The notes beneath the pieces were generated by a model. It searched no databases, was not told the origin of the DNA, and saw nothing but the letters and a program-made list of their open reading frames with translations. From Thermicanus aegyptius DSM 12793 (GTDB lineage Bacteria > Bacillota > Bacilli > Thermicanales > Thermicanaceae): a stretch of 64,000 nt of DNA. This document shows positions 1 to 64,000 of this stretch, piece by piece. The first letter of the stretch is position 1. Every line of letters starts with the position of its first letter. Location: the NCBI RefSeq assembly GCF_000510645.1, contig NZ_KI783301.1, forward strand, positions 1,122,705 through 1,186,704, written 5' to 3'. A program made the translations under genes and the position numbers.

Positions 1-154
1 GTGATTTTTAATGCGGACCTTTATCGCTGATCAATCAAGTACCGTTCATTTGGAGTATAATCGCCTTGATCAATGATGTTGGAAGCGTAGTTTTCTATTT
101 TTATGTAGAATCAGACGATTGAGGGATGACTGAGCGATAGGAGCTAGATTTGGT

Positions 155-403
155 ATGGCAAAAGAGAGACAGGTAGCAGATGAAGATGAAAAAGTCCTAT
201 GGGACATTACCATAGGTGAACAGGTCTTTTTAACAAAAAATGGCAGAGGCAAATATGTTATGGTTGATATCTATGAATATGAGAAATTAAAGGCTTCGTT
301 AAAGCTGATGTCACAGCTCGCCCAAGGAGAACTGTCTGGAAAAGAGAAAGGATGGATGACTATAGAGGAAGTGGAAGCAGAACAGGGGATTGATGATGTA
401 TAA
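155..403 (+). CDS. Phd/YefM-like antitoxin of a type II toxin-antitoxin pair
   Basis: This 82-residue acidic protein has the look of a Phd/YefM antitoxin. The middle (VFLTKNGRGKYVMVDIYEYE, about residues 27-46) matches the family pattern in which a short strand reads an own-promoter DNA site, and the C-terminal third is charged and helical, the part that usually wraps the toxin. AGGAG lies 11 bases before the ATG. Its last codons overlap the start of the next ORF (393), the coupling normal for these pairs. The partner toxin is truncated, so the pair probably no longer kills. Expected role by family: neutralise a ParE/RelE toxin and repress the operon. The family call rests on pattern, not on alignment. 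Confidence 0.7.
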   Translation: MAKERQVADEDEKVLWDITIGEQVFLTKNGRGKYVMVDIYEYEKLKASLKLMSQLAQGELSGKEKGWMTIEEVEAEQGIDDV

Positions 404-563
404 ACTGAAAATTTCGCCAGAAGCTAAAGATGATTTAACAGAAATTAAGGAGAGCATCTCTAAGAAACTCTGCAACCCACAGGCAGCTAAAAATCTTGTG
501 TCTAAAATCACCAAAAAGATTCGTGGGTTGGCAGAACATCCCGGAATGGTTTTGAATATGTAA
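393..563 (+). pseudogene. Truncated ParE/RelE-type toxin
   Basis: The reading frame begins MMYKLKISPEAKDDL and continues with KNLVSKITKKIRGLAEHPG, the N-terminal helical half of a ParE/RelE-superfamily toxin. It stops at TAA after 56 codons, whereas the family is usually 90-100 residues. The C-terminal strands that complete the fold and carry the functional tail are missing. Directly after the stop the sequence becomes a transposase fragment (565-774), so the truncation was probably made by insertion or deletion of a mobile element. The start overlaps the antitoxin end. Too short for the six-frame length cutoff but clear in frame and context. Confidence 0.65.
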
Positions 564-564
564 T

Positions 565-774
565 TTAGACCGATCCAGCTACAAGTGGGAAAACGAATAC
601 GCCAAACGAACGGCGGTAGAGCGCGTAAACAGCCGGCTTGACGTATCCTTTGGATTCGAGCTTTCGCCTCGAGACATGGAAAAAGTGAAGATGAGAACCG
701 GACTTGCACTATGCGCGATGCTGGCAGATTGTCATGTTTTACTCTTAATACCCGGTAGAAATGGGGTTGCGTAG
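565..774 (+). pseudogene. C-terminal fragment of a DDE transposase
   Basis: Frame 565 encodes a piece containing KRTAVERVNSRLDVSFGFE followed by KMRTGLALCAMLA. This is the C-terminal signature of a DDE_Tnp_1 (IS4/IS5/IS1182-like) transposase, where the VERVNSRL helix carries the last catalytic Glu. No start codon or N-terminal domain is present. The same family supplies the fragment at 4046-4270, which contains KMRARFGFALCVMLAMA. It is a dead remnant. The exact IS family cannot be assigned without a database search. Confidence 0.65.
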
Positions 775-984
775 CTTTAAACTTAGGATGCTAAAAGAGA
801 AGAAAAAGCACAAATTAAATAGGTCTAACAAAAGCCTGGACAAAGATAGTGAAACATAACAGAATTTTTCGATTTGCCAATTCTATAATTAATATTAGGC
901 ACGAATCTGGAAAATTTTCCGATATAGAGCCTGAAAAACCTAATTTTTGAGGGTAAAAAAACCGAATTATTTCAATACACAGAT

Positions 985-1513
985 ATGGGAAAACGTGATA
1001 ATATTAAAGCGTGCAAGATGGCATCTATAAAATTTAAAAGAGGCGAGAGTCATAAAGAGAGTATAGTACTCTATGCGAGGACAGCTCGTTTGTTGATGGA
1101 GCAAGTCGTGGAAGATTATTATAGCGAAAGAGTACAAAAGGTTGTGGTTATCCTCGAGTCAAGTTTGATGACATCACGGCAGTACTGGAGCTGCCAGAAC
1201 GGAACAGGAAACGTTTCCGTACTACGGGCGGTCAGGAGCGCCTTAATGAGGAAATCCGCAGGCGAGATCGGGGGATTCGAATCTACCCGAATCGAGACTC
1301 GGCGATACGGCTTCTAGGTGCCTAACTGATGGAGATTGACGAGAAATGGCAATCTGGTCACCGGTACTTTGACATGGAAGACGATTACATCTGGCGGGAG
1401 GAGCGTAGGAAGAAGGAGGTAGCGGAGCCACAGCAGAGCGTCCGAAAGGTTGGTTAACATAATGCAATCACAGGGGAGGGGAGAATTTACACCACATTTA
1501 GGACTTGACCCAG
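985..1513 (+). mobile_element. IS256-family remnant: transposase C-terminus and right end
   Basis: From about 1090 the reading gives the C-terminal part of a mutator-type (IS256) transposase. A frame change near 1160 leads into DDITAVLELPERNRKRFR, ERLNEEIRRRDRGIRIYPNR and, after an in-frame TAA at about 1325, LMEIDEKWQSGHRYFDMED. These are conserved near the IS256 transposase C-terminus. One frameshift plus one nonsense codon make it inactive. About 30 bases after the last stop (1455-1457) the sequence AATTTACACCACATTTAGGA resembles an IS256 terminal inverted repeat, marking the element edge near 1513. The called ORF from 985 runs through this remnant in the wrong frame and should not be taken as a gene. 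Confidence 0.75.
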
Positions 1514-1523
1514 CTGCCGGCGG

Positions 1524-1551
1524 TTGATTTTCAAGGGAGAGTTGATAATCT
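1524..1551 (+). promoter_or_regulatory. Candidate sigma-A promoter for the sdpC-like gene
   Basis: TTGATT at 1524-1529 and TAATCT at 1546-1551 are separated by 16 bases, and the gene starts about 40 bases downstream. It sits only ten bases beyond the IS256 end, so it may be a promoter created or brought in by that insertion. Match to consensus is moderate. Confidence 0.35.
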
Positions 1552-1589
1552 TGGGTCGTAATCGGGAACAAATTGGGAGGTGCGAATGG

Positions 1590-2259
1590 ATGTCACGAAT
1601 GAAGAAAATGATCTATATTTTTCTCATTGCTATACTCGTTCTCAGCACCGAAGGTGTCGTAGGTAATCGTTCAGCGGATGCTTACCAAGGCAACGGTGAA
1701 GGCACATATTCCAAGGATCAAATTTTCCAAGGTATTTTTTTTGGGTACGGCGAATTTGGAAATAAAGTGTTCGAAGACATCTTTCAGAATTTCTCTGATA
1801 AACAACGAGAAATATTGAGATCCAAGGAATACAAAAACGCGATAGACAAGATCACGCGGTTGATTACGAAGGAAGATCCTGGTTACTTGGATGAGCTAGC
1901 TGCAGCGGTTTATTCAAAGGACCCTTATAAAATCGATCAAGCACTCCAAAAGGGCGGTAAACTTATTTACACAGCGATTCATGATCACGCACAGGAGCTA
2001 GACTTAAAGACAGCGGATGGAGTCCAAAACCCCGTGAGGGGTGAAGGCTTGGGTGTTGGGGATTACCGTGGTGTACTACCTGGCAGCGGCAGTTCAAAAC
2101 ACAGCTATTGCCTTGTATGTCGGCGCGTTTGAAGTGTACCTGGCTCTTACCAGTGTTCAATACGTATGGCAAGCAGTATACTGGCCACAATCAGCATCTG
2201 TGCATGCAAGCGATTTTGACAAAGAACAACTGGTGGCGGACATCATATCGGCTTCGTAG
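1590..2259 (+). pseudogene. sdpC: SdpC-like toxin precursor with one frameshift
   Basis: The first part (signal peptide-like MSRMKKMIYIFLIAILVLS, then FQGIFFGYGEFGNKVFEDIF and EDPGYLDELAAAVYSKDP) matches the pro-region of SdpC, the secreted precursor of the Bacillus cannibalism toxin SDP. The frame is lost at a run of four G (2038-2041). Dropping one G joins it to the frame that encodes VKAWVLGITVVYYLAAAVQN and a second hydrophobic segment to 2259, which is the toxin hairpin region of the family. GGGAGG lies 9 bases before the chosen ATG. The joined toxin segment has no cysteine, unlike B. subtilis SDP with its disulfide. Immunity (sdpI) and maturation (sdpA, sdpB) homologues follow. The family call is strong; whether the shift is real, a sequencing error or a phase switch is open. 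Confidence 0.8.
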
Positions 2260-2422
2260 ACAGCCAAGTGGGGATATATAATGGAAGCAAGAAACTAGAT
2301 AACAAGAAGGGGGGAAGCAGGTTCATATCGATTACCAAAAGTCGTGCAGCATATCAAGATAAGATCCAAGAATTGTATGCGTAGGTCGGTCGCCTGAGCA
2401 CATATTACGCAGCTAACATTGG

Positions 2423-2668
2423 AACGTCAACCACAAGGCCGTCCAGCGTCCTATGCGGGAGATGGGGATTGCGGGAATTACTCCAGTACCGGACCTTCGC
2501 CGGCTCGCTTAAGCACACCGGGGTAGCCCTTACCTATTGCCCGCCTTGCAGATTGAGAGTCCGAACCGCGTCTGGGATATTGACATCCCATACATTTGCA
2601 TGGCGCATGGGTGAATGTACCTGGTAGCGATCCTGGACGGGTACTCCCATCATGTGGTCAGCGGGAAG
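2423..2668 (+). pseudogene. IS3-family (IS150-like) OrfB transposase fragment
   Basis: In frame from 2423 the sequence reads VNHKAVQRPMREMGIAGI, a stop, then YLLPALQIESPNRVWDIDIP, another stop, then YLVAILDGYSHHVV. This is the region around the first catalytic Asp (the W-DIT/DIP step) of the rve integrase core in IS3-family OrfB. Two nonsense codons (about 2508 and 2613) and missing ends show it is dead. It lies between sdpC and the sdpI copies and so interrupts the sdp locus. Confidence 0.75.
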
Positions 2669-2681
2669 TGTGTCGGGGATT

Positions 2682-2704
2682 GGCCCCCTTCACCGAAGGG
2701 GGCC
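2682..2704 (+). terminator. Strong GC hairpin after the IS3 remnant
   Basis: GGCCCCCTT and AAGGGGGCC form a perfect 9-bp stem with a 5-base loop. No T-run follows, so it may be a Rho-independent-like hairpin that has lost its tail, or a structural relic of a mobile element. Confidence 0.35.
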
Positions 2705-2847
2705 TCCTCCCTAGAGTGGGTAGCAAAGCCTAAAGGATACCCCTCCATCAGAGTGATCGGGGGATAATCCAGAAATGGAAAACAGGTTCGGTGTACACAT
2801 CCAAATTCAGGAATTCCAACACACTTTAAAAATGCCAAAAAATTTTC

Positions 2848-2876
2848 TTGACATTAGGGACCATATCACAGAATAG
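2848..2876 (+). promoter_or_regulatory. Weak candidate promoter before the first sdpI copy
   Basis: A perfect -35 TTGACA (2848-2853) is followed after 17 bases by GAATAG (2871-2876), a poor -10. The duplicated copy further on lacks the TTGACA, so this box would be the only promoter of the pair. Confidence 0.3.
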
Positions 2877-2948
2877 TCAAATGCGAAATCGTGTGATTGA
2901 ATGAGTAAAAGAAACAAAATACTGCTTTCCTTCAGAGAGGAGATTTTG

Positions 2949-3314
2949 ATGATCGAACAAAATACTGTTATTTCTGCCATTATAATGACTATCACGGCGG
3001 TTCTCCTAGTTCTTCTTGCAGCGCTCTCATTAAAGTTCGGTCCGAACTCTCTTCTAGGCCTCCGCCTTCCTTGGACGGTGCAAAATAAGAAAATCTGGCA
3101 GGCCAGTCAGCAAATTTTGTTTATTACTTTCGTACCTATGTCAATCGGTATTATAGTTGTGGCTTGGAGCATAGTTGTGGCTTGGACCATAAAAGATAAT
3201 CCAGTTTTGATTATACTGCCCATTTTAGCCGGTTTAGTGATGGTAGTTGTCAATACCATCTTTATAAGTATATACACTTATGTATTGAGTAAAAAAGATG
3301 AATATAAGGAGTGA
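2949..3314 (+). CDS. sdpI: SdpI-family immunity-like membrane protein, copy 1
   Basis: Counting from ATG 2949 (GAGAGGAG seven bases before) the protein has 121 residues and about three membrane helices. Between the first two lies the family motif LGLRLPWTVQNKKIWQASQQ, the (R)xPWT..N..W signature of the SdpI domain. In B. subtilis SdpI protects cells from the SDP toxin and sequesters the repressor SdpR; here only the single-domain form is present. An 18-base tandem repeat (3153-3188) duplicates SIVVAW in the second membrane helix, which copy 2 lacks. It follows an SdpC-like gene and precedes sdpA/sdpB homologues, so immunity is the likely job. An upstream ATG at 2901 is less well supported by a ribosome site. 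Confidence 0.8.
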   Translation: MIEQNTVISAIIMTITAVLLVLLAALSLKFGPNSLLGLRLPWTVQNKKIWQASQQILFITFVPMSIGIIVVAWSIVVAWTIKDNPVLIILPILAGLVMVVVNTIFISIYTYVLSKKDEYKE

Positions 3315-3507
3315 AGAGTAAGCTTTTGAATGTACAATATGCGGATTCTCCTCGATGATGGAGAAGTCTACGAAACTCTACAACGGACCCAAGAAAGTGG
3401 GCGGCAATAACGGAGATTTTAAAGTAGGATGGAATTAGTCGAATGTGAAATCGTGCGATTGAGTGAGAAAAACGGAGAACATACTACGTTCCTTGAGGGA
3501 GGAGGTT

Positions 3508-3846
3508 TTGATCATCGAACCAAATACTGTTGCGGCTGTCGCCATGACTATCATAGCGGTGCTCCAAGTTCTTCTTGCAGCACTCTCATTAAAAGTTGGT
3601 CCGAACTCTCTGCTTGGTCTCCGCCTTCCTTGGACGATGAAAAATATGAAAATCTGGCATGCGAGTCAACAGATTGGGTTTATTACTGCGGTAACTACGT
3701 CAATCGGCATTTTAGTTGTGGCTTGGACCATAAAAGATAACCCACTTTTGATTATACTGCTCGGTGTAGGGATGATAGTCGCAAATACCATATTTATAAG
3801 TATACAGACCTATGTATTGAGTAAAAAAGATGAATATAAGGAGTGA
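3508..3846 (+). CDS. SdpI-family immunity-like membrane protein, copy 2
   Basis: This is a paralogue of the gene before it, with LGLRLPWTMKNMKIWHASQQ as the SdpI signature and three predicted membrane helices. The base triplet equivalent to the copy 1 ATG is ATC here (3511), so translation must begin at the neighbouring TTG (3508, GGGAGGAGG just upstream) or at the GTG at 3463. The TTG gives 112 residues, close to copy 1. It lacks the 18-base internal duplication of copy 1. It may be a second immunity gene, a diverging resistance paralogue, or a copy losing function. Confidence 0.65.
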   Translation: MIIEPNTVAAVAMTIIAVLQVLLAALSLKVGPNSLLGLRLPWTMKNMKIWHASQQIGFITAVTTSIGILVVAWTIKDNPLLIILLGVGMIVANTIFISIQTYVLSKKDEYKE

Positions 3847-4045
3847 AGAGTAAGCTTTTGAATGTACAATATGCGGATTCACCTCGATGATGGAGAAGTT
3901 CGACGAAACTCGTTTCGAGGGAGTCAGGTTTTTGAGCCTTTTTTGGTGCTGAAAAGGTGAAGACGGATAAGGGGTGAAGAGAAGGGGCCCGAAAACTTTC
4001 CTCCAATGGTTTCAGGAAAGCCAGGGGTTTTGAGGGGAGTGGGGA

Positions 4046-4270
4046 GTGGTTTCGGGCAAATTCGTCGATAGAGTGATCTCGACGACCCATTGTACCACTC
4101 CTGCCGTTGCTGGGCTGGCCAAGATGCGGGCCCGCTTCGGTTTTGCTTTGTGCGTGATGCTGGCAATGGCATCGGGGAGGGCGCGGGAGAGACAGCAAGA
4201 ACGCATGAGGAGCTTGATTCGAAGCGTGTCCGAAGCGGAATGCGATCGAAGGCGGGGCTCCTGGGCCTGA
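4046..4270 (+). pseudogene. C-terminal fragment of a DDE transposase
   Basis: Only the end of the protein is recognisable: AKMRARFGFALCVMLAMASG followed by RARERQQERMRSLIR. This matches the fragment at 565-774 (KMRTGLALCAMLA) and is the last helix of the same DDE_Tnp_1-type transposase family. The N-terminal part of the ORF is unrelated sequence. It separates the sdpI pair from sdpA. Confidence 0.55.
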
Positions 4271-4309
4271 TAACCCAGAACCTGCCCGTGGTTCAGCATG
4301 GCCTGAACC
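4261..4309 (+). repeat. Two adjacent hairpins at a transposon edge
   Basis: CTGGG/CCCAG (4261-4278) and GGTTCAG/CTGAACC (4290-4309, 6-base loop) are two perfect consecutive inverted repeats straight after the transposase fragment. They probably belong to the element end. Confidence 0.4.
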
Positions 4310-4388
4310 GTCCAATATGTGGTTGATAAACCATATCATGGAAATGCCGAACCACCAAGCCGATTGGATTCGTGCTGAAGGTCCAGAG

Positions 4389-4420
4389 AAAAAGGGATTT
4401 CGAAAAAAGCCCTTTTTTAT
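4389..4420 (+). terminator. Terminator-like hairpin just upstream of sdpA
   Basis: AAAAAGGG and CCCTTTTT form an 8-bp stem with a 13-base loop, followed by further T. It ends 33 bases before the sdpA start, so it could insulate sdpA from upstream transcripts or act as an attenuator. Stability is modest. Confidence 0.35.
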
Positions 4421-4452
4421 AAATATTGCATTTTTAGCAAGAAGGTGTTGAT

Positions 4453-4983
4453 ATGGAAAGAAGGCCAAATCTGTTTTTATTTGTGGTTGTAATCAGTGCA
4501 GGCTTGTTAGTCTTTCTTTTGAGTGCCCTTCAGCTCACGCTTCCCAACAATCCAACACGTGTATTAAAGAATATGACGATAAGTAAGATTTTTCCACAAG
4601 GTTGGGGATTTTATTCCATCTCTCCCCGAGAAGAGCAAATTATCTTATACGACGAAAATGGCAATCTGGCAGTTGATTGGCCTAACGCCAGTCTAAGTAA
4701 TCTTTTCGGTCTTCTGCGAAAAGGGCGAGCACAAGGGCTGGAGGTCGGGATTGTGTCTGCAGAACTTCAAGAAAATGATTTTACTCAGACAGAAGGTAAT
4801 CTGAAAGAGGCTATCAAATCATACCACGGAAGAATAATTACAGTAAAAAACCCGACCCCTAATGCCATGATAAGCGGGAAATATTTTGTAGTTAAATATC
4901 AAATCGTACCGTGGACTTGGGCACGCTTGATAAAGCAAGAAGATGCCCCAGCTAAGATTGTTGAGGTGAATGTCGTTGATTAA
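4453..4983 (+). CDS. sdpA: SdpA-family toxin maturation protein
   Basis: The 176-residue protein begins with a membrane anchor (about residues 7-28) and then carries FPQGWGFYSISPREEQIILY, the hallmark of SdpA-family proteins. In B. subtilis SdpA works with SdpB, at the membrane or in the cytosol, to turn secreted SdpC into active SDP peptide; the mechanism is not settled. AAGGTG lies five bases before ATG. The end overlaps sdpB by 14 bases, so the two are translationally coupled as in the classic operon. sdpC lies upstream rather than downstream, and IS fragments intervene, so the ancestral A-B-C order has been broken. Confidence 0.85.
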   Translation: MERRPNLFLFVVVISAGLLVFLLSALQLTLPNNPTRVLKNMTISKIFPQGWGFYSISPREEQIILYDENGNLAVDWPNASLSNLFGLLRKGRAQGLEVGIVSAELQENDFTQTEGNLKEAIKSYHGRIITVKNPTPNAMISGKYFVVKYQIVPWTWARLIKQEDAPAKIVEVNVVD

Positions 4984-5926
4984 GAGGATAAATGAAAAAA
5001 TGATAAATTTTGCCCTTGCAAATAATCCATTCACCAACGTGTACGGACTTGCTCGTTCCATGATGGCTTTTTCCACGTTTTTGCTCTTCTTATTCAATAA
5101 AACTGAGTGGCTCTTCCGACCAGCTCAAGGGCTCTCAGAAATCGATATGAGTCAAAATCTTGTGCAGAAGATATCCTTTTTTAACTTGTTTCCGAATCAC
5201 CTGGAGGTCGCCCGGTGGATCATAGTGATCCTTATGTTGATTGTTATGTCTGGATGGCGACCAAGAATCACTGGGATTATTCACTTCTGGATTGCGTTTT
5301 CAGTGTTTAATAGTGCCATCCTTTTAGACGGGGGAGAACAAGTTCTAACCGTGATGACACTTATTCTTTTACCCATTACTCTCTTGGACGATCGTAAGTG
5401 GCATTGGTCAATGCCCGAAACCAGGGCAGGAAGTGCAGCCTATTTATACAAAGTTATGGGAGCTCATGTTTTTATTACCTTCGCGCGTCTACAGCTCTCT
5501 ATCTTATACGGGCAGGCTGCTATTGAAAGACTTAAAAATCCTGAGTGGTTAGACGGAACGGCTGTTTACTATTTCTTTCAGATACCGATGCTCGGTATCA
5601 CCGAGACAATGAAATCACTGTTAAACCCGATCTTGACCTCCCCCTTTGTATTTTTTATTACTTGGGGCGTAACTATCGTAGAGTTATTCCTTGCTTTTGG
5701 ATTTTTGGCTCCGAAGAATAGATGGAAGTACTTTCTCGCTTCAGGGGTGTTCTTACACTTGGGAATCGCGGTCTTGCTTGGTCTTTGGACGTTCTCTCTC
5801 ACGATGATTGCTTGCTTGATCGTTTCATATGTACCAGAAGAAAAGATGTTGGGGCTTAAGTGGTTAAGCAAATGGTTTAATAGAAAAGACGTATATACGG
5901 AATTACAGAACAATCCAGCACTTTAG
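4970..5926 (+). CDS. sdpB: SdpB-family polytopic membrane protein (HTTM-like)
   Basis: This is a 318-residue protein with about seven to eight membrane helices, the length and topology of SdpB (about 320 residues). Recognisable segments are NPFTNVYGLARSMMAFSTFL near the N-terminus, IIHFWIAFSVFNSAILLDGG in the middle and LSILYGQAAIERLKNPEWLD, the conserved stretch shared with HTTM (vitamin-K-dependent carboxylase-like) membrane domains. It overlaps sdpA. It is required with SdpA for SDP toxin activity in B. subtilis. A DCC-family thiol oxidoreductase follows 318 bases later, a partner type often found beside HTTM proteins. The frame is intact. Confidence 0.85.
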   Translation: MSLIKRINEKMINFALANNPFTNVYGLARSMMAFSTFLLFLFNKTEWLFRPAQGLSEIDMSQNLVQKISFFNLFPNHLEVARWIIVILMLIVMSGWRPRITGIIHFWIAFSVFNSAILLDGGEQVLTVMTLILLPITLLDDRKWHWSMPETRAGSAAYLYKVMGAHVFITFARLQLSILYGQAAIERLKNPEWLDGTAVYYFFQIPMLGITETMKSLLNPILTSPFVFFITWGVTIVELFLAFGFLAPKNRWKYFLASGVFLHLGIAVLLGLWTFSLTMIACLIVSYVPEEKMLGLKWLSKWFNRKDVYTELQNNPAL

Positions 5927-6225
5927 AGGCTGTTCCACTCTTTTAGTACGCCGGGAATCAACATCTCATCTGTGTAAGGCGCTCAACGACCGGGCGTTTG
6001 CCGATGAGAGCCGGTGAATCGAGGTTGGCTCAGTGGGCACGGTGTAGCAGCGACGGAAATGCCCCCTTTTCAACGTCAGATCCTAAGTGCACTGGATATT
6101 TAAGAGCTGCACCATTTTTTCCGGATGGATCCCATAGGTATTCGTGTGACTTCGAACTCTCCAACTCGGAAAATACTGAGTGGCAGTAACACTGTGACTC
6201 GTTCAGCAACCCTATTTGCTAGTGA
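5927..6225. other. Gap between sdpB and the DCC gene with no recognised gene
   Basis: About 300 bases with no ORF that resembles a protein family. The GC-rich first half differs from the AT-richer sdp genes, which suggests another inserted or scrambled fragment. An ORF at 5998-6189 has no ribosome site and no recognisable motif and is not annotated. Confidence 0.5.
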
Positions 6226-6243
6226 AAAGGAGGTCTGTTACTC

Positions 6244-6684
6244 TTGGTAGGTCACTATCGTTTACGAAAGAGCTCTTTTATGACTGTTTACTATGATGGA
6301 TATTGTCCATATTGCCGTGCTACCGCCATGAGCATTCGAGGTCTGGATCTTTCGCGGCGGATACGTGTGATTTCATTTCGGCATGATACGAGTTATGAAA
6401 ATGATGGCATTAAAATCGAAGATCTTGAACAAGAAATGGTAGTCCTTCTCAACCAAGGTGATCAATATCGTATCTATAAGGGTTTTGAAGCAGTGTTAGC
6501 GGTGCTGCGAGGATTACCATTACTTTGGCCGGTGTTTCCGCTCGTTTGGTGTATGGGGCGTGTCGGATTGGGTGATAAGGTTTATCGCTGGATGGCGGAC
6601 AATCGTCTGATCATACCCGATGCAAAGCATTGCCAGTATGGATTTTGTCCTGGTCCCCCCAAAAAAACCTTAGAACGTAGGTGA
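6244..6684 (+). CDS. DCC-family (DUF393) thiol-disulfide oxidoreductase
   Basis: AAAAGGAGG at 6226-6234 fits the TTG start at 6244. The 146-residue protein has the DUF393 active-site signature YYDGYCPYCRATA (Cys21 and Cys24, a CxxC preceded by Asp18), followed by the family pattern IRVISFRHD and a C-terminal half with GFEAVLAVLRGLP and LWPVFPLVWCMGRVGLGDKV. DCC proteins are thioredoxin-like and are frequently fused to, or next to, HTTM proteins such as SdpB. Here it probably belongs with sdpA/sdpB, possibly acting on disulfides of an exported product, although the local SdpC toxin region has no cysteine. An ATG at 6280 is an alternative start but would have no good ribosome site. Confidence 0.8.
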   Translation: MVGHYRLRKSSFMTVYYDGYCPYCRATAMSIRGLDLSRRIRVISFRHDTSYENDGIKIEDLEQEMVVLLNQGDQYRIYKGFEAVLAVLRGLPLLWPVFPLVWCMGRVGLGDKVYRWMADNRLIIPDAKHCQYGFCPGPPKKTLERR

Positions 6685-6705
6685 ACAATAAGACGATAAT
6701 GCATC

Positions 6706-6915
6706 TTGTGGAAATATGCTGCATATATTGCTTTAACATCCACTTTCGCTCGGCTTGTTTCACGATTCCCAAAAAGACTAAGACTTCTTCTAAAAAACCT
6801 TATTTTCATTCATCTTGGTGCCGCTTGCGGCATGGGAATCTACGTATATTTGTCCTACGTATATTTACCATGCTGGAAAAGCGTTGGAACTCAATGCAAC
6901 TCAACATGCCGTTGA
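6706..6915 (+). CDS. Possible small membrane protein, probably cut by an IS256 remnant
   Basis: The frame has a hydrophobic stretch (LTSTFARLVSRFP, then LLLKNLIFIHLGAACGMGIY) directly after the DCC gene in the same direction. There is no convincing ribosome site for the TTG start. The 3' end runs into the IS256 fragment, so any real protein is truncated. No family is recognised. Confidence 0.25.
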   Translation: MWKYAAYIALTSTFARLVSRFPKRLRLLLKNLIFIHLGAACGMGIYVYLSYVYLPCWKSVGTQCNSTCR

Positions 6916-7200
6916 TCTGAACAGGCAAACGAAATGGGTGTACGAGTGTTCAGCCTGCCACCGCTCGATGCAACCCTTCGTGGGCGTCACTGATCACCAA
7001 CTGAACCCCTCGAAGGCCACGAGCTACCAAGCCTCGCAAAAACGTCGTCCAAAAAGCACTGTGCTCACTCATCATCAGGTCAAACCCCAACACCTCTCGT
7101 TCCCCGGTTTCTCGGACGCCAATGATGGTGACCTACGCCATTCCCATCACCCGTCCGGCCTTCTTTTTAAACTTGGGCACCCAAATTTACACCACTACCA
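6880..7200 (-). mobile_element. IS256-family transposase remnant, minus strand
   Basis: Read on the minus strand the sequence gives KKAGRVMGMA, a stop, VTIIGVRETGEREVLGFDLM, SEHSAFWTTFCEAW, and after a frame change ARGLRGVQLVISDAHEGLHR. This is the catalytic core of IS256 (mutator) transposases, where GV.E.GEREVLG.D and VISDAHEGL surround the second Asp. Stops and at least one frameshift make it inactive. It represents a different part of the protein from the plus-strand remnant at 985-1513, so the two cannot be compared directly. Confidence 0.75.
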
Positions 7201-7204
7201 GGTA

Positions 7205-7590
7205 CTATAACTGTATCCAATCTGCAGGGGTTAATCCAATTGAGAGTTATTTACCTCTGCCGTTGTAGGTGCTCCACTAAGTTATTTCGAATACTGTCTA
7301 TGATAACTTAAAAATAGGCCAGCGTATTCATTAAAAAGCCGACCATAACCGATTAACCTACTTGGAGAGAAAATTAAATTGAAAGAAACAGGTGTCACGG
7401 CAGTCGGAGAGATATCCGGAGACATATTGTGGTGGTATATGCAGCATGGGACCGCTCCGTCGTATGCATGGATACGCTTAAACATGCCTAGATAGGGATT
7501 GATGAACGATCGAAAAACCCTTTACTGAGAAGGATTTCAGCCTCTTGATGGCGAAATATAGTACCATGATTTCACGCTAAAACCTTCAAC
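7205..7590. other. Gene-free stretch upstream of the Bce-type operon
   Basis: Nearly 400 bases of moderate AT content with several stops in every frame. A minus-strand ORF at 7282-7485 has no recognisable family. The stretch may be decayed transposon sequence. Nothing functional is identified apart from the direct repeat that follows. Confidence 0.45.
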
Positions 7591-7618
7591 GAGTGGTGAT
7601 CATTGAGTGGCGATCACT
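7591..7618 (+). repeat. 14-base tandem direct repeat before the response regulator gene
   Basis: GAGTGGTGATCATT is followed at once by GAGTGGCGATCACT (two mismatches). Each unit contains the partly palindromic core GTG-N-YGATCA-Y. It ends 45 bases before the regulator start and could be an operator for an OmpR-family regulator; no -10/-35 pair is clear. Confidence 0.35.
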
Positions 7619-7662
7619 GATGGAAGTTTGGCTGTCAATGAGGAATGTGGTGAGGAATCTTC

Positions 7663-8334
7663 ATGTATAAAGTGATGATCGTTGAAGATGATTTGACGAT
7701 TGCGCGAGCGATCAAAGATCATCTATGCAAATGGGATTATGACGTGACCTATGTCACCGATTTTAAGAATATTACGGAACAGGTGATTCGCTTTCTTCCC
7801 CATCTGGTGCTATTGGATGTGGTGCTTCCGTTTTTTAACGGTTTTTACTGGTGCGGCGAAATCCGCAAGATCTCTAAAGTGCCGATCATCTTCATCTCCT
7901 CCGCCGGTGACAATATGAACATCGTGATGGCCATCAATATGGGCGGGGATGATTTTATCGTCAAGCCTTTTGATTTAAATGTACTAACCGCAAAGGTGGG
8001 AGCGCTGATGCGGCGGACTTACTCTTTTCAAGGGCAAATCAATGTCATCGAACATCGCGGCATCCTCTTAAACCTAAGCGATGCGACGCTCATCTATCGG
8101 GATCAAAAAATCGAGTTGACGAAGAATGAGTTTAAGATTCTGCAGCTGCTGATGGAGAACATCGGGAAAGTGGTTTCCCGCGAGGAGATCATGCAACGTC
8201 TATGGGAGAATGATGCCTTTGTTGACGACAATACCTTGACCGTAAACATCGCCCGCCTGCGGAAAAAGCTGGCGGAATCCGGGCTTGACCATTTCATTAC
8301 AACCAAAAAAGGGCTTGGATATATGGTGGAGTGA
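7663..8334 (+). CDS. bceR: BceR-like OmpR-family response regulator
   Basis: The 223-residue protein has a receiver domain with acidic pair Glu8/Asp9, phosphoacceptor Asp52 (LLLDVVLP), Ser79/Ser80 and Lys101 (FIVKPF), then an OmpR/PhoB winged helix (LTKNEFKILQLL to DNTLTVNIARLRKKL and GLGYMVE). The wording WCGEIRK and VDDNTLTVNIARLRKKL is typical of the BceR subfamily that serves peptide-sensing ABC transporters. Phosphorylated protein should activate the transporter genes from the inverted repeat at 9350-9365. The kinase gene starts two bases after the stop. Confidence 0.85.
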   Translation: MYKVMIVEDDLTIARAIKDHLCKWDYDVTYVTDFKNITEQVIRFLPHLVLLDVVLPFFNGFYWCGEIRKISKVPIIFISSAGDNMNIVMAINMGGDDFIVKPFDLNVLTAKVGALMRRTYSFQGQINVIEHRGILLNLSDATLIYRDQKIELTKNEFKILQLLMENIGKVVSREEIMQRLWENDAFVDDNTLTVNIARLRKKLAESGLDHFITTKKGLGYMVE

Positions 8335-8335
8335 T

Positions 8336-9343
8336 ATGAAGGAATGGATAAGCATCGTAGGCGCCTATTTGAAAGGGAATAGAATCAATCTCATCGTCAT
8401 CCTGGCTTCGTACGGCATCTTTCTCTTGGTCTTCTCCCTCTATGCCTTGCCTTTCGAAGCGGTCGGTTATGCCGTCCTCCTCACCACCGTTTTTCTCATC
8501 ATCATCGGGAGTGTTCACTTGATCTCCTTTTACAGGAAACATATCATCCTTACCAAATTAAGAAACAGCATCGCGATGACCGATGTTCGATTCCCCCTTG
8601 CCAGAGACCTGATTGAAAAGGATTATCAAGAATTGGTTCATATTCTGGACCAAAAACGAACGGAGATGATGAGTGAAAAGGAGAAGGCTTTTGCCGAGAT
8701 GGTGGATTACTACACCACCTGGGCGCATCAGATTAAGACGCCCATCGCGGCAATGCGGCTCCTTCTGCAGTCGGAGCCATCCGACGCCAATCAGGAGCTT
8801 TTGGACCAGCTCTCCAAAGTGGAGCAGTATGTGGAAATGGCTCTTCAATATATGCGGATGGAAAATATGAGTGGGGACCTCCTCTTCAAAAGGTATCCCC
8901 TGGATGATCTCGTAAAGCAGGCGGTAAGGAAAACTTCAAAATCCTTCATCCGCAAAAAAATAAAGCTGAACTATGAACATGTAAACCGCCCGGTGCTGAC
9001 GGACGAGAAGTGGCTCGTTTTCGTCATCGAGCAGATCTTGTCCAATTCCCTGAAATATACCCCTGAAGGGGGAGAGATCTCCATTTATGTGGAGGATTCA
9101 CCCCTTACCTTGGTGATCGAAGATACGGGCATCGGCATTGAGGAAGAGGATTTGCCGCGGGTATTTGAAAAGGGCTTTACCGGGTATAACGGACGGTTGG
9201 ATAAGAAATCGACCGGTATCGGCCTATATCTGTGCAAGCGGATTTTGGACAAACTTAACCATACGATCCGGATCGAATCGGCGGTCGGCAGAGGAACCAA
9301 AGTGAAGATCGGACTTGATCATCCGGATATCCTGGCCGAATAA
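8336..9343 (+). CDS. bceS: BceS-like intramembrane-sensing histidine kinase
   Basis: ATG 8336 sits four bases after GGTGGAG and gives 335 residues, matching BceS (334). Two membrane helices (about 18-37 and 41-63) have almost no extracytoplasmic loop between them, the mark of intramembrane-sensing kinases, which do not detect the peptide themselves but read the state of the BceAB transporter. The phosphoaccepting His131 lies in TTWAHQIKTPIAAMRLLL. The HATPase domain shows N, G1 and G2 boxes (EQILSNSLKYTP, DTGIGI, STGIGLYLCKRIL). A longer upstream start at 8285 would overlap bceR and lacks a ribosome site. Confidence 0.87.
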   Translation: MKEWISIVGAYLKGNRINLIVILASYGIFLLVFSLYALPFEAVGYAVLLTTVFLIIIGSVHLISFYRKHIILTKLRNSIAMTDVRFPLARDLIEKDYQELVHILDQKRTEMMSEKEKAFAEMVDYYTTWAHQIKTPIAAMRLLLQSEPSDANQELLDQLSKVEQYVEMALQYMRMENMSGDLLFKRYPLDDLVKQAVRKTSKSFIRKKIKLNYEHVNRPVLTDEKWLVFVIEQILSNSLKYTPEGGEISIYVEDSPLTLVIEDTGIGIEEEDLPRVFEKGFTGYNGRLDKKSTGIGLYLCKRILDKLNHTIRIESAVGRGTKVKIGLDHPDILAE

Positions 9344-9349
9344 GGGAAG

Positions 9350-9424
9350 CTTACCAAAATGTAAGTTTGGGAGAGAAAATGTAAGCCGAAGAAAGGGCGA
9401 AGCATTTTCTCTTTTTGCTATAAT
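9350..9424 (+). promoter_or_regulatory. Bce-type operator and promoter of the transporter genes
   Basis: CTTAC-N6-GTAAG (9350-9365) is a perfect inverted repeat, and AAAATGTAAG occurs twice, at 9356-9365 and 9376-9385, exactly 20 bases apart (two helical turns on the same face). A perfect -10 TATAAT lies at 9419-9424, but no -35 is seen 17 bases upstream, as expected for an activator-dependent promoter. Spacing between kinase stop and ATPase start is 112 bases. The likely activator is the BceR-like protein. Confidence 0.65.
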
Positions 9425-9455
9425 GGGCGCGACGATCAATCGTGGAGGGAGAGAC

Positions 9456-10223
9456 ATGTCACTGTTGGAGGTTCGTAACTTAAAGAAAATCTATACTACC
9501 CGCTTTGGAGGAAATCCCGTTCTTGCCCTTTCCAACGTCTCCTTTTCGGTGGAGCAGGGGGAGTATGTGGCGATCATGGGGGAGTCGGGCTCGGGGAAGA
9601 CAACCCTGCTCAATATGATTGCGGCCCTCGATAAACCCACCGGCGGAGAGATTCTGCTCAATGGCAAAAGCATCCTCTCCATCAAGGAAAAGGAGATCTC
9701 TGCCTTTCGGCGCGACCATTTAGGCTTTGTATTTCAAGACTTTAATCTGCTCGATACCTTCTCGATCCAGGATAACATCTTCTTGCCCCTGGTATTGGCA
9801 GGGAAAACCTATGAGGAGATGAATGCACGGCTTGCGCCCATCGCGAAGAAGCTCGGAATCAGCGATATCCTTATGAAATACCCTTATGAGGTTTCCGGGG
9901 GTCAAAAGCAAAGAGCCGCCGTCGCGCGTGCGCTCATCACAAGGCCGCAACTGATTCTCGCCGATGAGCCGACCGGTGCCTTAGATTCCCGCGCCACCGA
10001 AGAGCTCCTAAAGCTATTTACCCAAATCAATGCGGAGGGACAAACGATTCTGATGGTGACCCACAGCATCAAAGCGGCCAGCCATGCCAAAAGGGTTCTC
10101 TTCATCAAGGACGGTGAGGTATTTCATCAGATTTACAAGGGTTCCCTGTCCAATGAAGAGATGTATCAGAAGATCTCCGACACCCTCACCATGATTGCGA
10201 CGGGGGGTGTAAGAGATGCGTAA
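9456..10223 (+). CDS. bceA: BceA-like ABC transporter ATP-binding protein
   Basis: GGAGGGAGAG is placed just before ATG 9456, giving 255 residues (BceA 253). Walker A is GESGSGKTT (42-50), the Q-loop lies in FVFQDFNLLD, the signature is VSGGQKQR (146-153), Walker B is LILADEP (166-172), and the switch His is in TILMVTHS. It powers a MacB-type transporter that frees lipid II-cycle intermediates from bound peptides such as bacitracin or lantibiotics; the actual substrate is unknown. Its end overlaps the permease start by eight bases. The longer upstream ORF start (9315) would include the operator and is rejected. Confidence 0.9.
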   Translation: MSLLEVRNLKKIYTTRFGGNPVLALSNVSFSVEQGEYVAIMGESGSGKTTLLNMIAALDKPTGGEILLNGKSILSIKEKEISAFRRDHLGFVFQDFNLLDTFSIQDNIFLPLVLAGKTYEEMNARLAPIAKKLGISDILMKYPYEVSGGQKQRAAVARALITRPQLILADEPTGALDSRATEELLKLFTQINAEGQTILMVTHSIKAASHAKRVLFIKDGEVFHQIYKGSLSNEEMYQKISDTLTMIATGGVRDA

Positions 10224-12204
10224 ATTCTTCTATTCCAGGCTTGCCATCATGAATATCAAGAAGAGTTCCAAAACCTATGTCCCGTATCTATTCACCTATA
10301 TCGGTACGGTCATGATGTATTACAATATGTATTTTTTGGCCGTCGCAAAGGATATCGGCAGCCAAAGCGACAGCCAATCTTTACGACAGATGTTGTTTTT
10401 TGGTGCGATGGTAATCGCCATCTTTTCCGTCATTTTCTTGTTTTATACCAACAGCTTCTTAATTAAAAGGCGCAAAAAGGAGTTTGGGCTCTTCAACATT
10501 CTGGGAATGGAGAAAAAGCATATTGCCCGGGTGATGACGGTTGAGACTTTGCTAATAACGCTCATAAGCCTCGTGGTAGGCCTTTTGGCGGGAATCCTTT
10601 TAAGCAAGCTGATGATTTTGCTGCTTTTTAAAATCATCTCCTTTCACGTCAGTTTCGGCTTTGAAATCCCGGCCCCTGCCGTCATTTCTACGGTTCTTTT
10701 GTTTTCCGGCATTTCGATCCTTAATCTGACGTATAATATCTTTCAAGTCTATCGCTCAAAGCCGATTCAGTTGTTAAAGGGCGGAAATGTAGGGGAGAGA
10801 GAGCCGAAGACGAAATGGATCTTAGCATCCGTCGGTCTTCTATCGCTTGGAATTGGATATAATATCGCATTAACGACGGAAACCCCGCTCGCCGCATTAA
10901 ACAGGTTTTTCCTGGCGGTCCTTTTGGTGATCATCGGGACCTACGCCCTGTTTACGGCGGGAAGCGTGGCCGTTCTCAAAATGCTTCGGAGGAATAAAAG
11001 GTTTTATTACAAGGCGAACCACTTTATCTCCGTCTCCGGGATGATCTACCGCATGAAGCAAAACGCGGTGGGGCTTGCCAATATTGCGATCTTGTCAACG
11101 ATGGTGATCGTGACCCTCTCGACGACCATTTCCCTGTATGTGGGAGTCGAAGATGTGTTACGGACACGATACCCCAGGGATGTGATGGTTGACGCCGCGA
11201 ATGTCTCAGAGGAACAGATCAGCCGGATCGATGCGGTCATTGAAAGAGAGCTCGCTGCGTCAAAGATGACGCCAAAGAATGGCTTTCGTTATCGTTCCAT
11301 GGAATGGATGACCATCCAGGACGGCAACCATTTTACCGCTGCCCAAAAAAGCGATTTTTCCCGCAGTCAGACGGCGTTCCTTCTATTGATACCCCTTGAG
11401 GATTACAATCGAATGGAGAAGAGATCCGTATCACTTTCAAGCGGCGAAGCGCTTCTTTATCCGCTGCGAGGAAAGATTGAGGGAGACACGATCAGCTTCA
11501 ATGACTTTCGGCTTTCCATTAAAGAACGTCTCTCTTCCCTCAACACAAGAGGGGAACTAAATGGTATGCTCATCAATAGTTACCTGGTCGTTGTGGATAG
11601 TGTCGATACGATACTACGGATTAACCGTTCTCTTGAAGGAAATGAAAGTGCTATGAAAAATCTTTCCTATCATTACGGATTTGATGTGAACGGCGATCGA
11701 GATCAAAAAATAAATCTGATCAACACATTGCGAAGCGAGATGAAGAAGATCACCGAGAATCATAACGTAGACGGGATCGAAAGTTCACGAGACAGCTTTT
11801 TTACCCTTTATGGCGGGTTATTCTTCCTCGGCATCTTCTTAGGTCTCTTGTTTATCATGGCGACGGTGCTGATCATCTATTATAAGCAGATTGCGGAGGG
11901 GTATGAGGATCGGGAGCGTTTTGAAATTATGCAGAAGGTGGGCATGAGCCGCGCAGAAGTGAAGCGGGCGATCCGAACCCAGGTACTTGCGGTCTTCTTC
12001 TTACCCCTGGTTACGGCGGTGATTCATTTGGCGTTTGCTTTCAAGGTGATCACGAAATTGCTTAACGTCTTCAACCTCACGAACATCCCGCTTTTTGCTT
12101 TCTGTACCGCGATCACCATCCTTGTATTTGCCGGTTTTTACGTGTTTGTCTATATACTCACCGCGAGAACCTATTATAAGATTGTAAGTTTCGTCTCTGG
12201 TTAA
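10216..12204 (+). CDS. bceB: BceB-like permease of a peptide detoxification transporter
   Basis: This is a 662-residue FtsX-domain permease; BceB is 646. Helix 1 lies near residues 22-38 and helices 2-4 between 55 and 175. Two FtsX repeats are present, and a roughly 200-residue extracytoplasmic domain (about 315-520) sits between helices 7 and 8, the peptide-recognition element of this family. The start overlaps the ATPase gene. It forms a complex with the ATPase and passes the flux signal to the BceS-like kinase. Frame and length are intact, so this module looks functional, unlike most of its neighbours. The extracytoplasmic domain decides which peptide is recognised and cannot be read by eye. 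Confidence 0.88.
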   Translation: MRKFFYSRLAIMNIKKSSKTYVPYLFTYIGTVMMYYNMYFLAVAKDIGSQSDSQSLRQMLFFGAMVIAIFSVIFLFYTNSFLIKRRKKEFGLFNILGMEKKHIARVMTVETLLITLISLVVGLLAGILLSKLMILLLFKIISFHVSFGFEIPAPAVISTVLLFSGISILNLTYNIFQVYRSKPIQLLKGGNVGEREPKTKWILASVGLLSLGIGYNIALTTETPLAALNRFFLAVLLVIIGTYALFTAGSVAVLKMLRRNKRFYYKANHFISVSGMIYRMKQNAVGLANIAILSTMVIVTLSTTISLYVGVEDVLRTRYPRDVMVDAANVSEEQISRIDAVIERELAASKMTPKNGFRYRSMEWMTIQDGNHFTAAQKSDFSRSQTAFLLLIPLEDYNRMEKRSVSLSSGEALLYPLRGKIEGDTISFNDFRLSIKERLSSLNTRGELNGMLINSYLVVVDSVDTILRINRSLEGNESAMKNLSYHYGFDVNGDRDQKINLINTLRSEMKKITENHNVDGIESSRDSFFTLYGGLFFLGIFLGLLFIMATVLIIYYKQIAEGYEDRERFEIMQKVGMSRAEVKRAIRTQVLAVFFLPLVTAVIHLAFAFKVITKLLNVFNLTNIPLFAFCTAITILVFAGFYVFVYILTARTYYKIVSFVSG

Positions 12205-12223
12205 TATTAACGAACACCTTGTT

Positions 12224-12388
12224 GAGGATTCCTCTCGGGTGAGATTGGGGAGCTCCTGCATCCATTCTGGCGCTCCCCGATTCCCTTCTTCAGTCTTTTG
12301 GAATGTGGCGGCGGTGGTTGACGACAAACCCTTTGGCGGTGTTGGCTTGGAGGTGAAGGAGGAAGCTTAACACGGACCTTTTTCAAAG
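12224..12388 (+). pseudogene. Fragment duplicated from the lipoprotein region at 20.2-20.8 kb
   Basis: Bases 12224-12374 align with the 3' end of the lipoprotein gene at 19892-20398 (shared GATTCCTCTCGGGTGAGA-like, GGGGAGCTCCTGCATC and GTTGACGACAA-CCCTTTGGCG blocks, ending in AGTGAAGGAGGAAGC-T-AA equivalents), with small insertions and substitutions that destroy the frame. The following CACGGACCTTTTTCA matches AACGGACCTTTTTCA at 20813-20827, beyond the next gene. So a block of that region was copied and then lost about 400 internal bases. Confidence 0.75.
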
Positions 12389-12409
12389 TAGGATCCTTTA
12401 TGGTAGAAT
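12381..12409 (+). promoter_or_regulatory. Candidate promoter of the MNT/HEPN pair
   Basis: TTTCAA (12381-12386) and TAGAAT (12404-12409) are 17 bases apart, with the gene starting 49 bases later. The -35 lies in the duplicated CGGACCTTTTTCA element. Confidence 0.4.
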
Positions 12410-12457
12410 AATCTTAGTTGAAAAAACTTTTATCCGATTGAAGTGAGGGAAAATCCC

Positions 12458-12868
12458 ATGGTTGATCTGGACAAGGCAATACCAATGGTGATTAAAGTCC
12501 TAAACGAGCAATTCTCCCCCTATTTTATTGTCTTGTTCGGTTCGTACGCAAATGGGAATCGAACCTCCGAGAGTGATTTGGATATTGCGTTTTTAAGTGA
12601 AAAAGAGAGTGATTCGTACACCCGTTTTTTAACCGCTCAGACCTTATCCGAAAAAATCGGAGTTCCTGTGGATCTGGTCGATCTTCAGGCTGCATCGACG
12701 GTTCTTCGCGCGCAAATCATGTCTACAGGAAAGATGATTGATGTAAAGGATCCGTTGAAGAAGGATAAATTTCACATGTATACATATTCCCAATACGCCC
12801 GACTGAATGAAGAACGGCGTCCCATTCTGGAGCGAATTGCGAAGGAGGGTAAAATTTTTGATCGATGA
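12458..12868 (+). CDS. mntA: MntA-like antitoxin nucleotidyltransferase
   Basis: From ATG 12458 (GTGAGGG eight bases before) the protein has 136 residues. It is a minimal nucleotidyltransferase with the GSx10DxD active-site motif: Gly28-Ser29, Asp40 and Asp42 in FGSYANGNRTSESDLDIAF. In the MntA/HepT (type VII) systems this enzyme neutralises its partner by adding AMP to a tyrosine beside the HEPN catalytic site. It overlaps the HEPN gene by 11 bases. A GTG at 12443 is possible but less well placed. The C-terminal part recurs at 14848-14949 in a decayed copy. Confidence 0.88.
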   Translation: MVDLDKAIPMVIKVLNEQFSPYFIVLFGSYANGNRTSESDLDIAFLSEKESDSYTRFLTAQTLSEKIGVPVDLVDLQAASTVLRAQIMSTGKMIDVKDPLKKDKFHMYTYSQYARLNEERRPILERIAKEGKIFDR

Positions 12869-13271
12869 CATCATCTTAAATAAAATACAAATCATCGAAC
12901 GATGCCTGCTGCGCATTCGTGAAGAGTTTGAAGGAAATCCGGAGAATTTACGGAATTATACCAAGCAAGATTCGATTATCCTTAATCTTCAACGGGCAAG
13001 TGAGGCTAGCATCGATCTCGCCATGCATCTTGTGGCCAAGATGCGGTTGGGTCTGCCACAAACAAGCCGAGAAGCCTTTGATCTTTTATCCACTGCTCAA
13101 GTGATCTCCGAGGGATTGGCGAAGCGACTAAAGGGAATGGTGGGTTTTCGAAATATCGCAGTACATGATTATCAGCGGTTAGATCTGACGATTATCCAAA
13201 AAATCATTGAATTCCATCTCAATGATTTTGTTGCTTTTACGGAACAGGTATTGCGTTATAACAAAATCTAG
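12858..13271 (+). CDS. hepT: HepT-like HEPN ribonuclease toxin
   Basis: TTG 12858, seven bases after GAAGGAGGGT, gives 137 residues, the usual HepT length. The helical HEPN domain ends with RNIAVHDY (Arg98, Asn99, His103, Tyr105), the Rx4-6H RNase motif together with the tyrosine that is AMPylated by MntA in studied pairs. All key residues are present, so this copy should be active and held in check by the preceding gene. A longer start at 12807 would lie inside mntA and has no ribosome site. The 3' half is repeated at 14946-15176, and a further short piece at 19630-19658. Confidence 0.88.
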   Translation: MIDDIILNKIQIIERCLLRIREEFEGNPENLRNYTKQDSIILNLQRASEASIDLAMHLVAKMRLGLPQTSREAFDLLSTAQVISEGLAKRLKGMVGFRNIAVHDYQRLDLTIIQKIIEFHLNDFVAFTEQVLRYNKI

Positions 13272-13308
13272 GACAGACACCCGACGATTGCAATTTGGTT
13301 TGTGGCGG

Positions 13309-13337
13309 TTGACAGATTATTTTGTATGTACTAAAAT
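13309..13337 (+). promoter_or_regulatory. Sigma-A promoter upstream of a truncated acyltransferase
   Basis: TTGACA (13309-13314) and TAAAAT (13332-13337) are separated by 17 bases. The TTGACA arises at the point where the two HEPN duplicates diverge (GTGGCGGTTGACA here, GTGGCGGTTATCC in the copy), so a duplication edge or substitution may have created it. Confidence 0.6.
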
Positions 13338-13506
13338 TGCGTTAGATGATTAGATAGTAGTGTTTTGCAGTTTTTGATGGGTCTTCTCTTTCAATTGGCA
13401 TGGTTTGGTTATGAAAATGACTCTCAATTGATAAATACCCGGCCGGGAGTAAACTGTTGGGTATAATTCGACGGTATTTCTCCTCATTTAAGATTCGAGG
13501 GTAACG

Positions 13507-13599
13507 ATGAAACAGAATATCCGTGAACTTAATATTCTACGTGCAATTGCGGCTTTTATGGTCATTGCAATACATATTGTAAAATGTTGGAATTATTGA
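13507..13599 (+). pseudogene. N-terminal stub of an acyltransferase-3 family membrane protein
   Basis: GAGGGTAACG precedes ATG 13507, and the 30-codon frame reads RELNILRAIAAFMVIAIHIV, the first helix of acyltransferase-3 (O-acetyltransferase) proteins, where the E-L-(D/N)-x-L-R pattern precedes the conserved His. It then runs out of homology and stops. The rest of the roughly 350-residue protein is absent and the sequence changes into an unrelated gene at about 13580. Confidence 0.6.
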
Positions 13600-14147
13600 A
13601 TCCTACCATGTAACTATTGATCTTGAAAATAAAAAATATAAAGCGACTAAAAACATTGGCGAAAAACTTTATAGTATTTTAAATAAGACAGAAAAGCAGC
13701 TGGAAATTCCCGTTAGCACATTTTCAACACAAACTACTGGATCTTATTCTGGTGGAGTAATTGCTACAACAGACGACCCTTTGGGAGTGGATGTTTGCCA
13801 GTCAAAACATAAATTGTGGTGGAGTGTCAATAGTAATAATTTATCCTCGTATGTTAATAGAGAGGCCTCCGCTTGGGCTGCAAATCCCTCTCTTTTTAAA
13901 TACGCATTGGTATATTCTTGATAATTATTACACAGGATTAAATACAATTGATGGAGGCAGAACTGTTACAAGTTCTTCTTTTCATTCATACTATAATTAT
14001 GATTTTGGCGATACTAATCAAAGAACGGACGTTTCGCATGAACTCACAATCTATGGTTACTATACTGGTAATTATGACTACTTTGTAGACTGGTCGGTAA
14101 GTGGTGAATATTCTGGATTATTAGATTTAGATATAACAACATATTAA
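13583..14147 (+). pseudogene. Truncated and frameshifted Tyr/Ser-rich, probably exported protein
   Basis: Frame 13583-13921 encodes IESYHVTIDLENKKYKATK and later LWWSVNSNNLSSYVNREASA. Near 13900 the frame changes and continues to 14147 with THWYILDNYYTGLNTIDGG, YYNYDFGDTNQRTDVSHEL and IYGYYTGNYDYFVDWSVSG. The two parts read as one protein broken by a frameshift, and the 5' end is missing, fused to the acyltransferase stub. Composition (many Tyr, Asn, Ser; AT-rich codons) suits a secreted beta-rich protein and differs from the core genes. No family is recognised. Confidence 0.55.
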
Positions 14148-14149
14148 TT

Positions 14150-14495
14150 TCTGTAAAAAAAGCTAAGCCACTTTTTTAAATGTAGGCTTAATCAAATTAT
14201 ATGGTGGTTTAGTCAATTATTTAACTTGAATAATGCAAAGAAACTAGTACAATTTTATTCTTTGCTTTTTTCCAAGGAGTAAAGTTGTCATTGTCTGGAT
14301 ATAATTGACCGGGAATGTAAGAAGGGAAATGACTCACCTCTTGGCGACGCTCACGTTTGTTAGAAGTAAAGAAAGCGTGTTGATGTTCAGCCCTTCTGGC
14401 GTCTGGAAAAACATATTTTGCGGTTACCGTCGCTGTAGGGGCAAAAATATCCTAGTGCAAATGGATCAATTAAAAATCCGATTATGACATCAAGG
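14150..14495. other. AT-rich spacer with no convincing gene
   Basis: About 350 bases. TAAGCC (14164) and GGCTTA (14185) form a weak 6-bp hairpin with a 15-base loop that might end the preceding broken gene. The ORF at 14305-14487 has no recognisable motif and ends in a sequence without family resemblance. Confidence 0.4.
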
Positions 14496-14508
14496 GGTGA
14501 AAGGATAT

Positions 14509-14760
14509 ATGTTTAATCAATATCGTGAAGCGAGTTATTTCTGGGATATTGTAGGTCCGGTATCTTTACTTTTTTTTGCTATATTTTTAATATTATCTGT
14601 TTATGCTGTGAAGAAAAAATCGATTTTATTATTGCTGATTTCGGTTATCGTTACTGGAATTGTTACGTATATCACACTATGGTCTATTGGAAGGTATTTA
14701 TTCGTCATCATGATACTACAACTCTTTGCACTTGGGTATATTACGTATAAAAAAGTTTAA
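14509..14760 (+). CDS. Small membrane protein of unknown family
   Basis: ATG 14509 follows GAAAGG at four bases and gives 83 residues with three hydrophobic segments: VGPVSLLFFAIFLILSVYAV, SILLLLISVIVTGIVTYITL and LFVIMILQLFALGYITY. Short charged loops (KKKS between helices one and two) suggest an inner-membrane protein. It is AT-rich like its neighbours. Small membrane proteins of this build often act as immunity or accessory factors beside toxin genes, but there is no direct evidence here. A GTG four codons upstream is an alternative start. Confidence 0.5.
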   Translation: MFNQYREASYFWDIVGPVSLLFFAIFLILSVYAVKKKSILLLLISVIVTGIVTYITLWSIGRYLFVIMILQLFALGYITYKKV

Positions 14761-14847
14761 TAATTAATATAATTTAATTCCAAAAGCTTTACTGTGAGGT
14801 ATGTTTAATGGATTAGGGTGGACCCTATTGTTGCTCGGAAACGAGCG

Positions 14848-15176
14848 GAATTTCACATATACACTTACTCCCAATACGACCGACTAAATGAAGAACGGCG
14901 TCCCATTCTGGAGCGAATAGCGAAGGAGGGTAAAATTTTTGATCGATGACGTTGGGTCTGCCGCAAACAAGCCGAGAAGCCTTTGATCTTTTATCCACTG
15001 CTCAAGTGATCTCCGAGGAATTGGCGAAGCGACTAAAGGGAATGGTGGGTTTTCGAAATATCGCAGTACATGATTATCAGCGGTTAGATCTTACGATTAT
15101 CCAAAAAATCATTGAATTCCATCTCAATGATTTTGTTGCTTTTACGGAACAGGTATTGCGTTATAACAAAATCTAG
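14848..15176 (+). pseudogene. Decayed second copy of the MNT/HEPN pair
   Basis: Bases 14848-14949 repeat the 3' end of mntA (TYSQYDRLNEERRPILERIA in frame), and 14946-15176 repeat the 3' part of hepT up to and past its stop; similarity continues to about 15216. A 176-base stretch present in the intact copy (12870-13045) is missing, which removes the first half of the HEPN domain and shifts the frame from the TTG start. The catalytic RNIAVHDY segment is still intact. An ATG at 14946 could produce a 76-residue C-terminal HEPN piece, but its fold would be incomplete. Confidence 0.85.
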
Positions 15177-15242
15177 TACAGACATCCGACGATTGCAATT
15201 TTGTTTGTGGCGGTTATCCTTTCACCATGTGTTTTGATTGTG

Positions 15243-15321
15243 GCCTGGCCCGCTCATTTCATCAAGGGTAAAGGCCCAAGGCCTTCGCTTCGCTCACCCT
15301 TGATTCATTCGCGGTCCAGGC
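15243..15321 (+). repeat. Long imperfect palindrome with an inner hairpin
   Basis: The outer arms GCCTGG-CCGC...ATCAAGGGT (15243-15270) and ACCCTTGAT...GCGG-CCAGGC (15295-15321) pair over about 22 of 27 positions, and AAGGCC-CAA-GGCCTT inside them is a perfect 6-bp hairpin. It has no T-tail. The element is GC-rich within AT-rich surroundings, as for a REP/MITE-like repeat or an IS200-type foldback. Confidence 0.6.
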
Positions 15322-15382
15322 ATAGAAGGCGAATAAGGGGTGAAAGGAATTTTAGCAGTATTCCTTAACTGCTATAGCCAAA

Positions 15383-15984
15383 TCAAGCCCGTTGTGGTAC
15401 CCTTTTACTAGGTTTGTTGTATTCTCGCCAAGGATGATCGGCAGCGGGCTTGTGAGGGCTCCTCGCATGGCTCGCCTTTTCTTTTTGAGGAGGATTTTGG
15501 CGGTTGGGTTTTTCCACTTCTTCCAGCGGGTATTTCTCCCTTTTGTACCAGATGAACCGCTCTCCGTTTAAGGTTTCACGAATTTCAACATGAGTTTTCA
15601 CAGGTATGGTTAATTTGTCGTTCTTCGCTGCGATCTTGTAGGTTTTTCCTCCGCAAGAAATAGTTTCCCCTGGGCCAATCGTACGTTTCTCTCGATAGCA
15701 CAGGATCGTATTGATGTCTTGTCCTTCGCTCAAAGGGACATATGCATCTTCCGGATCAGCAGGCTGAACCGCAAAGAGTCGATTCGGAGTATAGACTCAA
15801 AGGGACTCCTTTTTGTTCGATCAGCTGTTTGAGTTACTCCCTCCTCTAAAATTTTTTTCTTTAGGCGAAAAACCTGACGAGTACTTAACTTCAATTCACT
15901 CGCAGCTTCGCTTACTGTGATAAGCCCGTTCATGTGCTTCATGATTACCGTATAACGCTTCAATTCTTTTTAGGTTAATGTCAT
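15383..15984 (-). mobile_element. ISNCY-family transposase remnant, minus strand
   Basis: On the minus strand from ATG 15984 the frame reads MTLT, stop, KELKRYTVIMKHMNGLITVS followed by AASELKLSTRQVFRLKKKIL, the N-terminal helix-turn-helix of ISNCY (IS1202-group) transposases. It then jumps near 15740 to MSEGQDINTILCYREKRTIG and GGKTYKIAA, the C-terminal part of the same family. The DDE core between them is deleted and there is a nonsense codon at the fifth position. It is inactive. Confidence 0.7.
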
Positions 15985-16068
15985 TCTCTCCTGTCCCATA
16001 GTGACATTTTCTCTGAAGCGTTACGATATGACAATATCACAGACGTACAACAGAGTGATCGTGAACAC

Positions 16069-16103
16069 TTGACTTTTTCTCTTCTATGTGCTAAAAATAT
16101 AAT
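16069..16103 (+). promoter_or_regulatory. Promoter region before the unknown ABC-exporter unit
   Basis: TTGACT (16069-16074) lies 17 bases before TAAAAA (16092-16097), which overlaps a perfect TATAAT (16098-16103) spaced 23 bases from the same -35. It lies 31 bases before a possible short ORF and is oriented toward the unit. Confidence 0.45.
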
Positions 16104-16133
16104 CAGAATGTTCTGGTAACAATTCGTACCTCC

Positions 16134-16202
16134 ATGGGGGGTGATATCCAATCTCGAGTCATCGAATTGGATATTCCCCTTATCGGTGCCTACTGCGGCT
16201 AG
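16134..16202 (+). CDS. Possible 22-residue peptide ORF
   Basis: Between the promoter and the unknown gene an ATG opens a 22-codon frame ending DIPLIGAYCG. No clear ribosome site precedes it. Position (first ORF behind a promoter, ahead of an ABC exporter) is what one expects of a peptide precursor, but length and lack of a start signal keep this speculative. Confidence 0.2.
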   Translation: MGGDIQSRVIELDIPLIGAYCG

Positions 16203-16225
16203 AACACAGACTAGGCGAAAGGAAA

Positions 16226-17004
16226 GTGATCTTGGTGGGAGGCATTAACCATCGGCCAACCAAAGGCGTGAGTGTGACAACGGCGCTCTCGGCACAATGC
16301 GCCTGGGCGATCGGTCAAGCCATTACCAACCTGTGGCAGGCGAACGGGGAACTAGAGAAGGCAATATTTCCGCAATCGGTAAGACGGACATCGCGCGACA
16401 CATCGACGGCGTCACGGGAGATGCCGTCAGTCATCTTGAGCGAGCCATTGACTACTTGTATGCAACGCTTGACGGTGTTCATACTACCATTCACTCCTAT
16501 GACGATCTCCTGACCCTCACTGATGAACTCGGTTATAAAGGAAATCCGTTGGCACCTCAAATCAGGGAATGGAACCTTCGGGAACTTCTTGAACAACATC
16601 TCTTTCTGATTCACTCTCGTGAGATGTGGGATGACATTGCCAGCCGCATTGAACAGCATAACTTGGTTGAATACTTCAAGTGGGAGCGCGATCAATTCTT
16701 CCGTGTAATCAAACCGCTGCAGGATCTGATTCAAGTCATGAATACGTGCAAAGAAGTTGCCGCAGTCGATCCCGACTTGTTCGTTAAAAGCGTCGAATTT
16801 AACCAAATTCCTCTTCGTCAATACTTTTTCCGGGTCTTTAACTTGTGGTCCTCGTTAGTCCTGATGGTAGAAGTGTCAACGAGTATTTCCACGGAGCTGT
16901 TCTATAGGGTTGAAGGCAACGGTTCTCTGACTGAGGTGCCTCCGATTCCTACCCGCGACGATATACTGCGGGAAGCGCCTGCTCGGGTTCCAGCAGTTTG
17001 GTAG
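16226..17004 (+). pseudogene. Unknown helical protein, probably one gene with a frameshift
   Basis: Frame 16226 begins with VGGINHRPTKGVSVTTALSA and AIGQAITNLWQANGELEKA, then becomes meaningless. Frame 16297 becomes protein-like from about 16365 (IGKTDIARHIDGVTGDAVSH) and runs to 17004 with DYLYATLDGVHTTIHSYDDL, FLIHSREMWDDIASRIEQHN and RQYFFRVFNLWSSLVLMVEV. Restoring one base near 16365 gives one protein of about 260 residues, mostly helical with no signal peptide. No family is recognised. It stands directly before an ABC exporter with a terminator hairpin between, so it may be a modifying, immunity or sensor protein of that unit. The frame break could also be a sequence error. Confidence 0.5.
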
Positions 17005-17026
17005 CATTAAAGGAAGTGCGGCCGAC

Positions 17027-17055
17027 GGCCCAGGTATAATCCTGGGCCTTTTCTT
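17027..17055 (+). terminator. Intrinsic terminator between the unknown gene and the ABC exporter
   Basis: GGCCCAGG and CCTGGGCC form a perfect 8-bp stem around the loop TATAAT, followed by TTTTCTT. It overlaps the region just before the ATPase start, so the exporter would be transcribed by read-through at lower level than the first gene, a common arrangement in bacteriocin operons. Confidence 0.7.
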
Positions 17056-17074
17056 GGCGGAGGTTGGTGTCATT

Positions 17075-17794
17075 ATGTTGATGGTTGAAGACTTAGTCAA
17101 ACTTTATCCCGGCGGCCGAAAAGCCCTTAACGGATTTTCTCTCCATCTTCATGGAGGGGAACGGCTCATCCTCTTGGGACCCAATGGTGCCGGAAAGACA
17201 ACTCTGATTAAGTGTATGACTGGTTTGATTATCCCAGATGGTGGTCGCATTATAATGAATCGTTTTGATGTCGTAAAATATCCAGAATACGCGTCCAAGG
17301 TGACCTCCGTAGTTTTTGAAGAGGTTAACAACTCCTACGCGTACCTGACTGTGTATGAGAACCTCCTGTATTTTTCTCTTTTAAATGGGATCTCTTTAAA
17401 TGAGGCTCATCGTAAAGCCGAGAGAGTCCTAAAATTGGTCGGACTCCAGGAGCGGTCCCACTCATTGGCGCAGTCATTGTCTAGGGGTATGAAGCAAAAG
17501 CTTGCCATAGCCATTTCACTGATGAAAGACGCACCCATTCTGATCCTTGACGAGCCAACTCTTGGTCTCGATGTCGAATCACAACACCACATGAGACACT
17601 TGCTGAGCGATAATCTCTTGCCGGCGAGTTCGATGCTAATAACGACGCACGATATCCCATTCGCGTATGCCGTCGGCACGAGATTCATCATTATGAAACA
17701 GGGTGAAATCGTATGGGAGGGAACTAAAGCCGATATATCAACAGCGGCAGCATTGGAATCGCAGTTTCTTTCCATGACCGCCGAAGCCAATTAG
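17075..17794 (+). CDS. ABC-2 type exporter ATP-binding protein
   Basis: From ATG 17075 (GGAGG eleven bases before) this is a 239-residue ATPase. Walker A is GPNGAGKTT (35-43), the signature is LSRGMKQKLAIA (135-146), Walker B is ILILDEP (155-161) and the switch His is in LITTHDIPFAY. The Q-loop position is Glu (VVFEEVNNSYAYLTVYENL), as in the ABC-2 subfamily with a LEG-RNLYW-type loop, which includes drug and bacteriocin exporters. The partner permease starts 27 bases after the stop. It probably exports, or gives self-protection against, the product of this unit. ATG 17081 is an equally possible start. Confidence 0.8.
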   Translation: MLMVEDLVKLYPGGRKALNGFSLHLHGGERLILLGPNGAGKTTLIKCMTGLIIPDGGRIIMNRFDVVKYPEYASKVTSVVFEEVNNSYAYLTVYENLLYFSLLNGISLNEAHRKAERVLKLVGLQERSHSLAQSLSRGMKQKLAIAISLMKDAPILILDEPTLGLDVESQHHMRHLLSDNLLPASSMLITTHDIPFAYAVGTRFIIMKQGEIVWEGTKADISTAAALESQFLSMTAEAN

Positions 17795-17820
17795 TCCCGC
17801 ACGGAGGTGCGTTCTATCGA

Positions 17821-18591
17821 ATGTTGGCGGAAGTACTTCGCGCGATTCTATCATTTTTCTTGAAAAAGCGTGCCGAATTCCGGAGCTATTGGATTGATTT
17901 CCTAGTAGGTCTATGTATCAAGTTTATTTTCTTCTTGGGAACGTTGTATGCTATGCCAATTCAAGATGGGAACGAAGCGGTCACACGGATATTTGGCTTC
18001 AGCCTATGGTATTTGAGCGCTAACCTCGTAGCGAAACTAGGAAACAGTGCGCTCGAAGAAGCATATCTCGGTACAGTGGAGCAAGTCCTATCTACCCAGG
18101 CCAGAAAATGGCAGTTGCTGTGGGGTCTTATTGTGTCTGAAATCTTTTTTTCGCTTATTTGGGTATCAACATTTTTTGGTGTGGCTCTTGTCATTGTCGG
18201 GATACCAACCTTTTGGAGTGGAGTCAAACAGACAGCATTCATTGCCATTGCTTACGGATTCGTTGGCCTGCTTGGTATGGTTGGCGTGGGTTTGGTGATG
18301 CTCGGCTTGTCCTTGCGATTTAAGCGGGTCGGAGCAATTACGGAAATTGTGCTATATTATCTGCTTGTTTTTTCTGGCTTTTTCCTTCCACCAAAATTTA
18401 TTCCTGAGACATTTCACTTTTTCAACGTGATGTCGCCACTTGCGTGGTTTGTGAAGGGAATGCTCAATGGTGTGAACGAGATAGCCTATGCCATTCTTGT
18501 GTCCGCATTGTGGCTTTTGCTGGGAGTGGTGATATTGAAGTCTCAATGGAATTGGGCGCGGCGCACAGGTCGTCTTAGTAGCTACGTCTAA
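17821..18591 (+). CDS. ABC-2 type transporter permease
   Basis: This 256-residue protein has about six membrane helices in the ABC-2 layout: an N-terminal amphipathic piece (FFLKKRAEFRSYWIDF), helices near 25-45, 55-75, 100-125, 135-160, 170-195 and 225-245. The stretch VVFSGFFLPPKFIPE-type loop before PLAWFVKGMLNG is characteristic of this family's region ahead of the last helix. GGAGGTG lies 13 bases before ATG. It pairs with the ATPase just upstream. The downstream sequence (18600 on) is much more GC-rich and unrelated, so the unit ends here. Confidence 0.75.
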   Translation: MLAEVLRAILSFFLKKRAEFRSYWIDFLVGLCIKFIFFLGTLYAMPIQDGNEAVTRIFGFSLWYLSANLVAKLGNSALEEAYLGTVEQVLSTQARKWQLLWGLIVSEIFFSLIWVSTFFGVALVIVGIPTFWSGVKQTAFIAIAYGFVGLLGMVGVGLVMLGLSLRFKRVGAITEIVLYYLLVFSGFFLPPKFIPETFHFFNVMSPLAWFVKGMLNGVNEIAYAILVSALWLLLGVVILKSQWNWARRTGRLSSYV

Positions 18592-18644
18592 ACTTCTCAG
18601 CAGTTTCGCATTCGCCTGTATCCTGACCCGCTGCACCAACATCG

Positions 18645-18977
18645 ATGCCGACTGAAGGACGACCGCCCGGACGCGTGGCGCCGGTGACGGGTGGGTCGCG
18701 AGGCATCGGGCCCGCGATCGCCAAGACGCTCGCGGAAGAAGGCGCGCGCGTCGCCGTCGCGCCGGGATCGATCCGCCATCCGGGCGGTAGCTGGGACCGG
18801 CGGATGAGGGAAAACCCGGAAGCGATGCGCGCCTTCGTGGAAGCCAACATCCCCAGCGGGCGGTTCGGCACGCCGGAAGAGGTGACCAACGTCGTCGTCT
18901 TTCTGGCGTCGCCGAAGGCGTCGTGGACCGTCGGCACGACGGTCGTCGTCGACGGCGGGCAGTCGAAGATGTTTTAG
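18645..18977 (+). pseudogene. Short-chain dehydrogenase with a large internal deletion
   Basis: The first part has the Rossmann nucleotide-binding motif TGGSRGIG (15-22) and AKTLAEEGARVAVAP. It is joined directly at residue 40 to the C-terminal part with GSIRHPGGSWDRR and RFGTPEEVTNVVVFLASPKA, ending VVVDGGQSKMF. About 140 residues, including the catalytic Ser-Tyr-xxx-Lys, are missing, so it cannot be an oxidoreductase. The fusion stays in frame. Base composition is far more GC-rich than the surroundings, a sign of foreign origin. Confidence 0.75.
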
Positions 18978-19026
18978 CTGCTAAAGCGATAACAAAATAG
19001 AAGGCGCCATCCGTCAACGGAGGATC

Positions 19027-19141
19027 CGACAGCCGCGGCCCGCCGATTGGCGGAAGAAATCGTTCAAAACGGGCCGCTTGCCGTCGCCCAGGCCAAATTC
19101 GCCGTCGACCGCGGGCTCGAGGGCGATCTTCAAACGGGGCT
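19027..19141 (+). pseudogene. C-terminal fragment of an enoyl-CoA hydratase/isomerase
   Basis: The frame reads RRLAEEIVQNGPLAVAQAKF and AVDRGLEGDLQTGLDI, the conserved end region of crotonase-fold enzymes (A..IA.NGPLA...AK.A...G). It is GC-rich like the SDR fragment just upstream and then merges in frame, at about 19142, with an AT-rich MFS transporter fragment. The 5' two thirds of the gene are absent. Confidence 0.65.
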
Positions 19142-19616
19142 GGACATTGTCGGTTATAGTCTGATGGTCTTTTCGGCTGGGATGGGTTTTGTTGCGGGTT
19201 CCCTTATCTTGACATTTATAGCTAAACATATAGGAACAAAATGGCTGATAGGCATTGGTAGGTTTTTATCTGCATTTGGCTACCTTATCTATGCTTTAGC
19301 ACCTAATTTTTATTGGGCATTGGGTGGTCTCATTATTTTAGGATTATTCGGTGCGATGGCAAGTATAGGTTTTACCACATATATCCAAAATCAAGTTCCC
19401 CTTTCAATGATGGGACGGATTAATAATGTGATCGGATTCTTCCAACAAGGACTCAGCATTGTTTTTATTCTAGCGGGTGGTTTCTTGGTATCCGAGTATG
19501 GGATACGTATTCTAATGGTATGTACCACCATTTTAATGCTTATTTTAAGCATTATTTTAACCGGGATGATTCTTACGGAGAAACGAAATTCACTTTTTAA
19601 GGATGAAATCAAGTAA
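19142..19616 (+). pseudogene. C-terminal third of an MFS efflux transporter
   Basis: The reading frame encodes four to five hydrophobic segments, among them AGMGFVAGSLILTFIAKHIG and APNFYWALGGLIILGLFGAM, with IQNQVPLSMMGRINNVIGFF. This matches the last helices of MFS drug-efflux proteins with the PLSMMGRI-type loop. The N-terminal helices are missing, replaced by the hydratase fragment. AT-rich codons contrast with the preceding piece, so the junction at 19142 joins DNA of two origins. Confidence 0.65.
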
Positions 19617-19629
19617 CTTATTTTCCACG

Positions 19630-19658
19630 GAATTGGCGAAGCGACTCAAGGGAATGGT
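19630..19658 (+). repeat. Third short fragment of the HEPN gene
   Basis: GGAATTGGCGAAGCGACT-AAGGGAATGGT is shared with hepT at about 13111-13140 and its decayed copy at about 15018-15047 with one substitution. It carries no function by itself but shows that a further HEPN copy once stood here. The 230 bases up to the lipoprotein gene hold no recognised gene. Confidence 0.6.
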
Positions 19659-19891
19659 ATTACCCCACCTATCGACGCCGGATTGATTGAATCAAAAAAG
19701 ATGAAAGGCATCGCTTTATCATTCAAAAAGCAAAATCGTTTGCCTTTAACTTGAGCCGATGGGCAGCAGGACGCGGTTTTCGCTGTACCAATCGACGATC
19801 ATAAAGTTAGAAAATGAGTGAATATTGAAACCTTCAAAGAGTGTTTTCCGTCTAAATTAGGTGAATTCAAAATTGGAGGTGTACGGAAGGC

Positions 19892-20398
19892 ATGAAAGCC
19901 GTTATCCCTTTTGTTTTATTGGCGCTTGTTGCTCTTTCCGGTTGTTCCTTCGGCATCGTGAATCTGCCGAATGAACAACATGATAATTCTGATCCGGCTA
20001 AGATGGAGACCTGGTTGGCAAGCCCAGCTTTTCAACTTGAAGCAGTGAATGAGAATAATGAAAAAGTAATCACGACCGCTTTTGGGGAGAAGGAACATTT
20101 GGCCGTCATCCCCGGATCTATTCTTGCAGGGGTTAATGCGAAAATGATGTGGCTGTTCTGGGGAGAGGCCGATCAATTGGTGGGGAAAAAGGTGAAATTT
20201 ATGGCGGTCAGTCAAACCGGTGAACGTATGGAGTTCGGCGGGGCCTATGAGGATTCCCTCTCGGGTGAGAATTGGGGAGCTCCTGCATCGATTCTGGCGT
20301 ACCCCAACTTTCCTTCTTCGGGATTATGGAAAATCGAGGTAACGGTTGACGACAAGCCCTTTGGCGAGGTCGTCTTGGAAGTGAAGGAGGAAGCATAA
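19892..20398 (+). CDS. DUF4871-like lipoprotein
   Basis: The 168-residue precursor has a short signal peptide ending in the lipobox LSGC (Cys18), so it should be diacylated and held on the outer face of the membrane. The C-terminal half contains MMWLFWGEADQLVGKKVKF, a conserved MW-FWG pattern, and PNFPSSGLWKIEVTVDDKPF then VVLEV, an Ig-like domain end as in DUF4871 lipoproteins of Bacillus (YhfM type). Biological role is unknown for the family. GGAGGTG stands 14 bases before ATG. Part of this gene is duplicated at 12224-12388. A promoter is not obvious upstream. Confidence 0.75.
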   Translation: MKAVIPFVLLALVALSGCSFGIVNLPNEQHDNSDPAKMETWLASPAFQLEAVNENNEKVITTAFGEKEHLAVIPGSILAGVNAKMMWLFWGEADQLVGKKVKFMAVSQTGERMEFGGAYEDSLSGENWGAPASILAYPNFPSSGLWKIEVTVDDKPFGEVVLEVKEEA

Positions 20399-20592
20399 AA
20401 AGGGGAAAAGGATAGGGGGTGGGATCGATCATTGCCCAAATCTTTTTCCAAAGCTATTCAGCAACCGTCGTCAGCCTGACTTTTGTAATAAAAGAAATGA
20501 ATTACATCGTTTCCTCTCTTCTCTGTGAAAATCCACTTCATGCAGGGGTTGTATCTGAGAGACCATGAATGTTTAGTAAGGGGGGATTGCCG

Positions 20593-20811
20593 GTGCTTCT
20601 CAAGGCGGCATTTGTTCTCTTATTGGTTATAGGGATATTGTTATTGATTCGGGTGATCAAGGGGGCATCAAAGAAAGAGAGTGCCCAAAAGAGATCGGGG
20701 AATGCGTTGGAGTCGCTCGCCCTTTTGATCTATGATTCAATTCTGCTCTACTTTGCCGTTTTAGTCGTCGGCGTATTGCTTGGCGTCGTTTCCTCCTATC
20801 TTTTTGAGTAA
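20593..20811 (+). CDS. Small two-helix membrane protein of unknown function
   Basis: The frame encodes two hydrophobic segments, LLKAAFVLLLVIGILLLIRV and LLYFAVLVVGVLLGVVSSYL, joined by a basic, Ser/Lys-rich linker. GTG 20593 lies six bases after GGGGGGA and gives 72 residues; the ATG at 20569 is possible but has no good ribosome site. No family is recognised. It is the last gene before the dcw promoter and is followed by a terminator. Confidence 0.5.
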   Translation: MLLKAAFVLLLVIGILLLIRVIKGASKKESAQKRSGNALESLALLIYDSILLYFAVLVVGVLLGVVSSYLFE

Positions 20812-20880
20812 ACGGACCTTTTTCACCGCTCCTTTGACCATGGTTCACTGAAACAAAGGGAGTCAAGGAAATTTTAAAAA

Positions 20881-20910
20881 AATCCTGCAGAAAAGCAGGA
20901 TTTTTTCTTT
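20881..20910 (+). terminator. Intrinsic terminator upstream of mraZ
   Basis: AATCCTGC and GCAGGATT form a perfect 8-bp stem around AGAAAA, followed by TTTTCTTTTT. It separates the accessory block from the dcw cluster. Its T-run doubles as the -35 area of the next promoter. Confidence 0.85.
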
Positions 20911-20923
20911 TTCCATCGAAGAG

Positions 20924-20967
20924 TATAATAGTGGGGAAAAGTGGTGTAAAGTGGGGCGAAATGGGGG
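20924..20967 (+). promoter_or_regulatory. dcw promoter with MraZ-binding repeats
   Basis: A perfect -10 TATAAT lies at 20924-20929; a -35 is poor. Directly after it come four direct repeats in 10-base steps: GTGGGG (20931), GTGGTG (20941), GTGGGG (20951), ATGGGG (20961). Period and TGG core agree with the known MraZ operator, three or more TGGG-type boxes ahead of mraZ. The boxes lie in the transcribed region, so MraZ should repress its own operon here. Confidence 0.75.
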
Positions 20968-20982
20968 AGGTGTGGGGAGAAG

Positions 20983-21414
20983 ATGTTCATGGGGGAGTAT
21001 CGCCATGCGATGGACGAAAAAGGGCGGCTTACGATCCCTGCCAAGTTCCGTGAGGAACTGGGTGAACGCTTCGTCTTAACCCGCGGCCTGGACCAGTGCC
21101 TCTTCGTCTACCCCATGGAAGAATGGAAGAACCTCGAAGGGAAACTGAAGGGCCTTCCGTTCACCAAGGCGGATGCTCGGGCCTTTTCCCGCTTTTTCTT
21201 TTCCGGAGCGGTGGAATGTGAACTGGATAAGCAGGGCAGAGTAAACATACCGGCGACACTGCTTTCGTTTGCCCGGATTGAAAAGGAATGTGTCATTATC
21301 GGGGTGTCCAACCGTGTGGAGATTTGGAGCGAAGCAGGGTGGACCGCGTATCTTAGCGAAAAGCAGGGTTCTTTTGACGAAATCGCCGAGAAGTTGGTTG
21401 ATTTTGATTTGTAA
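20983..21414 (+). CDS. mraZ: Transcriptional regulator MraZ
   Basis: The 143-residue protein begins [20 protein letters not shown], the family's invariant start, and contains a second SpoVT/AbrB-like half with [15 protein letters not shown] (about residues 80-94). Two such swapped-hairpin domains build a ring that binds repeated TGGG sites. It is normal length. GGGGAG stands three bases before the ATG. It is the first gene of the dcw cluster and probably controls it through the repeats at 20931-20966. Confidence 0.96.
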
Positions 21415-21481
21415 CTCCCAGGAGATATGAAGCGATTCAATGGTCGAATCATGGAATGATGAAGATAAAGAAGGAGGAAAA

Positions 21482-22453
21482 ATGTTCCATCACCGGACGG
21501 TATTGCTTCAAGAAGCGGTGGAAGCCCTCCAAATAAAAGAAAATGGAATCTACGTGGATGGAACGTTGGGAGGTGGAGGGCACAGCGAGGCGATTCTCTC
21601 CCGGTTGAAAAACGGTCTCTTAATCGGTATCGACCAGGACGACCGGGCCATCGCCGCCGCCGGAGAACGACTCCATCCCGGAAAGAACCGTCTCCTCCTC
21701 GTCAGGGATAATTTCGTCCATATGGATGCGATCTTGAATCAGCAGGGAATCGAGAAGGTGGATGGATTTCTCTTCGATTTGGGCGTCTCATCCCCCCAAT
21801 TGGACGAAGAGGAGCGCGGATTTCGCTATCAGGAGGAAGCCCCTCTCGACATGCGCATGGATCGCCGCCAATCTCTCACCGCGTATGAAGTGGTGAATGA
21901 ATGGCCGGAAGGGGAGCTTACCCGCATCATCCGGGAATATGGGGAAGAGCGCTTTGCACGCTCGATCGCCCGGAGAATCGTGGAGAGGAGGAAGACGGCG
22001 CCCATCGCCACCACCGGGGAGCTGGTGGAGGTGATCAAGGAAGCGATTCCCGCCCCAGCCCGGCGAACCGGTCCCCATCCGGCGAAGCGTACCTTCCAAG
22101 CGATCCGCATCGCGGTAAATCGGGAGTTGGAAGTGTTGGGAAAGGCCTTGCACTTGGCGATTGAGCGCCTTAAGCCGGGGGGGAGAATTGCGGTCATTAG
22201 CTTCCATTCCCTGGAGGATCGGATTGTGAAGGAAACCTTTCAAGAATATGCCGCCGGCTGCACCTGCCCTCCCGATTTTCCGGTCTGTGTTTGCGGAAAA
22301 GAACCGATCGTCAAGATCATCACCAGAAAACCGATCCTTCCTTCGGAGGAGGAGATCGAAACAAATCCCAGGGCTCGTTCGGCGAAACTAAGAGTGGCGG
22401 AAAAAGTGATGGAGACGGAAAAGGCGGGAAAATCTTTAAATCTTACGAGATAA
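21482..22453 (+). CDS. rsmH: 16S rRNA m4C1402 methyltransferase RsmH
   Basis: AAGGAGGAAAA precedes ATG 21482, giving 323 residues (usual 310-320). The SAM-binding motif DGTLGGGGH is at residues 26-34, and the family sequences [19 protein letters not shown] and [11 protein letters not shown] are present. It methylates N4 of C1402 in the decoding centre. An in-frame start 42 bases earlier (21440) has no ribosome site. It is part of the mraZ operon, followed by ftsL. Confidence 0.95.
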
Positions 22454-22527
22454 AAGAACAGATGAGCGAAAGTTACGAGAGTGCAAATCTCAGTTAGCAA
22501 ATACAGAAGCAGAGGAGGGGAAGTAGA

Positions 22528-22944
22528 TTGAGCAAAATCTACTACGGAAATTTAGCCGTCAAACCGCAAGAAAGCTACACCTATAAGCCTACTCAAAAAG
22601 CCGGTACCAAGAAGAAAAAAGTGGTCATCCATTATACGCTCCCTTTGAAGGAAAAATTGGCATACCTTCTCCTGCTTGCCGCAATGGTGGTGGTGGCCGG
22701 TTTTATTCTTTCCAGGTATGCGATGATTGCGGAGGAAAACTATCAAATTGAAAAAATGAAGCGAGAAATAGCCGATATAGAGAAAGAGAGCGAAGTACTC
22801 CGCATCCAAGTGGCCGAGCTATCTTCTCCGGAACGCATCTTAAAGATCGCCAACGAGATGGGTCTCACCCGAAGAGATGGCAATGTGGCGACGGTAAAAA
22901 TCGCAGGATTGGAAAAGTCGGATCAGGCGGAAAACACCCCTTGA
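22528..22944 (+). CDS. ftsL: Cell division protein FtsL
   Basis: TTG 22528 follows GAGGAGGGG. The 138-residue bitopic protein has a basic cytoplasmic tail (KAGTKKKKVV), one membrane helix (about 43-62, LAYLLLLAAMVVVAGFIL) and an extracellular coiled coil with repeated E-I-x-K/E spacing, ending in LSSPERILKIANEMGL, the FtsL/DivIC signature region. It works with DivIB and DivIC to activate septal peptidoglycan synthesis. Position between rsmH and pbpB is the conserved one. Sequence of FtsL is poorly conserved, but position and architecture make the call safe. Confidence 0.9.
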   Translation: MSKIYYGNLAVKPQESYTYKPTQKAGTKKKKVVIHYTLPLKEKLAYLLLLAAMVVVAGFILSRYAMIAEENYQIEKMKREIADIEKESEVLRIQVAELSSPERILKIANEMGLTRRDGNVATVKIAGLEKSDQAENTP

Positions 22945-23041
22945 AGGAGGAAAGATCTCCTTTGAAAAGAAGCAGAGTCCACTAGAAATATCACAATTCC
23001 CCTCTTAGGATCCATAAGCGTAAAGGGGAGGAAATAATCGG

Positions 23042-25219
23042 ATGAAAAAAAGAATCACGGTACGGTCCATTTTGTTTGTAGGAGGCGGAATTACCCTTCT
23101 CTTTTTTTCTTTAATCGGACGAATTTTTTATCTTCAAGTCGTGCAGGCCGATTGGCTGAATGAAAGTGCGATGGCCCAATGGCAACGGGAAGAATGGATG
23201 GAGCCGCAGCGGGGAATGATCATGGATCGGAATGGTCAGCCGCTGGCATACAGTGGCCCCGCCTACACCGTGGTGGCGGTTTTAAGCGAAAAAGCCCCCT
23301 CCCGGGTGGAAAATCCGATGGATACGGCGGAGAAGCTAGCCCCCATCTTGCAAATGAGCAAAGAGAGCCTTCTCAGTCTTTTGAGCAAAAAAGATCGTTA
23401 TCAGGTGGAACTTCGCCCCGGGGGATGGAAGATCGATGAATCCAAGGCGAAGGAGATTGAAGCGCTTCGTCTACCCGGCATTTATCTCAGCAAGAGCACC
23501 AAAAGGTATTACCCAAACCAAGCTTTTCTCTCCCCTACTTTGGGTTATGTGGATAAGGAAGGGGAGGCGAAGATGGGACTGGAGCTCATGTATGATTCCA
23601 TCTTGCGGGGTACGCCGGGGAAAGGAGTCTTCCTGACGGATCGCTCCAAAAACGTTCTTCCGGCAGGAGTGGAGAACTATCAACCGGCAGTGGATGGCAA
23701 AAATCTCCGTCTTACCGTCGACGAAAGGATTCAGCATTTTGCGGAGCAGGCTTTGGATGATGCGGCAAGCAGGTACCGGGCAAAAGGGATGATGGTCCTC
23801 GTCGCCGACCCCAATACAATGGAGATGCTGGCCATTGCCTCCAGGCCCGATTTTGATCCGAATCAATATACCCAAATCACCGATTACCGGAATCTTCCCC
23901 TACAGGTTCCCTATGAGCCGGGTTCGACGTTTAAAGTGATTACGTTAGCTGCCAGCATAGAGGAGGGAGTTTTTCATCCTGACGAGGTGTACCAGGCAGG
24001 TCGGTACGAGTCGAAGGTGATTCGACCTGCGATCAAGGATTATTACAACAATTTAGGGTGGGGGAAGATCACCTTTCGCCAGGGGATTGAGCGTTCCTCC
24101 AACGTAGGGGCGGTTATCCTCGGTTTCGAAAGGCTTGGCAAGGAAAAACTGTTTCAATACTATAAAAAATTCGGTTTCGGCGAGCCCACCGGAATTGATT
24201 ATCCCCATGAAGGGGTGGGAAAACTCCCTCCTCCGAATGCTCCTCCCCGGGATATCGCCACCACCACCTTTGGTCAAGCGATCACGGTGACGGCGATCGA
24301 ACAACTGCGGGCGGTCTCCGCCGCCATCAATGGAGGGAAATTGCTGCGGCCTTATTTAGTGAAGGAGATCCTAGACCCCAAGACCGGAAAGGTGTTGACG
24401 GAGAATAAACCCGTTGTGGAGCGGCAGGTCATCTCTCCGGAGACCTCCTCCGAGGTGAGGAAGGTGCTGGAGGGAGTAATCACCTCTCCGGAAGGGACGG
24501 GGAGAGGATACGCCATCGAAGGGTACCGCATCGGGGGGAAGACCGGAACGGCGCAAAAACCGGACGTGAACGGCTCCTATTCCCGTGATAAGTTTATCTA
24601 TTCTTTTGTGGGGTTTGCACCCGTGGATAATCCCCGCCTTATTGTTTACGCGGTGGTGGATGAGCCCGATATGACGGCGATCTCCAGCAGTCAGGTGGTC
24701 GGGGAAATTTTTCGCAGCGTGATGAAGAATAGCCTTCAGTACCTTCAGATCCCCCCCGATGCCTCCCTTTCTTCTCCCCAAAATCCCGGGGGGAAGGAAA
24801 AGGCCGCTTCCCTTCTTCCTGAGAGTCAAACCGCGCCTCAGCTCTTAACCATCCCCACCTTTGTGGGAGAAATGGCTTCCAGTGCCAAACAAAAAGCCCT
24901 TGAGTTAGGACTAAAGCCTGTCGTGTTGGGAAAAGGGAAGAAAGTGACGGGACAATATCCTCAGGGGAATGAGGAAGTGATGGCGGGGCAAACCCTCTAT
25001 CTCGTCACGGACGGGGAGGTCCTCATGCCCGATCTTACCGGCGTGAGCCTAAGGGATGTCCTAGCCTTGTCTCAATTGCTAAAAATAAATATAAAAACAA
25101 ACGGTTCCGGCTATGTAACGAGCCAAACACTCGCTCCTGGAAAACCCATTGCGGAAGGCACGGAAATTGAGGTCTCATTACGCCCTCTCTCGGTTCTATC
25201 CCCCAACGGCCAAGAATAG
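23042..25219 (+). CDS. pbpB: Class B penicillin-binding protein 2B, septal transpeptidase
   Basis: This 725-residue protein has an N-terminal membrane anchor (about 13-33), a dimerisation domain, then the transpeptidase: nucleophile Ser295 in STFK (295-298), SSN (352-354) and KTG (500-502). Two C-terminal PASTA repeats (about 605-665 and 666-722; FVGEMASSAKQKALELGLKP and MPDLTGVSLRDVLALSQLL) follow. It cross-links peptidoglycan at the division septum with FtsW. Start ATG follows GGGGAGGAA. Next in line is its sporulation relative SpoVD, as in B. subtilis. Confidence 0.95.
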   Translation: MKKRITVRSILFVGGGITLLFFSLIGRIFYLQVVQADWLNESAMAQWQREEWMEPQRGMIMDRNGQPLAYSGPAYTVVAVLSEKAPSRVENPMDTAEKLAPILQMSKESLLSLLSKKDRYQVELRPGGWKIDESKAKEIEALRLPGIYLSKSTKRYYPNQAFLSPTLGYVDKEGEAKMGLELMYDSILRGTPGKGVFLTDRSKNVLPAGVENYQPAVDGKNLRLTVDERIQHFAEQALDDAASRYRAKGMMVLVADPNTMEMLAIASRPDFDPNQYTQITDYRNLPLQVPYEPGSTFKVITLAASIEEGVFHPDEVYQAGRYESKVIRPAIKDYYNNLGWGKITFRQGIERSSNVGAVILGFERLGKEKLFQYYKKFGFGEPTGIDYPHEGVGKLPPPNAPPRDIATTTFGQAITVTAIEQLRAVSAAINGGKLLRPYLVKEILDPKTGKVLTENKPVVERQVISPETSSEVRKVLEGVITSPEGTGRGYAIEGYRIGGKTGTAQKPDVNGSYSRDKFIYSFVGFAPVDNPRLIVYAVVDEPDMTAISSSQVVGEIFRSVMKNSLQYLQIPPDASLSSPQNPGGKEKAASLLPESQTAPQLLTIPTFVGEMASSAKQKALELGLKPVVLGKGKKVTGQYPQGNEEVMAGQTLYLVTDGEVLMPDLTGVSLRDVLALSQLLKINIKTNGSGYVTSQTLAPGKPIAEGTEIEVSLRPLSVLSPNGQE

Positions 25220-25257
25220 TACTAGAAATAGAACTTGTCTGATAAGGGGGAACGAAC

Positions 25258-27192
25258 GTGAGGGTCTCTGGGGTAACCATACGACGGCGGATTCTCTTTA
25301 TAATGATGCTTCTCGTATTCCTTTATGTCATCTTGATCGGACGATTGGGTTATTTGCAGCTCTATCGGGGGGACTGGCTTCTCGCCAAGGCGGAGGATCT
25401 GTGGAGCCGGGACATTCCCTTTGAAGGGAAAAGGGGCCGAATCCTGGACCGAAATGGGAATGTCCTCGCCTACAATGTGAGCACGCCCAGCGTTTTGGCG
25501 ATTCCGGCCCAGATCAAGGATAAAGAAGAGACGGCACGTAAACTGTCCGCCGTGTTAAACATGGATGAAAAGAAAATATATGAACAAATCACACGGAATG
25601 AGCTCCATGTTTATCTCCGCCCCGGGGGGATGAAGCTGACGCAAGAGAAGGCGAGGGAAGTTGAGAGCCTCCACCTTCCAGGAATTGTTTTATCTGAAGA
25701 TAGCTCCAGGTATTATCCCTACGGCAACCTGGCGGCTCATGTCTTAGGATTTGCCGGGATTGATAACCAAGGGTTGATGGGACTGGAGCTGGTCTATGAC
25801 GAGAATTTGAGGGGAAAACGGGGAGCGATCTCCTATTATTCCAATGCGAAAGGAGGTGTGATGCCAAACCAACCCTCCCGATACATCCCTCCCCAGGATG
25901 GAAAGGACTTGGTCACTTCCCTTGATGTAAAGGTGCAGCAAATCCTGGAGCGGGAGATGGAAAAAGCGTGGTTCACTTATTCCCCGGAGAGTATGCTGGG
26001 CATTGTCGTGAAAGCAAAAACGGGTGAAACCTTGGCGATGGCCTCCTATCCCACCTTTGATCCGGCCAATTACCAAGATTATTCTTCCGAGGTGTATAAC
26101 CGTAACCTTCCCATTTGGCGCATGTATGAACCGGGTTCCACCTTTAAGATCATTACGCTGGCTGCGGCCTTGGAGGAAGGAAAAGTAAATCTTACGAAAG
26201 AGCACTTTTACGATCCGGGGTACGTGAAGGTGGCAGGGGTGACACTCCATTGTTGGAAGCCTGGTGGGCATGGAGACGAGACCTTCCTGGAGGTGGTGGA
26301 AAATTCCTGTAACCCCGGCTTTATAGAATTGGGACAACGGGTGGGAAAAGAGAAGCTCTTCCGGTATATTCGAAATTTCGGCTTTGGGGAGAAGACGGGC
26401 ATCGATCTCAGAGGGGAGGCGAAAGGGATTCTTTTTGACCTGAATAAGATGGGGCCGGTGGAGTTGGCCACCACCTCCTTTGGGCAAGGGGTCTCGGTCA
26501 CGCCCATTCAGCAGGTGATGGCGGTGGCGGCGGCGGTAAACGGAGGGAAACTCCTAACCCCTTATCTGGGAAAAGAATGGATCGATCCTAAGACGGGGGA
26601 AAAAGAGGAGATTCACCAACCCACCGAGAAGAGGACGGTGATCTCCCCCGAAACCTCGAAACAGGTACGGGAAGCCTTGGAATCTGTGGTGGCCAAGGGA
26701 ACAGGATATAGAGCTTATGTGGATGAGTACAGGGTAGGAGGAAAAACGGGAACGGCCCAAAAGGTGGGACCGAACGGAGCCTATCTGCCCAATAATTATA
26801 TCGTCTCCTTCATCGGAGTGGCCCCTGCCGATGACCCGGAACTGGTCGCCTATGTGGCGGTGGATCATCCCCAAGGGGTCCAGTTCGGCGGAGTGGTGGC
26901 CGCCCCCATCGTCGGGAGGATATTGGAAGATGCTTTACGATATCTTAACATTCCACCGCGCAAGGGGGGCATCCCTAAGGAATATCGTTATCCTGATCCG
27001 AAGTTGATTGCTGTTCCCGACCTTCGGGGCATGAACCTCAATCAGATTCGTCTTTCCTATTACGGTATGAACCTCGAGGTTGAAGGAAAGGGGGAGAAGG
27101 TGATCAGCCAATCACCGGCTCCGGGGACAAAAATTACCGAAGGGGAGAAGATTCGGGTATACCTGGGTGACAACGGCTCTTCTTCGCAGTAA
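25258..27192 (+). CDS. spoVD: Class B penicillin-binding protein SpoVD, spore cortex
   Basis: A GTG start after AAGGGGGAA gives 644 residues, as in B. subtilis SpoVD (646). It has a membrane anchor (about 11-34), Ser294 nucleophile in STFK (294-297), SCN (350-352), KTG (496-498) and one PASTA domain at the C-terminus (IAVPDLRGMNLNQIRLSYYG on). One PASTA and the place after pbpB separate it from the vegetative enzyme. With SpoVE it makes cortex peptidoglycan in the forespore outer layer; in B. subtilis expression needs sigma-E, which is encoded further down this cluster. The spacer to pbpB is short, so read-through from the dcw promoter is also possible. Confidence 0.94.
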   Translation: MRVSGVTIRRRILFIMMLLVFLYVILIGRLGYLQLYRGDWLLAKAEDLWSRDIPFEGKRGRILDRNGNVLAYNVSTPSVLAIPAQIKDKEETARKLSAVLNMDEKKIYEQITRNELHVYLRPGGMKLTQEKAREVESLHLPGIVLSEDSSRYYPYGNLAAHVLGFAGIDNQGLMGLELVYDENLRGKRGAISYYSNAKGGVMPNQPSRYIPPQDGKDLVTSLDVKVQQILEREMEKAWFTYSPESMLGIVVKAKTGETLAMASYPTFDPANYQDYSSEVYNRNLPIWRMYEPGSTFKIITLAAALEEGKVNLTKEHFYDPGYVKVAGVTLHCWKPGGHGDETFLEVVENSCNPGFIELGQRVGKEKLFRYIRNFGFGEKTGIDLRGEAKGILFDLNKMGPVELATTSFGQGVSVTPIQQVMAVAAAVNGGKLLTPYLGKEWIDPKTGEKEEIHQPTEKRTVISPETSKQVREALESVVAKGTGYRAYVDEYRVGGKTGTAQKVGPNGAYLPNNYIVSFIGVAPADDPELVAYVAVDHPQGVQFGGVVAAPIVGRILEDALRYLNIPPRKGGIPKEYRYPDPKLIAVPDLRGMNLNQIRLSYYGMNLEVEGKGEKVISQSPAPGTKITEGEKIRVYLGDNGSSSQ

Positions 27193-27241
27193 AATAGAAG
27201 GGTATGCGTAAGGGTTAGGCTAGTCACAGGAGGTACCCTTC

Positions 27242-28729
27242 ATGATTTTAAAAGAATTGCTCCCCGCTCTGGGAGCTTACCGCCTTAGCGGTTCCGATCA
27301 ACTCGTGATTCACCATCTCACCGCTGATTCCCGGGAGGTTTCGGCGGGTTCCCTGTTTGTTGCACTGCCGGGCAGTAAGGTAGACGGGCACGTTTTTCTC
27401 CCCGAAGCGGTAGCGAAAGGAGCCGTCGCCGTGGTGGTGGAAAGGGGACGGGAAATATGCCTTCCCGAAGGAATCAGCCGGGTGGAGGTAAGCGATACCC
27501 GCCGAGCCCTGGCCCTATTGGCCGATCGGTTTTATGAACATCCGGCACAGAAGTTGTCGATTATAGGCGTTACGGGGACAAACGGCAAGACAACCACCAC
27601 CATGCTGATTCAGCACATCCTCCAACATGCCGGAATTCCCACAGGCCTTATCGGGACGATTGAGACGGTGATCGGCGATGAACATTTCCCTGCGAAGAAT
27701 ACAACCCCTGAATCCATCGAATTGCAACGTATGTTTAAGAGGATGGTGGATAAGGGTCTTACCCATTGTGTGATGGAAGTCTCCTCCCATGCTTTATCCA
27801 TGGGAAGGGTGAGGGGCATTCCTTTTTCTCAAGCCATATTCACCAATCTAACCCAGGATCATCTAGATTATCACGGGACATTGGAGGCCTACACCCAGGC
27901 GAAGGGTCTTCTCTTCGCCCAGATGGGAAACGCTTATGAACCCCGTGTACGTCCGGTGATACTAAATGCTGATGATGAGACTTCACGTTATTTCGCTTCT
28001 ATTACCGCTCAACCTGTCATCACCTACGGCATTGAAAAAGAGTCGGACATCCGGGCGGTTGATGTGAAGACGGATGAGGAGGGAATCTCTTTTCGGCTTA
28101 TCTTATGGGACGGTCGGGAGATTCCTGCCCGCCTTTTTTTAATGGGACGGTTTAACTTGTATAATGCATTGGCTGCCATTACCTCTACTCTTTTTCAAGG
28201 GATCCCCGTCGAGATAGGTTTGGAGGCGATCCGGGAGGTTCATGGAATCAACGGACGTTTTGAACGAGTTCGGGCAGGACAGGATTTTACCGTGATCGTT
28301 GATTATGCGCATACACCGGACGGATTGGAGAATGTCTTGAGTACCATCCGCCAGTTTGCGAAAGGGCGCATCCTCTGCGTGGTGGGAGCCGGAGGCGAAC
28401 GGGATCGAGGCAAACGTCCCAAGATGGCCCGGGTTGCCCAGTCCTATGCGGAGATTCTCCTCCTTACTTCCGATAACCCCCGCCGGGAAGATCCGCTGGT
28501 CATCCTGAAAGAGATGGAGGCAGGATTAATCCCAGGAGAGAAGCATGTGGAGGTGATCCCCGACCGCAGGGAAGCCATCGAACGGGCCGTGGAGTTGGCG
28601 AGACCGGGGGATGTGCTCCTCATCGCAGGAAAAGGGCATGAAACATACCAAATTTTAGGCACCCAAGTGATCCACTTCGACGATCGGGAAGTGGTTCGGG
28701 AGGCCATAAGGAGACATCACCGTGCATAA
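27242..28729 (+). CDS. murE: UDP-MurNAc-tripeptide synthetase MurE, meso-DAP adding
   Basis: 495 residues in three Mur-ligase domains. The ATP-binding P-loop is GVTGTNGKTTT (109-119). The C-terminal domain has SDNPRREDP: the DNPR motif that selects meso-diaminopimelate rather than lysine. It adds the third residue to UDP-MurNAc-L-Ala-D-Glu in the cytoplasm. AGGAGG lies eight bases before ATG. Its end overlaps murF by eight bases. Confidence 0.96.
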   Translation: MILKELLPALGAYRLSGSDQLVIHHLTADSREVSAGSLFVALPGSKVDGHVFLPEAVAKGAVAVVVERGREICLPEGISRVEVSDTRRALALLADRFYEHPAQKLSIIGVTGTNGKTTTTMLIQHILQHAGIPTGLIGTIETVIGDEHFPAKNTTPESIELQRMFKRMVDKGLTHCVMEVSSHALSMGRVRGIPFSQAIFTNLTQDHLDYHGTLEAYTQAKGLLFAQMGNAYEPRVRPVILNADDETSRYFASITAQPVITYGIEKESDIRAVDVKTDEEGISFRLILWDGREIPARLFLMGRFNLYNALAAITSTLFQGIPVEIGLEAIREVHGINGRFERVRAGQDFTVIVDYAHTPDGLENVLSTIRQFAKGRILCVVGAGGERDRGKRPKMARVAQSYAEILLLTSDNPRREDPLVILKEMEAGLIPGEKHVEVIPDRREAIERAVELARPGDVLLIAGKGHETYQILGTQVIHFDDREVVREAIRRHHRA

Positions 28730-30143
28730 GCGTTTGGAGGAGATCTTACACATAACAAAGGGAGAATGGGTGGGAGAGAAGGAGCGGCTCACGACGGAAA
28801 TCACCCGTCTTTCCACCGATACCCGGACGCTTCTTCCGGGCACCCTCTTTGTCCCTTTAAGCGGGGAGCGGTTTGACGGCCATGACTTTGTGGAAGAAGC
28901 CTTTGCGAAGGGAGCGGTGTCCTCTTTTTGGAGGAGAGGGAAGAGTATTCCCCAATCTTTAGTGGATGCTCCTCTCATACTGGTGGAGGATCCCCTTACA
29001 GCCATGCAAGAATTATCTTCTACGTACCGGCAAGAAGCAGGATGTTTGATCATCGGCATTACCGGCAGCAACGGCAAGACCACCACAAAAGATCTGATCA
29101 CCTCGCTCTTAAAGGAGCGCTATAGGGTGCATGCCACGGAGGGGAATCTCAATAATCAGATCGGCCTTCCCCTCACCTTGCTCTCCATGCCGGAGAAGAC
29201 GGAGATTGCAGTGGTGGAGATGGGGATGAACCATTTTGGAGAATTGGAACGTTTAAGCAGGATCGCAAAGCCGGATATGGCGGTCATTACCAATATCGGG
29301 GAGGCCCATCTGGAATACCTTGGTACCCGGGAAGGGATTGCAACTGCGAAGACAGAAATCTTGTCCGGCATGGATGAGAGAGGAATCCTCTATTATCCCG
29401 CCGAAGAGCCTTTGATTCCTGCCGCCTCCCGGTTTAAAGCCTTCACCGGGAAGAAAATATCCTGCGGTTTTACCGAGAACGGAATGATTCAGGGAAGGGT
29501 GGTGAAGGATCTGGGGTTGGAGGGAACGTTGCTCGAAGTTCTTTTCAACTCTTCCCAGGGAGCGGGAGAAACCTCAACTCTTAAGGTAAAGATCCCTCTT
29601 CCAGGAAGACATCTCGCCCAAAATGCCCTCTATGCCTTGGCCATCGCAACCCATCTCGGCTTAACCCCGTCGGAGATAGAAAAAGGTCTTCGCTCCCTGA
29701 CCCATTCGGGGATGCGGATGCAGGTGGAAAAAGGGGTGAATGGGATCACCCTGATCAACGATGCATATAACGCAAGCCCCACCTCCATGCGGGCTGCTCT
29801 CCGTTTTTTAGAGGGATTGGAAGGGTATGAGCAGAAGATTGCGATCCTCGGCGACATGGGGGAATTAGGGCCCGAAGCTCCCGCCCTCCACCGTCAGATC
29901 GGCAGGGAACTTTACCCAGGAGGGATCGATTATGTCTTCGTCACAGGGCCATTGGCGAAGGAATATGAAGAAGGAGCGAAGGAGAAGGGGTATCCCCATG
30001 TCAAGCATTTTTCATCAAGAGAAGGGCTGATTGAGGCGGTATGGTCCTTGGCCACGCCCACCACGGTGGTGCTTCTGAAGGCTTCCCGATTTATGCACTT
30101 TGAAGAAATTGGGCAAGCGCTCATGAGGGAAAAAGTGGAATGA
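28722..30143 (+). CDS. murF: UDP-MurNAc-tripeptide:D-Ala-D-Ala ligase MurF
   Basis: 473 residues, GTG start overlapping murE. The Mur-ligase P-loop is GITGSNGKTTTKD (112-124). VVEMGMNHFGELERLSRI and INDAYNASPTSMRAALRFLE are typical of MurF. It joins D-Ala-D-Ala to complete the soluble pentapeptide precursor, the substrate of MraY next door. Confidence 0.95.
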   Translation: MHKRLEEILHITKGEWVGEKERLTTEITRLSTDTRTLLPGTLFVPLSGERFDGHDFVEEAFAKGAVSSFWRRGKSIPQSLVDAPLILVEDPLTAMQELSSTYRQEAGCLIIGITGSNGKTTTKDLITSLLKERYRVHATEGNLNNQIGLPLTLLSMPEKTEIAVVEMGMNHFGELERLSRIAKPDMAVITNIGEAHLEYLGTREGIATAKTEILSGMDERGILYYPAEEPLIPAASRFKAFTGKKISCGFTENGMIQGRVVKDLGLEGTLLEVLFNSSQGAGETSTLKVKIPLPGRHLAQNALYALAIATHLGLTPSEIEKGLRSLTHSGMRMQVEKGVNGITLINDAYNASPTSMRAALRFLEGLEGYEQKIAILGDMGELGPEAPALHRQIGRELYPGGIDYVFVTGPLAKEYEEGAKEKGYPHVKHFSSREGLIEAVWSLATPTTVVLLKASRFMHFEEIGQALMREKVE

Positions 30144-30186
30144 TAAGAAAGAAGAATTTTTGGTTGCTCGAAGGGAGGAGATCTTC

Positions 30187-31149
30187 ATGGTTACGAGGGT
30201 TATTTTATTCACCTTAATCGCAGCTTTTCTCGTCGCTGTTCTTCTGGCTCCCCTCCTGATCCCCCTATTGCGGCGTCTAAAATTTGGGCAAAGTATACGG
30301 GAAGAGGGGCCCAAGTCTCATTACAAAAAAAAGGGAACACCGACCATGGGGGGGATCATCATCATCCTCGCCTTCGCTATCCCTTCTTTCCAGTTCGCCT
30401 ATCAGAGCATGGATCTTTTCTTGGTGATGTTTGCCACATTGGGATATGGATTGATTGGTTTTTTGGATGATTTCATTAAGATTCTTTTTAAACGCAATTT
30501 AGGTTTAACGGCGAGGCAGAAACTCTTTGGACAGGTAACCATTGCCGTCATCTTTTATATCATGTTGGTACGTTCCGGTTATTCCACCGAATTAATCATT
30601 CCCGGATGGAATAGCCATTTAGAACTTTCTTGGCTTTATCTTCCATTTATACTTCTTCTCTTTCTCGCTTCCTCCAATGCGGTGAATTTAACCGACGGGT
30701 TAGACGGATTATTGGCCGGAACGGCCGCCATCGCCTTTGCGGCCTATGCGGTGATTGCCATCTCCCTCACGAAATTTGACCTGGCCATTTTCTCCGCTTC
30801 GGTGGTGGGGAGCCTTCTCGGCTTTCTCGTCTTTAATCACCATCCGGCGAAAGTCTTTATGGGAGATACCGGTTCCTTAAGCCTTGGCGGGGCGTTGGGG
30901 GCTCTCGCCATTTTGACGAAGACGGAGCTTCTTCTCTTGCTCATCGGCGGCATATTTGTCATCGAAACCTTATCGGTCATTCTGCAAGTAATCTCGTTTA
31001 AGACCAGGGGCAAGCGGATTTTTCGCATGAGTCCTATTCATCACCATTTTGAGCTGCTGGGTTGGAGCGAATGGAGAGTGGTCATCACGTTCTGGTTGGT
31101 GGAACTACTCTTTGCAACCTCAGCCATCTACTTCGAGGTGTTTTCATAA
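30187..31149 (+). CDS. mraY: Phospho-MurNAc-pentapeptide transferase MraY
   Basis: GGGAGGAG sits seven bases before ATG 30187, giving 320 residues and ten membrane helices. Family motifs are GPKSHYKKKGTPTMGG (41-56), FLDDFIK, NLTDGLDGLL and MGDTGSL, plus the C-terminal MSPIHHHFELLGW, which together form the Mg-dependent active site. It moves phospho-MurNAc-pentapeptide onto undecaprenyl phosphate, making lipid I. The longer in-frame start at 30160 is not supported. The murD ATG overlaps its stop (TAATG). Confidence 0.95.
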   Translation: MVTRVILFTLIAAFLVAVLLAPLLIPLLRRLKFGQSIREEGPKSHYKKKGTPTMGGIIIILAFAIPSFQFAYQSMDLFLVMFATLGYGLIGFLDDFIKILFKRNLGLTARQKLFGQVTIAVIFYIMLVRSGYSTELIIPGWNSHLELSWLYLPFILLLFLASSNAVNLTDGLDGLLAGTAAIAFAAYAVIAISLTKFDLAIFSASVVGSLLGFLVFNHHPAKVFMGDTGSLSLGGALGALAILTKTELLLLLIGGIFVIETLSVILQVISFKTRGKRIFRMSPIHHHFELLGWSEWRVVITFWLVELLFATSAIYFEVFS

Positions 31150-32552
31150 TGGCCAATTGGATGCAAGGCGAAGCAAGGTATAGGGGAAAAAGGGTTCTTA
31201 TCCTGGGAGCGGCAAAAAGCGGGGTAGGGGTAGCCCGCCTTCTTCTGCGCCTGGGGGCCTCAGTCTTGATCAATGATAGAGGAGAGCCGGAAGAAGGTGA
31301 GAGGTGGAAAAAAGAGTTGGCCTGCATGGGAGCCGTCATTCTTACCGGCGGGCACCCATCAGACCTTCTTCAGAGGAATTCGTTTGATCTCGTCGTGAAA
31401 AACCCCGGCATTCCTTATTCCCATCCCTATGTACAGGAAGCGGAGGAGAGGGGGATCCCGGTGGTGACCGAGGTGGAGGTCGGATGCTCCATCTTAGAGG
31501 GGGAGGCCATTGCCATCACCGGTTCAAACGGGAAAACCACCACCACCACTCTGACAGGGAGACTTTTGGCCAGGAAGAATCCGGAAACGATCGTGGCAGG
31601 AAATATCGGCAATGTGATGAGTGAAGAGGTGGTAAGGAGCACACCCTCAAGCTGGACGGTGATGGAACTGTCCAGTTTCCAGCTAAAAGGGGTCGATCGT
31701 TTTCATCCCCAGGTTGCCGTTTTATTAAATCTCTATCCTCATCATCTTGATTACCATGGGTCGATGGAGGATTATATCGCTTCCAAGATGAAGATGTTCC
31801 AGAACCAAACCGAAGACGACCTGGCCCTATTTAACAGGGATCAGGAGCTCGTCGTTACCCTGTCTGAACAGGTAAGGGGACAAGTTGCCTTCTTCAGCCG
31901 CAAAGGGGAAGTGGAGAGGGGAAGCTACATCGCCTATGATGAGAGGGGGGAAAAAAATATTTTTTATAAAGGAGGAAGGAATCTTCCTTCCCGACGTATC
32001 CTGCCGGTGCGGGAGATCAAGCTGTTGGGGGATCACAATCTGGAAAATATATTGGCGGCCGTTGCCGTCGCTTCCCATTATGGGGTGGATCCGGAGACGA
32101 TCCGGGATGAGGTGAGGGGATTTACCGGTGTGGAGCATCGTCTGGAGTTTGTCCGAGAGGTGAATGGCGTCTCTTATTATAATGATTCGAAAGCGACCAA
32201 TCCGGAAGCGGCGGAGAAGGCCCTTCGTGTATTTACAAAACCGGTGATTCTCATCGCGGGCGGATTGGAACGGGGAGAGAGCTTTGCTCCACTCATTCCG
32301 TATTTCCGCCAAGGCGTAAAAGGAGCCGTGTTTTACGGGGAGACGAAAGAGAGGTTGAAGGAGACGGCCCGCGAGGCCGGGCTTGAGGCCGTCTTTTTCG
32401 CCCAGGATGTGGAGGAGGCCACCCTTAAAGCTTCCTCTTTAGCCGACCGAGGGGATGTGGTTCTCCTCTCCCCTGCCTGTGCCTCCTGGGATCTCTACCC
32501 TTCCTATGAGGTGCGGGGAAGAATTTTTAAAGAAACGGTGCATAGGCTGTAA
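31149..32552 (+). CDS. murD: UDP-MurNAc-L-Ala:D-Glu ligase MurD
   Basis: From ATG 31149, which shares a base with the mraY stop and follows GAGGTG, the protein has 467 residues. The N-terminal Rossmann-like domain reads KRVLILGAAKSGVGVARLL, the ATP loop is ITGSNGKTTTTT, and YNDSKATNPEAAEKALR in the C-terminal domain is conserved in MurD. It adds D-glutamate to UDP-MurNAc-L-Ala. The longer frame beginning at 31062 lies inside mraY and is not used. Confidence 0.95.
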   Translation: MANWMQGEARYRGKRVLILGAAKSGVGVARLLLRLGASVLINDRGEPEEGERWKKELACMGAVILTGGHPSDLLQRNSFDLVVKNPGIPYSHPYVQEAEERGIPVVTEVEVGCSILEGEAIAITGSNGKTTTTTLTGRLLARKNPETIVAGNIGNVMSEEVVRSTPSSWTVMELSSFQLKGVDRFHPQVAVLLNLYPHHLDYHGSMEDYIASKMKMFQNQTEDDLALFNRDQELVVTLSEQVRGQVAFFSRKGEVERGSYIAYDERGEKNIFYKGGRNLPSRRILPVREIKLLGDHNLENILAAVAVASHYGVDPETIRDEVRGFTGVEHRLEFVREVNGVSYYNDSKATNPEAAEKALRVFTKPVILIAGGLERGESFAPLIPYFRQGVKGAVFYGETKERLKETAREAGLEAVFFAQDVEEATLKASSLADRGDVVLLSPACASWDLYPSYEVRGRIFKETVHRL

Positions 32553-32632
32553 TAAGGCCTGTACCCACGGTTCTTTAAACAGGCCTCGGGATCAAAGGCC
32601 TTTCGGTGGGAAGGCCGTCAGGAGGCTTGGCA

Positions 32633-33736
32633 ATGAAGAAAGAAAGAGGCATGCCGGATATTCTCATCATATTCTCCACCCTGGCTCTTCTTCTGGTCGG
32701 AGTGGTGATGGTTTATAGCGCCAGTGCCGTGATTGCCTATCATGAGATGGGGGATTATTTCTACTATGTGAAGCGACAGATTCTCTTCGCCGCCCTCGGG
32801 GTGATCGCCATGTTTGTGATGATGAATCTGGATTATTGGGATCTTCGGAAATGGTCCCGGCTCTTCCTCCTCCTCTGTTTTTTCCTCCTCCTCGTGGTGG
32901 TCATTCCAGGTGTAGGTTTGGAGCGGGGGGGAGCCAGAAGCTGGCTTGGCATCGGGGCTTTTTCCATACAGCCTTCCGAGTTTGCCAAGCTGGGGATCGT
33001 CCTATTTATCTCCCATTATCTCTCCCTTCATCAAAAGAAAATCACCTCCTTTTGGAAAGGGATTCTGCCCATCTTGGCACTCTCCGGGTTCGCCTTCGGT
33101 CTCATCATGTTGCAGCCCGATTTAGGGACGGGAACGGTTCTTATGGGGACCGTCCTTCTTTTGATTTTCTCGGCGGGGGCGCGGCTCATCCACCTGGGTT
33201 CCTTGGCTTTGGCGGGCTTTGTGGGATTTGCCGCTTTAGTGATGGCCGCTCCTTACCGGATAGCGAGGATTCTCGCCTTCCTAGATCCATGGTCCGACCC
33301 GCTCGGAGCGGGATACCAGACCATCCAGTCGTTGTATGCCATCGGCCCCGGAGGACTTTTCGGCCTTGGTTTGGGAAAGAGCATGCAAAAGTATAACTAT
33401 CTCCCTGAACCTTATAATGACTTCATCTTTGCCATTCTATCGGAGGAGTTGGGGTTTATTGGGGGAAGCCTCCTTCTCCTTCTTTTCATCCTCTTACTAT
33501 GGAGGGGTTTCCGAACTGCCGCCACTGCTCCTGATCTCTTCGGCACCTTTCTTGCCACCGGCATTACCGGGATGATTGCGATACAGGTGCTGATAAACAT
33601 CGGGGTTGTAACCGGTTTTTTCCCGGTGACCGGGATCACCCTCCCCTTTATCAGCGCCGGAGGCTCTTCCCTTTCCATCATTCTGGTCGCGATCGGAATA
33701 CTCCTTAACATCTCCCGTTTCACTGGGAGAGGATAG
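32633..33736 (+). CDS. spoVE: SEDS-family glycosyltransferase, SpoVE/FtsW
   Basis: AGGAGG precedes ATG 32633; 367 residues with about ten helices. SEDS motifs are clear: VVMVYSASAVIAY, RGGARSWLGIGAFSIQPSEF (with the conserved P-S-E), YLPEPYNDFIFAILSEELGF and GITLPFISAGGSS. SEDS proteins polymerise lipid II with a class B PBP. Place in the cluster and length (SpoVE 366) fit SpoVE, but this is the only SEDS gene here, so it could equally serve vegetative division with PBP2B. It follows murD; the expected next gene murG is missing. Confidence 0.88.
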   Translation: MKKERGMPDILIIFSTLALLLVGVVMVYSASAVIAYHEMGDYFYYVKRQILFAALGVIAMFVMMNLDYWDLRKWSRLFLLLCFFLLLVVVIPGVGLERGGARSWLGIGAFSIQPSEFAKLGIVLFISHYLSLHQKKITSFWKGILPILALSGFAFGLIMLQPDLGTGTVLMGTVLLLIFSAGARLIHLGSLALAGFVGFAALVMAAPYRIARILAFLDPWSDPLGAGYQTIQSLYAIGPGGLFGLGLGKSMQKYNYLPEPYNDFIFAILSEELGFIGGSLLLLLFILLLWRGFRTAATAPDLFGTFLATGITGMIAIQVLINIGVVTGFFPVTGITLPFISAGGSSLSIILVAIGILLNISRFTGRG

Positions 33737-33912
33737 GAGCGCCTCTCCCAAACCGAAGAGGTTTCATACGATATTTTTTAGCTGGTTCGGCTAAAATGAA
33801 AGAGACAGGAAAGAAAATCGTATTGGGCGTATGTCACAAGTTACATCTCTCCCGCATAGGGTATCGTATCCCGAGCGCTGAATCTTCTCCTGCGATAAAG
33901 GAGTGTTCACCC

Positions 33913-34830
33913 ATGGATAAGATCATGGATAAGATCATAAAAGCATTGCTTTCGGCGGATATCGGGCAGGTGATGACAAATGAGCCGATGAAACTTCATA
34001 CCACCTGGAAAATTGGGGGACCCGCCGACCTCTTCATCCTCCCCAAAACCAAAGAGGATCTTCAAACCACCCTTCGACTGCTTAAAGACCACCATATCCC
34101 GTGGATGATTCTGGGGAGAGGATCCAACCTATTGGTACGTGATGGAGGAATACGGGGGGCGGTGATACAGCTGGGTGAGGCCTTTGGACAGTTGGAAATC
34201 TCCGGTGAGGAGGTGCGTGTTGGCGCGGCCTATCCGATGATTCGTCTGGTGGTTCAGGTGGGGAGGATGGGACTTGAAGGTTTGGAGTTTGCCGGCGGGA
34301 TTCCCGGATCCGTGGGTGGAGCCGTTTATATGAATGCAGGCGCACATGGTTCGGACATTTCCCAGGTGTTGAAGGAGGCAACCATCCTTTGGGAGAATGG
34401 GAGCATCGAGTCCGTCCCGAATGAAAAGATGCGTTTTCGCTATCGGACCTCAATTCTCCAGGAGACACGGGGAATCGTCCTGGAAGCTACCTTCCGGCTT
34501 CGACCTGGGGAGCGTGCGGAACTGGCCAAGAGGATGGCGGTCTTTAAGGACCGGCGGATGAAGACGCAGCCCCTTCAGGAGCCCTGTGCCGGAAGCGTGT
34601 TCCGGAATCCACCGGGGGACCACGCTGCCCGCCTCATTGAGGCCTGCGGATTAAAGGGAAGGCAAATCGGCGATGCAAAAATCTCGGAAAAGCATGCCAA
34701 TTTTATCGTAAACAAAGGCCATGCCACCGCAAAAGATGTGTTGGAATTAATTCAATTGGCCCAAAAGGAAGTCTATGACCGCTTTTCAATTTCGCTAGAG
34801 ACAGAGGTTCTCGTGATGGGTGACGAGTAA
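33913..34830 (+). CDS. murB: UDP-N-acetylenolpyruvoylglucosamine reductase MurB
   Basis: AAAGGAG precedes ATG 33913, giving 305 residues. FAD-binding and active-site motifs are LGRGSNLLVRDGGIRGAV, AGIPGSVGGAVYMNAGAHG and CAGSVFRNP with the catalytic Ser, then AKISEKHANFIVN. The short loop structure is that of type II MurB found in Gram-positives. It reduces the enolpyruvyl group to lactate, giving UDP-MurNAc. The ORF opens earlier (33796), but that stretch has neither homology nor a ribosome site. The 176 bases before it contain no murG. Confidence 0.95.
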   Translation: MDKIMDKIIKALLSADIGQVMTNEPMKLHTTWKIGGPADLFILPKTKEDLQTTLRLLKDHHIPWMILGRGSNLLVRDGGIRGAVIQLGEAFGQLEISGEEVRVGAAYPMIRLVVQVGRMGLEGLEFAGGIPGSVGGAVYMNAGAHGSDISQVLKEATILWENGSIESVPNEKMRFRYRTSILQETRGIVLEATFRLRPGERAELAKRMAVFKDRRMKTQPLQEPCAGSVFRNPPGDHAARLIEACGLKGRQIGDAKISEKHANFIVNKGHATAKDVLELIQLAQKEVYDRFSISLETEVLVMGDE

Positions 34831-34847
34831 CCGGAGGTGGCAAAAGC

Positions 34848-36101
34848 TTGGACACACTGGTCATCCAAGGTGGAATACCTTTAGAGGGAAAAGTGCGTGT
34901 CCATGGTTCAAAGAATGCAGCCTTACCCATCCTGGCTGCAGCGGTCCTGGCGGAAGGGGAGTATCTTATTGATCGGGTGCCGGAGCTCCTGGATATCGTT
35001 GTGATGCGGACGATTTTGCAAACATTAGGGGTGAGAACAAAACAAGAAGGAGGAAAGGTATATCTGGATACCGGAACTCTGACCTCAAATGAAATTCCTG
35101 AACATTTGATGAGCCAGATGCGATCCTCCATCTTTCTCATGGGTCCACTTTTGGCCCGTACCGGCGAGGTGATGGTATCCCGCCCCGGAGGTTGTGACAT
35201 AGGGACTCGGCGAATTGATCTTCACATGGAGGGGCTTGCCCGCCTGGGGATACAATTTGAAGAAAGAGAAGGGAACATCTATGGTCGCACGAAAAAACTC
35301 CAGGGAGCAAAAATTGTACTCGATTATCCCAGCGTAGGGGCCACAGAGAATATTATGATGGCGGCCACCCTGGCGAAGGGGATTACCCGCATCATCAACG
35401 CGGCGAGGGAACCGGAAATTCAAGATCTCCAATCGTTCCTCAATGCGATGGGAGCGAGAATTGCCGGCGCAGGGAGCCATATGATTGAGATCGAAGGGGT
35501 GGACCGCCTTCATGCCGTCTCCCATGAAGTGATTCCGGACCGCATCGTTGCGGGAACGCTTATCGCAGCCGCCGCCATCACAGGTGGCCGTGTTACATTG
35601 GAAGAAGTACAACCGGACCATATGGAATCGGTGATCGAGGCTTTCAAAAGGACGGGGGTCGAGATTACAGGAACGGAAAGCAGCCTTCAGGTCGTAGGTC
35701 ACCATCCTATCCTTTCTTTAGATAAAATTACCACCTCTCCCCATCCCGGATTTCCCACCGATATGCAACCCCAGATGATGGCCTATCTCTCCTTGGCCCA
35801 GGGAACGAGCATCATCACGGAGACGGTTTTTGATGGACGCTTTCGCCATGTGGATGAACTGATGCGCATGGGGGCCAAGATTTATACCGATTACCACACC
35901 GCGATCATACGAGGGGTGAGAAGGTTATCCGGGACCCGGGTCAGGGCCACCGACCTTAGGGCAGGAGCGGCTCTCGTCTTGGCAGGCCTCGCGGCGGAAG
36001 GGTGCACGGTCGTAGAAAATGTTCATCATATCGACCGCGGTTACGATCACATCGAAAGGATGATCCAATCTTTAGGAGGTGAAATCGTTCGGAGGAAATA
36101 G
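34848..36101 (+). CDS. murA: UDP-N-acetylglucosamine 1-carboxyvinyltransferase MurA
   Basis: TTG 34848 behind GGAGGTGG gives 417 residues. The catalytic Cys116 lies in SRPGGCDIGTRRIDLH; Lys22-Asn23 in HGSKNAALPI contact UDP-GlcNAc. The Cys (not Asp) makes it fosfomycin-sensitive in principle. It starts the muramic acid branch and directly precedes MurB's step, although in the gene order it follows murB. A terminator ends the transcript just after it. Confidence 0.95.
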   Translation: MDTLVIQGGIPLEGKVRVHGSKNAALPILAAAVLAEGEYLIDRVPELLDIVVMRTILQTLGVRTKQEGGKVYLDTGTLTSNEIPEHLMSQMRSSIFLMGPLLARTGEVMVSRPGGCDIGTRRIDLHMEGLARLGIQFEEREGNIYGRTKKLQGAKIVLDYPSVGATENIMMAATLAKGITRIINAAREPEIQDLQSFLNAMGARIAGAGSHMIEIEGVDRLHAVSHEVIPDRIVAGTLIAAAAITGGRVTLEEVQPDHMESVIEAFKRTGVEITGTESSLQVVGHHPILSLDKITTSPHPGFPTDMQPQMMAYLSLAQGTSIITETVFDGRFRHVDELMRMGAKIYTDYHTAIIRGVRRLSGTRVRATDLRAGAALVLAGLAAEGCTVVENVHHIDRGYDHIERMIQSLGGEIVRRK

Positions 36102-36107
36102 TGGAAG

Positions 36108-36142
36108 AAGATGCGGAAAAATCTTCCGCATCTTCTATTTTG
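36108..36142 (+). terminator. Intrinsic terminator after murA
   Basis: AAGATGCGGAA and TTCCGCATCTT make a perfect 11-bp stem with a 5-base loop, followed by CTATTTT. It ends the long mraZ-murA transcript; divIB then needs a promoter of its own in the next 130 bases, where none is obvious. Confidence 0.85.
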
Positions 36143-36273
36143 TCGAATTGATGGTTGAGGGATTGATGGATTTAGAGTAAACTGATAGAGAGTAGAGAAC
36201 TCTTCAATGAACCGGGAAACAATAGAGTTTATCTGAACGAATCCCCCTAATAAAAAGAAGAGGAAAGAGGGAT

Positions 36274-37050
36274 ATGACCAAAAAGAAACAAAAAAAAAGA
36301 GGCCGATTGATTCGCCTTCTCTTCATCTTCTTTTTTCTGATTTTGATCATCCTCTACTTACAATCACCCTTAAGCAAAATTCAAGAGATTCGGGTAAGCG
36401 GCAATGAACGCCTTACAGATGCCCAAGTGATTGGAAAGAGCGGCTTGCAAGTAGGGAGATCCATATTTATTCTCCCTTCTTCCATTGCCGAAAAGCTGAA
36501 AAAAGATCCGGAAATTAAATCCGCCCAAGTTTTCTTCCGGTTTCCATCCGGGTTCCTGCTGAAAGTCAAAGAAAACAAGATCGTCGCTTTATTGAGAAAA
36601 GATGGGGGACTTCAGCCGATATTAGAGAATGGACAACTCTTGACGAGTGGGGAGAAGGTGAACGAGGATCTTCCTATTCTTTCAAATTGGAACTCTTTAG
36701 AAGACCTGCCCTCTTTCTGCTCGGAATTGTCCCAATTAAAGCCAGAGGTGATGAAAGAGATTTCTGAGATCCGATCGGCAGCTACGCCAAGTGATCGATA
36801 TAAAGTTGAGGTGTATATGAAAGATCAGTTTGAAGTGGAAACGACCGCCCTTCATTTTTCTAAATATATGAACCTCTATCCTTATATAAAAGAAAAATTA
36901 AAAGGAAAAGAGCCGGGCGTCATCACCATGAATGAATCGGGGACCTTTTACATCTCGTACAAGGAACTTCTTTCGCCTAAAACCCAGGAACAAAACCCCC
37001 CGGGGCAAAATCCCCCGGAGCAAAAGAATGTAGGGACGCATACTCCGTAA
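36274..37050 (+). CDS. divIB: Cell division protein DivIB/FtsQ
   Basis: The 258-residue bitopic protein has a very basic tail (KKKQKKRGRLIR), one membrane helix (about 12-29) and a POTRA domain beginning SPLSKIQEIRVSGNERLTDA. A beta domain follows and a Pro/Gln-rich tail with repeated QNPPGQNPPEQ ends the protein. It bridges FtsL and DivIC in the divisome. GAAAGAGGG precedes the ATG. Length matches DivIB (263 in B. subtilis). Confidence 0.92.
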   Translation: MTKKKQKKRGRLIRLLFIFFFLILIILYLQSPLSKIQEIRVSGNERLTDAQVIGKSGLQVGRSIFILPSSIAEKLKKDPEIKSAQVFFRFPSGFLLKVKENKIVALLRKDGGLQPILENGQLLTSGEKVNEDLPILSNWNSLEDLPSFCSELSQLKPEVMKEISEIRSAATPSDRYKVEVYMKDQFEVETTALHFSKYMNLYPYIKEKLKGKEPGVITMNESGTFYISYKELLSPKTQEQNPPGQNPPEQKNVGTHTP

Positions 37051-37089
37051 AAAAAGGCTAAAAGTTAACAAAAAAAATCTGATTTGAAA

Positions 37090-37118
37090 AAAGGGAATAG
37101 AAGGTGGATGTGGAATAT
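37090..37118 (+). promoter_or_regulatory. Candidate sigma-H promoter of ftsAZ
   Basis: AAAGGGAAT (37090-37098) and GTGGAATAT (37110-37118) are 11 bases apart. The second matches the sigma-H -10 pattern RnnGAATww; the first has one base too many for RnAGGAwww. B. subtilis also drives ftsAZ from a sigma-H promoter at sporulation onset, so position and function agree. Confidence 0.4.
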
Positions 37119-37169
37119 GTACATAAATACAGAGATTTTCTTTATGAACCTACCAGGAGGTGAAACCGA

Positions 37170-38426
37170 TTGAGCACCCAGGATTTTATCGTCAGCTTAG
37201 ATATCGGTACGTCAAAAGTACGGGCACTCGTGGCGGAAATTCATCCTCACACCCTCCATATTGTAGGAGTAGGGCAATCGGTCTCAGAAGGGATGAAGAA
37301 GGGCTCCATCGTTGATATAGATGCTACGGTAAAAGCGATAAAGGAAGCCGTCTCCGAAGCGGAGCGAATGATCGGAATCGAGATCCACGATGTCTTTGTG
37401 GGATTGACGGGAAGTCATATTCAGCTGCAACCCGCCCAGGGAGTGGTCGCCGTTTCCGGTGAGGACCGTGAAATCCGCCAACAGGATGTTGACCGGGTGG
37501 TTGATGCGGCCAAAGTGATGAATATTCCCCCGGAACGGGTTATCGTCGATGTCGTTCCCAAGGAATTCTCTGTGGACGGATTATCAGGGATCCATGATCC
37601 CAGGGGGATGATCGGGGTTCGGCTGGAGATGGAAGGAACCCTGATCACCTGTGCGAAAACCCCCCTGCATAATCTGATTCGCTGCATTGAACGGGCTGAT
37701 CTGGAAATGGTTGGATTACTTCTGCAACCGATGGCTGCGGCCGAATTGGTTTTATCAAAGGATGAACGAAATGTGGGTTGCGCCCTCATCGATATGGGGG
37801 CGGGAACCACCACGATCACGATTTATCAGCAGGGGGATTTGGTGGCCCATTCTCTTCTTCCCTTTGGAGGAGATTATATCACCAGCGACATTGCCACAGG
37901 ACTTTACACCACGACGGAGATGGCGGAAAAGATTAAAATAAAGTATGGGTGTGCCCTCATTGAACAATCTTCGGACCAGGAATTTTTCAATGTTCCCAGG
38001 ATTGCCAGTGATGTGGAGAAACAATTCAGTCAGTATGATCTCGCCAATATTATTGAACCCCGCCTTTCGGAGATGCTCTACCTGACCCGCAAGGAAATTG
38101 AGCGTTTGGGCTACCCGAAATTGCCGGGCGGTTATGTGTTTACCGGCGGAGTCAGTGCAATGCCCGGCTTTCTCACGCTAGCCAAAGAGTTCTTTGATCA
38201 GTCGGCCCGCATCGCCTACCCCGATTTTATCGGCGTGCGTGATCCTTCGTATACGGCCGGCGTAGGTTTACTGCAATATGCCCAACGTTACGTGACCAGG
38301 AGGACCACTTCACCAAGTAAGGAAACTTCTCATCATCCGGCTTCCCCAGCCAAAAAGAAGAAAAAAATCGGATCTCAAACGGGAGTGCTGGAAAAAGTAC
38401 GAAGTTGGTTTAGCGAATTTATCTAG
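37170..38426 (+). CDS. ftsA: Cell division protein FtsA
   Basis: TTG 37170 after AGGAGGTG gives 418 residues. Actin-fold motifs include VSLDIGTSKVRALVAEIHP (phosphate 1), LIDMGAGTTTITIYQ (phosphate 2) and TGGVSAMPGF. The 1C domain (residues about 84-160) and a C-terminal amphipathic helix (VLEKVRSWFSEFI) that anchors it to the membrane are visible. A Lys-rich linker precedes the helix. It tethers FtsZ to the membrane. ftsZ starts 30 bases later. Confidence 0.95.
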   Translation: MSTQDFIVSLDIGTSKVRALVAEIHPHTLHIVGVGQSVSEGMKKGSIVDIDATVKAIKEAVSEAERMIGIEIHDVFVGLTGSHIQLQPAQGVVAVSGEDREIRQQDVDRVVDAAKVMNIPPERVIVDVVPKEFSVDGLSGIHDPRGMIGVRLEMEGTLITCAKTPLHNLIRCIERADLEMVGLLLQPMAAAELVLSKDERNVGCALIDMGAGTTTITIYQQGDLVAHSLLPFGGDYITSDIATGLYTTTEMAEKIKIKYGCALIEQSSDQEFFNVPRIASDVEKQFSQYDLANIIEPRLSEMLYLTRKEIERLGYPKLPGGYVFTGGVSAMPGFLTLAKEFFDQSARIAYPDFIGVRDPSYTAGVGLLQYAQRYVTRRTTSPSKETSHHPASPAKKKKKIGSQTGVLEKVRSWFSEFI

Positions 38427-38455
38427 GCATATAGGAAGGAATAGGGGGAAAGCGA

Positions 38456-39538
38456 ATGTTGGACTTCGAATTTGAAATGAGCTCTTTGGCACAGATTAAA
38501 GTGATCGGAGTGGGCGGAGGCGGAAGCAATGCCGTTAACCGCATGATTGATAGTGGAGTACAAGGGGTGGAGTTCATCTGTGTCAATACGGATGCCCAGG
38601 CTTTAAACCAGTCAAAGGCGAAGACCAAAATGCAAATCGGTGAGAAGTTGACCCGTGGGCTCGGCGCCGGGGCCAATCCGGAGATTGGGAAAAAGGCCGC
38701 GGAAGAATCCCGGGAAGCCTTGGAGAATGCCCTCCGGGGGGCGGATATGGTTTTTGTTACGGCGGGGATGGGTGGAGGAACAGGAACAGGAGCCGCTCCT
38801 GTCATCGCCGAGATCGCCAAGGAGCTGGGAGCCCTTACCGTAGGGGTGGTGACCCGTCCCTTCAAATTTGAGGGGAAGAAGCGGGCCTTGCAGGCGGAAG
38901 GAGGGATCGCCGCTTTAAAAGAAAAGGTGGATACCCTGATCGTGATCCCCAATGATCGCCTTCTGGAGATCGTGGACAAAAATACCCCCATGATTGAGGC
39001 GTTCAAGGAGGCGGATAACGTCCTGCGCCAAGGGGTGCAGGGGATTTCAGATTTGATCGCCGTTCCAGGGCTCATTAACCTGGATTTCGCCGATGTGAAG
39101 ACCATCATGTTGGAAAAGGGTTCTGCTCTCATGGGCATCGGCGTTGCTTCTGGTGAAAACCGGGCCACCGAAGCGGCTAGGAAAGCCATCATGAGTCCCC
39201 TCCTGGAGACTTCGATCGAAGGCGCCCGGGGGGTCCTCATGAATATCACGGGAGGGACAACCCTTTCCCTCTATGAAGTAAACGAAGCTGCGGAGATTGT
39301 GCAACAAGCTTCCGATCCTGAGGTAAACATGATCTTCGGGGCCGTGATCAATGAAAATTTAAAGGATGAGATTCTCGTTACCGTCATTGCCACCGGATTT
39401 GAAGAACGAAGGACGCAAGTGGCCTCTCCCATTCGGAAACCGGGGGAAATCAACGTTCCTTATCCCGCAGATCGGCCCGTGCCCCGGGATGATTTTGACA
39501 TTCCCACCTTCCTGCGAAATCGGAATCGTGGGAAATAA
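38456..39538 (+). CDS. ftsZ: Cell division GTPase FtsZ
   Basis: 360 residues. The N-terminal GTP-binding domain has [14 protein letters not shown] (17-30) and the tubulin signature GGGTGTG (106-112); the T7 loop is [11 protein letters not shown]. The C-terminal tail ends [14 protein letters not shown], the conserved peptide that binds FtsA and SepF. The linker is short (about 25 residues). GGGGGAAAGCG precedes the ATG. It makes the Z ring. Confidence 0.97.
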
Positions 39539-39677
39539 ATCGCCGGGATCCTTCACCCCCAGTAGTGAAATGAAGGCTACGCTGTGGAAAGGCTTCCCCT
39601 TTAAGAAATCCATCGCGATGGATCGATCATAGTTGTCAATCGATGGTAAGGAAAATGGTAAGGAAAAAGAATTGAAA

Positions 39678-39717
39678 AAGCGATTCGTAAATGGAACGGA
39701 TCGCTTCTTTCTTTTTA
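39678..39717 (+). terminator. Intrinsic terminator after ftsZ
   Basis: AAGCGATTCGT and ACGGATCGCTT pair over 11 bases (one G-U) with a 7-base loop, followed by CTTTCTTTTT. Confidence 0.8.
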
Positions 39718-39757
39718 TCGATTCTTTTTATTATCGATTCTTTTTATGGATTTTTTT

Positions 39758-39824
39758 ATCGACAGAATTAGTGTCCCCTTTCTATCAGCATTCGACAGAC
39801 ATCCCGGATAGGCTGTATTATACT
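39758..39824 (+). promoter_or_regulatory. Spo0A-type promoter of spoIIGA-sigE
   Basis: The -10 TATACT is at 39819-39824. TTCGACA (39791-39797), the reverse complement of the 0A box TGTCGAA, stands where its last six bases TCGACA form a -35-like box 21 bases from the -10. A second 0A-like ATCGACA lies at 39758-39764. An over-long spacer with a 0A box on the -35 is exactly the design of the B. subtilis spoIIG promoter. Just upstream the unit TTATCGATTCTTTTTA is repeated. Confidence 0.65.
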
Positions 39825-39853
39825 AGAACCTACCAATCCCGGTTCAGGGGAGA

Positions 39854-40828
39854 ATGACGCTGAAAGTCTATCTTGATTTGCTTTTCCTGATCAATTTCCT
39901 CACCGATTTTTTACTCCTATGGATGACCGCATGGATGAGAAGAAGGGCGGTTAAGCTTTGGCGCCTTTTTGCAGGCGCCCTCTTCGGCACGCTTATCCTT
40001 GTTCCCCTTCTGTTTGAGCCCTTTTCGTTTCTCTTCACCTGGGTAGGTAAATTTTTCTTATCTTCCCTCATGATTTTCATCGTTTTCGGCTTTACCCGCC
40101 TCTCCCTCTATCTGTCCGACCTGCTTTTCTTTTATCTCATTACCTTTCTTTTCGGAGGAGGGGTTATGGGGATCAGTTTCTTCTTGCAAAACAGAGAGAC
40201 CATATTTCAGGGTTTTATGACGGAAGGGGATTTTTACCTTTACCCCCAAGCGACGTGGTTAACCCTTGCCCTGGGGTACGGAGTCATGTTCTTTCTCTCC
40301 AAAGCCTTTTACCAAATCATTCAGTTCCACAAAAAAAGAGGTGCCGATCTACTCCCCACAACCCTCTCATTCTTCGGTGCAACGATCGAGGTGATCGGAT
40401 TATACGATTCAGGGAATCAGCTTTATGAACCCATCACCCGCATTCCTGTGGTCATTTTGGAGGCTTCTGTCCTATCATCGATTCTCCCTCCCGAGATGAT
40501 GGAGTGGGTTATGTCCGGTGGAGTGGCAGGATATGATCTGACGGGACTTTCCTCCCTGCCGGAGGGGTGGCAGGACCGCTTCCGTTTGATTCCCTACCGG
40601 ACCGTCGGCAAGGAAGAAAACCTCCTTGTGGCCCTTGTTCCGGACTGGATTGAGGTGAGAGATGGGAAGAACCGATACCGGACCCGTAGGGTACGCATAG
40701 GGCTGGCATTCGCCCAATTGAGCGGAGAAAATGCGTACAGGGCCGTTCTCCACCCCGATATTTTGAAGGAGAGCCATCTGCTAAAGGAAATGAAGGAGGA
40801 TTCACATGTTCACACGTTTACGCCTTAG
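39854..40828 (+). CDS. spoIIGA: Sporulation aspartic protease SpoIIGA
   Basis: This 324-residue protein has five membrane helices in the first 150 residues and a cytoplasmic protease half with the catalytic [20 protein letters not shown] (Asp185-Ser-Gly, 185-187). It dimerises in the mother-cell septal membrane and cuts the pro-peptide from sigma-E after a signal from the forespore (SpoIIR). The start ATG follows CAGGGGAG. It overlaps sigE by 23 bases, as usual. Confidence 0.94.
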
Positions 40829-41528
40829 ATTCACCCTGATATGGATTCGTCTGCTCATCCTGCTCAAGATAAAACCGGAGGAAGTCTACTACATAGGCGG
40901 GAGTGAAGCACTGCCTCCTCCCCTCACCAAAGAAGAGGAAGAATTCCTGCTTCAGCGACTCCCCCAGGGAGATAAAGCGGTACGGAGCATGCTGATCGAG
41001 CGGAATCTCCGCCTCGTCGTTTATATCGCCCGCAAGTTTGAGAATACCGGCATTTACATTGAGGATCTGATCAGCATCGGAAGCATCGGCCTGATCAAAG
41101 CGGTGAACACCTTTGATCCGGAGAAGAAGATTAAGCTGGCCACCTATGCCTCCCGCTGCATCGAAAATGAAATTCTCATGTTTCTCAGGAGAAATAATAA
41201 GGTAAAGACGGAAATTTCCTTCGATGAACCTTTAAACATTGATTGGGATGGGAATGAACTCCTGCTCTCCGACGTATTGGGGACGGAGGAAGATTTGGTT
41301 TACCGAAAACTGGAAGACCAGGTGGACAGAAAGTTATTGCAAAAAGCCCTTTCCCGCTTAAATGAACGGGAGAGAAAGATCATGGAACTTCGTTTTGGTC
41401 TTACGGGAGGAGAAGAGAAGACCCAAAAGGATGTAGCCGACCTATTGGGGATCTCCCAATCCTATATATCCCGCTTAGAAAAGCGGATTATAAAACGGCT
41501 CAGAAAAGAATTTAATAAAATGATATAG
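40806..41528 (+). CDS. sigE: RNA polymerase sigma-E precursor
   Basis: 240 residues. The first 30 form the membrane-binding pro-sequence ([20 protein letters not shown]) ending at [13 protein letters not shown], the cleavage region processed by SpoIIGA. Regions 2, 3 and 4 follow: [40 protein letters not shown], and the helix-turn-helix [20 protein letters not shown]. It controls early mother-cell genes. AGGAGG lies six bases ahead of the ATG. Confidence 0.96.
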
Positions 41529-41530
41529 CT

Positions 41531-41559
41531 GTATTATTTTTCCTCCCCAGGGGATACTT
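41531..41559 (+). promoter_or_regulatory. Candidate sigma-F/sigma-G promoter of sigG
   Basis: GGGGATACTT (41550-41559) fits the sigma-F/G -10 pattern GGnrAnAnTw at all fixed positions. GTATT (41531-41535) is one base off the -35 GywTA, with 14 bases between (15 is usual). It starts 63 bases before sigG, whose B. subtilis equivalent is read from a sigma-F promoter and autoregulated. Confidence 0.45.
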
Positions 41560-41621
41560 CATATAGGCACCTTAGATCCAACTTTCCATACTGGGAAAGT
41601 GACCCTTGGGAGGGAACCGAT

Positions 41622-42398
41622 TTGGCTAGGAATAAAGTGGAAATATGCGGAGTAGATACGTCAAAGCTTCCCGTCTTAACGAATAAGGAGATGAGGGAGC
41701 TTTTTATGCAGTTGCAGTCCGGCGCTCGTTCTGCCCGGGAAACCCTGATCAATGGAAATCTTCGTCTAGTGCTATCCGTCATTCAGCGGTTTAACAACAG
41801 GGGAGAGCATGTTGATGACCTTTTTCAAGTGGGATGTATAGGACTTATGAAAGCGATTGATAATTTTGATCTAAGTCAAAACGTGAAGTTTTCCACTTAC
41901 GCCGTTCCTATGATTATCGGGGAAATCCGCCGTTACCTCAGGGATAACAATCCGATTCGCGTCTCCCGCTCGCTTCGGGATATCGCTTACAAAGCCCTTC
42001 AGGTCAGGGACCAGTTAACCAATCAAAATTCAGAGGAGCCGACCATTGAGCAGATCTCGGAATCCTTAAATGTCCCTAAGGAGGATGTGGTTTTTGCGCT
42101 GGATGCGATTCAGGATCCGGTCTCCCTCTTTGAACCGATTTATCACGACGGCGGAGATCCGATCTATGTGATGGATCAACTGAGTGACGAGAAGAACCGG
42201 GATTATTTTTGGGCGGATGAAATCGCGCTGCAGGAGGCGATCAAAAAATTAAATGAGCGTGAGAAGATGATCGTTTCATTGCGTTTCTTTGAGGGGAAAA
42301 CCCAGATGGAGGTGGCGGAGGAGATCGGCATTTCCCAAGCGCAGGTGTCCCGCTTGGAGAAGGCCGCCCTTGCCCAAATGCAAAAGTATGTAAAGTGA
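41622..42398 (+). CDS. sigG: RNA polymerase sigma-G, late forespore
   Basis: TTG 41622 after GGGAGGGAACC gives 258 residues. The N-terminus (NKVEICGVDTSKLPVLTNKE) is nearly invariant among SigG proteins. Region 2 has LRLVLSVIQRFNNRGEHVDD and LFQVGCIGLMKAIDNFDLSQ; region 4 ends KTQMEVAEEIGISQAQVSRL. It takes over from sigma-F in the engulfed forespore. The 90-base gap to sigE holds its candidate own promoter. Confidence 0.96.
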   Translation: MARNKVEICGVDTSKLPVLTNKEMRELFMQLQSGARSARETLINGNLRLVLSVIQRFNNRGEHVDDLFQVGCIGLMKAIDNFDLSQNVKFSTYAVPMIIGEIRRYLRDNNPIRVSRSLRDIAYKALQVRDQLTNQNSEEPTIEQISESLNVPKEDVVFALDAIQDPVSLFEPIYHDGGDPIYVMDQLSDEKNRDYFWADEIALQEAIKKLNEREKMIVSLRFFEGKTQMEVAEEIGISQAQVSRLEKAALAQMQKYVK

Positions 42399-42490
42399 AC
42401 CTTTTGGGAGACAGATCTGTGTTCCGGCCTTTTCATCAATTCCCATCTCCCCACATATACTATAGTATTCTGGGACTTGGGTGAGTACGG

Positions 42491-42802
42491 ATGATCAAGA
42501 TTTCCGATTTTCAATCAAAGGATGTCATCAATATTACAAACGGTAAGCGTTTGGGCAGGATCAGCGATTTAGAGCTTGACCTGACGCAGGGGCGGGTCAA
42601 AGCGTTGGTGATACCCGGTTCAGGCAGGCTTCTCGGTTTCCTCTCTTCAGGGAGCGATATCGTCATTCCTTGGAACCAAATCGTAAAAATAGGCGTTGAT
42701 GTGATTTTGGTACGCGTAGAGGAGAAGGCTTCGGTGGATCCTGAGTACACCTATGATGAAGTGCCGTATCGCCGTGAACTTCCTTCCGGGAAGGGAAAGT
42801 AG
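42491..42802 (+). CDS. ylmC: PRC-barrel protein YlmC/YmxH family
   Basis: The 103-residue protein has the PRC-barrel pattern DVINITNGKRLGRISDLELD and VKALVIPGSGRLLGFLSSGS, followed by IVIPWNQIVKIGVDVILV. The family is about 80-85 residues; here some 15 extra polar residues follow (YTYDEVPYRRELPSGKGK). Function is unknown; it is conserved after sigG in spore formers. The ribosome site is weak (GGGTGAG). GTATT and CATATACTAT just upstream could be a sporulation promoter, but the match is not decisive. Confidence 0.85.
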   Translation: MIKISDFQSKDVINITNGKRLGRISDLELDLTQGRVKALVIPGSGRLLGFLSSGSDIVIPWNQIVKIGVDVILVRVEEKASVDPEYTYDEVPYRRELPSGKGK

Positions 42803-42853
42803 CTTCCCTTCCTTTTTTTGCGGTATAATGGGGAAACAGGGAGGGGAGTTGGC

Positions 42854-43675
42854 ATGGAGCCTTTTACCTATGATGAGAAGAAGGGGATCTTCTGGATAAC
42901 CCCATGGATGAAAAAGTATCCCTCCCTCACCGCGGGGGTTACTTCCCGGCATCTTCCCGGTGCGGAAGAGGAGGGGAATTTGGCCTTTCATGTAACCGAA
43001 AATGCGGCAGGGGTGGTGAAGAACCGGACCGCCCTTGCTCGTCTCGTGGATTTTCCTTTGTCGTCGATGACCTGTGCCCTACAACCCCATGGAAGGCAGG
43101 TCGCAAGGGTTGATGAAAAAACACGGGGAGCGGGAGCCACTTCTTACCTCTCCTCCATCGAAAAGGCGGACGGACTCCTCACATCACTTTCGGAGACGCT
43201 TCTCACCCTCTTTTTCGCCGATTGCGTCCCTTTATTCTTTTTCGATCCGGGACGTATGGTGATCGGAATCGCCCATGCAGGTTGGAGGGGAACCGTCCGG
43301 AATATCGGGCAAGAGATGGTGGAAAAGATGGAGAAAAATTATGGTACGCGCCGTGGGGAGATATGGGCTGCCATCGGCCCCTCCATCGGCCCTTGCTGTT
43401 ACCAGGTGGATGAGCCGGTGATGGAGGGGGTACGGGAGGTTTTGCCTGAAGAATGGGAGGAAGTTTCCATTCCGGAAGGGAAAGGCTTTTTTCGCCTCGA
43501 TTTGCGCAAAATGAATCAAATTTTGTTTGAAAAAGAAGGAATTCGAAGAGAGAATATCGAAGTAACCCATATCTGTACTTCTTGCCGCACTGATCTCCTC
43601 TTTTCCCATCGAAAGGAGAAGGGTAAGACAGGAAGAATGGCTGCGTTCATCGGTTTGAAAGAGGGGAGAGCATGA
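42854..43675 (+). CDS. pgeF: Laccase-domain protein PgeF (YlmD/YfiH)
   Basis: GGGAGGGGAG precedes ATG 42854; 273 residues. The multicopper-oxidase-like zinc site of this family is seen as His79 (LQPHGRQV), Cys124 (FFADCVPL) and His141 (GIAHAGWRGT), with CTSCRTDLLFSHR near the end. E. coli PgeF corrects misincorporated L-Ser-containing peptidoglycan precursors; other homologues act on purine nucleosides. Both would fit next to wall genes. It overlaps ylmE by four bases (ATGA). Confidence 0.9.
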   Translation: MEPFTYDEKKGIFWITPWMKKYPSLTAGVTSRHLPGAEEEGNLAFHVTENAAGVVKNRTALARLVDFPLSSMTCALQPHGRQVARVDEKTRGAGATSYLSSIEKADGLLTSLSETLLTLFFADCVPLFFFDPGRMVIGIAHAGWRGTVRNIGQEMVEKMEKNYGTRRGEIWAAIGPSIGPCCYQVDEPVMEGVREVLPEEWEEVSIPEGKGFFRLDLRKMNQILFEKEGIRRENIEVTHICTSCRTDLLFSHRKEKGKTGRMAAFIGLKEGRA

Positions 43676-44358
43676 GGCCCATCGCAGAGAATCTTCAGGA
43701 GATTAAGGGGCGTATCGCACAGGCTAGCGCTAAGGCTGGAAGGAATCCAACAGAGATTCAAATGATCGCAGTGACGAAATATGTGGGTGTGGAGCGAATG
43801 CGGGAAGCTTATTCGGCAGGCCTTACCCATTTCGGGGAAAGTCGCACAAAGGATGCAAAGGAGAAGATGGAGGAATTATCGGATCCGGCGATTACCTGGC
43901 ATTTTATCGGCCATTTGCAAACCAATAAGATAAAGGAAGTCCTCCCCGCTTTCGCCTTTATTCACTCGCTCGACCGCTCCTCCCTCGCCGAAGGGTTGGG
44001 GAAGGAGGCGGAGCGATTGGGAAAAATTCCAAATTGCTTTATCCAGGTGAACGTATCCGGAGAGGAAAGCAAATCGGGTGTCGCGCCGGGCGAGCTTCTC
44101 TCTTTCGCCCGTCGGGTGAGGGATATCGGGAATATCCGGGTGGTGGGGCTAATGACCATGGCGCCCAATACCCGTGAAGAAGCGATCATCCGCCCCGTAT
44201 TCCGCCGCTTGCGGGAATTGCAGCAGGAACTTTTGGATCTGGGGTTGGAGAGGATCTCCCCGCATTTTCTCTCCATGGGGATGTCCAACGATTATGAGAT
44301 CGCGGTGGAAGAGGGGGCGACTCATCTTCGGATCGGAACGGCTCTGGTGGGGCGGTAA
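43672..44358 (+). CDS. ylmE: PLP-binding homeostasis protein YlmE (YggS/PLPBP)
   Basis: 228 residues, single-domain alanine racemase-like barrel. The PLP lysine is Lys36 in IQMIAVTKYVGVERMREAY; HFIGHLQTNKIKEVLP, VGLMTMAP and FLSMGMSNDYEIAVEEGATH with the C-terminal LRIGTALVG bind the phosphate. It stabilises the pool of pyridoxal phosphate. The start is coupled to pgeF. Confidence 0.94.
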   Translation: MRPIAENLQEIKGRIAQASAKAGRNPTEIQMIAVTKYVGVERMREAYSAGLTHFGESRTKDAKEKMEELSDPAITWHFIGHLQTNKIKEVLPAFAFIHSLDRSSLAEGLGKEAERLGKIPNCFIQVNVSGEESKSGVAPGELLSFARRVRDIGNIRVVGLMTMAPNTREEAIIRPVFRRLRELQQELLDLGLERISPHFLSMGMSNDYEIAVEEGATHLRIGTALVGR

Positions 44359-44442
44359 AGATGGCGTTCGAATGAGAAGATGAAAAAAGGGCGATCGAAT
44401 AGATGAAATCTAGCTGAAATCGAAGAAACGGAGGAAGATCCC

Positions 44443-44880
44443 ATGATGAATCGGGTTTTAAGCTATCTCGGTTTGGCCGACGAGAAGGAAGTGGAAGAGG
44501 CGCTGAACGAAGAGGAATTGGAAGGGGAGGAGGTTCCGCCTCGTTCCAAAGGGAGACATAAAGGGAATGTGGTAAGCCTCCAACATGTGAGGGGAAACAG
44601 CAAGATGGTGCTGGTGGAACCCCGTTCCTTTAACGAGGTTCAGGAGATCGCCGATCACTTAAGAGCCCGGAAGGCGGTCATCATCAACCTCCATCGGATG
44701 CGGGATGATCATGCCCGCCGCATGATCGATTTTTTGGGGGGAACCGTTTATGCATTGGACGGCAGCATCCAGAAGGTGGGGAAGGATATCTATTTATGTG
44801 CCCCGGATAATGTAGAGGTGCAGGGAAACATCTCGGAATGGACGGAAGGAAATGGAGAAGAACCTTTTACAACATTTTAG
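44443..44880 (+). CDS. sepF: Cell division protein SepF
   Basis: 145 residues. The N-terminal amphipathic membrane helix is MMNRVLSYLGLADEKEVEEA; an acidic linker follows, then the SepF core VLVEPRSFNEVQEIADHLRA, AVIINLHRMRDDHARRMIDF and LGGTVYALDGSIQKVGKDIY. It polymerises into rings and anchors FtsZ to the membrane with FtsA. GGAGGAAG stands before the paired ATGs at 44443 and 44446. ylmG, normally next, is missing; ylmH starts inside its 3' end. Confidence 0.94.
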   Translation: MMNRVLSYLGLADEKEVEEALNEEELEGEEVPPRSKGRHKGNVVSLQHVRGNSKMVLVEPRSFNEVQEIADHLRARKAVIINLHRMRDDHARRMIDFLGGTVYALDGSIQKVGKDIYLCAPDNVEVQGNISEWTEGNGEEPFTTF

Positions 44881-45637
44881 GCCGGAAGAAGCCCCTTTCA
44901 TCGAAAAGGCGGGGGAATGGATCTCCTTTGTAGAAGAGAAGGGACTAAAGAAGCTGACCGATTTTCTCGACCCCCGCCAGATGGAGATTCTCCGGAACCT
45001 GGCCATGCACCGCGGGGGAATTGCCCTCTTTGAAAACGGTGGCTATGAAGGGGCGGAACGGAAACGAACTCTCCTCCTTCCGGAAGGGGAAAATCCCCCC
45101 GAAGAGGAAGAGTTTCATATTGGTTTTTTGCACATTCGTCCGAGGGGCCGCTTTTACTCCCTGGAACACCGGGATTACTTGGGAGCCCTCCTTCATGTAG
45201 GGATTAAGCGGGAAAAGTTTGGCGATCTCTGGACTGTGGAAGAAGGAGCTATGCTCGTGCTCGCTGAGGAGATGGCAGATTACGTTTCTCTCCAGTTGAC
45301 GGAGGTGGGAAGGGTACCGGTTGTGGTGGAACGAAAGGAGAAAGGGGAATGGGAGTTGCCCACGGTAAAGTTGGAAGAACGGAGAATTACCACCTCTTCC
45401 ATGCGTCTTGATGCCGTCCTGGCGGAAATGCTCCCCCTTTCCCGGGCGAAAACCTCCGAATGGATTAAGGGAGGGAAGGTGAAACGGAACCATCGGGTGG
45501 CGGTGAAGCCGGATGAGGAAGTGAAAGTAGGAGATCTCCTCTCCGTCCGGGGGTATGGGCGATTTTATCTGTTGGAGGAGATGGGCAGAACGAAGAAAGG
45601 AAATATCCTCTTACGAGTGGGAATACCGGATTCATGA
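44852..45637 (+). CDS. ylmH: S4-domain RNA-binding protein YlmH
   Basis: 261 residues overlapping sepF by 29 bases. The N-terminal half (FLDPRQMEILRNLAMHRGGI, then YEGAERKRTLLLPE) is the YlmH-specific part; an S4 domain follows from about residue 178 (SSMRLDAVLAEMLPLSRAKT, SEWIKGGKVKRNHRVAVKPD). YlmH binds ribosome-peptidyl-tRNA complexes in a rescue role in B. subtilis. The start overlapping sepF has AATGGAGAAG nearby but is not strongly marked. Confidence 0.9.
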   Translation: MEKNLLQHFRPEEAPFIEKAGEWISFVEEKGLKKLTDFLDPRQMEILRNLAMHRGGIALFENGGYEGAERKRTLLLPEGENPPEEEEFHIGFLHIRPRGRFYSLEHRDYLGALLHVGIKREKFGDLWTVEEGAMLVLAEEMADYVSLQLTEVGRVPVVVERKEKGEWELPTVKLEERRITTSSMRLDAVLAEMLPLSRAKTSEWIKGGKVKRNHRVAVKPDEEVKVGDLLSVRGYGRFYLLEEMGRTKKGNILLRVGIPDS

Positions 45638-45728
45638 AATGAAAACCTTTGACCGATAAGAAGGAATGGAGCATTCTTTTGTCGAAGAAAGAAGAATGAA
45701 TGAAGAGAGATGAGGAGGAAGAATCCCG

Positions 45729-46202
45729 ATGCCGCTCACACCGCTTGATATACATAACAAGGAGTTTTCCTATTCTTTTCGGGGGTATAATGTAGATGAA
45801 GTGAACGAATTCCTGGATCAGGTGATAAAAGATTATGAAGCTTTGATTCGGGACCATAAGAGTTTGGAAGAGAAGGTCCGCATGCTGGAAGAAAAGCTGG
45901 GGCATTTTGAAAATTTGGAGGAAACCTTAAGCAAGTCGATCATCGTGGCGCAAAGCACCGCGGAAGAGGTAAAGCAAAACGCCCGGAAAGAGGCGGAGCT
46001 GATCATCAAAGAAGCGGAAAAAAATGCGGATCGCATCATCAATGAGGCCCTGGCCAAATCGAGGAAGATCAGCATCGAAATCGATGAATTGAAGAAACGG
46101 GCTACCGTCTACCGCAACCGCTTCCGCACCCTTCTGGAAGCCCAGCTGGAGATGTTGCAATCGAACGATTGGGATGAGCTCTCCGATCTGGAGAAGGAAT
46201 AA
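45729..46202 (+). CDS. divIVA: Cell division initiation protein DivIVA
   Basis: 157 residues. The lipid-binding N-terminal domain reads [20 protein letters not shown] with the exposed Phe and Arg that insert in curved membrane, then [20 protein letters not shown] and a long coiled coil to the end (heptads in [20 protein letters not shown]). It marks poles and septa and recruits MinJ or RacA. GAGGAGGAA precedes the ATG. It is the last gene of the cluster; ileS normally follows at once, but here 4 kb of other DNA intervenes. Confidence 0.95.
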
Positions 46203-46315
46203 AGGACCCAGCATCGGCATCAGGCTCCTTTTATCTTGGATTGGATGAACGGGACCAAATATCCGATCGTAAAATAATCATCGATTTGAAGTGGTTCACC
46301 GAATGATGAACCGGG

Positions 46316-46359
46316 AAAAAAGGGGACCCACGTTCGTTTCCGTGTTGATCCCTTTTTTT
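46316..46359 (+). terminator. Intrinsic terminator after divIVA
   Basis: AAAAAAGGG(G)A and TCCCTTTTTTT pair with a single bulged G around a 22-base loop that contains a further CACG/CGTG stem, ending in a T-run. Confidence 0.7.
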
Positions 46360-46473
46360 GCTGATGGGAGTCGTTTATGATCCGAATGATATCCTCTTCA
46401 CTTGTCGTACCCTTTGTGACATTTGTCATACGAAAATGGTGACAGGCGATCCTATTGTGGAGGAAGTCTCAGC

Positions 46474-46623
46474 ATGAAAGGCCTGGGTATCCATGAGATC
46501 GCCAAACGCCTCTTTCTCTCGGAAGGAACGGTCCGGAATTACCTATCCATCGCGATTCAGAAAGTGGGGGCTAAAAATCGAATGGAAGCGGTACATATCT
46601 CCAGGGAAAAAGGTTGGATTTAA
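46474..46623 (+). pseudogene. LuxR-type helix-turn-helix, remnant of a NarL-family regulator
   Basis: From ATG 46474 (GGAGGAAG seven bases before) 49 residues encode GLGIHEIAKRLFLSEGTVRN and YLSIAIQKVGAKNRMEAVHI, the complete C-terminal DNA-binding domain of a NarL/DesR-like response regulator. There is no receiver domain. The good ribosome site leaves open that it is made as a stand-alone HTH, but a leftover of a deleted regulator is more likely. Confidence 0.6.
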
Positions 46624-46695
46624 GAGAGAGCGGTGATAAGTGTTTAACCGTTGTTTATCTCTTGAATGTTCATAAAAAATGAAATGCAAAAACTA

Positions 46696-46724
46696 TTGAC
46701 ATTGAAATTGGTAAATATTATAAT
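46696..46724 (+). promoter_or_regulatory. Consensus sigma-A promoter of the DUF4855-like gene
   Basis: A perfect TTGACA (46696-46701), 17-base spacer and perfect TATAAT (46719-46724), preceded by an AT-rich stretch. It should be strong and not activator-dependent. The gene begins 60 bases later behind AGGAGGGG. Confidence 0.85.
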
Positions 46725-46784
46725 ATTTCTTGGAGGTGGATAATCTTAACTGTAAATTAATTAAATTGTTAGGAGGGGAAAAAG

Positions 46785-47834
46785 ATGGAGGTAGGTATTA
46801 CTAATACTTCTACCAAAAAATTGGTCTTTCTCTACGTAGGGCAAGCTGCAGGTGCGCCTTATTATTATGAAAAATATAGTGCTACAGATATCAGTAATTA
46901 TGGTGTAAGCGAGTTTGTTATTAATGTGGGAGGATATAGTGTATATAAAGAAGGACCTTTCACACCACTCATCTCTACACCAAATAATTCGAATTATGAG
47001 GGTATTAAAGAATTGGTAAATCGAATCATTAATATTAGCTCTAACAATAGGGTATGGATTGCTACTCCTTCATTGAATATTACTAGAAGTACTAATTTTT
47101 CAAATGAACTTACGAAACTGCAGGGGTATATTGATAGTTTAAGAACAGCGCTAACAGCTTCTGTCTGGAACACATATGTAAATGGCATCTATATGAATTA
47201 TGAAAGAATAATTAATGTTACGGATACAAATGGTGATGGTCTTGGGGAAGATGTTGATTACAATAATTTAATTAATGGCGCATTATTTGGGAATAAACAG
47301 ATCAAATTGATGAATGATTTATCAAATTACGTTAAATCATCAAAAGTGATTAATGGAAATACTTACAATGCAAAGCAATTCATGTGGTGTCCTTATTATG
47401 GATATAATTACTATGAGGCTACTATAATAAAGGATATAGGTTACGTAGCTAACACAACCAACATTTTTAATGTTGTACTGATTCAACCAGCTCATTATTT
47501 TCAGGGTAATTTGACAGCTAATCTTAACGGTGTAAGAGAAAGCATCAGGAAGGGATATGTATGTTGGAGGGATGGTGTAACTGTTGTTACAAAAACATCC
47601 TCAACACAAATAGGATGTCAGATGGAGGTGGATTCTCAATACTTTACTAATCCAAGTGTTTATCAAAGTAGGTACCAAGATTATCTTAATTATTTTAATA
47701 ATATAACCAATCCTATTCCAGGCTTTAATAAAAATAATTATCTTTTTAGTTATTATTGTGGCGCAAAAAATAGTTCGTATCAAAGGGAAATCACAAACCT
47801 AATTAGGTCTTTTTACGGCTTTCCTGAATTATAA
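46785..47834 (+). CDS. DUF4855-like protein, possible glycosidase-type barrel
   Basis: 349 residues, no signal peptide, no membrane helix. The N-terminus reads LVFLYVGQAAGAPYYYEKYS. The middle and end have the order of motifs seen in DUF4855 proteins: FMWCPYYGYNYYEATIIKDI (F-W-PYY-G), IFNVVLIQPAHYFQGN (F-V-QP-YYF) and TQIGCQMEVDSQYF (G-E-E-D). These recall the strands of a TIM barrel with acidic residues at their ends, and a role on sugars is plausible but unproven. The gene is very AT-rich with AAT/TAT-heavy codons unlike the core genes. Start from strong AGGAGGGG. A glycosyltransferase follows. Recent transfer is likely. Confidence 0.6.
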   Translation: MEVGITNTSTKKLVFLYVGQAAGAPYYYEKYSATDISNYGVSEFVINVGGYSVYKEGPFTPLISTPNNSNYEGIKELVNRIINISSNNRVWIATPSLNITRSTNFSNELTKLQGYIDSLRTALTASVWNTYVNGIYMNYERIINVTDTNGDGLGEDVDYNNLINGALFGNKQIKLMNDLSNYVKSSKVINGNTYNAKQFMWCPYYGYNYYEATIIKDIGYVANTTNIFNVVLIQPAHYFQGNLTANLNGVRESIRKGYVCWRDGVTVVTKTSSTQIGCQMEVDSQYFTNPSVYQSRYQDYLNYFNNITNPIPGFNKNNYLFSYYCGAKNSSYQREITNLIRSFYGFPEL

Positions 47835-47933
47835 GGAAAATACATTCCCAATGCTTACTAATACCTTTTCTTTTTCTATCAAAAATGTCTATTCGCAAAA
47901 AAACAAAGTTTGAGAATGATTTCTGTTTTTCAG

Positions 47934-48026
47934 AAAACTTGATGTGGTGAGATGAACATGATATTGCCTGAATACATTGTAAAAATCTAGCGCGATCATG
48001 CTCATTGAAACTCCACGTCAAGTTTT
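47934..48026 (+). repeat. Long imperfect inverted repeat (foldback, MITE-like)
   Basis: AAAACTTGATGTGG with ATGAACATGAT (47934-47962) is mirrored by ATCATGCTCAT with CCACGTCAAGTTTT (47995-48026). About 25 of 29 positions pair around a 32-base centre. No terminator tail. It could be a nonautonomous transposable element or a structured RNA between two accessory genes. Confidence 0.55.
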
Positions 48027-48105
48027 GGTATGTTACGATTCATTTGTTCAACAAGTTCTAACCAATACATCTAATTAGACTTGTCGGTTGCAAAGGAATG
48101 AGACG

Positions 48106-49587
48106 ATGAAGAAGATCGCGGCTAATCTATATAAAAGTTCCATGTTTGTGACGGTAGTCCTGCTGTTGTATGCGTTGCTTCTTGCGATTTTTGTCAGGAC
48201 CCCGGGCTTGGTAAACTACCCTGCCTACCTCATCAGCATTGCATCTTTTTTCGTGATCTTCTCGCTGGTCTTGAGCGTTCGATTTTTATGGAATCGATCA
48301 GTCAACGATGTGTTATTTATGATCCTGTTGATGATCGCCGTTCTCCTTCCCAGAGCCTTATGGATCATGTTCGTTGATACAAAGCCGTTTTCTGATTTTG
48401 ATCTATACCACCAATATGCTTTGAACGCTAGCTTGGGCAAATTTCATCTCTGGGATAAAACGGTTCTTGTATTCCCCCACCGGATCGGTTTCCCTCTCCT
48501 TCTTTCTTTCTTCTATAAAATTTTCGGAGGGAGCCTGCTTACGGCCAGGATCCTAAATCTTTTCTTTTCATTCTTATCGGCTGTTCTGCTTTATTTGATC
48601 GGGAATGAGATTTTTCAAAAAAAAGTGGGGCAAATCGCAGCCTTGTTGTTTTCACTTTGGCCGTCACAAATCATGTACAATTCCGTGATTGCGTCGGAGC
48701 ATATATTCATATTCTTCTTTCTTTTCAGTCTTTACTTCTATATTTTAGCCATAAAAAAGCAAATGCGCTCCCTTAAAGCGATTTATTTTGCTTTATCCGC
48801 CTTGTTTCTCTCCATATCGCAGTTCATCCGGCCCATCGCGCTTATGTTGATTCCCATTTTCTTTTTGAGCATCCTATTTCTTTCTACGCAACCGGGATGG
48901 CGCAGGCGTATTCTGCACGGAATTAAAGTGGTCTCCTTTATGACGGTTGTGTTCCTTCTCTTTTTTGGGATATTTTGTTACATCGCTTACCAACTGACCG
49001 GAATTAACATGTTTAAAAGTTCTTCGGGGTATAATCTCCTGGTGGGAACCAACGTAAAAAGCAACGGAGTCTACAATGACGAAGATGCAAGAATTCTGGA
49101 GGAGTTTCATTACGACTTCGACACCGTGCATCATGAGGCCCAAAAACGGGCAATCCATCGTGTTTTGTCAAGTCCGCTCAATTTTATGCGGCTTTTAGAA
49201 AAGAAATATGCGATCATGTGGGGGGATGATTCCTATGGAGCGGGGTGGAGTTTGCATGATATTTCCCACCCGAATAAGATAAGCAACAAACTCGTTCATC
49301 ATAAACTTTCCCTAATCGTCCTCTCCCAGTGTTATTATATCGCCGTTCTCTTTTTTGCCTTGTTCGGCTCTCTTTTTGCCCTGAAGGAGATAAACTTTTA
49401 TGGGCTCCCCATTCTCCTTGTTTTTTGGATTCATGTGGTTGCCTATTCTTTTTTGGAGGTTCAATCCCGTTACCATTACCCGGCCATAATATTACTTCTC
49501 ATCTTATCCGCATACGGATTGGTGAAAATAAGCGAAGAAAAGGAAATTTGTTTGCCTGATCGATACCTCATGAATAAAAGTGGATGA
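48106..49587 (+). CDS. GT-C family membrane glycosyltransferase (PMT/GT39-like)
   Basis: From ATG 48106 (AAAGGA eight bases before) 493 residues with about 11 membrane helices. The first extracytoplasmic loop has FVDTKPFSDFDLYHQYA, where the D-x-D-type acidic pair after a helix is the GT-C catalytic pattern, and later FPHRIGFPLLLSFFYKIFGG plus RILNLFFSFLSAVLLYLIGN and LWPSQIMYNSVIASEHIFIF, all typical of the PMT/ArnT superfamily. These enzymes transfer a sugar from a polyprenyl-phosphate carrier to a protein or lipid outside the membrane. Base composition is closer to the core than that of the neighbour. The acceptor is unknown. Confidence 0.75.
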   Translation: MKKIAANLYKSSMFVTVVLLLYALLLAIFVRTPGLVNYPAYLISIASFFVIFSLVLSVRFLWNRSVNDVLFMILLMIAVLLPRALWIMFVDTKPFSDFDLYHQYALNASLGKFHLWDKTVLVFPHRIGFPLLLSFFYKIFGGSLLTARILNLFFSFLSAVLLYLIGNEIFQKKVGQIAALLFSLWPSQIMYNSVIASEHIFIFFFLFSLYFYILAIKKQMRSLKAIYFALSALFLSISQFIRPIALMLIPIFFLSILFLSTQPGWRRRILHGIKVVSFMTVVFLLFFGIFCYIAYQLTGINMFKSSSGYNLLVGTNVKSNGVYNDEDARILEEFHYDFDTVHHEAQKRAIHRVLSSPLNFMRLLEKKYAIMWGDDSYGAGWSLHDISHPNKISNKLVHHKLSLIVLSQCYYIAVLFFALFGSLFALKEINFYGLPILLVFWIHVVAYSFLEVQSRYHYPAIILLLILSAYGLVKISEEKEICLPDRYLMNKSG

Positions 49588-49668
49588 TCAGTTGATCGTC
49601 CTGGGTGAGGATGAATTCATTCAGTTTGTTTCAGGACTGGAGCGGTGGCTGGGATTCCCACTTTTTCC

Positions 49669-49697
49669 TTGACCAACTCGGAAGAAATGAATAAAAT
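49669..49697 (+). promoter_or_regulatory. Sigma-A promoter of the ileS T-box leader
   Basis: TTGACC (49669-49674), 17-base spacer, TAAAAT (49692-49697). Start of transcription near 49704 would place the T-box stem I at the beginning of the RNA. Confidence 0.75.
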
Positions 49698-49703
49698 AAA
49701 AGA

Positions 49704-50169
49704 AAATCGAAGATGACGAAAGATCATGAAAGCGAAAGCGATGAGCAGGAGAGTAGGAGAAGGACCCTTCCAGCGAGCCGGGGAAAGTGGAAGCCCGGTG
49801 AGGGAAATTCTTGCGAAGATCCCCTGGGAGCTGTCCCCCGAACCGTATGCCTCGAAAGGGAGCGAAGAAGTAGGCGGGACCGGCGGAAGGCCGTTATTTC
49901 CTTCATAAGAAGTGAACCGATCTCTTTCTCTTTAAAGCCCCTATTTCCCGGCTTCGGCCATATGGCGATCACCATGAGGCCGGCTGGGCGATCAGTTTTC
50001 CCTGAGTTTATCGATTGCGGGAGGAGGGGAAAAGCGGCTGGGCAAAAGGCCCGGAATGATGGCGCCGTTCGGGGTGGTGCTTTCCACGAAGAGGGGAGAA
50101 GGAGAGGTTTACTAGGGTGGTACCGCGAGATCCTTCTCGTCCCTAGGGGATGGGAAGTTTTTTTATTTT
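49704..50169 (+). promoter_or_regulatory. Isoleucine T-box riboswitch
   Basis: A long leader with the T-box sequence AGGGTGGTACCGCG at 50114-50127, which pairs with the free CCA end of uncharged tRNA. Stem I features are visible: GATGAGCAGGAGAGTAGG (GA motif and AG bulge) and AGCGAGCCGGGGAAAG...GCCCGGTGAG in its distal part. In GCGAAGATCCCCTGGGAGC the ATC at 49819-49821 is in the place of the specifier codon, for isoleucine. Low charged tRNA-Ile favours the antiterminator and so ileS expression. The terminator is annotated separately. Confidence 0.9.
50133..50169 (+). terminator. T-box terminator
   Basis: CTTCTCGTCCC and GGGATGGGAAG form an 11-bp stem (G-U pairs allowed) around TAG, followed by TTTTTTTATTTT. 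The 5' side overlaps the sequence that pairs in the antiterminator, so the two are exclusive. Confidence 0.88.
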
Positions 50170-50196
50170 CTCTTAAGAAAAAGTGGAGGGATTCTG

Positions 50197-52971
50197 TTGG
50201 ATTACAGCAAAACATTAAACCTACCCAAGACCGACTTTCCCATGCGGGGGAACCTCCCCGCCCTGGAGCCGAAGATCCAGGCGGAATGGGATGAGATGAA
50301 GATCTATGAGAAGGTGGAAGAACGCCTAAAGGGGCGACCCAAATTCATCCTGCACGATGGCCCTCCCTATGCCAATGGGGATATTCATGTGGGCCATGCC
50401 TTAAATAAAGTGTTGAAGGATATTATCGTCCGCTCCCGTTCTATGATGGGGTATGACGCTCCCTACGTCCCCGGTTTCGATACCCACGGAATGCCCATCG
50501 AACATGGGGTGATCACGAAAGAGAAGGTGGACCGCCATTCGGTGGGAGAGGTGAAATTCCGGGAATTATGCCGAGATTGGGCCCTGTCCTACATTAAGCG
50601 GCAGACGAGCCAATTTAAGCGCCTCGGTGTCCGGGGAGATTGGGAGCATCCCTATGTCACCTTAACCCCCGAATACGAGGCGGAGCAGGTGAAGGTTTTC
50701 GGGGAGATGGCGAAGAAAGGATATATCTATAAAGGGTTGAAGGTGATTTACTGGTCCCCCTCCGCCGAGACGGCGCTCGCCGATGCGGAGATCGAGTATA
50801 AGGAGAAGCGCTCCCCCTCCATCTATGTGAAGTTTGATGTGGTGGATGGGAAGGGAAAGTTGGAGCAGGGAGAATCCATCGTGATCTGGACCACCACACC
50901 CTGGACCATTCCCGCCAACTTAGGGATTGCTCTCCATCCGGAATATATGTATACTCTCATCCGGACTGAAAAGGGGCGTTTGCTGGTTGCGGCGGAACTG
51001 CTCGATTCTTTCGCCAAGACGGTCGGCCTGAAACAGGTAGAACCGGTGAAACGGTTTAAGGGAGAGGAATTGGAAGGAATCCTCTGCCGGCATCCCTTCT
51101 ACGATCGCACTTCTCTCGTTCTCCTCGGGGAACATGTCACCCTCGATGCGGGTACCGGAGCCGTTCACACCGCGCCCGGACACGGGGAAGATGACTACCA
51201 TGTGGGTTTAAAGTATGGCCTGCCCATCCTCTCTCCGGTGGATGAGAAAGGAAAGTTTACCGCCGAAGCCCCAGGGTTTGAGGGGATGTTTTATGAAGAG
51301 GCGAATAAGAAAGTGACGGCCATGCTGGAGGAGACGGGCCACCTCCTCCACCTGGGATTTATCACCCATCAATACCCCCACGATTGGCGGACAAAGAAAC
51401 CGGTTATCTATCGAGCGACGGAGCAATGGTTCGCCTCCATCGATGGGTTTCGGCAGCAGATGTTGGAAGAGATTAAAAAAGTGAAATGGCTCCCTTCCTG
51501 GGGTGAGGTGCGCATCTCCAACATGATTCGTGACCGGGGGGATTGGTGCATCTCTCGGCAGAGGGTTTGGGGTCTTCCCATCCCCATCCTCTATTGCACC
51601 ACCTGCAATGAGCCGGTCATCACCGATGAGACCATCGCCCATATTTCCGAACTCTTCCGCAGGGAAGGCTCCAACGCCTGGTTCGCCAAAGAGGAGAAGG
51701 AACTCCTCCCCGAAGGCTTCACCTGCCCCAAGTGTGGAGGAGACACATTCCGCAAGGAGACGGATACGATGGATGTCTGGTTCGACTCCGGTTCTTCCCA
51801 CTATGCGGTTCTCCGCACCCGGGAGGAACTCACCTGGCCGGCCGACATTTACCTGGAAGGGTCGGATCAGTACCGGGGTTGGTTTAACTCCTCCTTAAGC
51901 ACCTCGGTCGCCCTCTTTGGGAAAGCCCCCTATAAGGGTGTGATCGGTTGCGGGATGGTGATGGATGGAGAGGGGCGGAAGATGTCCAAATCCTTGGGGA
52001 ATGTGGTGGATCCCCTGAAGATCATGGACCGCCTCGGCGCCGACATCCTCCGCCTCTGGGTCGCTTCCGTCGATTATACCGCCGATGTGAGGATCTCCGA
52101 CGCCATCTTGAGCCAAATTGCCGAAGTATACCGGAAGATCCGGAACACCTTCCGCTTCCTCCTCGGCAACTTGTATGATTTTAATCCGGCGAAGGATCGG
52201 GTTTCCGTGGAGAAGATGGAGGAGATGGACCGGTATATGCTATCCAAGCTGCAGCAGGTGATCGCCCGGGTGCGAAAAGGATATGAGACCTACCAGTTCC
52301 ATTCGGCGTATACCGCAATTCACACCTTCTGCGCCGTTGATTTAAGCGCCTTTTACTTGGACGTCTCGAAGGACCGTCTCTATGTGAATGCGCCGGATGA
52401 CGTCCGCCGCCGTTCCGGCCAGACGGTGATGTATGAGACCCTCCTCGCCTTGGTTCGCCTGATCGCTCCCATCCTTCCCCACACCGCCGAGGAAGTATGG
52501 AAGTACATCCCCGGGGAGAAGGAGGAGAGTGTACAATTGACCGATTTCCCGGAGGTGGATGAAAGGCTGAAAGATTCTCGCCTCGAGGAAAAATGGGAGA
52601 GATTCCTGGAAATCCGGGATCAGGTCCTGAAGGCTCTGGAGGAGGCGAGGAAAGAGAAGGTGATCGGGAACTCCCTGGGGGCCCATGTTCACCTCTATCC
52701 CGATGGGAAAACGGAGAAGGTCTTGAAGGAATTCCCCAACCTGGCGGAACTCTTCATCGTCTCCCGGGTAACCGTTCATGAAGAAGGGGAAACCTCTTTA
52801 GCGAAGGCGACTGAAGAGGGAGTTCTTGCCGTCGAAGTTAAGGAAGCGGAAGGGGAGAAGTGTGAACGCTGCTGGAACATCACCCTTGATGTGGGGCAGG
52901 ATGAGAAACACCCCACCCTCTGCGCCCGCTGCGCCCACATCGTCGAGGAAATCGCCGCCCACGCGGAATAA
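50197..52971 (+). CDS. ileS: Isoleucyl-tRNA synthetase
   Basis: TTG 50197 after GTGGAGGGA gives 924 residues, the bacterial-type (mupirocin-sensitive class) length. HIGH-type motif HVGH in [16 protein letters not shown] (57-72), KMSKS at about 595-599 ([10 protein letters not shown]), editing domain between ([12 protein letters not shown]-like [29 protein letters not shown]). The C-terminal zinc finger has CERCWN and CARC. It charges tRNA-Ile and removes mischarged valine. Regulated by the T-box in front. It is the usual end of the dcw-divIVA region. Confidence 0.97.
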
Positions 52972-53047
52972 CAAAACTGTATAACCCGACATAAAAATAA
53001 TGGAGAATCTCCTGAAGAAGTATGTTTCAAGAATCGAATGATTCGTC

Positions 53048-53085
53048 GGAGCGGTAGGGACCGACCTGCCGCTCCTTCTTTTTTG
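53048..53085 (+). terminator. Intrinsic terminator after ileS
   Basis: GGAGCGGTAGG and CCTGCCGCTCC pair over 11 bases (one G-U) with a 6-base loop, followed by TTCTTTTTTG. Confidence 0.88.
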
Positions 53086-53274
53086 TTATCCTTTTTATCG
53101 CGAGAGGCGGAAAGACCTTCGTCTCAACGATTTTAAGATTGTTCTGCTTTTTTGTATACATGGATCCTCTTGGTTAAGCATATTTTCCAACTCTTTTCAG
53201 CTTTTTTTCATTTTTTTATGTATGATTAGGATGAGGATAAAAAGATCAATGGGGTTTAAGGGAGTGAATCTTAG

Positions 53275-53946
53275 GTGAAGCTGCTACTGGCAGAGGATGA
53301 TCTTCGGCTCGGGCGTTTGGTCCGGCATATGTTGGAGAAAGAGGGGCATCAGGTAACCTGGGTACATGAGGGACAAGAAGCATATCAGGAAGCGATGGTT
53401 GGTGAGTTTGATCTTCTTATCCTCGATTGGATGCTGCCGAAGATGAGCGGCATTGAGGTCCTACACCGCCTCCGTGAAGAGGGATTCCAGGGAGGGGTTC
53501 TCATGTTGACGGCGAAGGATGAGGTGGAGGATCGGGTAAAAGGGTTAAATACCGGCGCCGACGATTATTTGGTAAAACCCTTTGAATTTCCAGAGCTCTT
53601 CGCACGCATCCGGGCGCTCGGGAGGAGGAGTTTTACCCCGTTTAAGGAAGATCAGGTGAAGGCGGGAAATCTCCTTCTCAATACGGTGACTCGTACGTTG
53701 ATCAGAGAGGGGAGGGAGATCCCCCTCACCCTGCGGGAGTTTCAGTTGATGGAGCTTTTTATGCGGAATCCGGGGCAGGTCCTCCCCCGGGAGCTGATCT
53801 GGGACAGGATTTGGGGATATGATGCCGATGTGACAAGCAATATTTTGGATGCAACGGTGAAGCTCCTGCGGAAGAAGATCGAGGATCCGGATGGAAAGCG
53901 AATCATTCACAGCATCCGAGGAATCGGATATAAATTGGAGGTTTAA
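53275..53946 (+). CDS. OmpR-family response regulator
   Basis: GTG 53275 gives 223 residues: receiver with Glu7/Asp8, phosphoacceptor Asp51 (LILDWMLP), Thr79 and Lys101 (YLVKPFEF), then a winged helix with LTLREFQLMELFMRNPGQVL and SNILDATVKLLRKKIEDPDG. This is the CiaR/ArlR-like subgroup. The kinase follows one base later. Upstream, TTTTCA at 53194-53199 and 53205-53210 repeat at 11-base distance, as OmpR-family sites do, and TATGAT (53221-53226) may be the -10, so autoregulation is possible. The stimulus and target genes are not evident. Confidence 0.88.
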   Translation: MKLLLAEDDLRLGRLVRHMLEKEGHQVTWVHEGQEAYQEAMVGEFDLLILDWMLPKMSGIEVLHRLREEGFQGGVLMLTAKDEVEDRVKGLNTGADDYLVKPFEFPELFARIRALGRRSFTPFKEDQVKAGNLLLNTVTRTLIREGREIPLTLREFQLMELFMRNPGQVLPRELIWDRIWGYDADVTSNILDATVKLLRKKIEDPDGKRIIHSIRGIGYKLEV

Positions 53947-53947
53947 G

Positions 53948-55450
53948 GTGTTCCGTCGACTTCGTCATCGTTTAACCTTATTATTTACCTTTCTGCTCAT
54001 GATTTTCCTCCTCGCTTTTATGGGGATTACCTATTTCTCCTTCTCCTATTTCCTCTACCATGATCGTTATGTCCAGGTGATGGGGCTGGTGAGGAATGAA
54101 TTGGGGGACCATTCGGAATTATTCGTCACCGACGCAAAAGGGAAGTCCGACCATGGCGTGGGGAAGGGAATCTCCAATGGGAAGGGAACCGTAACGGGAG
54201 TAAAGGGGGAGGAAAAGGAAAATGAGGATGTTGATGAACGGGAAGGAAGTATCTCGGGCGATGGCACTCTCAAGGGAGAGGATCATCGGGAACTTCGCCT
54301 GATTAACGGCGATGAGATCCGGCTCTCCACCCCGTCGAACAGCTTCTATTATCTTTTCTCTGAGGAGGGGCGTTTTCTCCATGGGGACGAGTCGCTCCAT
54401 GAGCTGAGGAAAGAGATTTTTCAAAAACTGAATGGCTGGGTTCCAAGAGAAGAGGAATACCGGTTGATGGATTTTACGACAGGAGAAGGAGCGACCCTCC
54501 ATTTTCTCGTGGGAGGCAGAGAAGTGATACAGGAGGGAAAGCCTCTCGGCCTCGTCTATGCCGGGGTGGATATTACGCCGGAGAAGAATGCCTTGGACCG
54601 ACTGATGGTTCTTCTGGGGGGACTCAGCCTCCTCTTTCTCCTGATCTCCTACATCCTGGGACAGTTTATGGCGGGAAGGGCCATGCGCCCGATCCATCAG
54701 TCCTTTCAACGGCAACGGGAATTCGTGGCGGATGCTTCCCATGAGCTGCGCTCCCCTTTGAGTGTCTTACAAGCTTCCCTGGATGTGATCGAGGCAGAAG
54801 AGGGGGAGAAGTTTTCTTCTTTCTCTCACCAGATTTTACAGGATATGAAAGATGAGACCCGCCGAATGGGGCGGTTAACCCAGGATCTTTTAACCCTGGC
54901 CCGAGCCGATTCCGATGCCATTCAGTTGGAAAAAACCGATTTTAACCTGGCGGAGATGGGACGATCGGTCATCCGTACGTTCCAATCCATGGCGAAGCAG
55001 AAGGAGATCGTCTTGGATTTCCAAGGTCCCGAATCACTGTTTCTCTATGCCGATGAAGAAAGAATGCGGCAGCTTCTCACCATCCTTCTGGATAATGCTG
55101 TGAAATACACGCCTAAGCAAGGAAAGGTTCATCTCCAAATGGAAGAAAGCGGAAGAACCGGGCGAAAGAAGGTCGTTATCCAGGTGAGGGATACGGGCAT
55201 CGGCATTCCTGCAGAAAAGCTCCCCCGTATTTTTGACCGCTTTTATCGGGTGGACAAGGTGCGCTCCCGGGAACAAGGAGGAGCGGGATTGGGGCTTTCC
55301 ATCGCCAAATGGATCGTCGAGGCTCATGATGGAGAGATTCGGGTGGAGAGCAAAGAAGGAGAGGGGACTACGTTTACCGTTTTGCTGCCTCTATCTCCAT
55401 CTCCTTCCCCGTATATCGACGGTGGGCATTTACATCCTCCTTCGACATAG
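53948..55450 (+). CDS. Sensor histidine kinase with a low-complexity outer loop
   Basis: GTG 53948, six bases after TTGGAGG, gives 500 residues. Helices at about 11-35 and 220-241 enclose an extracytoplasmic domain of about 185 residues. Its first part (about 60-115) is a hydrophilic Gly/Lys/Glu/Asp-rich tract, the rest (FYYLFSEEGRFLHGDESLHE to LGLVYAGVDIT) is PAS-like. HisKA has His265 in ADASHELRSPLSVLQASL; HATPase boxes are TILLDNAVKYTP, DTGIGI, FYRVDK and GGAGLGLSIAKWIVEAH. The longer ORF start at 53891 lies inside the regulator gene. The pair with the preceding regulator is certain; the ligand is unknown. Confidence 0.87.
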   Translation: MFRRLRHRLTLLFTFLLMIFLLAFMGITYFSFSYFLYHDRYVQVMGLVRNELGDHSELFVTDAKGKSDHGVGKGISNGKGTVTGVKGEEKENEDVDEREGSISGDGTLKGEDHRELRLINGDEIRLSTPSNSFYYLFSEEGRFLHGDESLHELRKEIFQKLNGWVPREEEYRLMDFTTGEGATLHFLVGGREVIQEGKPLGLVYAGVDITPEKNALDRLMVLLGGLSLLFLLISYILGQFMAGRAMRPIHQSFQRQREFVADASHELRSPLSVLQASLDVIEAEEGEKFSSFSHQILQDMKDETRRMGRLTQDLLTLARADSDAIQLEKTDFNLAEMGRSVIRTFQSMAKQKEIVLDFQGPESLFLYADEERMRQLLTILLDNAVKYTPKQGKVHLQMEESGRTGRKKVVIQVRDTGIGIPAEKLPRIFDRFYRVDKVRSREQGGAGLGLSIAKWIVEAHDGEIRVESKEGEGTTFTVLLPLSPSPSPYIDGGHLHPPST

Positions 55451-55588
55451 GGTGTCTGAATAAAATAAAGCTGGAGAACCAGGAGGATTTTAGGGATTGT
55501 GAAATTAATCACGAATGAACCGAATGTTCATCCCCCAGGTTCGGATCAAAGCGGACAAAATAAAAGAGAAGAGAGTGAATCAAATGAA

Positions 55589-55636
55589 CCTAATTCGTAA
55601 GAAACCCAATTCGTAAGAAACCCAATTCGTAAGAAA
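55589..55636 (+). repeat. Three tandem 16-base repeats
   Basis: CC(T/C)AATTCGTAAGAAA occurs three times without spacer (55589, 55605, 55621); copies two and three are identical. It lies between the kinase stop and the end of the convergent XRE gene. No coding function is seen. Confidence 0.85.
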
Positions 55637-55698
55637 GGGGTGTATTCGAACAAGATTTTTGCAGAAGTCACTTTAGGAATGGTCTGGGGCAGCGCGGG

Positions 55699-56154
55699 TT
55701 ACTTTTTGTTGGGGGCATTTCTCCCTCGCTCTCTTTTTGATTTGCGCTTCACGACCTTTTCCCCTTCTTGTCGGGATTCGCATTCCTGGCAGATCAGCAA
55801 CCCTTCGATGATCCCCTCTACTTTGATTTGTTTATCTCTGGACAACTGCCGGAACTTATGGAGGACCTTGGTTTCCTCAGGCAGGAGATGAATGTTCCCC
55901 AGGTTAATCTCCCCTTTTTCCTCCGTTCTCCCAGGTTTTTCAACGCTTGTTGGATCTTCCCCGGTTAAAAGCCATTCCATCGTAACGGAACACAGTTTTG
56001 CGATCCGATAAAGGATCATGGCTTCCGGAATGCGATTTTTCGAGATGTAATTGGTCAATGCCTGGGTTGAGATGTTCAGCTTCTCCGCCGCGCTCTTTTG
56101 GGTAAGTCCCGTTTTTTTTATGGCTGACTTTAACCTCGTTCCGAAACCCTCCAA
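55699..56154 (-). CDS. XRE-family transcriptional regulator
   Basis: Minus-strand TTG 56154 (GGGAGGCG about nine bases before) gives 151 residues. The N-terminal HTH_3 domain (FGTRLKSAIKKTGLTQKSAA, EKLNISTQALTNYISKNRIP, then SVTMEWLLTGEDP) is the phage-repressor type. The C-terminal half has a helical part with LPEETKVLHKFRQLSRDKQI and a Lys/Arg-rich tail containing CQEC. It is divergent from the chemosensory operon, and an inverted repeat flanks that operon's -35, so it is a good candidate for its repressor. Confidence 0.82.
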   Translation of the reverse strand: MEGFGTRLKSAIKKTGLTQKSAAEKLNISTQALTNYISKNRIPEAMILYRIAKLCSVTMEWLLTGEDPTSVEKPGRTEEKGEINLGNIHLLPEETKVLHKFRQLSRDKQIKVEGIIEGLLICQECESRQEGEKVVKRKSKRERGRNAPNKK

Positions 56155-56186
56155 CCGTGTACGCCTCCCACTTATTTAACGATTGT

Positions 56187-56214
56187 TGTATAAATACAGG
56201 CATACTGTTCTCAA
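56187..56214 (-). promoter_or_regulatory. Promoter of the XRE gene, minus strand
   Basis: On the minus strand TTGAGA (56214-56209) and TATACA (56192-56187) are 16 bases apart. A small palindrome GTTCT-CAAA-AGAAC (56207-56220) covers the -35 and may be an autoregulatory operator. Confidence 0.5.
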
Positions 56215-56260
56215 AAGAACCGCAAGTTATTCTGGTTTGTTACGATTTTTTGTCGGACAA

Positions 56261-56309
56261 ACATTTGTAGTATTTTTATCTTGACATACAACAAATGTAG
56301 TATTATGAT
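56261..56309 (+). promoter_or_regulatory. Promoter and likely operator of the chemosensory operon
   Basis: TTGACA (56281-56286), 17-base spacer, TATGAT (56304-56309) is a good sigma-A promoter. ACATTTGT (56261-56268) and ACAAATGT (56291-56298) form an 8-bp inverted repeat on either side of the -35, and TGTAGTATT occurs in both halves as a direct repeat. This fits binding of a dimeric XRE protein. Confidence 0.65.
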
Positions 56310-56548
56310 AGAAGGGGTGGTATACTTAAACAAAGATGGATGTATATCATAGTAATTCTACCACACCTTAGAGCCGGGGATAAAACGTGGGAAATGGAAG
56401 AAGGGGGCGATCCTGCGCCGAAAGACCGAGGTTATCCGACGACGCAAACCTGAATCATGAACTCTTTTGGGAAGATTCGCAATAGGGGAAGGATTGATCT
56501 TCTTATTACGTATCGGTCTATTAAAAATGATGAAAATGGAGTGATAGG
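56310..56548 (+). other. Long structured-looking 5' leader of the mcp gene
   Basis: About 230 bases between promoter and gene. GGCG-ATCCTG-CGCC and GGTT...AACC hairpins with an intervening GAAAGACCGAGG and GACGACGCAAACC are reminiscent of riboswitch elements, but no known class fits (see the rejected list). It may contain a regulatory RNA. Confidence 0.3.
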
Positions 56549-58150
56549 ATGTTGCGTTGGTTTTTAAACTTAAGGACCTCTGTGAAACTGATTTCCGCAT
56601 TTGTGGTTCTGGCCCTCATTTTAGTGTTTGTCGGGTATTATGGATTGATGAATATGGAAAAATTGAATTCCAGTCTGGACGACATGTACAATAAACGGCT
56701 GGTGCCCATCAGCGAAGTGAAAGATATCGAGTCGCGATTCGAGCAATTAAGAACCAGCTTATTGGCGATGCACTATGTATATCAGACACAGAAAGAGAAA
56801 GAGGATACCTTGAAAGCGATGGAAGGGGTGAAAAAAGAGATTGAATCCCTCATTTCCACTTATGGGAATCGTTCCTTTGATCAAAAGGAACATGAAGAAT
56901 TATATAAAAAGGTGGGGCCGGCTTGGCAGAATTTTAAGAATACGATTGAACAAGCGGTTCAACTTAGCCTGAACGGCAACGATGCTGAATTTACGAACTA
57001 TCTGTTAAATGGGGGGTATATGAAAGCGAGGGATGACTTAAAGAAGGCATTAAATGATTTAATCGTTTTGAATACCAACAGCGCGGTGCAAGCGGAGAAG
57101 GAGGGGAAAAACCTCTATTCCACGTCACGTGTCATCACCATTTCAGTCATCCTCATTTCATTCCTTCTCAGCATCGGTTTGGGTTACTTTATCTCACAAG
57201 TTATTGCGAAACCCCTAAATCGAGTGGTTGGCTTGGTGAGTAAGGTGGCGGAAGGAGACTTGCGGGAGACCGTAGATATAAGGACGAAGGATGAGATCGG
57301 GCAACTGGCGCAATCGATGAACAACATGGTGTTGAGTTTGCGGGAAATCGTCGGTAAGATCCTGGCTTCGGCGGAAAGTGTCTCCTCCGCATCGGAAGAA
57401 ATCTCGGCCAGCACTGAAGAGATTGCCAGCGGAAGTACCAGCCAGGCGAATTCCGCACAAACGATGAGCGAACTTTTTAAAGAATTAAATACGGCCATTA
57501 ATGCTGTTGCCGGTAGCGCGGAGCAGGCGTCAGATTTATCGAACAGGACAAGGGATATCGCAGAAGAGGGAGGTAAAGTGGTCCGCACATCGATTGAGGG
57601 CATGAGTTTGGTGAATCAACATATGTCTCGATTGGAGGATGATTCGAATAAAATCGGCGAAATTATTGAAGTCATCGACGATATTGCCGATCAGACCAAT
57701 TTGCTCGCTTTAAATGCGGCGATTGAAGCGGCGAGGGCCGGGGACCAAGGGCGTGGGTTCGCGGTGGTGGCGGATGAGGTGCGTAAACTGGCTGAACGGA
57801 GCAGCGAGGCGACAAAACAGATTACCGCCATTATTAAAGGGATGCAGGAAAATACCCGGCAGAGCGTAAAGGCGGTGCAGGATGGAACGTCCGCTTCGCA
57901 AAAGATCGGAGAAGCATTTGAGGAAATCCTGTCGATGGTGAACGAGTCGGCCCGTCGGGTCACGGAAATTGCCGCCGCTAGCGAGGAGCAGGCCGCGCAA
58001 TCTTCTGAGGTGATGAGTTTGATTGAGGGGATCTCCGCAGCCACGGAAGAAGCAGTCGCAAGCAATGAAGAGACCGCTTCGGCGGCTCAGTCTTTAGCCC
58101 AAATGGCCGAGGAATTAAACAACGCTGTTTCGATCTTTAAAATTAACTAA
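56549..58150 (+). CDS. Methyl-accepting chemotaxis protein with 4HB sensor
   Basis: 533 residues: helix 1 (about 11-31), an outer four-helix bundle (about 32-188; [20 protein letters not shown]), helix 2 (about 190-212), HAMP (about 212-264; [20 protein letters not shown]) and a signalling coiled coil with the invariant tip [20 protein letters not shown]. 4HB domains usually bind small ligands. ATG 56549 follows GGAGTGATAGG. No C-terminal pentapeptide is present. It starts a compact chemosensory operon with its own CheW, CheA and CheY. Confidence 0.92.
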
Positions 58151-58243
58151 CTTTTTCCATGCAAATCGAGGGACTGTTCCAACATCGATCCATCATCTAG
58201 GGATAGCCCCTCTTTTCCATAGAAACGTAAGAGGGTGAATGGT

Positions 58244-58669
58244 ATGGAGACCGATCAACAAAACCAATATATTGAGGTAGGCATTGGAAAGGAAAGATAT
58301 GCCTTAAATATTTATGACATCCATGAAATTATCAAAATGCAGGACATTACCGAGATCCCCAACAGCAAGCCTTATGTGAAAGGCGTAATCAATTTGCGCG
58401 GGAAAATCGTGCCGATTATCAGTCTGCGGAACCTTTTCGGCTTGGGGGAAGAATCCTATACGAAATCAACCCGTATCGTTGTCGTGAATCATGCCAATGA
58501 GATGGTGGGAATTGTGGTGGATCGGGTGAACCAAGTAACGACCATCACGGACATCCAGCCTCCGCCGGAAAAGATGGGTAAGGTCAAAGGGTCCTTTTTC
58601 TCAGGGATCGGACACACCCAGAATGGTTTGGTCAGCATATTGATGATGGAACGGGTACTTTCCGAGTAG
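58244..58669 (+). CDS. cheW: Chemotaxis coupling protein CheW
   Basis: ATG 58244 after AGAGGGTG gives 141 residues. The SH3-like CheW pattern is complete: FVEV-like YIEVGIGKERYALNIYDIHE, IPNSKPYVKGVINLRGKIVP and MVGIVVDRVNQVTTI. It links the receptor to CheA. GTG 58235 is an alternative start. Only 11 bases separate it from cheA. Confidence 0.93.
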   Translation: METDQQNQYIEVGIGKERYALNIYDIHEIIKMQDITEIPNSKPYVKGVINLRGKIVPIISLRNLFGLGEESYTKSTRIVVVNHANEMVGIVVDRVNQVTTITDIQPPPEKMGKVKGSFFSGIGHTQNGLVSILMMERVLSE

Positions 58670-58680
58670 GGGATGAAAAA

Positions 58681-60717
58681 ATGGAGTCATCATCTTTGCC
58701 GGAGTTGACCGGTCTATTTTTAGACGAGGTTGAAGAACAACTCCAAATCATGGAACAAGAAATATTGAAGCTGGAGCAATATGGAGAGTCGGAAGAGACG
58801 ATACAGAGCCTTTTTAGGGCCGCCCATACGTTAAAAGGATCATCGGCCACCATGGGTTTCGATGAGATGAAGCGGTTGACGCATGAATTGGAACACGTTT
58901 TGGATCGTTTGCGGAATCGCCACTTGCGGGCAACAAAATCACTGATCAATTTGTTATTTAAAGGTTTGGATCAGTTGAGGGTATTAAAAGCGGAATTTGC
59001 CGAAGGTGTGGGGACGTATACGGAGATCGGCCCATTACTCGAAGAACTGCAACACGCTGCCGATGGGGAGGCTGATCCAGTAGAAGGAAGGAATGAAGTA
59101 CCGGAGGCTTTCCTATTCACCGGAGATCCAGCGATTGTATCAAAAGTTCAAGACGCACTGGAAAGCGGCCTGAAGGTTTACGAGATTGAAGTACATCTTT
59201 CTCCCGATTGTCCCATGAAATCGGCTCGCGGTTTAGTGATTCACAATCAGTTGGACGCATGGGGTGATCTTCTGGAAGCCGCCCCCACGCTCGAAGAACT
59301 CAGAAGGGAAGAATCTTTTTCTTTCACGGCACTTCGTTTTTTACTGGCAACGGATGCCGACCCTTCCCGGTTGAAAGAGGCCCTTTTATCCCTGATGGAT
59401 ATTACGGATGTAACCGTTTCTAACTATCATCCGCTGAAGCAAAGTCATCGGTTTGAGCGTATGTCCATTCCCTCGGATGAGCCGGAAAAAAGGACGATCA
59501 GCCCAACGATCGCGGAAAGGGGAAGAGGCGCGCAAACCATCCGGGTGGACGTGGAACGGTTGGAAAACTTGATGAATTTAGTGGGGGAACTGGTTATCGA
59601 CCAAACCAGAATCAGTCAGGTTGAACGTGTTTTACATCATCGTTATTTATCGGATGAAAATGTGGATGAACTTAGACATATTACCGATCATCTTATCCGG
59701 GTGATCGTTGAACTGCAGGATAGTGTCATGAAAGTTCGCATGCTTCCCATCGAACAACTCTTCACTCGTTTTCCCCGGATGGTTCGCGATTTGGCCCAGT
59801 CGTTAAAGAAAGAGGTCGATCTGGTCATTGAAGGAGGTGAAACCGAACTGGACCGAACGGTGATCGAAGAAATCACCGATCCTCTCATTCATTTAATCCG
59901 CAATGCGGTTGATCATGGCATAGAGCCGGCGGAGGAACGGAAACGATTAGGAAAGACAACCAAAGGCCGGCTTCGAATTCGAGCTGCCCATGAAGAGAAC
60001 CAGGTGGTTATCACGGTAGAAGATGATGGTGCCGGAATCGATCCTGTTAAAATGAAGGAATCGGCCCGCCTTAAAGGCATCATTACGGAAGAGGAACTGA
60101 AGAGACTCTCCGATCAAGAAGCGGTCTACTTGATTTTTCGTCCGGGATTTTCCACGGCTTCGTCGGTAAGTGACATCTCCGGACGGGGTGTCGGAATGGA
60201 TATCGTACGGAATCATATCGAAAAATTAAACGGCGTGATCGACATTGAGAGCAAACCGGGGGAAGGGACCCGTTTTAAAATTAAACTCCCTTTAACACTG
60301 GCGATTATTACCGGCTTACTCATCAAGTTAAGCGGAAGGACCTTTATCCTGCCGATGAGCAGTGTGGTGGAAATTGTCCGTATGCCGCCGGAGGCGGTCC
60401 AAACCATCAAAGGAGATACGGTAGTGGTCATCCGGGATCGAGTTTTGCCGGTCATTTGGTTACACGATTATTTTCACCTTCCCCGGGTACCGCAAAAAAA
60501 GAACCACCATCCGATCGTTGTGGTGGGCATTGCGGAAAAACGGTTCGCTTTGATGGTGGATGAATTGATGGGGAATCAAGAGGTTGTCGTTAAATCTTTA
60601 GGAACTTATATAGGCAAAGTCGTGGGGATATCGGGAGCTACCATCTTAGGAGACGGTCGGGTGGCCTTAATCCTCGAAACGGCGGGAATCGATCAATTGA
60701 TCCGTCGTAAGTGGTGA
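58681..60717 (+). CDS. cheA: Chemotaxis histidine kinase CheA
   Basis: 678 residues. Domains in order: HPt (1-110) with phosphoaccepting His49 in FRAAHTLKGSSATMGFDEM; a P2-like region (about 125-265) with two related halves, the first around FLFTGDPAIVSKVQDALESG and the second around FTALRFLLATDADPSRLKEA; dimerisation helices (about 290-345); HATPase (about 345-525) with LIRNAVDHGIEPAEER, DDGAGID and GRGVGMDIV; CheW-like domain (about 530-670). Complete for function. It phosphorylates the CheY-like protein that follows. Confidence 0.93.
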   Translation: MESSSLPELTGLFLDEVEEQLQIMEQEILKLEQYGESEETIQSLFRAAHTLKGSSATMGFDEMKRLTHELEHVLDRLRNRHLRATKSLINLLFKGLDQLRVLKAEFAEGVGTYTEIGPLLEELQHAADGEADPVEGRNEVPEAFLFTGDPAIVSKVQDALESGLKVYEIEVHLSPDCPMKSARGLVIHNQLDAWGDLLEAAPTLEELRREESFSFTALRFLLATDADPSRLKEALLSLMDITDVTVSNYHPLKQSHRFERMSIPSDEPEKRTISPTIAERGRGAQTIRVDVERLENLMNLVGELVIDQTRISQVERVLHHRYLSDENVDELRHITDHLIRVIVELQDSVMKVRMLPIEQLFTRFPRMVRDLAQSLKKEVDLVIEGGETELDRTVIEEITDPLIHLIRNAVDHGIEPAEERKRLGKTTKGRLRIRAAHEENQVVITVEDDGAGIDPVKMKESARLKGIITEEELKRLSDQEAVYLIFRPGFSTASSVSDISGRGVGMDIVRNHIEKLNGVIDIESKPGEGTRFKIKLPLTLAIITGLLIKLSGRTFILPMSSVVEIVRMPPEAVQTIKGDTVVVIRDRVLPVIWLHDYFHLPRVPQKKNHHPIVVVGIAEKRFALMVDELMGNQEVVVKSLGTYIGKVVGISGATILGDGRVALILETAGIDQLIRRKW

Positions 60718-60751
60718 TGTGAATAAACCGGGTGGAAATGAAGGTGGAATG

Positions 60752-61129
60752 ATGAGAGTACTGATTGTCGATGATTCTGCTTTTATGCGCATCAGAATAC
60801 GAAACCTCTTGGAATCGTTGGGACATATCGTTCTGGATGAGGCGACAGATGGCAACGAAGCGATTGTTAAATATGTGGAACTTCGACCTGATCTGGTGAC
60901 GATGGATATCACGATGCCCATTAAAAATGGTATCGAAGCAACCAAAGCGATTCGGGCCTTTGATCCGAAAGCGATGATCTTGATGACTTCCGCGATGGGG
61001 CAGGAAGGGATGGTGAAGGAAGCGATTCTATCCGGGGCATTTGATTTTGTGGTGAAGCCGGTTGATGAAATCCGATTTCTGAATGCCGTATCTAAAGCGG
61101 CCGCCTTACTGATGGCGGACAGGAAATAG
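60752..61129 (+). CDS. cheY: CheY-like single-domain response regulator
   Basis: From ATG 60752 (AAGGTGG four bases before) 125 residues form only a receiver: acidic Asp7/Asp8 (LIVDDSAFMR), phosphoacceptor Asp52 (VTMDITMP), Thr/Ser in LMTSAMGQ and Lys in FDFVVKPV. The sequence MRVLIVDDSAFMR and MGQEGMVKEAI is close to motility CheY of Bacillota. It may act on the flagellar switch or, given the next gene, on transcription. GTG 60719 and ATG 60749 are other possible starts. Confidence 0.88.
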   Translation: MRVLIVDDSAFMRIRIRNLLESLGHIVLDEATDGNEAIVKYVELRPDLVTMDITMPIKNGIEATKAIRAFDPKAMILMTSAMGQEGMVKEAILSGAFDFVVKPVDEIRFLNAVSKAAALLMADRK

Positions 61130-61156
61130 GGAGTAGGAGGGAGGAAGGTGACCATC

Positions 61157-61432
61157 ATGGGCCTTTCGTTGACTGGGACATCTCGCGATGCGACGAATCA
61201 AAGATTGGCTAAAGCAGCGATGACGCTGCAAAAGAAATTCCATTTGACCCGGCGGGAAATGGAACTACTTAAAAAGATCTCACTGTACGGGTATAACAAT
61301 AGGGAGTTGGCCCGAGCATTACGAATTTCGGAGCACACGGTTAAAAATCATTTGAAGAATATTATGATCAAGACGAGAACCAATTCCAGTCGGGAATTGT
61401 TGGCCTTGATTCTACGGGCATCACTTGAATAA
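61157..61432 (+). CDS. Stand-alone LuxR-type HTH protein
   Basis: ATG 61157 after GGAAGGTG gives 91 residues. The C-terminal two thirds are a complete LuxR/GerE DNA-binding domain: LTRREMELLKKISLYGYNNR, ELARALRISEHTVKNHLKNI, MIKTRTNSSRELLALILRAS. The N-terminal 30 residues are short and polar, with no receiver or ligand domain. It is the last gene of the chemosensory operon, 18 bases after the cheY stop, and suggests that the pathway has a transcriptional output, with CheY-like and HTH parts encoded as separate chains. Similar small regulators include GerE. Targets are not known. Confidence 0.75.
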   Translation: MGLSLTGTSRDATNQRLAKAAMTLQKKFHLTRREMELLKKISLYGYNNRELARALRISEHTVKNHLKNIMIKTRTNSSRELLALILRASLE

Positions 61433-61444
61433 AAGAACATGATT

Positions 61445-62344
61445 CTATTTCAGCAGATCCTCGAGCGCAGGGGAAAGATCGGGATAACGGAAAGAATATC
61501 CTAACCCAAGGAGTCTTTCCGTATCCGCTTTATTTCCTTGCAGAAGAAGGAGCGCCATTTCTCCCAAAGCCACCTTCAACAGAAAGCCGGGGATCGGCAA
61601 CCAATGGGGTCGATGGAGAATCCGGGCAATCTCCCGGCCGAACCGATCCATCGTGACCGGGTTGGGAGATGTGACGGGGATCGGCCCGCTGATCTCTTCA
61701 TGTTTTATCGCATGGCAGATTAGGCCCACCACATCGTCGATGTGAATCCATGAGACCCATTGCTTCCCCGATCCTACCCGTCCACCGGTGAAGAACCGAT
61801 AAGGCATCACCATTTTGGGCAGTGCCCCTTCCTCTTTTCCGAGGAGGATTCCAAAACGGGCAAGGACCGTTCGGATTCCCATTTCTTCCGCCTTGCGCGC
61901 CTCTTCTTCCCAACGACGAGCTACATAACTGAGAAATTCCATTCCTGTAAGATCAGCCCAGGATGAGGCATGCCGGTCAGGCAGGGAGGCCTCCACCGCC
62001 GAGGCGTTGATGAGCAGGTTCGGTTTCTTATTCAGGCTTTTTATGATCCGGATCACCTCCTGTGTCGCTTTCAACCGGCTATGGAGGATTTTTTCTTTTT
62101 TCCCCGCCGTCCATCGTCCGGTGCCGATTCCCTCTCCGGCCAGGTTGATGAAGACGTCGATATCCTTAAGATGCTCCTCCGGTCGGCTTCCCTCCGTCAA
62201 CCATTCCACATACGAGAGATTGGGTTGGTACGCTTGCGTTTTCGCTTTCCGCGTCAGGATGACCACCTGATTTCCCTCTTCTAAGAAACGCTTCGCCAAC
62301 GCTTTTCCCACAAAACCGGTCCCGCCTGTGACGGCGATTCTCAT
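61445..62344 (-). CDS. NAD-dependent epimerase of the TIGR01777/YfcH family
   Basis: Minus strand, ATG 62344 after AAGGAGGAGAAGAAG, 299 residues. N-terminal Rossmann motif is VTGGTGFVGKALAKRFLEEG; NLAGEGIGTGRWTAGKKEKI and SRLKATQEVIRIIKSLNKKP follow the family pattern, and the C-terminal part (PVTSPNPVTMDRFGREIARI to LLLQGNKADTERLLGLGYSF) is the DUF1731 extension. The usual YxxxK is not evident, in line with this family. B. subtilis and E. coli relatives have no firm role. It converges with the LuxR-type gene with a gap of 12 bases. Confidence 0.88.
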   Translation of the reverse strand: MRIAVTGGTGFVGKALAKRFLEEGNQVVILTRKAKTQAYQPNLSYVEWLTEGSRPEEHLKDIDVFINLAGEGIGTGRWTAGKKEKILHSRLKATQEVIRIIKSLNKKPNLLINASAVEASLPDRHASSWADLTGMEFLSYVARRWEEEARKAEEMGIRTVLARFGILLGKEEGALPKMVMPYRFFTGGRVGSGKQWVSWIHIDDVVGLICHAIKHEEISGPIPVTSPNPVTMDRFGREIARILHRPHWLPIPGFLLKVALGEMALLLLQGNKADTERLLGLGYSFRYPDLSPALEDLLK

Positions 62345-62503
62345 CTTCTTCTCCTCCTTCTCATAGATCGTGGACGTTTCCCCTCTTTTTTCAGAGTATA
62401 TCATTTTTTTAGTCCAATTCATTTCCCCAAAAACATTTCTATCATTCAGATGCAAAATCGATCCTTAAATCTGTGCGAATGAGTGGAAAAGGAAAGAGAG
62501 GCT

Positions 62504-62517
62504 TAAGAAATTTCTTA
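62504..62517. promoter_or_regulatory. Perfect 14-base palindrome between divergent genes
   Basis: TAAGAAATTTCTTA is an exact palindrome 72 bases before the M23 gene and 160 bases before the epimerase gene. It may be an operator for one or both, or chance in AT-rich DNA. Confidence 0.35.
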
Positions 62518-62588
62518 GCAAAATCTCAGGTTCAGCTCATGATCTTTATTTACGATGGCTTTAGAGAATCGGAAAGCAGGAGGAAGCG

Positions 62589-64000
62589 ATGGAGAGGCAG
62601 AGAGAACGGCTAAAAAGGCAAAAGCGGCATTTGATCACCGGTCTATTGGCTCTAGGGATATTTACAGGAGGAGCTTTCTATGGGATAAACGCCAACACAG
62701 TAGATTTATATCAGGTAACGGCGGATGGGAAAGCGGTCGGCTATGTTTCTTCTCCGAAAGTGGTTGCCGATTGGCTACAGAGTAGGAAAGAAGAGATTCA
62801 GGATAAAATAGGGGTTCTTCCGCTTACGGATCTTCGCATAACCTATCGAAAAGAACGAATTTTTTTAGGAAAGGGCGATGAGGAGAAACTTTTTCAATAT
62901 CTAGAAGATAAGGTGAAATTTTATATTCCCGGAGTGGCCATCAAAATCGACGGGAACGTGATCGGTTATGTGAAGGATCGAGAGATCGCCCAGAAGGTTC
63001 TCGGCCAATATCAGGCTCACTACCTCCCGAAAACCGTTTCGAACCGGCAGAATAAAGATAAGACGGTGCAGATCGCTTCCGAACGGGATGAAGCAACAGA
63101 CCTAGAAGGAAAACAGCAAATATTTTTTAAGGAACCGGTTACATATGAAGGGAGAAAAATCGACCCGTTTCAATTAATGACAGTAGAGGAAGTTATGAAT
63201 CGTCTTATGCAAAATAAAGAGAACGAAATCATACATACGGTAAAAAAAGGGGAGACGCTCTGGTCCATCGCCAAAGAACATGGGGTTGGCGAAAAGGAGC
63301 TGGTTCGGTTAAACCCCGGGATTCAAGAGGAGAAAATTGACATCGATCGCAGGATCATTGTGGCCAAAAGCAAACCGACTCTTACGGTGATCACTCTAAA
63401 GGAAGAAACGGTCACGAAACGTATCCCTTACTCATCCCAAATCAAGAATGATGCCGATTTGCTCAAGGGAAAGAAGAAAGTGATTCAAAAGGGCGTAGTG
63501 GGAGAGGAAAAAGAGATCTACCAAGTGACCCTGGAAAATGGGGAGGAGACTGACCGGCAACTCGTCAAGACTGAACGCTTGAAGGAACCGGTGACGGAAG
63601 TGATCGCCGTGGGGACGAAGATACGAAAACGGGTTACCATCGCATCACAACCCACTCGAGCCACCGGGGATGGTGGTCGCTTTATCTGGCCTGTAAACGG
63701 GGGAGTGATCACCTCCGGATACGCCTCCCGCTGGGATGGATTTCATGCCGGAATAGATATTGCCGGTACGAAAAATCTGGATATAAAAGCGGCTGATGAT
63801 GGGGTGGTGGAATCAGCGGGTTGGGCCGGTGGGTTTGGTCAAAGCATCGTCATTGATCATAAAAACGGGTATAAGACGCGCTATTCTCATCTTAAAAGTT
63901 TTTTGGTCAAAGAGGGGGAAACCGTAAAAAAGGGGGATGTCATTGGCGTGATGGGCTCTACAGGAAGATCGACGGGAGTGCATCTCGATTTCCGAATCTA
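62589..64000 (+). CDS. LysM-G5-M23 cell-wall protein, cut by the window end
   Basis: AGGAGGAAGCG precedes ATG 62589; 470 codons are present and the frame is open at the edge. Order: membrane anchor or signal (about 15-33), a region with two repeated strands (VDLYQVTADGKAVGYVSSPK and VAIKIDGNVIGYVKDREIAQ), LysM (about 216-262; TVKKGETLWSIAKEHGVGEK), G5 domain (about 263-343; VITLKEETVTKRIPYSSQIK) and peptidase M23 (from about 362). M23 residues HAGIDIAG are present, but the later HxH reads HLD (CATCTCGAT at 63981-63989). Such proteins hydrolyse or bind peptidoglycan. The reading is direct translation; the end of the M23 domain is missing. Confidence 0.85.
   Translation, partial: MERQRERLKRQKRHLITGLLALGIFTGGAFYGINANTVDLYQVTADGKAVGYVSSPKVVADWLQSRKEEIQDKIGVLPLTDLRITYRKERIFLGKGDEEKLFQYLEDKVKFYIPGVAIKIDGNVIGYVKDREIAQKVLGQYQAHYLPKTVSNRQNKDKTVQIASERDEATDLEGKQQIFFKEPVTYEGRKIDPFQLMTVEEVMNRLMQNKENEIIHTVKKGETLWSIAKEHGVGEKELVRLNPGIQEEKIDIDRRIIVAKSKPTLTVITLKEETVTKRIPYSSQIKNDADLLKGKKKVIQKGVVGEEKEIYQVTLENGEETDRQLVKTERLKEPVTEVIAVGTKIRKRVTIASQPTRATGDGGRFIWPVNGGVITSGYASRWDGFHAGIDIAGTKNLDIKAADDGVVESAGWAGGFGQSIVIDHKNGYKTRYSHLKSFLVKEGETVKKGDVIGVMGSTGRSTGVHLDFRI

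Follow-up and report, generated by a model that had tools for sequence, protein, structure and literature searches.

The window analyzed here, a 64,000-nucleotide stretch of the Thermicanus aegyptius DSM 12793 genome situated in one 3.66-Mb contig, contains at 55699-61432 a compact set of chemosensory genes accompanied by genes for an XRE-family regulator and a LuxR-type helix-turn-helix (HTH) protein, and the question that it raises is whether this set governs swimming or gene expression. The initial annotation favored a sensory module that changes transcription over one that directs swimming behavior and saw in the receiver and the neighboring HTH protein a NarL-type regulator split into two chains. 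Our analysis leads us to describe the locus as an accessory chemosensory operon with its own receptor, CheW, CheA, and CheY, probably under an XRE repressor, with its output most likely directed to gene expression, at least partly through the HTH protein; taken as a whole, we judge the case for this reading to be evenly poised.

Organization of the operon

The mcp-cheW-cheA-cheY-HTH run of the initial annotation was borne out by open reading frame positions and Pfam domains, with the genes lying consecutively on the forward strand at 56549-61432. The first, mcp (56549-58150), encodes a chemoreceptor with 4HB_MCP_1, HAMP, and MCPsignal domains and three methylation-type sites; it is followed by cheW (58235-58669; CheW domain, 1.5e-36) and by cheA (58681-60717), the product of which is complete from P1 to P5 (Hpt-P2-H-kinase_dim-HATPase_c-CheW) and keeps both the phosphorylation histidine (HTLKG, 49) and the N and G boxes of the ATP site. 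Then come cheY (60719-61129), encoding a stand-alone receiver (Response_reg) and probably starting at ATG 60752 rather than GTG 60719, and a gene for a 94-aa LuxR/GerE-type HTH protein (61148-61432). The intergenic gaps, in operon order, are 84, 11, about 34, and 18 bases; good ribosome sites precede both cheY and the HTH gene, and a scan for terminators within the operon gave 8 matches against 7.5 in shuffled sequences, which is not above chance, so that the genes are likely to be carried on a single transcript. As had been noted, cheB, cheR, cheD, and cheC are missing from the operon; all four are encoded elsewhere in the genome.

Promoter region and the divergent XRE gene

The divergent XRE gene beside the operon was also confirmed (55699-56154, reverse strand); it has a TTG start and encodes a 151-aa XRE-family HTH regulator (HTH_19, 2e-10; HTH_3, 8.7e-10). 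The operon is preceded by a sigma-A-type promoter, TTGACA-17-TATGAT (56281-56309, forward strand; 11 of 12 consensus matches), the -35 element of which is indeed bracketed by a 13-nt inverted repeat (56261-56298, forward strand; arms at 56261-56273 and 56286-56298, 12 of 13 positions complementary), a candidate operator of a kind present in 16 of 3000 Markov-shuffled intergenic regions. The half-site ATACAACAA at 56286 is repeated exactly but inverted at 56183-56191, where its exact complement, TTGTTGTAT, on the reverse strand forms a candidate autoregulatory site upstream of the XRE start; these are two of the three occurrences of ATACAACAA/TTGTTGTAT in the 64 kb. The presence of the half-site at both the XRE gene and the che promoter would fit a repressor that acts locally on the two; judged from these common half-sites, XRE control of the operon is plausible, and the XRE protein is probably such a repressor. 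A regulon extending past the locus was rejected, since CATTTGTWGTA has 5 matches genome-wide against 6 for a reversed control and is not enriched.

The mcp leader (56315-56548, forward strand; about 235 nt) was considered as a riboswitch or other structured RNA, a candidate ruled out because no Rfam family matched at E values up to 1, because its folding was no more stable than that of shuffled sequences, and because no counterpart was present among the 60 relatives searched. An OmpR-type regulator and histidine kinase pair (53275-55450) adjoins the XRE gene on its upstream side. In genome G032 (L045 3716-4360), cheW likewise has a divergent XRE gene ahead of it; the product of that gene is a LexA-like HTH with Peptidase_S24 and resembles the window XRE protein in the HTH alone (42% over 64 residues). 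Members of a tyrosine recombinase family (52-90% identical) stand in the place of the window XRE gene in four genomes, immediately before the accessory che operon and divergent from it (L046 6469-7398, L125 14325-15284, L130 5988-6941, and L137 6660-7733), and the intergenic regions of these recombinase-flanked operons showed no invertible repeat.

A second chemosensory system in the host genome

A flagellar/chemotaxis operon at about 711-738 kb of the genome comprises fliM, fliY, cheY, cheB, cheA, cheW, cheC, cheD, and sigD (genes named by eye from translations), cheR is placed away from it at 856 kb, and more than 10 further receptor genes are present, which makes the window operon a second chemosensory system. 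Since the absence of cheB, cheR, cheC, and cheD is only local and the receptor keeps its methylation-type sites, the lack of a neighboring cheR or cheB, to which the initial annotation had appealed, tells little about output. The cheB gene of the flagellar operon (L049, genome 733141-733785) is called as 214 aa, with a start within the methylesterase part and the receiver domain apparently missing.

The separateness of the second system is supported by its receptor and its kinase. In the window receptor, the HAMP motif and the hairpin tip are 145 residues apart, as compared with 166 in five other receptors of the genome, and the tip lies 141 residues from the C-end, as compared with 161-171 in seven others; the comparison covers the receptor hits that match the search motifs, which five do not. 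Each arm of the window receptor is thus three heptads short of those in the receptors that could be measured. Alignment to Escherichia coli Tsr, a 36H receptor, shows one 7-residue insertion per arm, which places the window receptor in the 38H class and the others in the 44H class. Receptors of the 44H class are tied to F1 systems, and those of the 38H class are tied to F5 systems (PMC10746217; PMC6943060). The window CheA falls within a Bacilli clade of 24 accessory CheAs (support 100/99), apart from F1 CheAs, including the flagellar CheA of its own genome; together, the 38H receptor and the separate CheA clade argue for an array distinct from the flagellar one and likely apart from the 44H flagellar receptors. 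Some relatives in the CheA clade (L045, L127, L130, L132, L134, and L136) have receptor-like proteins of 926-1362 aa with no recognized HAMP motif and a tip near the middle. A plasmid origin was rejected, all CheAs on plasmids being under 60% identical to that of the window.

Regulators recur around the operons of this clade, the domains of each type having been verified in one or two examples. A NarL-type response regulator, mostly with a HisKA_3 kinase, lies upstream in four loci (L126, L128, L132, and L134), a PocR-GAF-LuxR protein is encoded beside the operon in three (L139, L140, and L142), and STAS, HATPase_c_2 (RsbW-like), and SpoIIE-phosphatase genes occur in four (L047, L135, L140, and L142); c-di-GMP enzymes are found in several loci, and cheR/cheB are found in many. 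The counts are not independent, the LuxR-type cases reducing to about three lineages besides that of the window, and this recurrence of LuxR/NarL regulators or partner-switching modules makes a gene expression output plausible. The proposal of a module for transcription rather than swimming therefore stands in part, on its distinctness from the flagellar system and on its clade neighbors, and it loses the support drawn from missing genes. The range of these neighbors, from NarL pairs and LuxR proteins through STAS/RsbW-like/SpoIIE switches to c-di-GMP enzymes, suggests a single sensory core fitted with interchangeable outputs in different Bacilli.

The nearest relative of the operon occurs in a genome of another family, G115 (CheA, 73% identical; MCP, 74%; CheY, about 71%; CheW, close), in the order cheX, cheW, mcp, cheW, cheA, GGDEF-EAL, cheY, cheR, and lacks an adjacent HTH gene. 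Between the two genomes, the flagellar CheAs are just 61% identical over the aligned part, a disparity from which we infer that the module was probably passed laterally. The reading frames of the G115 cheY and cheR genes (L125, about 4000-5400) are each broken by a frameshift, through either decay or assembly error.

The CheY receiver

The window CheY is a stand-alone receiver in which the DD, D, T/S, and K residues are present, it is closest to chemotaxis CheYs, and its best match among solved structures is Thermotoga maritima CheY. In a tree of 57 receivers it pairs with the G115 CheY (100/99) inside the flagellar-type CheYs (98/97) and apart from NarL receivers, and the P2 domain of the window CheA, able to dock CheY, is present. 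At residues invariant in flagellar CheYs, the window and G115 proteins have changes in common, several of which (Q to E, K/R to F, F to V, and V to F) lie on what we take, from general knowledge of CheY structure, to be the alpha4-beta5-alpha5 (output) face. The altered face suggests a partner other than that of flagellar CheYs, without singling one out; because G115 shares the alteration but lacks the HTH gene, the alteration either predates that gene or is independent of it.

The receiver could nonetheless belong to an accessory chemotaxis input, in which the CheY of the second array feeds the flagellar switch or serves the F1 CheA as a phosphate sink, with the HTH gene simply cotranscribed. 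We regard this as a serious possibility, if an improbable one: the protein sits among flagellar-type CheYs and shares 54% identity with the flagellar CheY of its own genome, a closeness that makes a motor effect possible, the host owns a full flagellar operon, and the receptor could share the CheR and CheB encoded elsewhere, but the operon departs from the F1 system in the length class of its receptor and the clade of its CheA, the output face has lost residues otherwise invariant in flagellar CheYs, and the clade neighbors point to transcription or partner switching.

The HTH protein

The HTH protein is an orphan LuxR/GerE domain (PF00196, 4.7e-12), similar to VraR, NarL, and GerE domains; a single-sequence model (mean pLDDT, 76) predicts an extra N-terminal helix at residues 12-31. 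A search of 398 Bacilli genomes gave one close relative, a stand-alone protein in G058 (46%) that is not encoded near che genes. The five-gene order, for which the initial annotation had advised a search, was found neither in these genomes, queried by the HTH protein, nor in a scan of genome contigs that depends on exact short peptides and is hence not exhaustive, and neither source yielded a second genome with a CheY-HTH pair. The contig scan gave 52 HTH matches, nearly all preceded by a receiver at the usual linker distance, the arrangement of NarL-type regulators. One candidate split pair (L094) was rejected, as its receiver groups within the NarL proteins and the gene is probably broken, and no che-linked regulator was present at 3195841, a place in the same genome that matches the HTH protein.

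It is unlikely, in our estimation, that the HTH gene is a recent hitchhiker or an autoregulator of the operon while CheY acts elsewhere, for example, on c-di-GMP enzymes, as the GGDEF-EAL neighbors in relatives would suggest. In favor of such a history are the G115 operon, which lacks the HTH gene and in which cheA and cheY are separated by a GGDEF-EAL gene, and the G058 relative away from che genes; against it are the same-strand position of the HTH gene, the tight 18-base spacing, and the recurrence of LuxR-type genes near the CheA clade. That a NarL-type response regulator was split by gene fission, as the adjacency of receiver and GerE-domain genes and the likeness of the HTH protein to NarL/VraR C-terminal domains might suggest, is highly improbable given a receiver that is not NarL-type in the tree and occurs alone in G115.

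Proposed function and relation to known systems

The reading that we prefer, an accessory operon with an output most likely to gene expression, has in its favor the HTH gene 18 bases past cheY with its own ribosome site; counting against it are the G115 CheY without an HTH partner, the G058 relative away from che genes, a CheY closest to flagellar CheYs, and the failure of the searches to find the CheY-HTH pair in a second genome. Signals from the 4HB receptor would pass through the CheW and CheA of the operon to its CheY, as the intact domains and gene order suggest, and the length class of the receptor, with the CheA clade, would keep the array away from the 44H flagellar receptors. The output would most likely be gene expression, exerted at least partly through the presumably cotranscribed HTH protein, either because phosphorylated CheY binds it or because it sets the levels of the operon or of target genes, and the XRE protein would probably repress the operon and itself. 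Direct binding of a chemotaxis-type CheY to a separately encoded LuxR/GerE HTH protein, giving an array-driven response regulator of two chains that came together from unrelated parts and not by NarL fission, is a proposal that we make with considerable doubt; if CheY does drive the HTH protein, an array of chemotaxis proteins would have been rewired to gene control by one added small DNA-binding protein.

Among known systems, the F1-class flagellar system (CheA/W/Y/B/C/D with 44H receptors) has the same core proteins and a CheY of the same subfamily, but the window operon differs in its 38H receptor, in a CheA that does not group with F1, in the absence of cheB, cheC, cheD, and cheR from the cluster, and in the added HTH gene. 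The 38H receptor is common to the window operon and the F5 class, of which a CheA with an additional CheW domain and the order AW...BR are distinctive (PMC10746217; PMC6943060); the window CheA has one CheW domain only, its operon lacks cheB and cheR, and the comparison is one of features, the CheA tree having no F5 reference. An F5-like extra C-terminal CheW domain is found in CheAs of about 850 aa in some clade relatives (e.g., L047). Chemosensory control of transcription or development is described for Myxococcus xanthus Che3-CrdA and Rhodospirillum centenum Che3 (PMC3510030, PMC3868531), in which a chemosensory kinase has a nonswimming output, as proposed here; CrdA is NtrC-type and R. centenum CheA3/CheS3 are hybrid kinases, whereas the window operon pairs a stand-alone CheY with a small separate HTH protein. 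That protein has the HTH domain family of NarL/FixJ response regulators and, like GerE, stands alone; differences from these known proteins are the predicted extra N-terminal helix and a receiver of CheY type encoded as a polypeptide of its own.
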